From contig NZ_JAQWOO010000047.1 of assembly GCF_029245835.1 (NCBI RefSeq), forward strand, positions 1 through 40,919: DNA of 40,919 nucleotides, written 5' to 3'. This document shows positions 1 through 40,919 of the stretch, one piece after another. The translations under genes were made by a program, and so were the position numbers. The notes under the pieces are model-generated. The model was not told where the DNA came from. It did not search any database and worked only from the letters and a program-made list of their open reading frames with translations. Source of the stretch: Algibacter sp. Its GTDB lineage: Bacteria; Bacteroidota; Bacteroidia; Flavobacteriales; Flavobacteriaceae. Numbering within the stretch: the stretch's first letter is position 1; every line of letters starts with the position of its first letter.

Positions 1-98
1 AAGTGAGTTTGGCGATATAGAAATCGCTTTGCTCTATTTTAACAACATTATTATTTACTATTAAAACAAAGAGCGTCAAAATAAAACCTAAATGACCA

Positions 99-137
99 AA
101 AATAAAAAGATCGCCTAAATTGTTTTTAGACGACCTC
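99..137 (-). terminator. Rho-independent terminator of the cold-shock gene
   Basis: Arms at 108-119 and 125-136 pair over 12 bp with two G-U wobbles and a 5-nt loop. Read on the minus strand the stem is followed by a run of five T. It lies about 30 nt beyond the cold-shock stop codon, in the right orientation to end that transcript. Bases 1-98 upstream of it show no gene that I can support. Confidence 0.75.
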
Positions 138-167
138 TTTACCTTGTAATTGTTAAATAGTATATCG

Positions 168-359
168 TTAGACTACTTTTACGTTTACGGCGTTTAATCC
201 TTTTCTGCCTTCTTGTAGATCGAATTCTACAACATCACCTTCACGAATTTCATCGATTAATCCTGAAATGTGTACGAAATGTTCTTTGTTGTTGTCTTCT
301 TCAACGATGAAACCAAATCCTTTAGAATCATTGAAAAATTTTACTGTACCTTTACTCAT
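168..359 (-). CDS. cspA: Cold-shock domain protein (CspA family), 63 aa
   Basis: Single-stranded nucleic-acid-binding cold-shock protein, a cytoplasmic RNA chaperone. The 63-residue product is the whole OB-fold: it opens MSKGTVKFFN, carries the RNP1 motif KGFGFI at residues 13-18 and the RNP2-like motif HFVHIS at 27-32, and ends with the usual basic strand. I start it at the ATG at 359: a longer open frame runs to 440, but its extra N-terminal residues do not resemble the family and would include the promoter. A flavobacterial -7 element lies about 30 nt upstream and a strong hairpin terminator lies downstream, so it is a single-gene transcript. A function beyond general cold or stationary-phase RNA chaperoning cannot be read from the sequence. 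Confidence 0.95.
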   Translation of the reverse strand: MSKGTVKFFNDSKGFGFIVEEDNNKEHFVHISGLIDEIREGDVVEFDLQEGRKGLNAVNVKVV

Positions 360-387
360 TGTATTTGTATTATAATAAATTAAGTGG

Positions 388-395
388 CAAATATA
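388..395 (-). promoter_or_regulatory. Promoter -7 element of the cold-shock gene
   Basis: On the minus strand this reads TATATTTG, an exact match to the flavobacterial -7 consensus TAnnTTTG. It predicts a start near position 380 and a leader of about 20 nt. I see no clean -33 TTG at 17-19 bp. Confidence 0.5.
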
Positions 396-457
396 ATATA
401 AAAAACAGTAAGTGTGAAATTTTTTATAAAATTTTTGCACTAAAAAGGAATATCTAA

Positions 458-754
458 TTACCTTAAAACCAGTTTTTTAATTATCACTTTTCCTAACTCT
501 TCATTAAGCATATTAATTATTTTTTCTTTTCCATAGCTTAATTCCTCTCTTAAAACACTTGAACTCAATTGCACATACAGTGTTTCGCGCTCTAAACTCA
601 CCGCAGTAGTGTAGTTGTTAACGCCATTCCCCATAAGTTTTGCCCATGCATCAGCAACATTAACTTTGTTTAATCCTTTTTCAAGTTTATTTGTTTCAAC
701 AAACTCTTTTAAAGCGTCACTAATACTCAAATTTTCGTTGTTGCGTTTTGCCAT
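458..754 (-). CDS. DUF721 (DciA-like) domain protein
   Basis: A 98-residue protein consisting of one DUF721 domain. The visible features are the N-terminal helix ISDALKEFVE, the WAKLMG segment near residues 37-42 and the strand LYVQLSSSVLREELS near 60-73, which match the KH-like fold of DciA, the helicase-operating protein of many bacteria. Family knowledge points to a role with replicative helicase DnaB, but short Bacteroidota members are not well characterised. In many bacteria this gene sits directly beside recF. Here about 4.2 kb of accessory DNA lies between it and recF (4974-6053), which is on the same strand. The start ATG at 754 gives the expected MAKRN opening. Confidence 0.85.
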   Translation of the reverse strand: MAKRNNENLSISDALKEFVETNKLEKGLNKVNVADAWAKLMGNGVNNYTTAVSLERETLYVQLSSSVLREELSYGKEKIINMLNEELGKVIIKKLVLR

Positions 755-807
755 AGCTCTATTAAATGGATTAGAAAAAAATATGTTTTGTAAATGTATT
801 AAAATTT

Positions 808-902
808 TTGGGCGCTACCCAAGGGTCGGGCTATTCATTGCAAGTCCTCGCACCTCCTACGTCGGGCTGTGGGCTTTTCATTGCTATCCCTAGCGCATGG
901 GT
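808..902. repeat. Degenerate Bacteroidota intergenic repeat (GGGCGCTACCC / TAGCGC type)
   Basis: A GC-richer block inside AT-rich spacer DNA. It opens with GGGCGCTACCCAAGGGTCGGG and closes with CCCTAGCGC; GCGCTA near the left edge pairs with TAGCGC near the right edge. A second CGTCGGGCTGTGGGCT block lies inside. I recognise the motif order (gggcgctaccc, gggtcgggct, cgtcgggct, atccctagcgc) from dispersed intergenic repeats in flavobacterial genomes. It is non-coding; a short open frame on the plus strand here is a by-product. Confidence 0.65.
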
Positions 903-1447
903 ATTTGCTATATTAATTTTTTAAATTTAAAGCTGTTTTGTTTTTGGAGAGGCTCGTTAAAGGGTTCCTGTATGGTTAATAGCTTGTTAAAATGCTAAAA
1001 TCTTTTTCGGTTAAGGGATACTTTAAAAAAAAAGCACTTTACTTTACCAATTAGTAAACATTCACCATAAAAAATGTTGTGGGTAGTATTTACTTTTCAT
1101 CCTAAAAAAATATTCGTTATTTAGTAATGTATCGTTATCTACTTTTATTTCTTAATTAATCTTCCCATACATTATATTGGTCTTTCATAGCTAATGTTTT
1201 TTTTAAAATCCAAACAATCATTAATTTGGATAACATCAATACTGCATCCTATTGCTTATAACATTAAGAAACACCTTAAATGTATAATAAAAAAGTTGAA
1301 AAGTAATGCTAAAGCAGCAGGTTGTTTTACAGTTAAAAAGGCTATTTAGTACTCAAAATAGACCTTTAGCAGACTCCAAATTTTAAAAAGAAATAGGTTA
1401 CTCTAAAAACAAAAGCCACCTTGAAAAGAGTTATTGAGTTAAAAAAA
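903..1447. other. Non-coding spacer
   Basis: About 545 bp of AT-rich DNA with no open frame longer than a few dozen codons and no recognisable RNA gene. It lies between the intergenic repeat and the end of the HxlR gene, inside the DNA that separates DUF721 from recF. I see no terminator with a clear U-run and no homology to a transposase. Confidence 0.5.
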
Positions 1448-1909
1448 TTATTCTCTTATAGAGCCTTTTGCAACGATTACGGGTATTGTAGCCAGTTTTT
1501 TTCTATACTGCTGTTCAATTCCTTTTGCAAATTCGGCTTTATCAGTTCTTAATAATTCCATTCCCTTACCATTAACGATAGTCGGATTCAAATCCCTTAA
1601 ATGATTGTCGCTCCAAATTCCTAACTCGATAATTATTGGTGTCATTGCAAGACCTTTCTCTGTTAAAAGATAAATATTTGACTTTTTATTATTCGGGAGC
1701 TTGGTTTTAATAACAATTCCTACTTCTTCAAGTTGTTTCAATTTCGTGGTCAATATATTGGTTGCAATTTTTTCATCACTTTCTGTAAAGTCTTTAAAAG
1801 TTTGCTTGTTTTCTATAAGCATCTGTTTCACGATAACCAACATCCATTTATCGCCTAAAATATCTAAAGCCGAAGTAAAAGGGCAATTGCATCTAAATTT
1901 TGTTTCCAT
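1448..1909 (-). CDS. HxlR-family (DUF24) winged-helix transcriptional regulator
   Basis: A 153-residue regulator with the HxlR signature: the conserved cysteine C9 in CPFTSALDILGDKW (residues 9-22), a winged helix over about 15-105 with the recognition-helix region ATNILTTKLKQLEE, and the wing segment NKKSNIYLLTEKG. HxlR/YodB/HypR-type proteins are dimeric DNA-binding sensors, often of quinones, aldehydes or other electrophiles, and act through that N-terminal cysteine. A second cysteine, C7, is two residues away. The C-terminal tail of about 45 residues is longer than in many family members. The gene is divergent from the SnoaL-SnoaL-SDR operon, and palindromes fill the shared promoter region. 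It is therefore probably their local regulator. The inducing compound is unknown. Confidence 0.9.
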   Translation of the reverse strand: METKFRCNCPFTSALDILGDKWMLVIVKQMLIENKQTFKDFTESDEKIATNILTTKLKQLEEVGIVIKTKLPNNKKSNIYLLTEKGLAMTPIIIELGIWSDNHLRDLNPTIVNGKGMELLRTDKAEFAKGIEQQYRKKLATIPVIVAKGSIRE

Positions 1910-1934
1910 TCTCTTTTGTTCCTTTTGTAGGCTA

Positions 1935-1942
1935 CAAAGGTA
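1935..1942 (-). promoter_or_regulatory. Promoter -7 element of the HxlR gene
   Basis: The minus strand reads TACCTTTG, matching TAnnTTTG, 26 nt before the ATG. No clear -33 TTG is present at the standard distance, so activity may depend on the neighbouring operator region. Confidence 0.4.
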
Positions 1943-1985
1943 ACAAATTATATTTTTTACTTGTAAAATGAAATTAATTTTTATA

Positions 1986-2034
1986 ATTACTTGCTTTTTA
2001 AAAGTAATATTGTATTTTTGCTTGCGAAATACAA
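1986..2034. promoter_or_regulatory. Two palindromic operators with identical 9-bp spacers
   Basis: Palindrome 1 is ATTACTT (1986-1992), 9 bp, AAGTAAT (2002-2008). Palindrome 2 is TTGTATTT (2010-2017), 9 bp, AAATACAA (2027-2034). All arms are perfect and the centres lie about 25 bp apart. The first covers the -33 element and spacer, and the second covers the -7 element and the start region of the plus-strand promoter. Symmetric sites at this place suit a repressing HxlR dimer. Binding by the adjacent HxlR protein is inferred. Confidence 0.6.
1991..2020 (+). promoter_or_regulatory. Flavobacterial promoter of the SnoaL-SnoaL-SDR operon
   Basis: TTG (1991-1993), 19 bp, TATTTTTG (2013-2020) matches the flavobacterial -33/-7 consensus TTG-N17-19-TAnnTTTG exactly. 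Transcription would start near 2026, about 37 nt before the first ATG. Confidence 0.75.
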
Positions 2035-2062
2035 GTAATAGATATTAATAAAAATTAAATCA

Positions 2063-2947
2063 ATGAAAAAAGTAATCACAGTATTTGTGTTAGCAGGCAT
2101 TCTTGCTTCCTGCAACACATCTAAAACAAATACAAAAAGCAAGAATAATCAGTCAAAAGAAAAAACAATGAACAACAAAGAAATTGTAGGCACTTTCTTG
2201 GGTGCTGTAGCCAAACAAGATGCAGAGACAATGCGAAAATTTGCCAATGCAGATTATATTCAGCATAATCCATTCGTGCCAACAGGACTTGAACCGTTTA
2301 TAGGACTATTACCAGTCTTAAAAGAAAACGGAACATACGCTGAAAACGTTCGACTATTTCAAGATGGTAACTATGTATTTATGCACAACATTTGGAAAAA
2401 TGCAAAACCATTTGGTGCAGATGAAATGGTAGCATTTGATATTATACGTGTCGATCAAAACGGAAAAGTAGCCGAGCATTGGGATGCAATGACTGTTTTG
2501 GTTAAAGAAACTGCAAGCGGAAGAACACAAACTGATGGTTCTACAACTGTGACAGATTTGGATAAAACCGAAGCGAATAAAAAACTGGTGACTTCATTTA
2601 TCAACGATGTGCCAATGGGTAAAAATCAAGGTAAAATTGGTGAGTATATTAGTTCGGAACAATACAACCAACATAATCCACAAATCAAGGATGGTTTAAA
2701 TGGTTTGGGAGAATTTTTTCAATATCTAGCTTCACAAAACATCACTTTTAAATATAACAAACTCCACAAAGTTTTAGGTGAAGGGAATTTTGTACTCACA
2801 GTAAGTGAGGGCGAATTGATGGGAAAGGAACAGGTTTTTTATGATTTATTTCGTGTAGAAAATGGCAAAATTGTAGAGCATTGGGATGTGATTCAAGAAA
2901 TACCTACCGAAGGATTGGCACACAATAACGGTATGTTTGGGTTTTAA
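2063..2947 (+). CDS. Double-domain SnoaL/NTF2-like lipoprotein (paralogue 1)
   Basis: A 294-residue predicted lipoprotein: the signal peptide ends in the lipobox ILASC with acylated Cys17. The mature protein has two tandem SnoaL-like (NTF2 fold, COG4922-like) domains. Each has the same landmarks: the first with DYIQHNPFVPTG and VAEHWDAM, the second with QYNQHNPQIKDG and IVEHWDVI. The QHNP and EHWD motifs line the cone-shaped pocket in this family. It includes polyketide cyclases and uncharacterised small-molecule-binding proteins, so the reaction is unknown. It is the first gene of an operon with a close paralogue 37 bp downstream and an SDR. An internal ATG at 2168 would give a cytoplasmic form without the lipid anchor, but the signal peptide is convincing. 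Confidence 0.85.
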   Translation: MKKVITVFVLAGILASCNTSKTNTKSKNNQSKEKTMNNKEIVGTFLGAVAKQDAETMRKFANADYIQHNPFVPTGLEPFIGLLPVLKENGTYAENVRLFQDGNYVFMHNIWKNAKPFGADEMVAFDIIRVDQNGKVAEHWDAMTVLVKETASGRTQTDGSTTVTDLDKTEANKKLVTSFINDVPMGKNQGKIGEYISSEQYNQHNPQIKDGLNGLGEFFQYLASQNITFKYNKLHKVLGEGNFVLTVSEGELMGKEQVFYDLFRVENGKIVEHWDVIQEIPTEGLAHNNGMFGF

Positions 2948-2984
2948 TTCAATTTAATTTTTAACTCTTAAATATTTATAAAAA

Positions 2985-3860
2985 ATGAAAAATTTATTTT
3001 TTAAATTAATTTTAGTGCTTGGTGTACTATTTAGTTTAGTGGCATGTAGTGATGACGATGATGGCACAGTAACAGAGCCTACTCAAAAAGAAAAAGTAGT
3101 TCAGTTTTTTAAGGCTGTTAATGAACGTGATGTTGCTACCTTAGAAAGCTTAGTTAATGAGGATTATATTCAACATAATCCATTTATCCCAACAGGCAGA
3201 GATGCATTTATATCGCTTCTTCCTGTATTAGAACAAAACGGAACACAGTTAGAAAATATTCGTTTGATTGAAGATGGAAGCTTTGTAGTAGCTCATAATG
3301 TATGGACTAACGCTGGAGTTTTTGGATATGGAGATACTACAGTTTCTTTCGATATATTACGTTTTGATGCAAATGGTAAAATAGCCGAACATTGGGATGC
3401 CTTGCAAGCTTGGGAATTTCCCACTGTTAATGGTAACACAATGACTGATGGACCAACCACCATCACTAACTTAGACGAAACGGAAGCAAATAAAGCTTTA
3501 GCTGTGAATATAATCCAAGATGTATTGATGGGGCAAAATCCAAATAACATTACCAACTACATTGCCGAAGATTACATCCAACACAACCCTCAAATCGATA
3601 ATGGCTTACAAGGGATTCAGGATGCCGTGGCTTTTCTTACGTCTATAAATAACATGTTCCAATACAATACCATTCACAAAGTAATTGGGGAAGGAAATTT
3701 TGTTTTAACTGTAAGCGAAGGAACTTGGAATGGCACCTCCAATGCGTTTTATGATTTATTCAGAATGGAAAATGGTAAAGCTGTAGAGCATTGGGACGTA
3801 ATCCAACCCGTGCCTACCGAAGGTTTGGTGAATGACAACGGAATGTTTGATGGATTTTAA
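2985..3860 (+). CDS. Double-domain SnoaL/NTF2-like lipoprotein (paralogue 2)
   Basis: A 291-residue paralogue of the preceding gene and clearly a tandem duplicate: domain 1 has DYIQHNPFIPTG and AEHWDAL, domain 2 has DYIQHNPQIDNG and VEHWDVI, and both proteins end in nearly the same NNGMF/NDNGMF tail. The lipobox is SLVAC with Cys21, followed by SDDDDG. That acidic stretch just after the lipidated cysteine resembles the export signal that sends Bacteroidota lipoproteins to the cell surface, so this copy may be surface-exposed while copy 1, which lacks the acidic run, may face the periplasm. This is an inference. Substrate and activity are unknown. Confidence 0.85.
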   Translation: MKNLFFKLILVLGVLFSLVACSDDDDGTVTEPTQKEKVVQFFKAVNERDVATLESLVNEDYIQHNPFIPTGRDAFISLLPVLEQNGTQLENIRLIEDGSFVVAHNVWTNAGVFGYGDTTVSFDILRFDANGKIAEHWDALQAWEFPTVNGNTMTDGPTTITNLDETEANKALAVNIIQDVLMGQNPNNITNYIAEDYIQHNPQIDNGLQGIQDAVAFLTSINNMFQYNTIHKVIGEGNFVLTVSEGTWNGTSNAFYDLFRMENGKAVEHWDVIQPVPTEGLVNDNGMFDGF

Positions 3861-3888
3861 TTCAATTAATTATAAATATTTACAAATA

Positions 3889-4764
3889 ATGAAAAACATA
3901 ATAATAACAGGAAGTAGTAGTGGTTTTGGACTAAAAGCCGCTAAAGATTTTGCAGATAAAGGCTATCAAGTTTTTGCAACAATGAGAAATCCAGAAGGGA
4001 AAAACGCAGAAAAAAAGGCAGATTTAGAAGGTTATTCTAACCATATAAAAGTGGTGGATATGGATGTAACCAAAGAAGCTTCTGTAAAAGAGGCTATGAA
4101 TAGTATCCTTTCACAAGCAGAACATATTGATATTCTAATTAACAATGCAGGTATTATGTATATCGGTATTACAGAAGCCTACAGCGTTGAGCAGGCAAAG
4201 TGGCAAATGGAAACCAATTATTATGGTGCTATTAGAACAATGCAAGCCGTTTTACCTACAATGAGAAAATCGAGTACGGGTTTAATTATCAATACATCTT
4301 CGCTTGTTGGTCGTATGTCACCACCATTTTTCGGAACCTATACTGCCACAAAACACGCTTTGGAAGGTTATTCGCAAGCCTTACGTTATGAGGTTTCGCC
4401 TTTTGGCGTAGATATCGTAATGGTAGAACCAGGACCGTTTGGAACAGGATTGTTGGCTTCTGGACAAGCCCCTTTACATTCTGAAGTTCTTGATTCTTAT
4501 GGTGAATTAGCGGTTGTTCCAACTGCAATGGGCGAGAATTTTGCTCAAATGTTACAAAGCCAAGATGCTCCTGACCCACAATGGGTGGTAGATGCTTATT
4601 TAAAATTGGCAGAAATGCCTTTTGGCAGTCGTCCAACTCGAACTGTTGTAGGAATAACTTGGGGTGTTGATGAAATTAACGAATTGACACAACCGATTCA
4701 AGACCGAGTACTTAAAGAAATGCAATTAGAAAATGTGCTTGGTGGCATTTCGTCATCATCATAA
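3889..4764 (+). CDS. Short-chain dehydrogenase/reductase (SDR) family oxidoreductase
   Basis: A 291-residue classical SDR. The Rossmann glycine motif GSSSGFG lies at residues 7-13, NNAG at about 86-89, the catalytic Ser in NTSS, and YTATK, the YxxxK active site, after it. The PG segment after the active site (VEPGPFGTG) is also present. NAD(P)-dependent alcohol or carbonyl oxidoreductase; the substrate cannot be told from sequence. I start at the ATG at 3889, which gives MKNIIITGSSSG. A longer frame beginning at 3832 overlaps the upstream stop and adds no family-like residues. The gene is 28 bp after the second SnoaL-like gene and belongs to the same HxlR-controlled operon. A cytoplasmic reductase beside envelope-anchored SnoaL-like proteins suggests processing or detoxification of a small carbonyl or quinone compound (inference). 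Confidence 0.9.
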   Translation: MKNIIITGSSSGFGLKAAKDFADKGYQVFATMRNPEGKNAEKKADLEGYSNHIKVVDMDVTKEASVKEAMNSILSQAEHIDILINNAGIMYIGITEAYSVEQAKWQMETNYYGAIRTMQAVLPTMRKSSTGLIINTSSLVGRMSPPFFGTYTATKHALEGYSQALRYEVSPFGVDIVMVEPGPFGTGLLASGQAPLHSEVLDSYGELAVVPTAMGENFAQMLQSQDAPDPQWVVDAYLKLAEMPFGSRPTRTVVGITWGVDEINELTQPIQDRVLKEMQLENVLGGISSSS

Positions 4765-4783
4765 AATTTTTAGTTCACTTTTT

Positions 4784-4820
4784 AAAATCACAAGGGTTTC
4801 CGTTCTTGTGATTTTTTTTG
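4784..4820 (+). terminator. Strong Rho-independent terminator after the SDR gene
   Basis: Arms AAAATCACAAG (4784-4794) and CTTGTGATTTT (4805-4815) are perfect, with a 10-nt loop, and continue into a run of T to 4819. It ends the SnoaL-SnoaL-SDR operon. A second hairpin, GATTGTAG (4821-4828) with CTACAATC (4842-4849), follows directly and may serve the convergent recF transcript. Confidence 0.88.
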
Positions 4821-4973
4821 GATTGTAGTTTTTCAAATTAGCTACAATCTTTCGAGGATATAAAATCGTTTTTGTATTATATACTAGGCGTTAAATGAAA
4901 GTAGCCTGAATTTTATACAAAGTCAAGTCGTATTGATTGAAAACAGTCGTGATTTCGTGGCTAAAAAAGCCCA

Positions 4974-6053
4974 TCACAACCTAAAAACCTCATAACTTTG
5001 ATGCACTTGCTTCACTGCTTCTTCAGTACGTTCAGCATGTGTATCACTTATAAATAGTTGTCCGAAATTCTCATCGTCTACTAATTTAATAATTTGCGCT
5101 ACGCGCTGTTCATCTAACTTATCAAAAATATCATCAAGAAGTAAAATAGGATTTACACCACTTTGGGCTTTTATAAAATCGAACTGTGCCAATTTCAAAG
5201 CTATTAAAAATGATTTTTGCTGTCCCTGACTTCCAAACTTCTTAATAGGGTGTCCTTCAATATTAAAATGTAAATCATCCTTATGTATACCAACACTTGT
5301 ATATTGTAAAGCCTTGTCTTTGTTTACCGATGCTCTTAAAAGCGTATTTAAATCTCCTTCGAATAAATCACTACTATAAACCAAATCTACAGATTCATTA
5401 CCATTACTAATAGCCTCATATCGCAATTTAAAAATAGGGATAAAAGCTTTTAGAAACACATCACGTTTTTTAAAAATCTTGCTGCCATAATCTGAAAGTT
5501 GATTGTTGTAAACATCTAAAGTGTCATTGTTAAATGTATGATTAAGTGCAAAATATTTCAACAAAGCATTCCGTTGCGCTAATATTTTATTGTAATTTAT
5601 TAAGTGGTTTAGGTAGCTTTTATCACTTTGCGAAATCACAGAATCAATAAATTTTCTACGTGTGGTGCTGCCTTCAATAATTAAATCTCTATCGGCAGGC
5701 GAGATAATAACTAAAGGCAAAAATCCAATATGTTCACTAAATTTTTCATAAGCTTTCCCGTTACGCTTAATTACTTTTTTTTGCCCACGCTTTAGGCTAA
5801 CCGCAACTTTTTCAGTTTTTTTAGCCTTCTCATAATCACCATTAACGACAAAAAAGTCTTCGTCGTGTTTAATGTTTTGGGTTGCAACTGGATTAAAATA
5901 ACTTTTTCCGAAGGATAAATGATAAATAGCATCAAGCACATTCGTTTTCCCGATACCATTATTTCCAACAATACAATTTATTTTATCATTGAAAATGAAC
6001 GATTTACTATCGAAATTTTTATAATTAAGTAAAGAGAGTGATTTTAAAATCAT
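4974..6053 (-). CDS. recF: DNA replication and repair protein RecF
   Basis: A 359-residue SMC-like ATPase that helps load RecA at gapped DNA with RecO and RecR. Walker A GNNGIGKT is at residues 30-37, the ABC signature region FGSQGQQKS at 273-281 and Walker [13 protein letters not shown] at 303-314. The length is normal for the family. The start gives the standard opening [14 protein letters not shown], with the YKNF motif. It is transcribed away from the TPR gene, and its usual neighbour DUF721 is displaced about 4.2 kb downstream. Confidence 0.97.
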
Positions 6054-6192
6054 ACAAAAAGCAATTTTGAGAGCATTTTGAGGTTAAACTCATAAAAAGA
6101 ACTGCAAATTATTGAAAAATATCAAATAAATAGGTGTTTAGTTATGAAGAAAAATTATATTTTTGCGCGACAATAATTTTACACAGCATATC

Positions 6193-6966
6193 ATGGCAAC
6201 TTACAAGAAAAGAGGATATAAACCAAAAACGAACGTAGAGAAGCAACAGAATATAGAAGATGGTTCTACAACTGCTGAGGTTTTTAATACACTTGACGAA
6301 ACAGCTTCTAAAACAGAAGATTTTGTAGCAAAAAATCAAAAATATATTTTTATCATAATTGGTCTTGTTGCAGTAATCGTTTTAGGCTCTTTAGCATATA
6401 AAGAATATGTGGCTAAGCCAAAACAGCAGGCAGCTATGAATGATATGTTTCAAGCTCAAAAATATTTTGATGAAGCCGTTACAGGAACAGCAAAAGATTC
6501 TCTTTATAACTTGGCATTGAATGGTGGTGAAGGTAAATTTGGTATGCTAGATATTATTCAAGAATATAGCGGAACACCTTCTGCTAATTTAGCAAGTTAT
6601 TATGCGGGTACAGCTTATCTAAGACTAAAAGATTATAAAAATGCAGTTGAGTATTTAAGTGATTTTAAAAGTGATGATGAGGTTCTAGCACCTTTAGCTA
6701 AAGGGAATATTGGTGATGCCTTTGTGCAATTAAACCAAACAGAAGATGCTTTAGGTTACTATGAACAAGCTGCTGAAATGCGCGATAACGAATTTACAAC
6801 ACCAATGTATTTGTTTAAAGCTGGAGCAATTGCTTTAGATTTAGGTAAAGCAGATAAAGCATTAGCTTATTTTAAAAGAATAAAAGATGATTATGCGAAC
6901 TCCACTGAGGCTACAAAAGTGGATGTTTTTATAGGTAAAGCACAAGTGCTAGCAAACAAATATTAG
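6193..6966 (+). CDS. Membrane-anchored tetratricopeptide-repeat protein
   Basis: A 257-residue protein with a polar N-terminus, one transmembrane helix at about residues 51-67 (YIFIIIGLVAVIVLG) and a C-terminal region of TPR-like helices (YYAGTAYLRLKDYKNAVEYL, and later FKAGAIALDLGKADKALAYF). The topology resembles YfgM-type bitopic TPR proteins, which cooperate with periplasmic chaperones or the translocon, but equivalence is not shown. I start at the ATG at 6193 (MATYKKRGYKPKT), since the upstream in-frame ATG lies on the promoter-like sequence near 6156-6164. The gene is 13 bp upstream of ribH and directly upstream of the ribH-mutL block, an arrangement I know from other flavobacteria. Confidence 0.85.
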   Translation: MATYKKRGYKPKTNVEKQQNIEDGSTTAEVFNTLDETASKTEDFVAKNQKYIFIIIGLVAVIVLGSLAYKEYVAKPKQQAAMNDMFQAQKYFDEAVTGTAKDSLYNLALNGGEGKFGMLDIIQEYSGTPSANLASYYAGTAYLRLKDYKNAVEYLSDFKSDDEVLAPLAKGNIGDAFVQLNQTEDALGYYEQAAEMRDNEFTTPMYLFKAGAIALDLGKADKALAYFKRIKDDYANSTEATKVDVFIGKAQVLANKY

Positions 6967-6979
6967 AGCTCCGAAATTT

Positions 6980-7465
6980 ATGGCTACGGCAAATAAAAAT
7001 TTATCAGATTACGATAAAGCATCAATCCCAGACGCGAGTAAATTTCGGTTTGGGATTGTTGTTTCTGAATGGAATGATAATATTACAGAAGGACTCTACA
7101 AAGGTGCTTTCGATACGCTAATTGAAAATGGTGTGTTGCCAAACAACATTGTCCGTTGGAATGTTCCTGGAAGTTTTGAGTTAATTTACGGTTGTAAAAA
7201 AATGCAAGAGCAAATGATTAATGCTGTAATAGCCATTGGAAGTGTTATTCAAGGCGAAACAAAACATTTTGATTTTGTTTGCGAAGGTGTTGCTCAAGGT
7301 ATTAAAGACCTAAATGTATTGCACGAAACACCAGTTATTTTCTGCGTGCTTACAGATAACAATATGCAACAAGGTATAGAGCGCTCTGGTGGTAAACACG
7401 GAAACAAAGGGACGGAAGCTGCAATTGCTGCTATTAAAATGGCAGAGTTACGAAAAAACAGTTAA
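6980..7465 (+). CDS. ribH: 6,7-dimethyl-8-ribityllumazine synthase
   Basis: A 161-residue lumazine synthase, which joins 5-amino-6-ribitylaminouracil and dihydroxybutanone phosphate in the penultimate step of riboflavin synthesis; it usually forms cytoplasmic icosahedral or pentameric assemblies. Visible family motifs are VVSEWNDNIT (27-36), VPGSFELI (62-69), GSVIQGETKHFDFV with catalytic His96, and the C-terminal LTDNN and GGKHGNKGTEAA segments that form the phosphate site. The length is normal. It is transcribed with the TPR gene upstream. The other rib genes are not in the window. Confidence 0.97.
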   Translation: MATANKNLSDYDKASIPDASKFRFGIVVSEWNDNITEGLYKGAFDTLIENGVLPNNIVRWNVPGSFELIYGCKKMQEQMINAVIAIGSVIQGETKHFDFVCEGVAQGIKDLNVLHETPVIFCVLTDNNMQQGIERSGGKHGNKGTEAAIAAIKMAELRKNS

Positions 7466-7473
7466 ATCTCATT

Positions 7474-7563
7474 TCTCATTGCGAAAGAGGTACAACTGTG
7501 GTAGTCTGCTCCTCGATATACAGACTGCCACGTTTTACAAAACGTAAAAATCGCAGTGACGTA
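7474..7563. repeat. Palindromic intergenic repeat (TCATTGCGA ... TCGCAGTGA)
   Basis: Outer arms TCATTGCGA (7476-7484) and TCGCAGTGA (7551-7559) pair with one wobble. An inner stem AGTCTG (7503-7508) with CAGACT (7521-7526) and the block CAGACTGCCACG give the layout of the dispersed flavobacterial repeat I recall as cattgcgag, cagactgcc and tcgcaatgacg. The copy is degenerate. It sits between ribH and the next gene and may act as a transcript-stabilising or attenuating hairpin. Confidence 0.6.
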
Positions 7564-7621
7564 AAGCGTTTATCTTAACATTTTTTGGCAATTAAACCTA
7601 CTATTTCTGCCTACTTTTAAG

Positions 7622-7629
7622 TATTTTTG
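7622..7629 (+). promoter_or_regulatory. Possible -7 element for the small membrane protein and mutL genes
   Basis: TATTTTTG matches TAnnTTTG and lies 22 nt before the TTG start codon at 7652. No TTG is found 17-19 bp upstream, so it is a weak candidate. Confidence 0.35.
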
Positions 7630-7651
7630 AAAAGACGAGTAATACTAGATT

Positions 7652-7882
7652 TTGTTTAAAAAACGCAAACATAAAAGGTTTAATTATCAACCTAGATTTT
7701 CAAAAGAAAGTCAAACAGACTCTAGTTTAGAGGATAATAATACCAAAGATTTTGTTTCAAAATGGAAGCAAAGTAAAGCTTCAAAAGTTAAACCACGTGG
7801 ATCTATATCCATGTATGTTTTAATAGTTGTTTTGGTATTATTATTGATTTGTATGTATGTATTAGAAAAGAAATACATGTAA
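7652..7882 (+). CDS. Small single-pass membrane protein, paralogue of the next gene (TTG start)
   Basis: A 76-residue protein of unknown function with a basic N-terminus (FKKRKHKRFNYQPRF), a polar middle and one C-terminal transmembrane helix at about residues 53-70 (MYVLIVVLVLLLICMYVL). Its N-terminal KRFNYQPRF matches KKFSYTPRY of the next protein, so the two are related. The frame has no ATG that keeps the basic segment: upstream is an in-frame stop at 7646, leaving TTG at 7652 as the likely start. The gene sits between ribH and mutL, where flavobacteria usually have such proteins. Expression with a rare start codon is an inference. A decayed gene is possible but the frame is intact. Confidence 0.6.
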   Translation: MFKKRKHKRFNYQPRFSKESQTDSSLEDNNTKDFVSKWKQSKASKVKPRGSISMYVLIVVLVLLLICMYVLEKKYM

Positions 7883-7906
7883 TAACAAACTGAAAATTTA
7901 GAAATC

Positions 7907-8194
7907 ATGGGACTTTTAAAAACGCGTAAAAACAAGAAATTTAGTTACACACCTCGCTATTTTGATGATAAAGGAGAGGGAAATCCATACGAAATTAAGC
8001 ATAAGTTTGATGAATATAGAAAAACGGTTGGACCCAATAAAGGCATAAAAGGAAAGTTTAATGATGCTTTTGACGATTTAAAAAACAATCCAGATGCCCA
8101 AGCAAACAAACGTATTTTAATTATTATTGTAGTCCTTATTTTAGTATTTCTATTTATTATCGATTTCGACTTATCTATTTTTTTACCTAAATAA
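7907..8194 (+). CDS. Small flavobacterial membrane protein (between ribH and mutL)
   Basis: A 95-residue protein with a basic N-terminus containing KKFSYTPRYFDD, a charged region (KHKFDEYRKTVG) and a C-terminal transmembrane helix at about 70-88 (RILIIIVVLILVFLFIID). I recognise it as the conserved small protein next to mutL in Flavobacteriaceae. Some annotations call it riboflavin synthase subunit beta, apparently by carry-over from neighbouring ribH: nothing in it resembles lumazine or riboflavin synthase. The function is unknown. It ends 3 bp before mutL, so the two are co-transcribed. Confidence 0.8.
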   Translation: MGLLKTRKNKKFSYTPRYFDDKGEGNPYEIKHKFDEYRKTVGPNKGIKGKFNDAFDDLKNNPDAQANKRILIIIVVLILVFLFIIDFDLSIFLPK

Positions 8195-8197
8195 TAT

Positions 8198-10048
8198 ATG
8201 GCAGACATTATTCAGCTTTTACCCGATCATGTAGCAAACCAAATTGCCGCTGGAGAAGTTGTACAACGTCCAGCTTCTGTAGTTAAAGAACTTCTTGAAA
8301 ATGCTATTGATGCAGGAGCAGATACTATAAAACTTATTATAAAAGACGCAGGAAAAACCCTTGTTCAAGTTATTGATAATGGAAAGGGGATGAGCCATAC
8401 GGATGCTAGATTAAGTTTTGAGCGTCATGCTACATCAAAAATTAAGAGTGCCGAAGATTTATTTCAATTACATACCAAAGGTTTCAGAGGCGAAGCTTTA
8501 GCAAGTATTGCAGCCATTGCTCATGTGGAGTTAAAAACCAAACAAGACAATGATGATGTTGGTAATTGTTTAGTAATAGAAGGCAGTACTGTGGTTTCTC
8601 AAGAAGTGGTGGTAACGCCAACAGGAACTTCAGTTGCTGTGAAAAATCTGTTTTTTAATATTCCTGCCAGACGTAATTTTTTAAAATCTGACACTGTAGA
8701 GCTACGTCATGTTATTGATGAGTTTCATCGTGTAGCATTAGCACACCCTAGTATAAGTTTTGCTTTATATAACAATGGAGGTGAAACCTTTAACTTGCCA
8801 ATTAGTAATTACAGACAACGTATTGTTAATATTTTCGGGAATAAAACTAATGAAAAATTAGTCCCAGTTGAAGAAGATACGGAAGTGCTTAAAATTTCGG
8901 GGTTTGTGTGTAAGCCTGAGTTTGCTAAAAAAACAAGAGGCGAGCAGTACTTTTTTGTGAATGATCGCTTTATTAAAAGTGCCTATTTAAATCATGCCAT
9001 AGCTTCAGCATTTGAAGGCTTACTTAAAAACGGAACACACGCTAGTTACTTTTTAAACTTAACGGTTAACCCACAAACTATCGATATTAATATTCATCCA
9101 ACAAAAACAGAAATTAAGTTTGATGATGAGCATACACTTTATGCTTTGTTGCGTTCTGCTGTAAAACATAGTTTGGGGCAATTTAATATAGCACCAGTCC
9201 TTGACTTTGAGCGCGACCCCAATTTAGATACACCCTATAGTTTTAAAGATCAAAATACGAATGTTCCAAAAGTTGAGGTAGATAGAAGTTTCAATCCATT
9301 TCAAGAAGAAAGTGCTTCAAAAGCTAGAGCTGTAGCTTATAAAAAGGAGCCAACAACAAGCTGGGAAAGTTTGTATGTGGGCTTAGAATCTAAGGGAAAT
9401 GACTCGAAACCAAATTTCACGGAAGTTCAGTTTGAAAGTGAGGAGCATACAGCATCTATGTTTGATGATGATACTCAAGTAGAGCAAACCCATACAACCT
9501 ATCAACTTCACAATAAATATATTGTAAGCACCATAAAATCAGGTATGTTGGTAATTGATCAACATCGCGCACATCAACGTGTTTTATATGAAGATTTCCT
9601 CAAGAATTTGACGATTAAAGAAGCTGCAAGTCAACAATTATTATTTCCGCTTCAACTTCATTTTTCGCCTCAAGATATGGTTATTATAAATCAGTTAAAA
9701 GACGGCTTAGAACATACCGGTTTTGTGTTTTCAAACGTTAAAGGGGAGTCGGTTGATATTACAGGTGTTCCAGTGGGCGTTCCAGAAAGTGAAGTGTCTA
9801 TTATTTTGGAACAGTTGATAAGTGATGTTGAAAATGAAGTACCAGAGAGTCATTTTAGCGCTTCTGATTTATTAGCAAAATCTATGGCTAAGAGTTTAGC
9901 AATTAAAACAGGCCAGTCTTTACAGAAAGATGAACAAGAGCACTTAGTAAATAAGCTATTTGCTTGTAAAGAACCTAATGTGTCTCCAACTAACAGAACA
10001 ACATTTGTAACCATGAGTGTTGACGAGTTAGATAAAAAATTTATTTAA
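8198..10048 (+). CDS. mutL: DNA mismatch repair protein MutL
   Basis: A 616-residue GHKL ATPase that links MutS mismatch recognition to strand removal. The N-terminal ATPase motifs are clear: IAAGEVVQRPASVVKELLEN (16-35), DNGKGM and TKGFRGEALASI. The C-terminal dimerisation domain contains DQHRAHQR at about residue 454, at the position of the endonuclease motif DQHAxxE, but with Arg for the Ala and Gln for the metal-binding Glu. The protein ends with FACKEPNVSPTN in place of a CPHGRP-type motif. The intrinsic nickase activity of most non-gamma MutL proteins may therefore be altered or absent (inference). It follows the small membrane protein by 3 bp and precedes a rhomboid gene by 3 bp. Confidence 0.96.
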   Translation: MADIIQLLPDHVANQIAAGEVVQRPASVVKELLENAIDAGADTIKLIIKDAGKTLVQVIDNGKGMSHTDARLSFERHATSKIKSAEDLFQLHTKGFRGEALASIAAIAHVELKTKQDNDDVGNCLVIEGSTVVSQEVVVTPTGTSVAVKNLFFNIPARRNFLKSDTVELRHVIDEFHRVALAHPSISFALYNNGGETFNLPISNYRQRIVNIFGNKTNEKLVPVEEDTEVLKISGFVCKPEFAKKTRGEQYFFVNDRFIKSAYLNHAIASAFEGLLKNGTHASYFLNLTVNPQTIDINIHPTKTEIKFDDEHTLYALLRSAVKHSLGQFNIAPVLDFERDPNLDTPYSFKDQNTNVPKVEVDRSFNPFQEESASKARAVAYKKEPTTSWESLYVGLESKGNDSKPNFTEVQFESEEHTASMFDDDTQVEQTHTTYQLHNKYIVSTIKSGMLVIDQHRAHQRVLYEDFLKNLTIKEAASQQLLFPLQLHFSPQDMVIINQLKDGLEHTGFVFSNVKGESVDITGVPVGVPESEVSIILEQLISDVENEVPESHFSASDLLAKSMAKSLAIKTGQSLQKDEQEHLVNKLFACKEPNVSPTNRTTFVTMSVDELDKKFI

Positions 10049-10051
10049 AAT

Positions 10052-10801
10052 ATGATGCGAATTTCAGATACCGTTAAACATTTAATAATCATTAATGCGA
10101 TTATGTTTGTCGGCACATTGACCATTGGAAACGGTAATTCATTTTACGAGTGGTTTGCCATGTATTTTCCACAGAATGATGTATTTAAACCCTGGCAAAT
10201 TATTACACATATGTTTATGCATGGTGGTGCTATGCATATTTTGTTTAACATGTTTGCGCTTTGGATGTTTGGTTCTCCCGTAGAGCAAGTTTTAGGTTCT
10301 AAACGGTTTTTGTTTTTATACATTTCTGCAGGTTTAGGGGCAGTTCTACTTCAAGTAGGATTCTACTATTTTCAATTCATGCCTGGTTATAATACATTAT
10401 TAGAATCTGGACTGTCTTCAGAGAGTATAAAACAAATGCTTTCTTCTAATGAGGTTCTTGCGGGTGTATCTAAATCTCAAGTTACTTTGTTAAAAGATAT
10501 TTTTCCTGCTTATAATGCTTCTATGGTTGGAGCATCTGGTTGTATAATGGGTGTAATGGCTGCTTTTGGCATGATGAATCCTGAGGCTAAATTGATGATG
10601 ATATTTTTACCAATTCCTATAAAAGCTAAATATTTTATCCCTGGAATTATAATTTTAGATTTGATTTCTGGTATCACGGGTCAATCATTTTTTAGTCCAA
10701 GTAATACCGCCTATATGGCTCATGTTGGTGGCGCATTAACAGGGTTTTTAATTATGTGGTATTGGAAAAAAAATCAGTTTAATAGTAACCGTTGGAATTA
10801 A
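10052..10801 (+). CDS. Rhomboid-family intramembrane serine protease (copy 1)
   Basis: A 249-residue polytopic membrane protease that cuts substrates within or near their transmembrane helices. The catalytic dyad is visible: Ser162 in GASG (160-163) and His224 in MAHVGGALTG; His62 and Asn66 (HxxxN) give the oxyanion motif. A loop insert of about 40 residues (near 110-150) separates helices 3 and 4. The gene begins with tandem ATG codons, so the start may be 10052 or 10055. It directly follows mutL and overlaps the second rhomboid gene by one base (TAATG), which suggests translational coupling. Substrates are unknown. Confidence 0.93.
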   Translation: MMRISDTVKHLIIINAIMFVGTLTIGNGNSFYEWFAMYFPQNDVFKPWQIITHMFMHGGAMHILFNMFALWMFGSPVEQVLGSKRFLFLYISAGLGAVLLQVGFYYFQFMPGYNTLLESGLSSESIKQMLSSNEVLAGVSKSQVTLLKDIFPAYNASMVGASGCIMGVMAAFGMMNPEAKLMMIFLPIPIKAKYFIPGIIILDLISGITGQSFFSPSNTAYMAHVGGALTGFLIMWYWKKNQFNSNRWN

Positions 10802-11670
10802 TGACAACACTTAATCAAGATATAAAAAACAAGCTTTCTAACCTTAATGTGCTAGAAAAAATAATAGCCATTAACGTTATTGTTTTTCTATTGGCATTAA
10901 TTTTAAGGATGGATTTTATTTGGTTTGAGCTACCTAGTAGTTTTTCAAAATTCATTGTTAAGCCCTGGGCAATAATTACCTATGCTTTTTTACACTACGA
11001 TTTTTTTCATATTTTATTCAATATGCTTTGGTTGTACTTTTTAGGGCGTATGTTTTTAAACTTATTTAGCCCTAAAATGGCACTTAATATCTATGTTCTA
11101 GGAGCTATTTCTGGAGGTTTATTATTCATGCTTTTCTATACCTTATTTCCTAGTGTTTTTTTAGGTAACACAAGGTTGTTAGGCGCTTCTGCAGCGGTTA
11201 GAGCGTTGTTAATTTTTCTTTGTGCGTATATGCCCAATCAAGGCATTCGTTTTTTTACTTTTAATTTAAAACTTTGGTATGTTGGAGCTGCTATTGTTGT
11301 TTTAGATGTAATAGGTGTTTTTTCTGGCATAAGTAACCCAGGTATAGGAAATGCAGGCGGAAATTTGGCCCATATTGGTGGTGCTTTATTAGGTTATTTT
11401 TATGCGAAACAATTGACTAAAGGACAAGATATTGGTAAGGGCTTTGAAAAATTAATGGATGGTGTTACAAATGTATTTAAAGCTTCAAAAAAGGGCCCTT
11501 TAAAGACTGTTCATAAAAATAAAAGTAAAGTTGGTGGTTATACTAAAAGCGACTTTAATGAGTTTAATGATCAAAAGAAAATTGATGTTATTTTAGACAA
11601 GATTAGTAAAAGTGGTTATGACAGTTTAACATCTGAAGAAAAAGAATTCTTATTTAGAGCAGGGAAGTGA
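10801..11670 (+). CDS. Rhomboid-family intramembrane serine protease (copy 2) with C-terminal DUF6576-like tail
   Basis: A 289-residue second rhomboid. Ser130 in GASAA and His191 in LAHIGGALLG form the dyad, and His70/Asn74 the HxxxN motif, so it should be active although the motif is GASA rather than GASG. After the last helix comes a soluble tail of about 80 residues ending EEKEFLFRAGK, which I recognise as the short DUF6576 helical hairpin found in Bacteroidota rhomboids. The ATG at 10801 overlaps the previous stop by one base. A longer reading from a TTG at 10792 is less likely. The two copies are tandem paralogues, probably with different substrates. Confidence 0.92.
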   Translation: MTTLNQDIKNKLSNLNVLEKIIAINVIVFLLALILRMDFIWFELPSSFSKFIVKPWAIITYAFLHYDFFHILFNMLWLYFLGRMFLNLFSPKMALNIYVLGAISGGLLFMLFYTLFPSVFLGNTRLLGASAAVRALLIFLCAYMPNQGIRFFTFNLKLWYVGAAIVVLDVIGVFSGISNPGIGNAGGNLAHIGGALLGYFYAKQLTKGQDIGKGFEKLMDGVTNVFKASKKGPLKTVHKNKSKVGGYTKSDFNEFNDQKKIDVILDKISKSGYDSLTSEEKEFLFRAGK

Positions 11671-11679
11671 TTCTAATGA

Positions 11680-12118
11680 CAGAAGACTGATGGCAGAAGA
11701 TGGAAAACCAAAAACTTGCATGAAATTTCAAAATTATGAGTAAATTTAAGTTTGGAAAATTGCTTATTTGGCGTAAAGCAATGGATTTAGGAGAGGAAAT
11801 TAATTTACTTATTGATGGTTTTCCAAAAAAAGAATATGATAATCTATCTTCTCAATTATTAATAGTTGTAGATTCTGGAGCTTTAAATATTTCTGAAGGT
11901 TCAATTGGTCAATCAAATCCTGAACAAAATAAATTTTTAGGATATCCAATTCGTTTTTTGGCTGAGGTTGTAACTTGTTTTCATAAAGCAATCAGAAGGA
12001 ATTATATTTCCAAAGAACAATTTCAAAATTATAATGATGAATCCTTTCATTGATGAATATGATGATAGCATTAAAAAGAAACTTAAAGTAATCAACGGTC
12101 ATCGGTCAACAGTCTTCT
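11680..12118. repeat. Inverted repeats flanking the four-helix-bundle gene
   Basis: CAGAAGACTG at 11680-11689 and CAGTCTTCT at 12110-12118 are inverted copies (9 bp perfect) on either side of the gene at 11736-12053. The left side contains a second near copy (GCAGAAGATGG), and the right side contains GGTCATCGGTCAACAGTC. Such AGAAGACTG/CGGTCAAC stretches commonly border these genes in flavobacteria, as far as I recall. Confidence 0.5.
11736..12053 (+). CDS. Four-helix-bundle protein (23S rRNA intervening-sequence / S23 type), C-terminus probably altered
   Basis: A 105-residue protein with the family landmarks LLIWRKAMDL near the N-terminus, ALNISEGS at about residues 49-56 and EQNKFLGYPIRFLAEVVTC after it. 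These small bundles were first seen in insertions of 23S rRNA genes but are mostly found free in Bacteroidota; their function is unknown. The usual C-terminal helix is missing: the frame stops at DESFH, while a neighbouring frame continues DEYDDSIKKKLKV to about 12090. A one-base frameshift near 12045 or natural divergence could explain this. It interrupts the run of membrane genes and is bordered by inverted repeats. Confidence 0.75.
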   Translation: MSKFKFGKLLIWRKAMDLGEEINLLIDGFPKKEYDNLSSQLLIVVDSGALNISEGSIGQSNPEQNKFLGYPIRFLAEVVTCFHKAIRRNYISKEQFQNYNDESFH

Positions 12119-12131
12119 AGCAGTTAATTCT

Positions 12132-13157
12132 ATGAAAAAACTAAGCTTTATAAATAAAATCATTTATTTTATAAATGGTGTTGTTGCTACTTTGCTTTTG
12201 CTCTCATTTATTTTGCCATTTTTGCCTCCTAAAACATTTTCTTTACTATCCGTAGTTAATTTGGGCGTTTCATTTTTAATAATAATCAATGTTCTTTTCT
12301 TTTTGTATTGGGTATTTCAATTGAAAAAACAGTTTATGTTGTCGCTTATTTCTTTATTAATAGGCTATTTTTCTTTTGGGTCCTTATATAAATTTTCAGC
12401 TTCAACTAAAATTGAAAATCCGCAAAATTTTAAAGTGATGAATTATAATGTTAGGCTCTTTAATCTTTATGAGTGGATTCCAGAACAGGGTATTGAAACT
12501 AAAATTGTTGATTTTATAAAAATGGAATCCCCTGATGTTCTCAGTATCCAAGAATATCATCCGCATAAGCATATTGATTTATCTTTTTTTAAGTATAAAT
12601 TTGAAAAGCTTTCTGGAAATAAAACAAAATACGGACAAGCTATTTTTTCGAAATTTCCTATTCTGAATTCAGGTTCTGTAGAATTTCCTAACACAGCTAA
12701 TAATGCCATATTTGCCGACGTTGTAAAAGGGAAGGATACTATAAGAATTTATAATATTCACTTAGAATCTTTGCGTATTGATACCAATGTCGAAAACCTT
12801 AAAAAAGAAGACTCGGAACGTGTTTTTAAAAAGATAAGTACCACATTTAAAATGCAACAACTTCAGACAGAATTATTTTTAATGCATAAGAAACAATGTA
12901 ATTATAAAATGGTGATTTGTGGCGATTTTAATAATACTGCTTTTTCGTATGTATATAGACAAATTAGAGGCGATTTAAATGATACTTTTAAGGAGGCAGG
13001 GAATGGTTTTGGGCGTACTTATGATTTTAAATTCTTTCCGGTTCGCATAGATTTTATTTTTGCAGACGACGCTTTTAATGTAAATGGTTTTAAGGCCTAT
13101 AACGAACATTATTCCGACCATTTTCCCATTATGACGACTTTGAGTTTAGAAAAATAG
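12132..13157 (+). CDS. Endonuclease/exonuclease/phosphatase (EEP) family membrane protein
   Basis: A 341-residue protein with two or three N-terminal transmembrane helices (about residues 8-30, 36-60 and 66-82) and an EEP hydrolase domain from about 95 to the end. Catalytic landmarks of the DNase I-like fold are visible: MNYNVRLF, IQEYH with the metal-binding Glu, GDFNN, RIDFIFADD and YSDHFPI with the terminal Asp-His pair. The domain would face the periplasm or cytoplasm depending on helix number. Substrate (nucleic acid, phospholipid or inositol phosphate) cannot be assigned. It is a common neighbour of the rhomboid pair in this family. Confidence 0.9.
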   Translation: MKKLSFINKIIYFINGVVATLLLLSFILPFLPPKTFSLLSVVNLGVSFLIIINVLFFLYWVFQLKKQFMLSLISLLIGYFSFGSLYKFSASTKIENPQNFKVMNYNVRLFNLYEWIPEQGIETKIVDFIKMESPDVLSIQEYHPHKHIDLSFFKYKFEKLSGNKTKYGQAIFSKFPILNSGSVEFPNTANNAIFADVVKGKDTIRIYNIHLESLRIDTNVENLKKEDSERVFKKISTTFKMQQLQTELFLMHKKQCNYKMVICGDFNNTAFSYVYRQIRGDLNDTFKEAGNGFGRTYDFKFFPVRIDFIFADDAFNVNGFKAYNEHYSDHFPIMTTLSLEK

Positions 13158-13340
13158 TTTACAGTTTCATTCGCAGTCGCAGTTTTCAGAGTTTAATATT
13201 AATTTGAAATTTATAGTCTTTTTTCAGTATTTCAAATCTTTGTGTCTTAGCCACTATACGCAACATTACTTTTTATAATATCAAGTTTTTTTTCTCTGCG
13301 AATCTCCGTGAAAACTTCATGAATCTCTGTGTAACAAATT

Positions 13341-13649
13341 CTACATCAAAGAACAATCTACAGTATCAGCAATAATATGAATTACCAATCCCAATCCAAC
13401 TAATCGCGATTTTTTAGGAACACACAGAAATATATAAAATAAAATAGCAAAACTAGAGTGTAACGGGTGAAAGCCAATGCTACATCTATTGGGGTCAAAA
13501 ATAGGGGTTGCCAATAAGTGGTCTAAGTCAATTAACATGCCTGCAATCATAACTAGGTATGCGTATTTCCAATTCGATTTAAAAAACAGAAAAGCTACAA
13601 GAAGTGGTAATAAAAAATGACACCCATAATGAGCAAAAGTTTGTATCAT
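13341..13649 (-). CDS. DUF6122 family small membrane protein
   Basis: A 102-residue integral membrane protein with about four helices. Conserved polar residues lie inside hydrophobic segments: HYGCHFL near residue 7, GMLIDLDHLL near 37-46, GFHPLHSS near 59-66 and HIIADTVDC near the C-terminus. The DxDH and HPLH pattern recalls YdjM/LexA-regulated membrane metal-dependent hydrolases, so a metal site is plausible, but activity is unknown. It overlaps the WbqC-like gene by one base and lies at the end of the minus-strand operon. Confidence 0.8.
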   Translation of the reverse strand: MIQTFAHYGCHFLLPLLVAFLFFKSNWKYAYLVMIAGMLIDLDHLLATPIFDPNRCSIGFHPLHSSFAILFYIFLCVPKKSRLVGLGLVIHIIADTVDCSLM

Positions 13650-14272
13650 TATAATGGAGCTATGTTTTGAGATTCTAAATAATTTAAAGCATTAGGCCCT
13701 TCATTAAAAAGTAAATCTAAAATACTTAAATTGGGTATAAAACCATGCTTGTTGTTAAAAACCTGAGTATAGGTTTTAAAATTATATGGGGCCTCTTTTT
13801 TAGCATTTACAAGGTGTCTAAAATCTGTTTTGTCTTCTATGATTTTTTTATAAGTTTCGGTTTTAGATGTCTTTATTTCTAATTGCAAACAGTCACAAAA
13901 TACTTCAAAACATTTCAAATTAAAATCAAAAAGATATGTTGCTTTTTCAGTAAATAAATGCTCAAGTTCATCTTCATAATATTCAAAAAAAGGCGATGTT
14001 CTATAGGCTGAAAGTAATGATTTCCAATGTAGGTTTTGCCAATTATCTTCATTAAAGATTTTTACATCTTTGTATTTCTGACGATTTTTTTGGGAATGAA
14101 TCACAGGAATATTCAATCCTAGTTTTCCATTAGCGCCATAAATATAAGTTCGGTTTCTATAGGTTTGCTTCAAAAAATTATCATCCATTTCAAAAATAAC
14201 TTCATCAGCTTTTGCAATAGCTACAAAGTGAGCAATGTTAGGGAAATAGGTTGGATGTATAACAATTTTCAT
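13649..14272 (-). CDS. WbqC-like family protein
   Basis: A 207-residue cytoplasmic protein with the WbqC landmarks: the N-terminal IHPTYFPNIAHF (5-16), NRTYIYGANGKLGLNIPV near residues 40-57, and WKSLLSAYRTSPFFEYYEDEL near 83-103. Members occur in O-antigen loci but also in housekeeping settings like this; the chemistry is not established. The gene overlaps the M15 peptidase by 4 bp (ATGA) and the DUF6122 gene by 1 bp, so the three are translated from one transcript. Confidence 0.88.
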   Translation of the reverse strand: MKIVIHPTYFPNIAHFVAIAKADEVIFEMDDNFLKQTYRNRTYIYGANGKLGLNIPVIHSQKNRQKYKDVKIFNEDNWQNLHWKSLLSAYRTSPFFEYYEDELEHLFTEKATYLFDFNLKCFEVFCDCLQLEIKTSKTETYKKIIEDKTDFRHLVNAKKEAPYNFKTYTQVFNNKHGFIPNLSILDLLFNEGPNALNYLESQNIAPL

Positions 14273-15030
14273 TTTTGTGAAGATGGTATAAGCTTAGACT
14301 TTTTAGAAATACCATTAACATAATTAGTAATGATGTTTAATTTTTTTGCTAGTTCAGACCCATCAAAACCTAGTATGTCTTGGTAGTCCATATGTTTGTT
14401 GTAAAAACTAAGATATATACTTGCTAAAGGCATGTAAGACCAATGCCAGCGTTCAAGATTATAACCCCTTCTGCCATCTTTTTTGTCTGAGTATACTTGG
14501 TAAAAGCCATAGTTGTTAGCATTTTTTAAGAGCCATTCGTATACTTTTTTACCCTGACCTTTTTCAAAATAAGCATTGTTTAGACTATTTAAATCTATAT
14601 CCGTTCCCCAATGATGTCTCGATGCAGATGGCATAGCGCTGTAATTCAATATTTTTTTTGCTCTATTAGTGGGTTTTAGATTTTTATAAGTATTCCATTT
14701 TCTTTGCCAAATGGTTTTTTGTTCATCAAAATTTCTAGTGCCTGAAATAATCTTTAGAGATATGCCATTTGCTTTAGCGTGATTAAACATGTTTACAAAC
14801 GCATGATAGACTTCTTTATTTAAATAAATGACTTTTGAAGCATGATTAAGATTTACTTCTGTGAATAGTTCATGGTTTCGATACTCAAACTTTCCTGCAA
14901 TAAAATCTTTTGTTAGCGAATGTTTTTGCGATGCATCTAAAGTCTCAGGAATCATTTTAGTATCCGTCTTATCCTGACCAAAAGTAACGGACGACATAAA
15001 AATAATAATGAGAAACGCTCTAATACTCAT
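14269..15030 (-). CDS. M15 family D-alanyl-D-alanine carboxypeptidase-like metallopeptidase
   Basis: A 253-residue secreted zinc peptidase. The signal peptide covers residues 1-19 (FLIIIFMSSVTFGQ). The zinc ligands follow the M15 pattern: His139 and Asp146 in SRHHWGTDID, and His196 in ERWHWSYM. Arg138 and Trp141 lie in the conserved helix. Family enzymes trim peptidoglycan peptides in the periplasm. It is the first gene of the overlapping trio with WbqC-like and DUF6122, and lies 51 bp after lepB. Confidence 0.92.
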   Translation of the reverse strand: MSIRAFLIIIFMSSVTFGQDKTDTKMIPETLDASQKHSLTKDFIAGKFEYRNHELFTEVNLNHASKVIYLNKEVYHAFVNMFNHAKANGISLKIISGTRNFDEQKTIWQRKWNTYKNLKPTNRAKKILNYSAMPSASRHHWGTDIDLNSLNNAYFEKGQGKKVYEWLLKNANNYGFYQVYSDKKDGRRGYNLERWHWSYMPLASIYLSFYNKHMDYQDILGFDGSELAKKLNIITNYVNGISKKSKLIPSSQK

Positions 15031-15081
15031 AAATATGCTTAGTCTTTAAAAAAATCCTTTTAAGCTAAAATATACTAAAGC

Positions 15082-16665
15082 TTATTTGCTTTCTTTTTTG
15101 CGGTTTCTCCATTTGTTAAAACCTATCCAACCGAATAATAACACTAAAAATGGAATAAAATAAGATGTTGCTTTTCCCTCACCGCTAACTGTTGTAAAGA
15201 AACGTTCCAAACGTGGATTCTTAATGCCATCCCAACTCATCCAAATAAATACGGGTTTACCAATAACATGGTTGAAAGGAACAAAGCCCCATCGTCTAGC
15301 ATCAATCGAATTGTGACGATTATCTCCCATCATCCAGTAGTAATTTTGTTTGAATGTATAGGTGTCTGTTATTTCACCATTAATCAGAATTTGATTCCCT
15401 TTAACTTGAAGTGTATTGTTCTCGTATTCTGTAATAACACGTTTATATAATGGTAAAACATCTAAATTAATAGCAATGGTTTTTCCTGCTTCAGGAATGT
15501 ATAACGGTCCAAATTGATCGACATTCCAATTGTAATTTGGGTCATGAGGAAAAATATCTGCATCTCTAACACCTTTTTCTTGGATATTTGGTGTAATGCT
15601 TGTTACGTTAGGGTGGTTTTTAAATTTGGATAACGCTTCATCTGAAATAGCTGAAAAATAGTAAGTATTTTGACTATTCATAATCCCAAAACCATCAGTA
15701 ATATCATAACGGTCTTTGACAAACTTGGGGTTAAACTGGTTTGTTTTTGGTTGTACAAAATAGCTAAACTGTAAATGTGCTCTATCTGGTAATTCGTTTT
15801 TCTTACCATTAATGTAAACATAACCATCCCTAACTTCGAGAGAATCTCCTGCAACTCCAACACATCGTTTAACAAGGTTTGTCTTTTTGTCAATAGGTTT
15901 GTAGTAGTTTCTTTTTGGTGTAAAATCATTCATATCCAACAACGTATCTGCTGGTTGATTAAACACTACAATTTCATTTCTGTCAATTTTTTCAAAACCT
16001 GGAAATCTTAAATATGGGAGCTGTAGTTTATTCTTCCAAGATGTTTTACGTGTTTCAAAATTATCGTCAAATACATAGGATTTTTTGTTTAAAACAGGAA
16101 TCGTATCATGAACCATTGGTGCTCCAACCGTTGTCATAGGCACTCTTGCACCGTAATGAAATTTGCTGACAAAAAGAAAATCGCCAACAAGTAAAGATTT
16201 TTCTAGTGATGAAGAAGGAATCGTAAACGGTTGCATAAAGTAGGTGTGGACTATGGTAGCTGCAACTATGGCAAATAAAATAGAACTTACCCAGTCTCCA
16301 CCAGATGTATTGGGTTGTAAGCTTCTATTTTCAATATAGCTGACATCCGCTATATAAATGAGATAATAGTTGTAAAACCCAAGTGTAACAACTGCTAATA
16401 CAGTATCAATAAGCATGTTTTTGCCAAAACTTCTAGCTGTTTCAACCCAAACAACAGGGAGCATAATAAGGTTTACAATAGGTAAAAATAACAGAATAAT
16501 CCACCACCAAGGGCGGTTGATTATTTTCATTAAAACAACACCATTGTAAACAGGAATAAAGGCTTCCCATGCTTGTCTCCCTGCTTTAATATATAATTTC
16601 CATGTCCCTAAACCATGAATTACTTGAATTATCAAGATGAAAATAAACCATTGTGTCCAAGTCAT
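15082..16665 (-). CDS. lepB: Signal peptidase I, long Bacteroidota type
   Basis: A 527-residue S26 peptidase, which removes signal peptides from exported proteins at the inner membrane. The catalytic serine is Ser153 in IPSSSLEKSLLVGD and the general base is Lys266 in VKRCVGVAGD; box E is GDNRHNSIDARRWGFVP near residue 450. The protein is longer than E. coli LepB: it has an N-terminal part of about 115 residues with several helices (DUF5684-like), inserts of about 80 and 130 residues around the catalytic lysine, and a C-terminal helix. This long architecture is usual in Flavobacteriaceae. It lies in the dapB, DUF5683, parB, parA block. Confidence 0.95.
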   Translation of the reverse strand: MTWTQWFIFILIIQVIHGLGTWKLYIKAGRQAWEAFIPVYNGVVLMKIINRPWWWIILLFLPIVNLIMLPVVWVETARSFGKNMLIDTVLAVVTLGFYNYYLIYIADVSYIENRSLQPNTSGGDWVSSILFAIVAATIVHTYFMQPFTIPSSSLEKSLLVGDFLFVSKFHYGARVPMTTVGAPMVHDTIPVLNKKSYVFDDNFETRKTSWKNKLQLPYLRFPGFEKIDRNEIVVFNQPADTLLDMNDFTPKRNYYKPIDKKTNLVKRCVGVAGDSLEVRDGYVYINGKKNELPDRAHLQFSYFVQPKTNQFNPKFVKDRYDITDGFGIMNSQNTYYFSAISDEALSKFKNHPNVTSITPNIQEKGVRDADIFPHDPNYNWNVDQFGPLYIPEAGKTIAINLDVLPLYKRVITEYENNTLQVKGNQILINGEITDTYTFKQNYYWMMGDNRHNSIDARRWGFVPFNHVIGKPVFIWMSWDGIKNPRLERFFTTVSGEGKATSYFIPFLVLLFGWIGFNKWRNRKKESK

Positions 16666-16731
16666 AATTTCAAAATTTTATTTTTTTATTAGTAGTAACA
16701 AAGTCTTCTATGTTACAAGTATTGTTAAGCG

Positions 16732-17436
16732 TTAACCAATGTTTAACACATCATTCATCGTGAAAACTCCTTTTTTTCCAACAATCCATTCAGCTGCAAC
16801 AACAGCTCCCAAGGCAAACCCCTGTCTGGTGTGGGCAATATGCTCAATATTTATAGTATCTACTTCGCTTTCGTAAGTTACTGTATGTGTTCCTGGAACA
16901 TCTTCAATACGTTTTGCAACAATTGGAATGGTGCTTTCTCCATGCTCGTCAAGCTTCCAGTTATGGTAGCCTTCATGTTGCTCAATAACCCCTTTAGCCA
17001 AAGATATTGCAGTGCCACTTGGAGCATCCAGTTTTTGAGTGTGATGAATTTCTTCCATAGAAACGTTATATTGTTTCAATGCACTCATCATTTTAGCAAG
17101 TGTTTTGTTGAGTTCAAAAAAGATATTAACACCTAAACTATAGTTTGAAGCATAGATAAATGCTCCCTTTTTTTCTTTACATAAAGCCACTGCATCATCA
17201 TAATTATCTAACCATCCTGTGGTTCCGGATATCACAGGAACATGGTTATTAATGCAATTCGAAATATTATTAAAAGCGACTGAAGGGATGCTAAAATCTA
17301 TCGCAACATCAGCTTTGGTAATATCATAATCATGATCACCTTTATCAATAGTCAATACTACATTATGCCCGCGTTTAATGGCGATTTGCTCAATGGTTTT
17401 ACCCATTCTCCCGTATCCTAGTAATGCTATATTCAT
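16732..17436 (-). CDS. dapB: 4-hydroxy-tetrahydrodipicolinate reductase
   Basis: A 234-residue NAD(P)H-dependent enzyme of the diaminopimelate/lysine pathway, which supplies meso-DAP for peptidoglycan. The dinucleotide motif LGYGRMGKTIE is at residues 6-16 and the active-site motif EEIHHTQKLDAPSGT at 128-142, with His131 and Lys135 as catalytic residues. It is somewhat shorter than E. coli DapB (273), as is usual for Bacteroidota. It lies between DUF5683 and lepB on one strand. Confidence 0.96.
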   Translation of the reverse strand: MNIALLGYGRMGKTIEQIAIKRGHNVVLTIDKGDHDYDITKADVAIDFSIPSVAFNNISNCINNHVPVISGTTGWLDNYDDAVALCKEKKGAFIYASNYSLGVNIFFELNKTLAKMMSALKQYNVSMEEIHHTQKLDAPSGTAISLAKGVIEQHEGYHNWKLDEHGESTIPIVAKRIEDVPGTHTVTYESEVDTINIEHIAHTRQGFALGAVVAAEWIVGKKGVFTMNDVLNIG

Positions 17437-17473
17437 ATGTTTTAAGTATATATGTTTAATGCCTATTATGGGC

Positions 17474-18094
17474 TTAAAATTTAAAATTTAAAGTTAAACC
17501 AAGATTGCTTGTAGCGTCAATTTGATTCAGTTCGTAATGTGGTGCTAAAGATAAATTTTCATCAACATTATATTGTAATAAATGTGCACCAACATTAGCA
17601 TCAATAATATTTAGAGCATAAAGACCAATGGTTACTAATAAAGAAATTTCTTTATTTCTACGGTAGAATTTTTGGGCGTCTTCTAGTCTGTCAGTCGATA
17701 CTCTTGGTGTGGTTAATTGATTGCCATTAGAGTCTATATAAAACTCATCATCAGTAAAACCAGCAAGTCTTCTTTTGTAGGCGTCTCTAAACCTATTGTA
17801 TTCTTTGTTATTGTTTATATAAAAATACACGCCTGTTCCTATGGCACCATAAACAATGGGGATTTTCCAATATTTTTTATTGTAGGCTTGTCCTAAACCA
17901 GGTAAAATAGCAGAATAGAATGCCGCTTTTGCTGGAGAAAGAGCGTTAATAGGTTTACTGGGTTTAATTATAGAATCAATAAGAACTTCTTTAGGAAGCT
18001 CTTTTTTTTGTTTTTCCTTCTTGTCTTGGCCAAAAGAAGAGATACAAAGTAAACATGCTATTATTCCTGTAATAAGGACTTTATTTGGAATCAC
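17474..18094 (-). CDS. DUF5683 domain membrane protein
   Basis: A 206-residue envelope protein with a signal peptide (residues 1-22, ending SSFGQ) and the DUF5683 core SPAKAAFYSAILPGLGQAYN near 53-72, followed by a hydrophobic segment (IPIVYGAIGTGVYFYI) and a second one near 150-170. The function is unknown. It is conserved in the parA-parB-dapB-lepB block of flavobacteria. It overlaps the end of parB by 14 bp, so the two are translationally coupled. Confidence 0.85.
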   Translation of the reverse strand: MIPNKVLITGIIACLLCISSFGQDKKEKQKKELPKEVLIDSIIKPSKPINALSPAKAAFYSAILPGLGQAYNKKYWKIPIVYGAIGTGVYFYINNNKEYNRFRDAYKRRLAGFTDDEFYIDSNGNQLTTPRVSTDRLEDAQKFYRRNKEISLLVTIGLYALNIIDANVGAHLLQYNVDENLSLAPHYELNQIDATSNLGLTLNFKF

Positions 18095-18995
18095 CTTGAA
18101 CTAATTTTTTAATACGATTAAAATCTTCTTCAGAGTGAAAAGGAATCGTAATTTTTCCTTTTCCGTTTTTAGAGACTTTAACGTCTATTTTATGTCCAAA
18201 GTATTCAGAAAAAGCTGTTATGCCTTTTTTAACAAACTTTGGCATCTGTTCTTCTTCTAATTTTTTTGATATGTTTTCAGTATTTTCAGAAGTATTAAAA
18301 TTACGAACAAGATTTTCAGTTTCTCTAACCGATAGTTTGTTGGATAAAATGCTTTCGTAAATATCCAACTGTTCGTTTTGATTATCAATAGCTATTAAAG
18401 CGCGACCATGCCCCATGGAAATAAAACCATCACGCATTCCCGTTTGAATAATTGGGTCTAGTTTTAATAAACGTAAATAGTTAGCTATGGTAGAACGTTT
18501 TTTACCTACACGTTCGCTCATTTGCTCTTGTGTTAGGTTAATTTCGTCAATTAAACGTTGATAGGATAAAGCTATTTCAATAGGATCTAAATCTTGACGT
18601 TGAATATTTTCAACCAACGCCATTTCAAGAGATTCTTGGTCGTTTGCAATTCTTACATAAGCTGGAATAGTTTCTAAATCCAGTAATATTGAAGCTCTAT
18701 AACGACGCTCTCCAGAAACGAGTTGATATTTATTTAATCCTAATTTTCTAACGGTAATAGGCTGAATAATACCTAATTCTTTTATAGATGAAGCCAGTTC
18801 ACGAAGCGATTCTTCGCTAAAATTTGTACGTGGTTGAAATGGGTTAACTTCAATAAAGTCTAAATCTAATTCAACAATATTACCTATAACTTTATCGGCA
18901 TTTGTGTCTTGAGCCGATTGAATATCGTTACTTGGGTCTTTTAATAGTGCTGATAAACCTCTACCTAAAGCCTGTTTTTTAGTTGCCTTAGCCAT
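18081..18995 (-). CDS. parB: Chromosome partitioning protein ParB
   Basis: A 304-residue ParB/Spo0J-type CTPase and parS-binding protein. Visible parts are the N-terminal GRGLSALL (11-18) that stimulates ParA, the GERRYRA box (95-101) and the ENIQRQDLDPIE box (129-140) of the CTP-binding domain, a helix-turn-helix at about 154-178, and a C-terminal dimerisation region. It pairs with parA directly upstream (2-bp gap). I found no perfect parS site in the window. Confidence 0.96.
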   Translation of the reverse strand: MAKATKKQALGRGLSALLKDPSNDIQSAQDTNADKVIGNIVELDLDFIEVNPFQPRTNFSEESLRELASSIKELGIIQPITVRKLGLNKYQLVSGERRYRASILLDLETIPAYVRIANDQESLEMALVENIQRQDLDPIEIALSYQRLIDEINLTQEQMSERVGKKRSTIANYLRLLKLDPIIQTGMRDGFISMGHGRALIAIDNQNEQLDIYESILSNKLSVRETENLVRNFNTSENTENISKKLEEEQMPKFVKKGITAFSEYFGHKIDVKVSKNGKGKITIPFHSEEDFNRIKKLVQGDSK

Positions 18996-18997
18996 AA

Positions 18998-19762
18998 TTA
19001 AGCGTTTTTATTGATGACTTCTTTTGCCAAACTTAAGTAATTGTTGGCACCTTTACTACTTGCATCGTAATTAATTATGCTCTCGCCGTAACTTGGAGCT
19101 TCACTGAGTCTTACATTTCTTTGAATGATGGTTTTAAACACCATATCGTTAAAATGTTTTTGAACCTCTTCAACCACTTGATTTGATAAGCGTAAGCGCG
19201 AATCGTACATGGTTAGTAATAAGCCTTCTATATCTAATTCTGGATTATGAATTTTTTGTACACTTTTTATGGTGTTTAGTAGTTTTCCTAAACCCTCCAA
19301 TGCAAAATATTCACATTGAATAGGAATCATTACTGCATCTGCAGCTGTTAATGCATTCAAGGTTAATAAACCTAATGATGGAGCGCAATCAATAATGATA
19401 TAATCATAATCATTTTTAATGGTTTTTAATGCCTTTTTCATCATGTATTCCCGTTCATCTTTATCAACAAGTTCTATTTCAATAGCCACTAAGTCGATAT
19501 GGGCAGGAATAATATCTAGATTAGGGGTTTCAGTTTTAACAATAGCTTCTATTGCAGAATTAGAATGCTCTAAAAGTTGATAGGTTCCTATGTCAACAGA
19601 TTCTACTTCAATTCCAATTCCAGAAGTTGCATTTGCTTGAGGGTCAGCATCTATAAGTAGCACTTTTTTCTCTAGAACACCTAGTGAGGCGGCTAGATTA
19701 ATAGCTGTTGTAGTTTTCCCAACACCCCCTTTTTGATTAGCAATTGCAATGATTTTACCCAT
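18998..19762 (-). CDS. parA: Chromosome partitioning ATPase ParA (Soj)
   Basis: A 254-residue deviant-Walker P-loop ATPase that moves ParB-parS complexes over the nucleoid. KGGVGKTT is at residues 11-18; DADPQAN and DCAPSLG follow as the A-prime and B motifs. I start at the ATG at 19762 (MGKIIAIANQKGGVGK). A frame extension to 19789 adds residues that are foreign to the family and covers the promoter. Length is normal for chromosomal Soj. Confidence 0.97.
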   Translation of the reverse strand: MGKIIAIANQKGGVGKTTTAINLAASLGVLEKKVLLIDADPQANATSGIGIEVESVDIGTYQLLEHSNSAIEAIVKTETPNLDIIPAHIDLVAIEIELVDKDEREYMMKKALKTIKNDYDYIIIDCAPSLGLLTLNALTAADAVMIPIQCEYFALEGLGKLLNTIKSVQKIHNPELDIEGLLLTMYDSRLRLSNQVVEEVQKHFNDMVFKTIIQRNVRLSEAPSYGESIINYDASSKGANNYLSLAKEVINKNA

Positions 19763-19786
19763 TAAATGATTTGGTTTTATTAGGCG

Positions 19787-19794
19787 CAAAAATA
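19787..19794 (-). promoter_or_regulatory. Promoter -7 element of the parA operon
   Basis: The minus strand reads TATTTTTG, a match to TAnnTTTG, 25 nt before the parA ATG. Position and orientation fit a promoter for parA, parB and DUF5683; a -33 TTG is not evident. Confidence 0.5.
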
Positions 19795-19875
19795 CGATTA
19801 TTTACGAGGAATAAAAACGGAACTTGTTAACAAATAGGTAAATGGAAATCTATTAGTTTATTGGTAGTTATTTGG

Positions 19876-22065
19876 TTAGTCTATTAAGATTTCTAAAATC
19901 TTTATAGCAGCTTCGCTAATTTTTGTTCCAGGCCCAAAAACAGCAACTGCACCTGCGTCAAATAAATATTTATAATCTTGTTTTGGAATTACGCCCCCAA
20001 CAATAACCATAATATCATCACGACCATATGCTTTTAATGCCTCTATAACTTGTGGAACTAAAGTTTTATGACCTGCAGCTAATGATGAAACGCCTAAGAT
20101 ATGCACATCATTCTCAATAGCTTGTTTTGCAGCTTCTTTTGGCGTTTGGAATAAAGGACCAATATCGACATCAAAACCTACATCAGCATAAGCAGTAGCT
20201 ACTACTTTGGCGCCGCGATCATGTCCATCTTGTCCCATTTTTGCAATCATTATACGTGGTCTTCTCCCATCTTGTTCTGCAAAAACATCTGCAAGTTCCT
20301 GAGCTTTCTTAAAGGATTTATCGTCTTTTATTTCTTTACTATACACACCAGAAAATGATTTTATTTGTGCTTTATGTCTTCCAAATACTACTTCGAGGGC
20401 ATCACTAATCTCTCCTAGAGTAGCGCGTTCGCGGGCAGCTTCAACAGCTAAAGCTAATAAATTATAATCCTCACGTAGGTGGGGATCTTTCGATTCTATT
20501 TGTTGACCTTCTTCAGCGTTTCTACGTATCGAATTTAATGAATAATTAGCAGCTTTAGTTAATTTTGATAAAGTCACTTTTACATTTTCTGAATTTCTCT
20601 CAGCTCTAATTGTATTTAATCGTTCTATTTGAGAGTTTCTAACGGTTTGATTATCTACTTCCAGTGTTGAAATAGGATCTTCTTCTTTAAGTCTAAACTT
20701 ATTAACACCAACTATAATATCTTGCCCGGAATCTATTCTAGCTTGCTTTCTTGCTGCAGCTTCTTCTATTCTTATTTTTGGTATGCCAGCTTCAATAGCT
20801 TTTGTCATACCACCCAATGCTTCAACTTCTTCAATTAAAGTCCAGGCTTTTTGAGCGATATCATGTGTTAGTTTTTCTACATAATAACTTCCTGCCCAAG
20901 GATCAACTGTTTTAGTAATATAAGTTTCTTCTTGAAGGAATATTTGGGTGTTTCTAGCAATTCTTGCCGAAAATTCTGTTGGTAGCGCTATAGCCTCATC
21001 CAGAGCATTGGTGTGTAAACTTTGTGTGCCTCCAAAAACGGCTGCAGCAGCTTCAATAGTTGTTCTTGCAACATTATTAAACGGATCTTGTTCCGTTAAA
21101 CTCCAACCAGAAGTCTGACAATGGGTTCTTAATGCTAAAGATTTTTCGTTTTTTGGATGGAACTCTTTAACCAATTTAGCCCAAAGCATTCTTGCTGCTC
21201 TCATTTTAGCAATTTCCATAAAATGGTTCATCCCTATGCCCCAGAAAAAAGATAGGCGAGGGGCGAAGGTGTCAATATCCATACCTGCTGCTAATCCTTT
21301 TCTAATGTATTCTAATCCATCTGCTAGGGTGTAAGCCAATTCAATATCGCAAGTGGCACCGGCTTCTTGCATGTGGTACCCGGAGATGCTAATACTATTG
21401 AATTTTGGCATGTTTTTACTGGTATATTCAAAAATATCTGAAATTATCTTCATGGAAGGTATTGGCGGATATATATAAGTATTACGCACCATAAATTCCT
21501 TTAAAATATCATTTTGAATCGTACCGGCCAATTGCTCTGGTTTTACACCTTGTTCTTCTGCTGCGATAATATAAAATGCTAGAATAGGTAAAACGGCACC
21601 ATTCATAGTCATAGAAACCGACATTTTATCTAACGGAATTTGGTCGAAGAGTATTTTCATGTCTTCGACGGAATCGATTGCTACCCCAGCTTTTCCAACA
21701 TCGCCAACAACCCGTTCATGATCAGAATCATAACCACGATGTGTTGCCAAATCAAAAGCTACAGATAGCCCTTTTTGGCCAGCTTCTAGGTTTTTTCTGT
21801 AAAAGGCATTGCTTTCTTCTGCAGTTGAAAATCCTGCATATTGACGGATTGTCCAAGGTCTGCGAACATACATGGTGCTATATGGTCCTCTAAGATATGG
21901 GGCAATACCTGCTACGAAATCTAGATGTTCTAAACCTTCAGTATCATCTTTTGAGTACGTTGATTTAATATCAATATCTTCAGCAGTCAGAAACGTTGAA
22001 GCTTCTAGCTCCTGATTTCTATCTTCTGGATTTATTTTGATATGTTGAAGGTTTTTTCTATACAT
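19876..22065 (-). CDS. scpA: Methylmalonyl-CoA mutase, large (catalytic) subunit
   Basis: A 729-residue adenosylcobalamin-dependent mutase that interconverts succinyl-CoA and methylmalonyl-CoA, used in propionate, odd-chain and branched-chain metabolism. The TIM-barrel part has [17 protein letters not shown] near residues 57-73 and the substrate-binding region [12 protein letters not shown]. The C-terminal B12 domain has the base-off motif DGHDRG at 613-618, with cobalt ligand His615, then [11 protein letters not shown] and VGGVIP. It ends a minus-strand run that begins at udk. Only a 5-bp gap separates it from the lipoprotein gene. A B12 source and epimerase are not in the window. Confidence 0.96.
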
Positions 22066-22070
22066 AAAAA

Positions 22071-22754
22071 TTAGTGATTGTGTCCTGCATGAGGATCAAC
22101 TTCTGTTTTTGGAGGGAGTACATTAAAATCAACTTTTTGCTCAGGTTTATCTAAATTTACTTTACTGAAATCGATATTAAACATTTTAGCATAATACAAG
22201 TCTAACGCTACGTAAAGGGCTAAATTTTTATCGTTTAACGTATTTCTATATTTAGTTACTAATGCTGGTCCAAATAATTTTGGACTCATACTATTTGTTG
22301 ATATTAGTGCGTCAAAAGTTGTTTTAAGGGCATTATCTTTTATATTGCTTGAAATACACCCTGTTAAAACGTTGTTATAATTTAATTGAGTTTTTGAGGG
22401 GCTAATCGCCCATAAATTATTTTGCTTTTTTAAGGCTTCAAATATTTCAACGGTGTGTTTTGAAACGATTTCTTCCATCTTTAATCTACCAAAAACAGAA
22501 TTTCGAATAGCTTGCGAGTAGGCTAGGTCTAAACGATAATTTTCATTTCCTTTTTTGTAATAATTTAATATGTCATCTTCAAAACTATATAGCGCTTCAT
22601 TATATAATTTGGAGTTTATGCCTTCACAGGTAAATGCTTGGGGTTTATCTGCATATTTGTAATTTGAAAATGTATTTTCTTTTTTACAACTTAATAAGGT
22701 GGCAACTAATAAAAATGTAATTAGGATTGTTTTTGTTTTCATTTTAATCTTCAT
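22071..22754 (-). CDS. Unknown lipoprotein encoded between the two methylmalonyl-CoA mutase subunits
   Basis: A 227-residue predicted lipoprotein: hydrophobic signal [14 protein letters not shown] with acylated Cys23. The mature part is mostly helical and ends in a short metal-binding-like tail, DPHAGHNH. I do not recognise a family. It overlaps the end of mutA by 11 bp if the first ATG is used; a second ATG at 22742 would remove the overlap and keep a full signal peptide. It lies in the middle of the mutase operon, so it is expressed with a cytoplasmic enzyme although it should be in the envelope. A role in B12 or metal handling is only a guess. No TonB-receptor features are present. Confidence 0.75.
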
Positions 22755-24108
22755 TTTTTAATCGGTTTTGTTCTAAATGTTCTGATAATCTTTGTTCTAT
22801 AATAGGTTCAATTAATGTTTTTCTTTTGTTGGTTTTAACGAAAGGATAGAGGTCTTGGTCATCTTTAATTTTGTCATTAGTATTTGGGTGTTTATTTGTT
22901 CCAATTAAAACCGTTTCACCTTTATTAAATTGGTTTTGCTCTTTAGTTGCACTTTCTTTTATTTTTCTTTGAATTGTGCCTTGTTTTAACTGTTTTAAAA
23001 AGCCTCCGTTTGATTCAATATTTTTAAATAATTCTAGTGCTTTTTCTGAAAGTTGACTTGTTAAACTCTCAATGTAATAAGAACCATCAGAAGGATTGTT
23101 AACTTTATTAAAATAACTTTCGTGTTTCAAAATTAATAATTGATTCCTTGAAATGCGTTCGCCAAATTCGTTGCTTTTATGATAGATAGAATCATACGGT
23201 AAGTTGCAAATTGTATTCGCGCCTCCAAGAATAGCACTCATACACTCCGTAGTTGTACGCAACATATTTGTGTTATAATCGTAAAGTGTTTTGTTACGTG
23301 TTGTTGGGGTTGTCATGATTTCACAAACTGTATTTATTTCATATTCAGAGGCTAGTGATTTCCATAACGTTCTTAAGGCTCTTAATTTGGCGATTTCAAA
23401 AAAGTAATTTGTTCCAACCGAAATATGAAATATGACTTTTAGTGATGGTGATTTTATTTCAGAACTTTCTAGAAAATTTAAATACTCATTGGCATGCGCT
23501 AAGGCATATGCCAATTGCTGTACCATTGTCGCACCTGCATTTTGATATAGAGAACAGTTAACACTTATAGATGACGTTTTTTTTGTGATATTTTTGAATG
23601 TTTTAAAATCATCATTCAAACTTTTAAACCAATTTCCGGTTTTAGCTAATTGGCTAATACAATCTATATTTATTTTAGCATGAGGTAATAATGTATTCAA
23701 ATTATTTGTGAATGCTTCAGAAAGAAATAGTAAATTAAAATGTAGAAGTACGGTTTCTGAATCAATATTTTTAATTAAATTTTTGATTGATATATCTTCA
23801 GTAGGTATAATAAAATCAATACTTTCAGCGCCTCTTTCAATGATATCAATAGCTTTTAAATTTGATTTATTAACATCTGCAACAAAAATAGATTGACAAA
23901 CTTTCCATTGCGTTGCTTTTGTTTTTGGTATGTTTGGTAATGTCTTAAAGTCGTCAGCATGATAAAACGGCTTTACATCAATATCTTCATTGTTTTTCCA
24001 AATAAGCGTATCGTTGTAGTCAGCTCCTTTTAAATCGAACTGTATTTTTTGTTTCCATTGTTTTGAAGACACGGCATTAAAAGTATCAAACAAATTGTTA
24101 CTCATCAT
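22744..24108 (-). CDS. mutA: Methylmalonyl-CoA mutase, small (non-catalytic) subunit
   Basis: A 454-residue partner of the large subunit. It keeps the mutase TIM-barrel pattern (QKIQFDLKGADYNDTLIWK near the start, ISVGTNYFFEIAKLRALRTLW in the middle, SDGSYYIESLTSQL later) but lacks the C-terminal cobalamin domain and its DxHxxG motif, as expected for the structural small subunit, although the protein is shorter than typical actinobacterial MutA (about 600). It begins with tandem ATG codons that overlap the end of the FtsB-like gene by 8-11 bp. Upstream udk and the FtsB-like gene are usual neighbours in flavobacteria. Confidence 0.93.
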   Translation of the reverse strand: MMSNNLFDTFNAVSSKQWKQKIQFDLKGADYNDTLIWKNNEDIDVKPFYHADDFKTLPNIPKTKATQWKVCQSIFVADVNKSNLKAIDIIERGAESIDFIIPTEDISIKNLIKNIDSETVLLHFNLLFLSEAFTNNLNTLLPHAKINIDCISQLAKTGNWFKSLNDDFKTFKNITKKTSSISVNCSLYQNAGATMVQQLAYALAHANEYLNFLESSEIKSPSLKVIFHISVGTNYFFEIAKLRALRTLWKSLASEYEINTVCEIMTTPTTRNKTLYDYNTNMLRTTTECMSAILGGANTICNLPYDSIYHKSNEFGERISRNQLLILKHESYFNKVNNPSDGSYYIESLTSQLSEKALELFKNIESNGGFLKQLKQGTIQRKIKESATKEQNQFNKGETVLIGTNKHPNTNDKIKDDQDLYPFVKTNKRKTLIEPIIEQRLSEHLEQNRLKNED

Positions 24109-24421
24109 TTTTGGTTTTTAAGCTATCTTCATATTCAATAATGTAAATTTCTTCATTCTCCCGTTTCATGTAATACTCCTCTCTTGCAAATTTCTCTAAA
24201 CCGTCCTCTGTACTTATCTTTTTTAAGTCTTTTTTGTCTTTTTCAATTTCCTTTCTATAATACTCTTTTTCGTTTTCTAAATCGTCAACTTCGGTATTTA
24301 ACTCGTGGTGGATGAGCCATGAATTGGCATCAAAAAACAGCATCCAAATCACAAATACTACTAAAATAAGTACGAATATATTTTTAAAAGGTTTTAGGTA
24401 TTTGTTGCTAGGAAGTGCCAT
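24098..24421 (-). CDS. FtsB/DivIC-like septum formation initiator protein
   Basis: A 107-residue bitopic protein: a short cytoplasmic start, a transmembrane helix at about residues 14-32 (IFVLILVVFVIWMLFF) and a coiled coil at about 40-75 (VDDLENEKEYYRKEIEKDKK), followed by EDGLEKFAREEYYMKRENEE, the conserved FAREEYxMKR-type segment of the family. It probably acts with FtsQ and FtsL in the divisome. It lies between udk (1-bp gap) and mutA (overlap). Confidence 0.9.
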   Translation of the reverse strand: MALPSNKYLKPFKNIFVLILVVFVIWMLFFDANSWLIHHELNTEVDDLENEKEYYRKEIEKDKKDLKKISTEDGLEKFAREEYYMKRENEEIYIIEYEDSLKTKNDE

Positions 24422-24422
24422 A

Positions 24423-25028
24423 TTATAATTTTTCGGTTATTATAGTTCTAACTATATCTATAGCAACTGTATTGTGTTTGTTGTTAGGAATTATGATATC
24501 TGCATACTCTTTCATAGGTTCTATAAACTGATTATGCATGGGTTTTAGGGTGGTTTGGTATCTGTTTAAAACTTCATTTAAATCTCTTCCTCTTTCAGAA
24601 ATATCACGTTTTAAGCGTCTTATTAGGCGTTCATCGCTATCGGCATGAACAAATATTTTAATATCAAACATGTCCCTTAATTCTGGATTTGTAAGTATCA
24701 AAATACCTTCAACAATCATTACTTTTCTAGGATGTGTTAAAATGGTATCTCCAGTTCGATTATGTTTTACAAAAGAATACACTGGTTGATGAATAGGCTT
24801 GCCTTTTTTTAGTGCTTTTAATTGTAATACTAATAAATCAAAATCTATAGATCTTGGATGGTCAAAATTAATTTTAACGCGCTCATCATATAATAAATGC
24901 GATGTATCCTTATAATAAGAATCTTGTGATATTACGCCAACTTCTCCTTCTGGAAGTTCATTTAGTATTTGGTTTACAACAGTAGTTTTTCCGCAACCTG
25001 TGCCACCTGCGATTCCTAAAATTAGCAT
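24423..25028 (-). CDS. udk: Uridine kinase
   Basis: A 201-residue P-loop kinase that phosphorylates uridine and cytidine in pyrimidine salvage. Walker A GGTGCGKTT is at residues 8-16; SQDSYYKD, NFDHPRSIDFDLL and YSFVKHNRT are substrate motifs of the family, and RLIRRLKRDISERGRDL is the lid. The length is typical. It is the first gene of the run that includes the FtsB-like gene and mutA/scpA. Confidence 0.96.
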   Translation of the reverse strand: MLILGIAGGTGCGKTTVVNQILNELPEGEVGVISQDSYYKDTSHLLYDERVKINFDHPRSIDFDLLVLQLKALKKGKPIHQPVYSFVKHNRTGDTILTHPRKVMIVEGILILTNPELRDMFDIKIFVHADSDERLIRRLKRDISERGRDLNEVLNRYQTTLKPMHNQFIEPMKEYADIIIPNNKHNTVAIDIVRTIITEKL

Positions 25029-25053
25029 GATTTGTTGTTTAATTGGCTTTTTA

Positions 25054-25061
25054 CAAAGTTA
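25054..25061 (-). promoter_or_regulatory. Promoter -7 element for udk
   Basis: The minus strand reads TAACTTTG, matching TAnnTTTG, 26 nt before the udk ATG. The -33 element is not clear. Confidence 0.4.
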
Positions 25062-25093
25062 GTTAATGTAAAATCATTTGTAGAGAATTGCTC

Positions 25094-25513
25094 TTATTTT
25101 TTAATCCTTGAAACTTCTTCTTCAGTAACTATTTTGTTGTTTTTGTTTCCCCAGCTATTTGTAATATAATTCATGACATCCGCAACTTCATCATCACTTA
25201 AACCTAAAGCGGCCATATTACTGTTATAAGTTTTTCCGTTTACAATAATTTCCCCTTCTTGCCCATATTTAATCCCTCTAATACTTTCTTCTCGTTTTTG
25301 AATGAGGAAATCCGACTTTGCTAATGGCGGATAAATGTTTGCAACACCTTCGCCGCTGGGTAAGTGGCATGAGACGCAAAAATCAGTGTAGATTTCACTT
25401 CCTCGTGCGATGCTTTCTTTTAGAGGATCTGTTTGACAGCTGTATGTGTATGTGTTTGAGTTTAATATGAATAATGATATGATTGCTAAAAAGTAAGTAA
25501 TAAATAATTTCAT
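25094..25513 (-). CDS. Class I c-type cytochrome
   Basis: A 139-residue exported mono-haem cytochrome c. Signal sequence at 1-24 (YFLAIISLFILN), haem motif CVSCH at 46-50 and a likely Met ligand at 100 in YNSNMAALGLSDDEVADVMNYI. A cysteine at residue 26 after the hydrophobic stretch might make it a lipoprotein, but the surrounding residues are a poor lipobox. It is directly downstream (22-bp gap) of the PQQ-type dehydrogenase, so it probably accepts electrons from it. Confidence 0.9.
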   Translation of the reverse strand: MKLFITYFLAIISLFILNSNTYTYSCQTDPLKESIARGSEIYTDFCVSCHLPSGEGVANIYPPLAKSDFLIQKREESIRGIKYGQEGEIIVNGKTYNSNMAALGLSDDEVADVMNYITNSWGNKNNKIVTEEEVSRIKK

Positions 25514-25535
25514 CTGTTCATTTTTTTTGTTCTAA

Positions 25536-26657
25536 TTATTTTGAGACTATTTTGTAAATACCTTTTCCTTCAAAGGCTATATAAATATTACCATCGGGAG
25601 CTTGCAAAACATTCCTAACACGACCAATACCTTCAAATAATTTTTCTCGTTTCACTACTTTTTCATTTTCTAAAATCAAGCGCTCTAGGTAGCTAAATTT
25701 TAAAGAGCCAACTAATAGGTTTCCTTTCCAATTTGGGTATTTATCTGAAGAAACAATAGCCATTCCACTAGGAGCAATGGAAGGTACCCAATAGAACAGG
25801 GGTTGTTCCATACCTTCTTTTTCGGTAATCTCGGTAAATGATGTGCCGCTATAATTAATTCCGTAAGATATTACTGGCCAACCATAGTTTTTTCCTTTTT
25901 GAATAATATTAATTTCGTCACCTCCTTTTGGTCCATGTTCGTTTATCCAAATAGCTCCTGTGAATGGATTTTTTACCATGCCTTGTGGATTGCGATGCCC
26001 GTAACTGAAAATAGCGGTTTTTGCCCCTGATTCATTTACAAAAGGATTGTCTTGAGGGACGGATCCGTCATCATTTAACCTATATATTTTACCACAATCT
26101 CTGGTGATATCTTGGGGATTAACATCTCTATTACCTCGGTCTCCAATGGAGAAATATAAATAACCATCATCATCAAATTCAATCCTAGAACCCCAATGTT
26201 GTCCTTTTTTAGTATTTAATTCAGCTTTGTAAAGTACTTCAAAATCTACTAAAGTAATGTCATTTAACTTTGCTCTTGCCAAGGCAGTATTACCACCATC
26301 ACCTTCGCCTTCCGCAGAACTGTATGTCATATAAATCCAACCGTTATTTTTATAATTTGGGTGTGTTTTAATATCTAAAAAACCGCCTTGACCACGTACA
26401 TATATTTCAGGGACACCTTCAATATTAGTTTTTGTACCATTTTTAAAATGAATTAATTCTCCTGATTTTTCAGTAATAACCATGCTGTTATCTGGTAAAA
26501 AGGTCATGCCCCACGGAATGTTTAATTCTGGTACAACTAATTCTGTGGTATATTTTAAATCTGTTGGTTCTTCTGCATTTATTTCCGATTCGGTTTGTTG
26601 CGCACATCCAAAACAGGTGATGAATACTAAAGTGATTATGGAATACATCTTTTTCAT
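25536..26657 (-). CDS. PQQ-dependent sugar dehydrogenase (soluble glucose / aldose dehydrogenase family)
   Basis: A 373-residue six-bladed beta-propeller related to soluble PQQ glucose dehydrogenase (GSDH/sorbosone dehydrogenase). Landmarks: NIPWGMTFLPDNSMVITEK near residue 46, GQGGFLDIKTHPNY with the PQQ-region His, QHWGSRIEFDDDGYLYFSIGDRG, FSYGHRNPQGM and GPKGGDEINII. A lipoprotein signal ends near Cys18. PQQ and calcium are the expected cofactors and the acceptor would be the adjacent cytochrome c. It oxidises a sugar in the periplasm; which sugar is open. A TonB-dependent receptor gene lies directly upstream in the same orientation, 27 bp away. Confidence 0.9.
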   Translation of the reverse strand: MKKMYSIITLVFITCFGCAQQTESEINAEEPTDLKYTTELVVPELNIPWGMTFLPDNSMVITEKSGELIHFKNGTKTNIEGVPEIYVRGQGGFLDIKTHPNYKNNGWIYMTYSSAEGEGDGGNTALARAKLNDITLVDFEVLYKAELNTKKGQHWGSRIEFDDDGYLYFSIGDRGNRDVNPQDITRDCGKIYRLNDDGSVPQDNPFVNESGAKTAIFSYGHRNPQGMVKNPFTGAIWINEHGPKGGDEINIIQKGKNYGWPVISYGINYSGTSFTEITEKEGMEQPLFYWVPSIAPSGMAIVSSDKYPNWKGNLLVGSLKFSYLERLILENEKVVKREKLFEGIGRVRNVLQAPDGNIYIAFEGKGIYKIVSK

Positions 26658-26684
26658 TAGAAGTAATTTTGATTTAAAGTTACA

Positions 26685-28985
26685 TTAAAATACATAATTT
26701 ACATGTAATCCTGAAAAATAATTTACGGGATTTCCAGGGTAAAAGTACCTTGGAGCATTACCGCCAAAGCCAGATGCATTTATTAATATTTGTGAGGCAT
26801 ATTGCTCGTTAAAGATATTATTTACTCCAAAGAAAATATTTAATTTTAGCGTTTTATTTAAATTTGCTTGATACCCGAATTTTAAATTAGTTAAACTGTA
26901 GTTGTCTGAATATAAGCTATTACTATCCGTTATTGGCATGCTTCCAACATATTGATAATTGATATTCCCGTAAATACCAAAAGCTAAATCAAAGTCAATT
27001 CCAGCATTAAGAATATTTTTCGGAACTCCAGTTAAATTATTTCCAGAGAAATCATTGGTATTTTCAATAAATTTTTTAAATATGAAATTATTGTGTGTGT
27101 AATTCATAAACGAATTAATAGATAGACTTTCTTTTTGAAACCAATTATAATTTAATGCCAATTCTAATCCATCATGTTGTGTACTTCCGGCATTAACACT
27201 TATAAACTCGTCTTGTGCTGTTCTTCTTGAAACCAATAGATTTTTTATATCTAACCGATATATTGACGCACTATATTGTAACTTGTTTTTTAAAGTTGTA
27301 CCACGTGTCCCTATTTCATAGTTCCAACCAGTTTCGGGCTTTAAGTTTGTGTTTATTTGTCCGTTTGGTAATAGTGTCTCATTTAGAGTGATAGGAGAGA
27401 AACCATGGCTTATACTTGAATGAATACTAAAGTTTTTTGAGATTAAATGAGATACGCCGAGTTTTGGAGAGGCTATATTTTTGAATTTGAATGCACCTGA
27501 CTGATCTGGGTTTTCAGCTGAAGTTATAAAATTATCTTCTAAATTATATGCTGTTTTGTTTAGATTTACACCTAATGTTATTGTTGTTCTGTTTGAAGTT
27601 TCAAAATTAGTTTCAGCAAAAATATTGTAATAGTTTCTTTTTTCTTTAAAGTTTGATAATTGATTCCCCATAACACTTCCGGTGCCAGTTGGAAAATCGT
27701 TATATAAATTTTCAAAAGTTTTATAGTTGTATGTGTCTCTAAAAAGTTCTCCACCTAAAGTCCAATTCATATTTTTACTAAACAATCTAGACTTTCCTAA
27801 TAAACGACTTCTAATACCAATTGCAAATGTGTTTTCTTTTAAGATATTGAAAGGTCTCGGTTCGTAAGCATTGTTAAATGATGTAAATATGCTCGATGTG
27901 TGTTTTAAATTGCTACTGTAATCCTGATTTAAAGATATGCCAAAAACTCCTCGTTTGGAGTCTTCAAAACCTTGAGCTTGTTTCCAGGTGAATGCTGCCG
28001 ATTCAGGATTGTTTAGATAATCGGTTTCATTAATAGAACTGGGTATAAACGCTTTTAAATCAACATAGCTTGTTAAAAATGATAGTTCGCTTTTTTTACT
28101 TAAAAAATGGTTCGTATGAAGAGTAAAGGTTTGCCTATTATATTCATTATTTTCACGATAACCATTGCTTTGGGTATTGCTGTATACAGCTCTTAAACTG
28201 TTTTTTTTTGAACCATGATTTACGTTAATAATACCTTTATTAAGGCCGAAAGAACCAAAAGAAAATTCCGTATTTAAATGAGTTTGATTTAACAATGCAT
28301 TTTTAGGTTTTAATTGAATAACGCCACCAAGACCTGCGCCATAAATACTTGAAGCAGGACCTTTAATAATTTCGAATTGAGACATTGAAGCCAATTCAAA
28401 ATCTTCAATATTAGTTTCTCCACTACCATTTGTTAAAGGAATATCTTTAAAATAGGCTCTAATTTTTGAAGTACCAAAAAGGTTTCTGGCCCCTATACCT
28501 CTTATAGTAATTCTGTTGGTGTTAAGTGCTCCACTCTGCATAAAGACACCAGGAACTCTATTCAAAATTGGTGCAAAATTTATATTGTTTGAACGTTTAA
28601 TGTCTTTTGAAGTAATGACAGTGATAGAAGCTGTTGCTTTTTTTAGTGCTTTAGGAATATGATTTGAGTGTACAATAACTTCGTTTAATTCCGAGGGCTT
28701 TAGTTCTAGTTGGATAATGTAATATTGGTTAAAAATTAAATTTAAACTTTTAATGACGTACCCTTTTTTATTGAATGAGTATATACCTTCATTAAAAATT
28801 TCAAAACCACCATCTATTTTTGAAGTTATACTTTTTTTTGTGTCTATATTAATTATTTCGACACCTTCTAAGGGGATATTATTATCACTTTCAATTATTT
28901 TCCCTACTATCTTTGATTGACTATTACTAGTTAAAACTAATCCTAAAATGGCAAAAATGAAAATACTTTTTTTTATATGGAGCAC
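26685..28985 (-). CDS. TonB-dependent outer-membrane receptor, YncD/PqqU-like plug (GTG start)
   Basis: A receptor of 766 residues. I use GTG at 28985, which yields MLHIKKSIFIFAILGLVL and a clean signal peptide. The frame continues to a TTG at 29033, which would place an unlikely extension before the signal. After the signal comes a short carboxypeptidase-regulatory-like domain (KIVGKIIESDNNIPLEGVEI), then the plug (SITVITSKDIKRSNN, ITIRGIGARNLFGTSKIRAYF, IIKGPASSIYGAGLGGVI) and a 22-strand barrel ending with HVNYVF. The plug pattern GIGARNLFG followed by IRAYFKDIPLT resembles what I remember of E. coli YncD (PqqU), the PQQ importer. The gene precedes the PQQ-type dehydrogenase, so import of PQQ is a reasonable but unproven role. 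Confidence 0.85.
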   Translation of the reverse strand: MLHIKKSIFIFAILGLVLTSNSQSKIVGKIIESDNNIPLEGVEIINIDTKKSITSKIDGGFEIFNEGIYSFNKKGYVIKSLNLIFNQYYIIQLELKPSELNEVIVHSNHIPKALKKATASITVITSKDIKRSNNINFAPILNRVPGVFMQSGALNTNRITIRGIGARNLFGTSKIRAYFKDIPLTNGSGETNIEDFELASMSQFEIIKGPASSIYGAGLGGVIQLKPKNALLNQTHLNTEFSFGSFGLNKGIINVNHGSKKNSLRAVYSNTQSNGYRENNEYNRQTFTLHTNHFLSKKSELSFLTSYVDLKAFIPSSINETDYLNNPESAAFTWKQAQGFEDSKRGVFGISLNQDYSSNLKHTSSIFTSFNNAYEPRPFNILKENTFAIGIRSRLLGKSRLFSKNMNWTLGGELFRDTYNYKTFENLYNDFPTGTGSVMGNQLSNFKEKRNYYNIFAETNFETSNRTTITLGVNLNKTAYNLEDNFITSAENPDQSGAFKFKNIASPKLGVSHLISKNFSIHSSISHGFSPITLNETLLPNGQINTNLKPETGWNYEIGTRGTTLKNKLQYSASIYRLDIKNLLVSRRTAQDEFISVNAGSTQHDGLELALNYNWFQKESLSINSFMNYTHNNFIFKKFIENTNDFSGNNLTGVPKNILNAGIDFDLAFGIYGNINYQYVGSMPITDSNSLYSDNYSLTNLKFGYQANLNKTLKLNIFFGVNNIFNEQYASQILINASGFGGNAPRYFYPGNPVNYFSGLHVNYVF

Positions 28986-29075
28986 AGTTAAAATCGAATA
29001 AATTAAAGTGGCTAAGATATTGTTTTTAAACAAGATTTTTTTTTAAAATAGTTATAGGTAAATGAATAAATAAAC

Positions 29076-29083
29076 TATATTTG
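29076..29083 (+). promoter_or_regulatory. Promoter -7 element of tRNA-Pro(UGG)
   Basis: TATATTTG matches TAnnTTTG and lies 24 bp before the mature 5' end of the tRNA. The -33 region has only a TTA-type match. Confidence 0.5.
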
Positions 29084-29106
29084 CACCCTGTTACTAGATA
29101 ACTATT

Positions 29107-29181
29107 CGGGGTGTAGCGTAGCCCGGTTATCGCGCCACGTTTGGGACGTGGAGGCCGCAGGTTCGAATCCTGCCACCCCGA
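29107..29181 (+). tRNA. tRNA-Pro (anticodon UGG)
   Basis: A 75-nt cloverleaf. Acceptor CGGGGTG (29107-29113) pairs with CACCCCG (29174-29180), with discriminator A. The anticodon stem CCACG/CGTGG encloses loop TTTGGGA, giving anticodon TGG. The T arm is GCAGG-TTCGAAT-CCTGC. CCA is not encoded. A decayed IS3-type element starts about 100 bp downstream. Confidence 0.95.
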
Positions 29182-29204
29182 CAAATAGTATATCAATCTA
29201 TGTT

Positions 29205-29240
29205 AAAAACCTGTTAATCGTATGATTTTCAGGTTTTTTT
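29205..29240 (+). terminator. Rho-independent terminator of tRNA-Pro(UGG)
   Basis: Arms AAAAACCTG (29205-29213) and CAGGTTTTT (29230-29238) are perfect, with a 16-nt loop and trailing T. It lies 23 nt after the tRNA. Confidence 0.8.
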
Positions 29241-29283
29241 CATTTTAAGTTTAACATATGAAGAATCATAATCCATTATTGTT

Positions 29284-29697
29284 TTATATGAAAGTGATTT
29301 CTGATACCTATACTTGATTTATTCTGGATACTTTAAAGTTTTGATTTAGAATATTAGCAGCAATAGGGTATTTATGATTACTATTTGTTGCTGTCTTAAA
29401 TTTACGTTTTCTTCTAGCAAATAAACCATTGACTTTAATTAATTTAGCTGCTCTAGGTCTGTAAATATAATGTCCTAACTTTTCTAATGCTGTTTTTATT
29501 CTTGGTGGGCCATAACTCTCAAAACTATTTTTAAAAATACTGGTAATTAATTCTGATAGTTTCTTATTGTATAAACAAAGTTTTGAAACCTTAGCCTTTA
29601 ACCAACTATAATAGCCACTAGTGCTAACTTTTAAAACGTTACACACCTTCTCGACTATAAACTTAAATTTTTGATGTTTTATAAACCTAAATTTCAC
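29284..29697 (-). pseudogene. IS3-family transposase OrfB, N-terminal fragment
   Basis: The intact stretch (129 codons) opens MKFRFIKHQKFKFIVEKVCN and contains the OrfB HTH_21 landmarks LKVSTSGYYSWLK and SYGPPRIKTALEKLG. It stops at INQV, where intact elements continue with WVSDITYI. Here the next codon is TAG, one base from TGG, and reading through gives VSEITFI before another stop. The Trp-to-stop change and the loss of the first catalytic Asp show decay. The rest of the integrase core is missing. Confidence 0.8.
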
Positions 29698-29775
29698 TTG
29701 TCGCTCTTGGAGATTTGATATTAAGAGGAGAAAACACTGTTTTTGGGTATTTTGCTCACCACCTTTTTTAATATC

Positions 29776-29958
29776 TCATGTTCTTCTGAAATATCTTTTA
29801 ACTGTTTCTTTAATAGAACTATTTCTTTTTGTTATAATGTTAATTTTGGTTTGCCTCGACCTTGAAAAACTGTTCTTAACATATTTTTTTGATTCTTTTC
29901 TCCAGCGGTGTAATACCAAATAAGGAATGTCCAGTCTAATATAGTAAGTCCATATCAT
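29776..29958 (-). pseudogene. IS3-family transposase OrfA fragment
   Basis: A 60-codon frame whose LDIPYLVLHRWRKESKKY and KNSFSRSRQTKI match the HTH-containing OrfA of IS3 elements (pattern IPYxxLxRWRKE, then KNSFxGxGK). The N-terminal part of OrfA is absent and the frame breaks before the coiled-coil; shifted frames continue with EILKKVVS near 29770. Confidence 0.65.
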
Positions 29959-29979
29959 AGATGTAACAATAAAAAAAAT

Positions 29980-30987
29980 CTAATCTAGCAGTTTAAGCTT
30001 TGTTAAATCATGGAAAAAGAAGTTCTTTTCATCATTCATACTTACAAATAGTCCATTAGGAAATTTGTTTCCTAAAGCTGACATAGTTAAATCACAACCA
30101 TCAGTTTCAATAGTGCCTAAATTAATCTCTTTTATAAAAACGGTTGTATCAGCATCAAAAATATTAAACGTGTTTGCTTGCTGATTTGAAATTATTAAAA
30201 AAGATTTATTATCATATTTCGCAATAGCTATACCTTCAATATCCTCTTTAAAATACTCTACACCAAAGCAATATATTTCTTTGTCTCCTTTTAATGGGTT
30301 TGCGTAATATTTATGGATTCCATAGCCTTCATCAGAATAATAAAGAATACCCTTTTCGTCATCAACCGCAATAGCTTCTATTTCCTTTTTTCCACTAAAT
30401 GCTCCTAACTTTCTGATTAAATTAGCTTTAACTCCTAAAGAATCTGAAACCAATTCGTATTGGTATAAATATCCTTTTTTTGGACCGTTTTTTCTACTTA
30501 CAAAAACTGAAACTTGTCCTGTTTTAGGGTTTTTATAAATTGAAACTCCCATGGGTCGTTTCATTTCAATAGCTGTTTCGTCCTCAAAAACTTTAAAGCC
30601 TCCATTATCCAATGGTTTCATATCTGGAATAGAAAACAGTCGTATTTGATGCTTTTCTCTTTCTGAAAACACCATAATATCCGTCGAAGTAGAATCTGTT
30701 AAAGCAAAACCATATTCCACATCCACATTATTTGGGTATCTTATTCCTATGATGCTTTTTTCTTTAATGATCTTTCCGTCTAAATTAAAGGCATAAACGC
30801 CACCATTAAATTCATCTTTATCTGTTCCAAAAACGATGCTTTCTTCTGGATTTGTTTTGTTAATCCAAATAGAAGGATCATCGGTGTCATGCAAGGTCTT
30901 TTCTGTAATTACATCTGGTGCTATTACAGGCAACTTTTTTCCGCATGAAACCACCAGTAATCCTATTATTATAAATATATACCTCAT
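29980..30987 (-). CDS. Beta-propeller phytase lipoprotein (3-phytase family)
   Basis: A 335-residue beta-propeller phytase, which releases phosphate from inositol phosphates with bound calcium. Lipobox VVSC, acylated Cys15. Family motifs are DDPSIW (36-41), GTDK (54-57), YAFNLDGK (65-72), NNVDV (86-90), and later EIEAIAVDDEKGILYYSDE and IEGIAIAKYD, which hold the calcium-binding acidic residues. Anchored in the envelope, it would work with the TonB receptor gene directly upstream (5-bp gap, same operon). Its place opposite a PhoX-like gene with Pho-box-like repeats supports a role in phosphate scavenging. Confidence 0.9.
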   Translation of the reverse strand: MRYIFIIIGLLVVSCGKKLPVIAPDVITEKTLHDTDDPSIWINKTNPEESIVFGTDKDEFNGGVYAFNLDGKIIKEKSIIGIRYPNNVDVEYGFALTDSTSTDIMVFSEREKHQIRLFSIPDMKPLDNGGFKVFEDETAIEMKRPMGVSIYKNPKTGQVSVFVSRKNGPKKGYLYQYELVSDSLGVKANLIRKLGAFSGKKEIEAIAVDDEKGILYYSDEGYGIHKYYANPLKGDKEIYCFGVEYFKEDIEGIAIAKYDNKSFLIISNQQANTFNIFDADTTVFIKEINLGTIETDGCDLTMSALGNKFPNGLFVSMNDEKNFFFHDLTKLKLLD

Positions 30988-30992
30988 AAAAA

Positions 30993-33854
30993 CTACTTGT
31001 TTTTACTTTTAAATAAATCATACTTTAAACCAAGAGTGAAGCGTCTTCCGTAATATTCTGCTTGCATGGTTCTTTGTTTTACACCTTGAAAATAACGTAA
31101 CGGTTGATCTGTAATATTATTTAATCCAGCGTATAAGCTTAAGTTTTGATTTATTGAAAAATTAGCATTAAAGTCTAGAAAGAATTGTTCATCATAATAC
31201 CTATCTTCAAAAGTATTCCCACCAATTTCATCTACATAAGAATCAGAATAGTTAGCAGATAAACGTAAACTTAACCTTTTGCTATCATAAGCTAAAGAAG
31301 CATTAAACATGTTAGGTGCCGTATTTGGCAAATCTAAATCAGTTCGTTCATCACCATCTTCATTTCTAATACCATTGGCGTCAGATGTTAAGTGTGTATA
31401 ATTTAAATAAACACTAAAGTTTTTAGCAAATCCTGGTAAAAAATCTAGCTTTCTTTGAAATGCAAATTCAAAACCAAAAACAGAGGCGTCATCACCATTT
31501 AAAGGTTGGAATACATCAAACCCAGTAGTACCTGTGCCAAAAGAATCATCAGTAGTTTCTGTCTGGAAGGTGTAAATAAAATCATTTATCTTTTTATAAA
31601 ATACACCTCCTGAAATAATTCCTACACTTTTAAAATAATGTTCAGCCATAACATCAAAATTCATAGATGTTGTAGGGTTTAATTCTGAATTTCCTACAAA
31701 AACCTCTTCGTCACTTAATACAACATCTAGTGTTGGTACTAAATCTGCATAATTTGGTCTTGCTAAAGTATTAGTCCAAGCAAATCTAAAAATAGTTGCA
31801 TCCGTTAAATTGTATTTAAAATGAATCCCAGGAAGCACATTCGTATAAGAACTCTCATCGGTTATTTGATCAATTACACTCTCTTCGTCTTCAATTTGAT
31901 TTCCAGTTGCTCTAATTTTTGTAGTTTCTATTCTTAGGCCAAAAAGTACATTTAATTTTTCAGAAAGTTTTTGACTTGCCATTGCATAACCTGCAAATAC
32001 ATTTTCTTCCACATCAAAATTTGCGCGTAAATATTCGTCTGGCACATCTTCACTTTCAAAAAGAGATGTATCATTTAAATTTAATCCGCCTAAAAATTCA
32101 GGTGTAGCAAAAGTACCAACTGCGTATTGACTTCCTGCTAGATAATTAGAATCAGAATAATCGCGAGTAGGAACAAATCCTAATTCATCAAAACCACCAT
32201 TCAGTGGACTGTATTCCATAAAATTATTATCTCTGTTTTTATTTTTAAATCTACCTCTTACACCAAATTTTAAAAAACCGTTTTCTTGATTAAATAATTT
32301 TAGAGGTAATTGAAAATTTACAAACATGTTAAAATCCTCTTCCTCGGTATATTGGTTTTCCTCTGTTAATTCCCCGAATTCAAAATCATTATAATTAGCA
32401 GCAGCAATTACAGGTGTGGATAAAGGAAACTCAGAATCGTTGTTAAAATTAATAGTATACTCACTTTCATACTCCAAATAACGTTCGTTTAAACGTTCTT
32501 CTGAAGCTTTTGCAAATGATGCCATCCAGTCTATTTGTAATGTATTCGCTAAGTGCTCACCACCTAAACTGAAATTGAACATCCGTTGGTCTTCTAAACG
32601 TCTGTTTTTACTGCGTTGATTGTCAATACCTCCTTTTGATTGTCTTTTGACTTCTACAGGAAATGATGTTAAATTACCATTTCCATCAATTGTAAAATCT
32701 CCAGGTTCAATGTCTTCACCATCTAAAATTTCGTGTTCTAAACGGAATCTGTTTTCACGGTCGTCTCGCCAATTATAAATAGATTTAAAATAAATGTTAT
32801 TATTATCATTTATTTTGTAGTCAAAATTTGCTGAAAAACTACGACGAATACGTTGAACCAAATATTCTCGAATTTCGAATACGTTTGCATAAGGATTGAC
32901 ATCTAATTCTTCTAAATTATCTTCATCATCAAAAGCATTATAATCAAACTCGTCTGTCCATTCCGCTTCAAAATTATCACTACCAAAATCATTATCATTA
33001 AAAGATGTAGAAACCATCCAACCAAATTTTTCGTCTTTAGATCTATCTCCCAATAAAAAAGAGCCATTAATTATTCTTTTATTGGTAATATAATTAACTC
33101 CAGAGCCTCCAGTTGCAGACAATCTAAAACCTTGTGGCGAAGTTCTGGTTATTAAATTAACAGAACCACCAAGTGCATCTGCATCCATATCGGGAGTTAC
33201 TGCTTTATTCACTTCGATAGTTTGAATCATATCAGACGGAATTAAATCCATTTGTATGTTTCTGTTATCTCCCTCCGCCGACGGAATCCTACTACCATTT
33301 AAGGTTACAGAATTTAATTCTGGTGATAATCCACGAACAATAATATTTCTGGCCTCTCCTTGATCTACTTGCATTGTAATTCCAGGAATACGTTTTACAG
33401 CATCTCCAATATTAGCATCAGGGAATTTACCAATTTGATCAGTTGAAACAATATTGGTAATGTTCGTTTTATTTTTTTGTGTGTTTAAAGCTCTTGCTTG
33501 CCCGCCTATTGAGTAACCAGTTATTTGAACTTCATTTAATTCGGTGCTTTTAGAAGTTAAAGTAATATTAACTGCTGTTGTTGCATTGCTTGCTAAAGCA
33601 ATCTCTTCTTTATAATCCACATATCCTAAATACTTAATTAATAATGTATAAGTGCCTTCAGGAATATCAACCATAGTGAATTTTCCATCAAAATCTGATA
33701 TTGCGCCTTTTTTTAGTTGTTCAATTAAAATGGATGCTCCAGGAACAGTAATACCGTTGTCATCAGTTATAACACCTTGTATATTAGAATTTTGTGCGAA
33801 TCCAAAAGATGAAAAGATTAAGATAAAGAATAAAATTACGTAGTGTTTTTTCAT
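30993..33854 (-). CDS. Large TonB-dependent receptor with carboxypeptidase-regulatory-like domain, linked to phytase
   Basis: A 953-residue outer-membrane receptor. The signal peptide is residues 1-20 (ending SFGFAQ), then a CarboxypepD_reg-like domain (about 24-105; IQGVITDDNGITVPGASILI), then the plug (about 115-235; IGDAVKRIPGITMQVDQGEARNIIVRG, with ALGGSVNLITR), and a barrel ending RRFTLGLKYDLF. The plug is of the type seen in the Xanthomonas/Caulobacter-like receptor group, which imports larger organic substrates. Because the phytase follows after 5 bp, the likely cargo is an organophosphate, such as an inositol phosphate, or its complex. Cargo is inferred from neighbours only. Confidence 0.9.
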   Translation of the reverse strand: MKKHYVILFFILIFSSFGFAQNSNIQGVITDDNGITVPGASILIEQLKKGAISDFDGKFTMVDIPEGTYTLLIKYLGYVDYKEEIALASNATTAVNITLTSKSTELNEVQITGYSIGGQARALNTQKNKTNITNIVSTDQIGKFPDANIGDAVKRIPGITMQVDQGEARNIIVRGLSPELNSVTLNGSRIPSAEGDNRNIQMDLIPSDMIQTIEVNKAVTPDMDADALGGSVNLITRTSPQGFRLSATGGSGVNYITNKRIINGSFLLGDRSKDEKFGWMVSTSFNDNDFGSDNFEAEWTDEFDYNAFDDEDNLEELDVNPYANVFEIREYLVQRIRRSFSANFDYKINDNNNIYFKSIYNWRDDRENRFRLEHEILDGEDIEPGDFTIDGNGNLTSFPVEVKRQSKGGIDNQRSKNRRLEDQRMFNFSLGGEHLANTLQIDWMASFAKASEERLNERYLEYESEYTINFNNDSEFPLSTPVIAAANYNDFEFGELTEENQYTEEEDFNMFVNFQLPLKLFNQENGFLKFGVRGRFKNKNRDNNFMEYSPLNGGFDELGFVPTRDYSDSNYLAGSQYAVGTFATPEFLGGLNLNDTSLFESEDVPDEYLRANFDVEENVFAGYAMASQKLSEKLNVLFGLRIETTKIRATGNQIEDEESVIDQITDESSYTNVLPGIHFKYNLTDATIFRFAWTNTLARPNYADLVPTLDVVLSDEEVFVGNSELNPTTSMNFDVMAEHYFKSVGIISGGVFYKKINDFIYTFQTETTDDSFGTGTTGFDVFQPLNGDDASVFGFEFAFQRKLDFLPGFAKNFSVYLNYTHLTSDANGIRNEDGDERTDLDLPNTAPNMFNASLAYDSKRLSLRLSANYSDSYVDEIGGNTFEDRYYDEQFFLDFNANFSINQNLSLYAGLNNITDQPLRYFQGVKQRTMQAEYYGRRFTLGLKYDLFKSKNK

Positions 33855-33910
33855 TGTTAATTTATTGATTAATTAATTTTCCGCTAAATAACAAAATGAG
33901 TAAATGAAGC

Positions 33911-33930
33911 GTTTTAAGTACGCTTTAAAT
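33911..33930. promoter_or_regulatory. Possible direct-repeat site upstream of the TonB receptor/phytase operon
   Basis: GTTTTAAGTAC and GCTTTAAATTA form an 11-bp direct repeat about 60 bp upstream of the receptor ATG; AAGCG (33907-33911) and CGCTT (33921-33925) also form an inverted pair. The spacing equals that of the boxes on the other side, but the match to TTAAC is poor. Confidence 0.3.
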
Positions 33931-34530
33931 TATGGTTATCTATGATGTAAAAATTCTTAGATTTTAAACGCGCTTAACAATAAATAAAACTTAAGGTTAC
34001 ATTTTATTTAATTCTATAAAAAACTTAAATGTTCTACATTTGGTGAGAACTGGCCCAGAATCATTGACCTTCGAGTTATGAGATTATTAAAAAAAACAGA
34101 CCAAATACTATCAAGTATAATCTCAATTGTTAACCTTTTTACATAAAGAAGCTATTTTAGTGTCAGTTAAATTTTCACCCTTTCAGAACACCTTTAAAAC
34201 CAATTCTTTTAAAACTTAATTAGTTCCAACTTGAACACAATACTTTAAATGTTAATAAGGCTATATTTATTTTCGCTTTTTGGTTTTATTTTTTTTTATT
34301 TTAGAAATTTAAATCCCTTTATTCAACTGTTTACAGATGAATCTTGCATCGCAAGTACTGATAATTCTGTGGTTTTTTAAAATCACTTTCTTTTTAAGGG
34401 CATGTTTGCTTAAAAATACATGTAAATTGACAGTTATTCTACTTCAATAAATCTAAAAAATATAGTCATTCATTTTTAATACAAATGATATTAAACTTAA
34501 AAATGTCTTAATTAATACTCAGTTAAACTT

Positions 34531-34580
34531 CTTAACTTATAACTAACCATAAGTTAATCAAACCACATTCTTAGCTTAAC
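34531..34580 (+). promoter_or_regulatory. Pho-box-like array of TTAAC boxes in 11-bp register
   Basis: CTTAAC (34531), ACTAAC (34542), GTTAAT (34553) and CTTAAC (34575) start at multiples of 11 bp; the fourth position (34564, CACATT) is degenerate. Boxes of pattern YTTAAYYW with 3-bp spacers bind SphR in cyanobacteria, and TTAACA-like repeats with about 11-bp period bind PhoP in Bacillus. The last box ends 21 bp before a -7 element, where an activator would replace the missing -33 contact. Recognition by a PhoB-like regulator is inferred. Confidence 0.6.
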
Positions 34581-34601
34581 AAGTTTTACAAAGTCTAATT
34601 A

Positions 34602-34609
34602 TAAATTTG
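34602..34609 (+). promoter_or_regulatory. Promoter -7 element of the PhoX-like gene
   Basis: TAAATTTG matches TAnnTTTG, 33 nt before the ATG. No TTG is present 17-19 bp upstream; the box array occupies that place, as expected of an activator-dependent promoter. Confidence 0.55.
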
Positions 34610-34642
34610 GTGCATAAAAATTAACCAAAAAAATTTTAGATT

Positions 34643-36253
34643 ATGAACAAATTATTTAGACTCGTACTATTACTTTTAATTAGTGTTATAACTACTACAA
34701 CATTTGTTAGTTGTGAAGGCGAAGATGGAATTAATGGTATAGATGGCGTTGATGGTGCTGATGGTGTTGATGGTGCTGACGGAATGGATGGTGCTGATGG
34801 TGAAGATTTAACTGTTGCTGAAATGGAGCCGTTAATCTCCTCAGTAATTCCCAATTCAGTCTTTGCATTGAAAGGTCAATTTACTTCCGCAAATTTATCA
34901 ATGATTATGACTTCTCAAGATATCCTGCCAACGGATTCTACTTTTGTCTATGGAGGATATATGGATGGCGCTGCACTTTTTCCTTACGGAGATGGTACAT
35001 ATGCACTCATAAACAATTTAGAGGTAGATTATTCAATTGCAAGAATTAGATTAAACTCAGATTTACAAGCACTTGAAGGGGATTACATCGTAAATTCTAC
35101 AGCCACCGCTTTTACGGCTATGTGTTCTGGCTCTTCAATTACTGTTGAGGAGCATGGTTTTGGACCGTTATACCTATCTGGTGGTGAATGGGGAGGCAAT
35201 GCTAAAGGTGTTTATAGAATAAATCCTTTCCGCTCTAAAGAAGACCGTGTTGAAGCAGATAGATTACCTGCTCTTGGTGAGTGGTCTACTGAAAATGCTG
35301 TTGTAATTGGCAAAGATGCTTACCCAGGTCAAACTGTAGTTTTTATGGGAGATGATGATAGTAATAATTCTTATCCTGAAGCCCATTTTGCCATGTATGT
35401 TGGATCTAGAGGTGATTTAAATGGTGGAGACCTATACGTATTAAAAGGAAAAAACCCAATAGAAACTGCACCAGGAGCTGGAGGTCAGTTATTTGAAATG
35501 GGTATGTCAGAAGGTACCGATTACGATGTTGAGTGGGTAAAAGTTAACGAACGAACTATTGATGAATTGAATCAAGAAGCTATAGATTTAAAAGCTATAG
35601 GTTTCCAGAGAATTGAAGACATAGATTGGCAAAAAGGTTCTGCTTCAGCTAACAGAAATGTATTTTTTAATGCTACTGGAAGGTACAGATCGAATAACCC
35701 AGATTTAGCAAACAGAGGAACTACTTTTGGGAGAGTATATAAATTACAATTAAACCCAGATAACCCAACTGCAGATGCTAAATTAACTGTTGTGGTTGAT
35801 GGTGATAAAGAAAATGGTATTGGTGATGGTATGCACTCGCCAGATAATATTATGGTTACAGAAAACTATGCTTACATCCAAGAAGATCCAAATGGTTATG
35901 CTTCATTAAACTCTGATATTACTGGTTATGCGAAGTTATGGCAATATGATATTACAGCTGGAACTTTACAAGAAGTCATGGAGTGTGATCAAACTACTGC
36001 TAGTGGGTTGAATATTGGGAACACAAGTTCTATGTGGGAAATTACCGGTTTAATTGATGTTACTGATATTATTGGATCATCAGAATCTACGTTTATAGGT
36101 GGTGCTCAAGTACATGGTTGGAGACCAGATGTTAATCCAGATAATGCTCAAAGAGCTGATGGAAGTTTCTTCTTCGATCCAACTGCCATATTTGAATCTG
36201 AGGCAGCGAAGGAAGGTTCTTTTTTATTTAAAATTACTGGTTTACCTAGATAG
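34643..36253 (+). CDS. PhoX-like (DUF839) phosphatase lipoprotein with collagen-like Gly-X-Asp tract
   Basis: A 536-residue predicted lipoprotein: lipobox FVSC, acylated Cys24. Residues 26-55 are ten Gly-X-Y triplets, mostly G-x-D (GIDGVDGADGVDGADG), a collagen-like or calcium-binding stalk. The rest resembles the PhoX/DUF839 beta-propeller: FQRIEDIDW (321-329), NVFFNATGR (339-347), FGRVYKLQLNP (362-372), SPDNIMV (399-405) and YIQEDPN (411-417) correspond to the metal- and phosphate-site segments of that family. PhoX enzymes are calcium/iron phosphomonoesterases made under phosphate limitation. Identification is by recognition of these motifs and not by alignment; another propeller-type hydrolase is possible. 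Upstream are Pho-like boxes; downstream is a di-haem peroxidase fusion. Confidence 0.78.
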   Translation: MNKLFRLVLLLLISVITTTTFVSCEGEDGINGIDGVDGADGVDGADGMDGADGEDLTVAEMEPLISSVIPNSVFALKGQFTSANLSMIMTSQDILPTDSTFVYGGYMDGAALFPYGDGTYALINNLEVDYSIARIRLNSDLQALEGDYIVNSTATAFTAMCSGSSITVEEHGFGPLYLSGGEWGGNAKGVYRINPFRSKEDRVEADRLPALGEWSTENAVVIGKDAYPGQTVVFMGDDDSNNSYPEAHFAMYVGSRGDLNGGDLYVLKGKNPIETAPGAGGQLFEMGMSEGTDYDVEWVKVNERTIDELNQEAIDLKAIGFQRIEDIDWQKGSASANRNVFFNATGRYRSNNPDLANRGTTFGRVYKLQLNPDNPTADAKLTVVVDGDKENGIGDGMHSPDNIMVTENYAYIQEDPNGYASLNSDITGYAKLWQYDITAGTLQEVMECDQTTASGLNIGNTSSMWEITGLIDVTDIIGSSESTFIGGAQVHGWRPDVNPDNAQRADGSFFFDPTAIFESEAAKEGSFLFKITGLPR

Positions 36254-36259
36254 TCTAGC

Positions 36260-36301
<42 letters not shown>

Positions 36302-36302
36302 C

Positions 36303-36331
36303 GAAAAGGTTTTCTTAAGGAGAGCCTTTTC
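36303..36331 (+). terminator. Weak hairpin between PhoX-like and peroxidase genes
   Basis: GAAAAGG (36303-36309) and CCTTTTC (36325-36331) can pair with a 15-nt loop but lack a good U-run after the stem. It may attenuate read-through into the peroxidase gene. Confidence 0.35.
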
Positions 36332-36362
36332 ATATTTAAAACAACACCTGAATATTTAATAA

Positions 36363-38195
36363 ATGAAATTTCTAAAAATTCTAGTATTAGTTCTTTTAAC
36401 TTCATCAATTATAGTATCATGTAAAAAAGAAAATACTATATCAACTATTAAAACAATATCTGCTACCGAAGAGTCGATATTTAATGAAAATATTAGACAG
36501 TATTATTTTCAAACCTTAGATAGTGCTTCCTTTTACGTCCACCGGATAGATACACTTCAACCAATAGAAAAAAATAGGAGTAACTTCTTGCTTAGTAGAA
36601 AATGGTATAAGAAAGCAGAACCGCTAATGATTGCTTACGACTATCAAAATTATTTATCTATGAATGCTCCAAACCTTTTAAAGGTAGAAATAGATGACCA
36701 TACAGATATCAAAAAAATTAAACCTAAAAGTTATCAAGTACTTGAAGAATATTTGTTTGGAGTGGATGATGTTTCACATAAAGAGTTATTTAGCATATAC
36801 AATTATCTGCAAGCAAGAATTCCCTATATCAGAAAAAATCACAATATTTATAACCAAAGCGACAGACATCATTTAAAAATGATTAGAGATGCCATTGTAA
36901 ATATTGCTACTAAAGGGATTACAGGATTTGATTCACCTATACTTGCAAACTCATTAAGAGAGGCGGTATACAACTACGAATCAATAAAATATGTTATCTC
37001 TACTTATAAAAATACGCTTAACACTATTCTATATAATAATTGGATGAGTGAGATTAATAACTCTATTAAGACCTTGGACACAAGCGATTTTGATACTTTC
37101 GATAGATATTCATTTATTAAAAACCATACAAATAAACAATTAGAGTTAATTAACAATATAACTGAAGATTGGAAAATTGAGTTAAGTAAATCTAGACCTT
37201 TAGACCCAACAAGTACCAATATATTTTCAGCATCATTTTTTAATAAAAAAATGTTTGCTCCTCCACATTCTCCAGAAATTTCAGATGAAAGAATTGCTTT
37301 AGGCGAGGTATTATTTAATGATGAAAGCCTGTCTGGTTCTAATACAATAAGCTGTGCTACGTGCCATATAAAGGAAAAAGCATTTACCGATGGTCTTAAA
37401 ACAGCCTTAGGATTAAACGGAGAAGCACTTCTGCGTAATACGCCTTCACTTTCTTACGCTGTATATCAAAAAACTTTTTTTTATGATGGACGCGGAGATG
37501 GTATTGAAGGGCAGATAGTTAGTGTAGCTAATAATAAAAATGAATTCCATATCGATTTAAATACACTAGAGAAAAGAATACAAAACAACCCAGCTTACAA
37601 ACAACAATTTGACTCTTTATACGAAGGGAAAATAAATAATCGGAATATAAGACATGCGATAGCTACATACATACGTAGTTTAACGCCTTTTGATTCTAAA
37701 TTTGATAGAAATATGCAAGGTTTAGAAAATACTTTAAATAATGAAGAGGTTTTAGGTTTTAACTTATTTATGGGAAAAGCAGCATGTGCTACCTGTCATT
37801 TTCCACCAGCATTTTACGGAACTGTACCACCAAAATTTGATGAAACCGAATTCGAAAATTTAGGACTCACCAAAACTACAGATTTTAAAAACCCTCTTTT
37901 AGATGAAGACCCTGGCTTGTACTACCCTTATAAAGTCGAAGAAAGACGAGGTTTTTTTAAAACATCAACTGTTAGAAATATTGAATTGACAGCTCCTTAC
38001 ATGCATAATGGTGCTTTTGAAACTTTAGAGCAGGTACTTGAATTTTATAATTTTGGTGGTGGACAAGGCATGGGTCTGGATGTTCCGTATCAAACCTTGC
38101 CATCAAGCAGTCTAGGTTTAACTAAAAATGAAATTCAGGCTATTATTGCTTTTATAAAGTCACTAACTGATAATTCAATAGCCGAATATAACTAA
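36363..38195 (+). CDS. Imelysin-like / di-haem cytochrome c peroxidase (MauG-type) fusion lipoprotein
   Basis: A 610-residue lipoprotein: lipobox IIVSC, acylated Cys20. Residues about 35-280 look like an imelysin (M75/EfeO-like) helical domain: SRKWYKKAEPLMIAYDY (78-94) and PKSYQVLEEYLFG (121-133) match its conserved helices, though GxHxxE is not preserved. Residues about 300-600 form a di-haem peroxidase with haem motifs CATCH at 331-335 and 475-479, plus the family segments LRNTPSLSYAVYQKTFFYDGR and RNIELTAPYMHNGAFETLEQVLEFYN. It would reduce peroxide or oxidise a protein or metal substrate in the periplasm. It follows the PhoX-like gene in the same direction, 109 bp away, so a link to that system is likely. 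The left end of the IS982 element lies 8 bp after its stop. Confidence 0.85.
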   Translation: MKFLKILVLVLLTSSIIVSCKKENTISTIKTISATEESIFNENIRQYYFQTLDSASFYVHRIDTLQPIEKNRSNFLLSRKWYKKAEPLMIAYDYQNYLSMNAPNLLKVEIDDHTDIKKIKPKSYQVLEEYLFGVDDVSHKELFSIYNYLQARIPYIRKNHNIYNQSDRHHLKMIRDAIVNIATKGITGFDSPILANSLREAVYNYESIKYVISTYKNTLNTILYNNWMSEINNSIKTLDTSDFDTFDRYSFIKNHTNKQLELINNITEDWKIELSKSRPLDPTSTNIFSASFFNKKMFAPPHSPEISDERIALGEVLFNDESLSGSNTISCATCHIKEKAFTDGLKTALGLNGEALLRNTPSLSYAVYQKTFFYDGRGDGIEGQIVSVANNKNEFHIDLNTLEKRIQNNPAYKQQFDSLYEGKINNRNIRHAIATYIRSLTPFDSKFDRNMQGLENTLNNEEVLGFNLFMGKAACATCHFPPAFYGTVPPKFDETEFENLGLTKTTDFKNPLLDEDPGLYYPYKVEERRGFFKTSTVRNIELTAPYMHNGAFETLEQVLEFYNFGGGQGMGLDVPYQTLPSSSLGLTKNEIQAIIAFIKSLTDNSIAEYN

Positions 38196-38203
38196 TTTAA
38201 AGA

Positions 38204-39181
38204 AACCCGTTGTGCATTATGATTTAAAAGAAAAAAGTTATCCATATTGCTGAAAATCAGCAAACTGATTTAACCACAAATCATTAATAATAAACAACTT
38301 AAATGAAAATTACGAAAGAATAGAAGTGTTAAGAAAAATATCAAAAGAACAGCTTTTAACTCATCAAAGGCGTTAACCAAAGCTTAGCGATTTAGAACTT
38401 ATTAGTTTGAGTCTAACTGCTGAATTTATGGGAATAGATAGTAAGAATAACTTGTTTAGAAAACTTCTAAAGCATATGTTAGCAAGAATTGAGCGCAGTG
38501 TTTACAACAGGCGACGAAGAAAACTAGCTAATGAGCACAATGATATTCGATTAAAATTAGCTTCTGTTTTTTAATGAGTTTGAAAATTATTTCGTTGTAG
38601 ATAGTATGCCTTTAGAAGTATGTAAATTATCACGAATCTCACGCTCAAAAATCTGTAAAGAAGAAGCTTATGCGTTCCCTGACAAGGGTTTTTTGTGCTG
38701 CGAAAAATCTACTTACTATGATTATAAATTACACTCTGCTTGCTCTGTAAATGGCGTTTTTCAAAGTGTAGATTTAAGTCTAGCTTCTGTACGCGACATC
38801 AATTATCTAAAAGATATTAAGATGCAAATACGTGACTGCACATTAATTGGAGATAGCGGTTGCTTATCAGCTAAAATCCAACTTAATCTGTTTGAATCCT
38901 GCAATATAAAACTCAATACACCTATGAGAAATAATCAAAAAGATTATAAGAAACAACCTTATTTGTTTCGGTAAAAAAGAAAAATAATAGAAACATTATT
39001 TTCTCAACTGTGAGACCAGTTTATGATAAGACGCAACTAAGCAAAGACTTTTGAAGGATTTAAAACGAGAATATTATCTAAAATAATCGCCCTAACAACG
39101 ATTCAGTATATTAACAAATTTATATTTGACAGAAACATTAACAATATTAAAACTAGCATTATTTAAAATGCACAACGGGTT
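38204..39181 (+). mobile_element. IS982-family insertion sequence, decayed, 978 bp
   Basis: Perfect 15-bp terminal inverted repeats AACCCGTTGTGCATT (38204-38218) and its complement (39167-39181), typical in sequence and total length for IS982 elements. The single transposase gene is broken by stops and a frameshift. The flanking bases (left TTAAAGA, right AACTTAC) are not a duplication. The left end is 8 bp from the stop of the peroxidase gene and the right end truncates a lipoprotein gene. Confidence 0.88.
38290..39166 (+). pseudogene. IS982-family transposase pseudogene
   Basis: Transposase translated in pieces. The start codon appears changed to ATA (near 38290, followed by NNLNENYERIEVLRKIS). 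An in-frame TAA follows QRR at about 38377 and the frame then continues PKLSDLELISLSLTAEF. A one-base insertion near 38571 shifts the frame before FNEFENYFVVDSMPLEVC. From 38606 the frame is open (KLSRISRSKICKEE, DCTLIGDSGCLSAKIQ, LNTPMRNNQKDYKK) to a TAA after YLFR. After that TGA and TAA codons interrupt TLFSQL-DQFMIRRN-AKTFEGFKTRILSKIIALTTIQYINKF. It is clearly inactive. Confidence 0.88.
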
Positions 39182-39323
39182 AACTTACTAACTTCCAAGC
39201 ACCTTCTAAAGTATTAATTTCACTATCAGTTTTAGAAGCTTTTTTGTTTACCGTATCTGAGTTTGAATTGTCTTTACAAGAATAAAATAAAACAATACAA
39301 ACAATTAATAATAAATTTTTCAT
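39180..39323 (-). pseudogene. Small lipoprotein gene truncated by IS982
   Basis: A 47-codon frame on the minus strand: MKNLLLIVCIVLFYSC is a full lipoprotein signal with acylated Cys16, then KDNSNSDTVNKKASKTD, then LEGAWKLVS. The last segment is the start of a lipocalin-like domain (pattern LxGxWxLV). The frame ends there because the stop codon TAA is formed at the edge of the IS982 terminal repeat. The remainder of the gene is not on the other side of the element, so it was deleted or moved. Confidence 0.7.
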
Positions 39324-39455
39324 GACTACGTAAATTAAAAGGTTAGTATTCTATAAGTTACATAAAAAACGAACACATATTTATTTATATAATTTAGAAT
39401 TATTAAACTATAAAAACTGTTGATAACTTCTCTGTTAGGTTATAGTCAAAAATTC

Positions 39456-39463
39456 TACTTTTG
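39456..39463 (+). promoter_or_regulatory. Promoter -7 element of trxB
   Basis: TACTTTTG matches TAnnTTTG, 23 nt before the trxB ATG. A TTA at 39435, 18 bp upstream, could be a weak -33 element. Confidence 0.5.
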
Positions 39464-39486
39464 TTAAGATAAAATTTATAGAAACT

Positions 39487-40467
39487 ATGTCTGAAAATAT
39501 AGAAAAAGTTAAATGCCTAATTATAGGTTCTGGACCAGCAGGTTATACTGCCGCTATTTATGCAGCTAGAGCTAACATGAAACCTGTGTTGTATCAAGGT
39601 ACGCAACCAGGGGGGCAGTTAACAACAACGAATGAGGTTGAGAACTTTCCGGGTTATCCTGAGGGGGTTACAGGGCCAGAAATGATGATGCAATTGCAAG
39701 CACAAGCAGAACGTTTTGAGGCAGATATTCGAGATGGTTGGATAACTAAAGTCGATTTTTCTGGAGATGTGCATAAAGTTTGGGTTAATGAAGAAAAAGA
39801 AATTCACTGCGATACTATTATCATTTCAACAGGAGCTTCTGCGAAATATTTAGGCTTAGATTCTGAACAAAAATATTTAAAATTAGGCGGAGGTGTTTCT
39901 GCATGTGCTGTATGTGACGGATTCTTTTACAGAAACCAAGAAGTTGTTATTGTAGGAGCAGGAGATTCAGCTTGTGAAGAGGCACATTACTTATCAAAGC
40001 TTTGTAAAAAAGTAACCATGTTGGTTCGTAGAGATGAGTTTAGAGCTTCAAAAATAATGGCTTCTAGAGTCAAGAATACTGAAAATATTGAAATACTTTT
40101 CAATACTGAAACTGATGAGGTTTTAGGAGATGGGCAAGTAGTAACTGGTGTTCGAGTTTTTAACAATCAAACCAATAAAAAGCATGATATTCCTGCAACT
40201 GGATTTTTTGTAGCTATTGGACATAAACCTAACACAGATATCTTTAAAGGGTTTTTAAAATTAGATGAAACAGGTTATATTATTAACACACCTGGAACAT
40301 CCAAAACTAATATTGAGGGTGTTTTTGTGTCTGGTGATGCAGCAGATCATGTATACAGACAAGCCGTAACAGCAGCAGGAACAGGTTGTATGGCAGCCTT
40401 GGATGCAGAACGTTATTTGGCAGCTAAAGATTCAACATTCGAAGTGTCAACACCAACATATAATTAG
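39487..40467 (+). CDS. trxB: Thioredoxin reductase
   Basis: A 326-residue FAD/NADPH flavoenzyme that reduces thioredoxin in the cytoplasm. FAD-binding GSGPAGYTAAIYAARA (14-29), the redox pair Cys140-Ala-Val-Cys143, the NADPH-binding GAGDSACEEAHYLS and the C-terminal GVFVSGDAAD are all present. The length is normal. It stands alone with its own promoter and terminator, just outside the IS982 junction. Confidence 0.97.
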   Translation: MSENIEKVKCLIIGSGPAGYTAAIYAARANMKPVLYQGTQPGGQLTTTNEVENFPGYPEGVTGPEMMMQLQAQAERFEADIRDGWITKVDFSGDVHKVWVNEEKEIHCDTIIISTGASAKYLGLDSEQKYLKLGGGVSACAVCDGFFYRNQEVVIVGAGDSACEEAHYLSKLCKKVTMLVRRDEFRASKIMASRVKNTENIEILFNTETDEVLGDGQVVTGVRVFNNQTNKKHDIPATGFFVAIGHKPNTDIFKGFLKLDETGYIINTPGTSKTNIEGVFVSGDAADHVYRQAVTAAGTGCMAALDAERYLAAKDSTFEVSTPTYN

Positions 40468-40489
40468 AATAGGATAATTTAATATTACT

Positions 40490-40519
40490 AAAAACCAAAG
40501 CATATGTTTTGGTTTTTTT
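40490..40519 (+). terminator. Rho-independent terminator of trxB
   Basis: AAAAACCAAA (40490-40499) pairs perfectly with TTTGGTTTTT (40508-40517), with an 8-nt loop and trailing T, 22 nt after the trxB stop. Confidence 0.85.
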
Positions 40520-40569
40520 CCCGTTTTATAAATATGCGGCAAAAGATTTTCTTTGAAATCTAAAATATT

Positions 40570-40647
<78 letters not shown>

Positions 40648-40655
40648 AGAAAAAA

Positions 40656-40685
40656 AGTGATTTGCCCTTGCAAATTGCTTTTTTT
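40656..40685 (+). terminator. Terminator of tRNA-Pro(GGG)
   Basis: AGTGATTTG (40656-40664) pairs with CAAATTGCT (40671-40679) with wobbles and a 6-nt loop, followed by a T-run, 11 nt after the tRNA. Confidence 0.7.
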
Positions 40686-40686
40686 G

Positions 40687-40728
40687 TTTCTGTGAGTGGG
40701 TAGAATTTATTCTACCCACTCACAGAAA
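40687..40728. repeat. Perfect 20-bp-arm palindrome
   Basis: TTTCTGTGAGTGGGTAGAAT (40687-40706) and its exact reverse complement (40709-40728) are separated by two bases. It directly follows the tRNA terminator and precedes a small hairpin AAGGCC-GTA-GGCTTT near 40738. The purpose is unknown; such hairpins can block read-through into an insertion sequence. Confidence 0.95.
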
Positions 40729-40825
40729 TTAAAAAAGAAGGCCGTAGGCTTTCACTTTTCTATTAGCAAAAAGGGTTTATTAACCTGAGTTCGATTAATA
40801 TTTAGATAAGTTTTAATAGTAAAAA

Positions 40826-40885
40826 AGATAGATTTTTAGTAAATTAAAGTACTGAAATTCAATTTATTAATCTAAAAACCTATCT
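40826..40885. repeat. Inverted repeat before the terminal partial frame
   Basis: AGATAGATTTTTAG (40826-40839) and CTAAAAACCTATCT (40872-40885) pair with one mismatch over 14 bp and a 32-nt loop. The right arm ends exactly at the ATG at 40886, so it could sequester the start of translation. Confidence 0.6.
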
Positions 40886-40919
40886 ATGTTTTGTTACTCT
40901 AAAATTACAGATTTATTTT
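40886..40919 (+). CDS. Partial frame at window edge, possibly transposase N-terminus
   Basis: Eleven codons (MFCYSKITDLF) run off the window. The short KIT-D-LF pattern recalls the N-terminus of some Bacteroidota transposases, and the location just after a tRNA and strong palindromes suits an insertion sequence, but the evidence is too short for assignment. Confidence 0.25.
   Translation, partial: MFCYSKITDLF

Follow-up and report, generated by a model that had tools for sequence, protein, structure and literature searches.

An array of TTAAC-type repeats with an 11-bp period before a phoX-like gene of Algibacter sp. is a probable Pho box of the Flavobacteriaceae

Bacteroidota play an important part in the recycling of organic phosphorus. 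Transcriptome studies have described how they respond to phosphate, and in the literature that we searched no regulatory site has been tied to it in flavobacteria. The question raised by the locus described here is whether an array of short repeats before a PhoX-like gene of Algibacter sp. is such a site. The window, the whole stretch of DNA that was analysed, is contig NZ_JAQWOO010000047.1 with a length of 40,919 nucleotides. The features of the window are given below, and distances are counted from the start of the TAAY core to the T of the −7 element.

29980–30987, minus strand: phytase gene (PF02333), in a divergent operon with the TonB-dependent receptor gene
30993–33854, minus strand: TonB-dependent receptor (TBDT) gene, first gene of the divergent operon
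33913–33938, minus strand: second, divergent array before the TBDT-phytase operon, with TAAC at 33938–33935 (−47), TAAA at 33927–33924 (−36) and TAAA at 33916–33913 (−25)
34513–34527, plus strand: upstream pair, TAAT at 34513 (−89) and TAAA at 34524 (−78)
34531–34580, plus strand: main array of TTAAC-type boxes
34531–34536, plus strand: box CTTAAC, core at −69
34542–34547, plus strand: box ACTAAC, core at −58
34553–34558, plus strand: box GTTAAT, core at −47
34564–34569, plus strand: degenerate slot CACATT, slot position −36
34575–34580, plus strand: box CTTAAC, core at −25
34602–34609, plus strand: predicted −7 element TAAATTTG (TAnnTTTG)
34643–36253, plus strand: PhoX-like lipoprotein gene with a short collagen-like GxD stretch
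36363–38195, plus strand: gene for a MauG-type di-haem cytochrome c peroxidase, the partner of phoX

The original prediction had placed boxes at 34531, 34542, 34553 and 34575 with one degenerate position, and these starts were confirmed, as was the degenerate slot at 34564. The main array thus consists of head-to-tail direct repeats of 11 bp, as expected of a Pho box, with YTAAY words in four of five slots. It ends 21 bp before the predicted −7 element, again as had been claimed, and the start codon at 34643 lies downstream of this element. The two members of the upstream pair are also 11 bp apart and are separated from the main array by a step of 9 bp. The intergenic region that carries the array is 788 bp long with a G+C content of 24%. 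When this region was shuffled with its dinucleotides preserved, four of five slots at a period of 11 were reached in 2 of 20,000 shuffles, and in 14 of 20,000 if any period from 9 to 12 was allowed. For periods of 7 to 15, the whole window holds no second place in which four of five slots are filled. The genome scan that had been proposed as a check of the original prediction gave no enrichment: the three-box pattern was matched 3 times in the whole genome versus 3 times for the reversed control, and of the other two genome matches, one precedes a gene for an envelope protein and one falls where two open reading frames meet. The word pattern alone is therefore weak, and a comparison across genomes was needed.

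The P0001 relatives used for this comparison are 24 phoX genes from 23 genomes, each of another genus, out of 120 that represent the family. In the 250 bp upstream of these genes, pairs of YTAAC at a distance of 11 bp were counted 8 times versus 0.11 expected from 300 shuffles; the corresponding values are 6 versus 0.12 at 33 bp and 9 versus 0.10 at 44 bp. With the window excluded the counts at the three distances are 7, 5, and 8. Pairs of YTAAY at 20, 31, and 42 bp were likewise raised, which fits upstream boxes that stand 9 bp off the main register. With a weight matrix of 72 bp, box 1 was placed 102–118 bp before the ATG in 20 of the 24 promoters. The sites of 17 of the 24 were aligned (A1, the source of model R1); L012, L013, L015, and L016 were left out for poor placement and L014, L018, and L019 for weak fit. 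In all 17 aligned promoters the −7 letters TA..TTT are the same and stand at one constant distance, though they lie outside the 72-bp region that was used for placing. Over the 24 promoters, the counts of TAAC were 17 at −25 and 18 at −69, and those of TAAY were 10 each at −78 and −89. The array is thus kept before phoX relatives of other genera both in its spacing and in its distance to the −7 element; a comparison with related species had been proposed as a check in the original prediction.

The boxes were then counted by their phase relative to the −7 element. One phase of the 11 is favoured, with cores at −14, −25, −36, −47, −58, and −69. Between −75 and −10, in-phase TAAY boxes account for 58 of 86 in the phoX promoters and 37 of 68 in the TBDT-phytase promoters, the latter taken from 20 of the 27 genomes in which a phytase was matched, with the window as a 21st. 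The phoB regions were taken from 20 of 29 genomes. At the phoB locus of Flavobacterium, whose loci are from congeners and hence non-independent, the fractions are 44/58 for the TBDT, 25/35 for the lipoprotein and 25/43 for the OprP porin. All three boxes before one pstS gene are in phase; before the Flavobacterium phoX genes the preference is less clear (16/33). The control promoters from the same loci, as first sorted, gave 60/326.

At least two in-phase boxes were found in 18 of 24 phoX, 11 of 20 TBDT-phytase, 11 of 13 phoB-linked TBDT, 8 of 10 lipoprotein, 6 of 11 OprP, and 4 of 12 Flavobacterium phoX promoters and in the one pstS promoter. Loss of the array before orthologues, together with its absence from other phosphate genes, had been named as the result that would speak against a Pho box, and the opposite was seen: arrays are kept at the 18 phoX promoters, with six of the wider set lacking two in-phase boxes, and they recur in this phase at other phosphate genes. 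Among the 227 control promoters, 191 had no in-phase box and 19 had at least two; 14 of these 19, reassigned by eye from their protein starts, are genes of the phoB locus that had been missed in sorting (10 glycosyltransferase, 3 lipoprotein, and 1 TBDT), and 5 remain. In the other phases no more than two promoters per group carried at least two boxes, except for OprP, where 4 of 11 did so one phase off (phase 7). For the controls, the number in the other phases was 0 to 7 per phase, comparable to the 5 left in the favoured phase. These counts were made with the −7 elements as set automatically, by which the TBDT-phytase promoters of L217, L221, L223, and the window lack two in-phase boxes. 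For the pool of sequences from which a model was built, the −7 elements of these four were set by eye as TTATTTAG/TTATTTCG, and three of the four entered the alignment A2 described below. For the divergent array of the window, the −7-like element placed by eye is TTATTTAG at 33891–33884. The boxes therefore hold a fixed helical phase to the predicted core promoter, with the proximal unit about where a −33/−35 element would lie, as in a Pho box; the original prediction had noted no −33 partner for the −7 element before phoX.

Two models were used for scanning genomes. R1, made from phoX promoters alone, was run over 16 Flavobacterium genomes, in 15 of which phoB was located, and 7 of its best 25 rows lay within 6 kb of phoB (G121, G123, G125, G132, G133, G134, and G135). 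Over ten genomes R1 proved too specific for phoX to reveal a wider regulon, and its best row beyond the ten phoX promoters scored 22 bits. R2 was built from 24 hand-chosen sequences of six promoter families aligned at the −7 element (A2: 9 phoX, 4 phoB-linked TBDT, 2 OprP, 5 lipoprotein, 1 pstS, and 3 TBDT-phytase). These were drawn from 32 sequences, of which 5 TBDT-phytase and 1 OprP were omitted as gapped in the alignment and 2 glycosyltransferase sequences with no reason noted; wrongly set −7 elements were corrected or the row was removed. The divergent array of the window is one of the training members.

R2 was run over 14 genomes, and the best 50 rows (E up to 0.141) were considered. Of these, 23 come from training sites or from the corresponding promoters of relatives, and the 27 others were all followed up. 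Twelve of the 27, at 11 loci, were found before phosphate genes. Six of these fall at operons in which an OprP-type porin (PF07396) is paired with a PHO4-family transporter (G072, G061, G017, G036, and G071, the last with two rows), and a seventh precedes an FII-like lipoprotein in G072; all seven concern protein families related to the training genes, at other loci. The other five are before genes of families unrelated to the training genes: DUF47 and PHO4 (DUF47-Pit) genes in G123, choice-of-anchor-I lipoproteins in G036, G072, and G127, and a DUF5690-TIGR03364-phosphonatase-like cluster in G135. The choice-of-anchor-I lipoproteins, named from their InterPro entries, may be counterparts of the beta-propeller-type lipoprotein Fjoh_3414. 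Recurrence before several unrelated phosphate genes, a further property of a Pho box, was thus found. In four of the five porin-PiT operons (G061, G017, G036, and G071) two R2 rows lie 265–322 bp apart. The word TAACATTAAATTAACATT, which holds two boxes in the 11-bp register, occurs once each in L315, L319, L330, L331, and L343, the last being the PiT locus of the Algibacter genome itself, and with one change in L318. The remaining 15 of the 27 rows have no evident phosphate gene; 5 are inside open reading frames and 10 are before genes or uncalled stretches. One of these 10 (G135:C25), which precedes a glycoside hydrolase-like gene and a glycosyltransferase gene of the same kind as Fjoh_0541, was left out of the phosphate count.

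The site before the DUF5690-TIGR03364-phosphonatase-like cluster, at L328 (G135, via F. cerinum), holds an in-phase pair of boxes. This pair suggests phosphate control of phosphonate use.

In the Algibacter genome (G000), the best 12 of 36 matches to R2 were examined. Two are the promoters of the window, both in the training set, and the divergent array ranks second in the genome, yet as a training member. Three of the ten others are at phosphate genes. On contig C67 a site with boxes at −69, −58, −36, and −25 stands before a lipoprotein gene and a TBDT gene, whose products resemble the phoB-locus lipoprotein of Flavobacterium (E 6e-36) and the phoB-linked TBDT (E 3e-93), respectively; a second site on C67 is before a PHO4-family (PiT) transporter, and the third, on C46, is before a choice-of-anchor-I lipoprotein. 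One further row is before a SusC-like receptor of no assigned role, and the rest are in open reading frames or have no evident link. A candidate for the regulator was found on contig C94, which encodes a PhoB-like/PhoR-like pair with the response regulator at 698–1378. Of the 102 NCBIfam families matched by this protein at E up to 1, PhoB ranks first. Its score against TIGR02154 is 218.9 bits, under the curated cut-off of 296.2 bits, a cut-off that was passed by none of 29 flavobacterial genomes and by 2 of 14 control genomes. A PF04101 glycosyltransferase gene adjoins the pair, like the glycosyltransferase in the PhoBR operon of Flavobacterium johnsoniae (PMC8115612 Table 1). In the laboratory strain UW101 of that species PhoB is Fjoh_0544. 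By eye, the stretch upstream of phoB in the Algibacter genome has no clear 11-bp array.

The genes that carry the arrays can be compared with those induced by phosphate depletion in F. johnsoniae, which are listed in Table 1 of PMC8115612 and comprise phoX-mauG, phytase-TBDT, phoBR-linked TBDT, lipoprotein, and glycosyltransferase genes; in all, 95 transcripts are reported as raised (PMC8115612). F. johnsoniae was represented in our set by close relatives, and its Fjoh locus tags were assigned to our loci through gene family and gene order. The layouts of phoX-mauG and TBDT-phytase in the window both match phosphate-induced loci of F. johnsoniae, and a MauG homologue was found in the flank of 35 of the 36 phoX loci examined. 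In the FC column of that table (log2FC according to the text) the values are 12.50 for Fjoh_2478 (PhoX_like), 9.58 for Fjoh_2477 (MauG_like), 5.76 for the phytase Fjoh_1367, and 9.22 for the TBDT Fjoh_1368; the lipoprotein Fjoh_3414 was raised by 10.32 (PMC8115612 Table 1). The same gene kinds are thus involved, and no binding site was found in PMC8115612, whose main text does not contain the term "pho box". Two genes fit less well. Fjoh_0542 (OprP) is a counter-example: its relatives have clear arrays, and Table 1 of PMC8115612 lists it as not induced (−1.3, FDR 0.245). The induction of Fjoh_2478 ranks with the strongest, yet the Flavobacterium phoX arrays are weak, two in-phase TAAY boxes being found in the 4 of 12 noted above.

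It was considered whether the arrays could serve another OmpR-family regulator with a similar preference for TTAAC at 11 bp, with the phosphate genes being only part of its regulon. The Algibacter genome encodes a second full-length OmpR-type regulator on contig C57, which scores 144.6 bits to PhoB, and the 15 non-training R2 rows elsewhere than at phosphate genes would speak for such a protein. The recurring sites, however, cluster at phosphate genes and at the phoBR locus itself, and we regard this explanation as improbable. Phased A/T tracts bend DNA, and in a region of such low G+C content the boxes might be phased A+T-rich tracts that aid the promoter, through curvature or as an UP-like element, without a specific regulator. 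The final C of the box is nevertheless kept, as seen from the TAAC counts at −25 and −69, in-phase boxes are absent from most control promoters of the same loci, and the arrays go with phosphate genes, which together make this a very improbable account. That common words of an A+T-rich intergenic region fell into this spacing by chance, for which the equal numbers of genome and control matches to the three-box pattern could be cited, is hardly credible and was rejected on the comparative data, namely, the identical spacing in other genera, the common phase, the rarity in shuffles, and the recurrence at unrelated phosphate promoters.

We therefore conclude that the TTAAC array is very probably a Pho box of the Flavobacteriaceae, to which a PhoB-type regulator would bind and so activate phoX-mauG under phosphate scarcity. 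The arrays recur before phosphate-scavenging genes, for the most part at the same distances to the start signal, and it is this that makes them such likely docking sites for PhoB. A PhoB-type activator had been predicted for this promoter at the outset, and the conserved and recurring arrays, the PhoB-like/PhoR-like pair, Table 1 of PMC8115612, and the motif described in PMC9603813 all lend support to it.

We infer the following sequence of events. The binder would be a response regulator of the PhoB type, and the one encoded on C94 with its PhoR-like kinase is the most likely candidate. When phosphate is scarce, the regulator would occupy the TTAAC units, forming dimers or oligomers in head-to-tail order, these units lying on one face of the helix and keeping a constant phase relative to the −7 element. 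The unit nearest to the core promoter, at −25 here and at −14 in some other promoters, would stand about at the position of the −33 element, so that the bound regulator would replace the −33 element and recruit RNA polymerase, and phoX-mauG would be switched on. The second array, on the opposite strand, may play the same role for the divergent TonB receptor-phytase operon.

The core of the E. coli Pho box is CTGTCAT, which the flavobacterial array does not match, its core being TTAAC. Bacillus PhoP boxes are TTAACA-like and cyanobacterial SphR boxes read YTTAAYYW. Both have a nearly identical word and the 11-bp period, but they belong to other phyla, with another −7/−10 element and another gene set, and the likeness is one of word and period. 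Riemerella anatipestifer is a flavobacterial relative whose regulator PhoP we liken here by its motif. TTTAACA are the most conserved letters of the PhoP motif obtained by DAP-seq (PMC9603813), a word similar to that of the Algibacter boxes; the terms "pho box" and "direct repeat" do not occur in the main text of that paper. According to the same report, PhoP was bound by EMSA to eight promoters, one of them of a TonB-dependent receptor, and the 583 peaks, covering 764 genes, are discussed as ArcA-like (PMC9603813). The E. coli Pho box consists of two or more 11-nt direct repeats (PMC4415409), and the flavobacterial array shares with it the head-to-tail units of 11 bp near the core promoter of phosphate genes. 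It differs from the E. coli box, apart from the core, in the −7 element TAnnTTTG, in having up to five slots, and in the extra pair across a 9-bp step at phoX.

Two further reports were found in the literature. Generic putative Pho boxes have been noted near plcP (PMC4796936), and PhoB of B. fragilis binds a 512-bp fragment of the pstC promoter, for which no site was found in PMC3547664. Beyond these and the Riemerella motif, no Pho box of flavobacteria or other Bacteroidota came up in our search for such boxes or for a phosphate regulon, which covered few subscription papers and no bioRxiv preprints; an earlier description is possible. The statement of the original prediction that flavobacteria have no well-established Pho box thus agrees with the literature searched, and it has to be qualified by the Riemerella PhoP motif TTTAACA (PMC9603813).

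Among the 23 genomes that carry phoX, that of Algibacter included, no match to PhoU (TIGR02135) was found in 22, and 22 likewise lack a PstB that scores over the cut-off; G059 is the only one with both. In F. aquicola, Pst is present. Going by gene content, PhoBR seems to operate in most of the 23 without Pst/PhoU. We tentatively propose that the Flavobacteriaceae may have a Pho regulon of their own design, in which PhoBR would act without PstSCAB or PhoU in most phoX-bearing members, through TTAAC arrays that lie between −14 and −69 and share a single phase relative to the −7 element. Such a regulon would control the capture of organic phosphate at the outer membrane (TonB receptor-phytase, phoX-mauG, and FII lipoproteins) and a porin-PiT operon that often has two arrays about 265–320 bp apart. 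If this is true, phosphate would be sensed independently of Pst, perhaps via the PiT/OprP pair. A defined, phase-locked box would make the Pho regulon predictable from flavobacterial genomes, those of uncultured members included, and makes phosphate sensing without Pst and PhoU directly testable.

The name PhoX-like, as used in the original prediction, holds only by transitivity: 4 of 16 aligned members of the family match PF05787 (PhoX) at E up to 1, the best at 6.6e-10, and the protein of the window itself has no match to PF05787 at E up to 5. Searches of PDB sequences with this protein gave no credible relative. Between phoX and mauG, a run of ATA/AAT triplets extends from 36258 to 36300. 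The phosphate cluster as a whole is flanked by short open reading frames that give the impression of transposase fragments, at 29308–29697 (minus strand) and 38606–38974 (plus strand), and tRNA-Pro genes lie on either side of it at 29107–29182 and 40570–40645, with the anticodons tgg and ggg.
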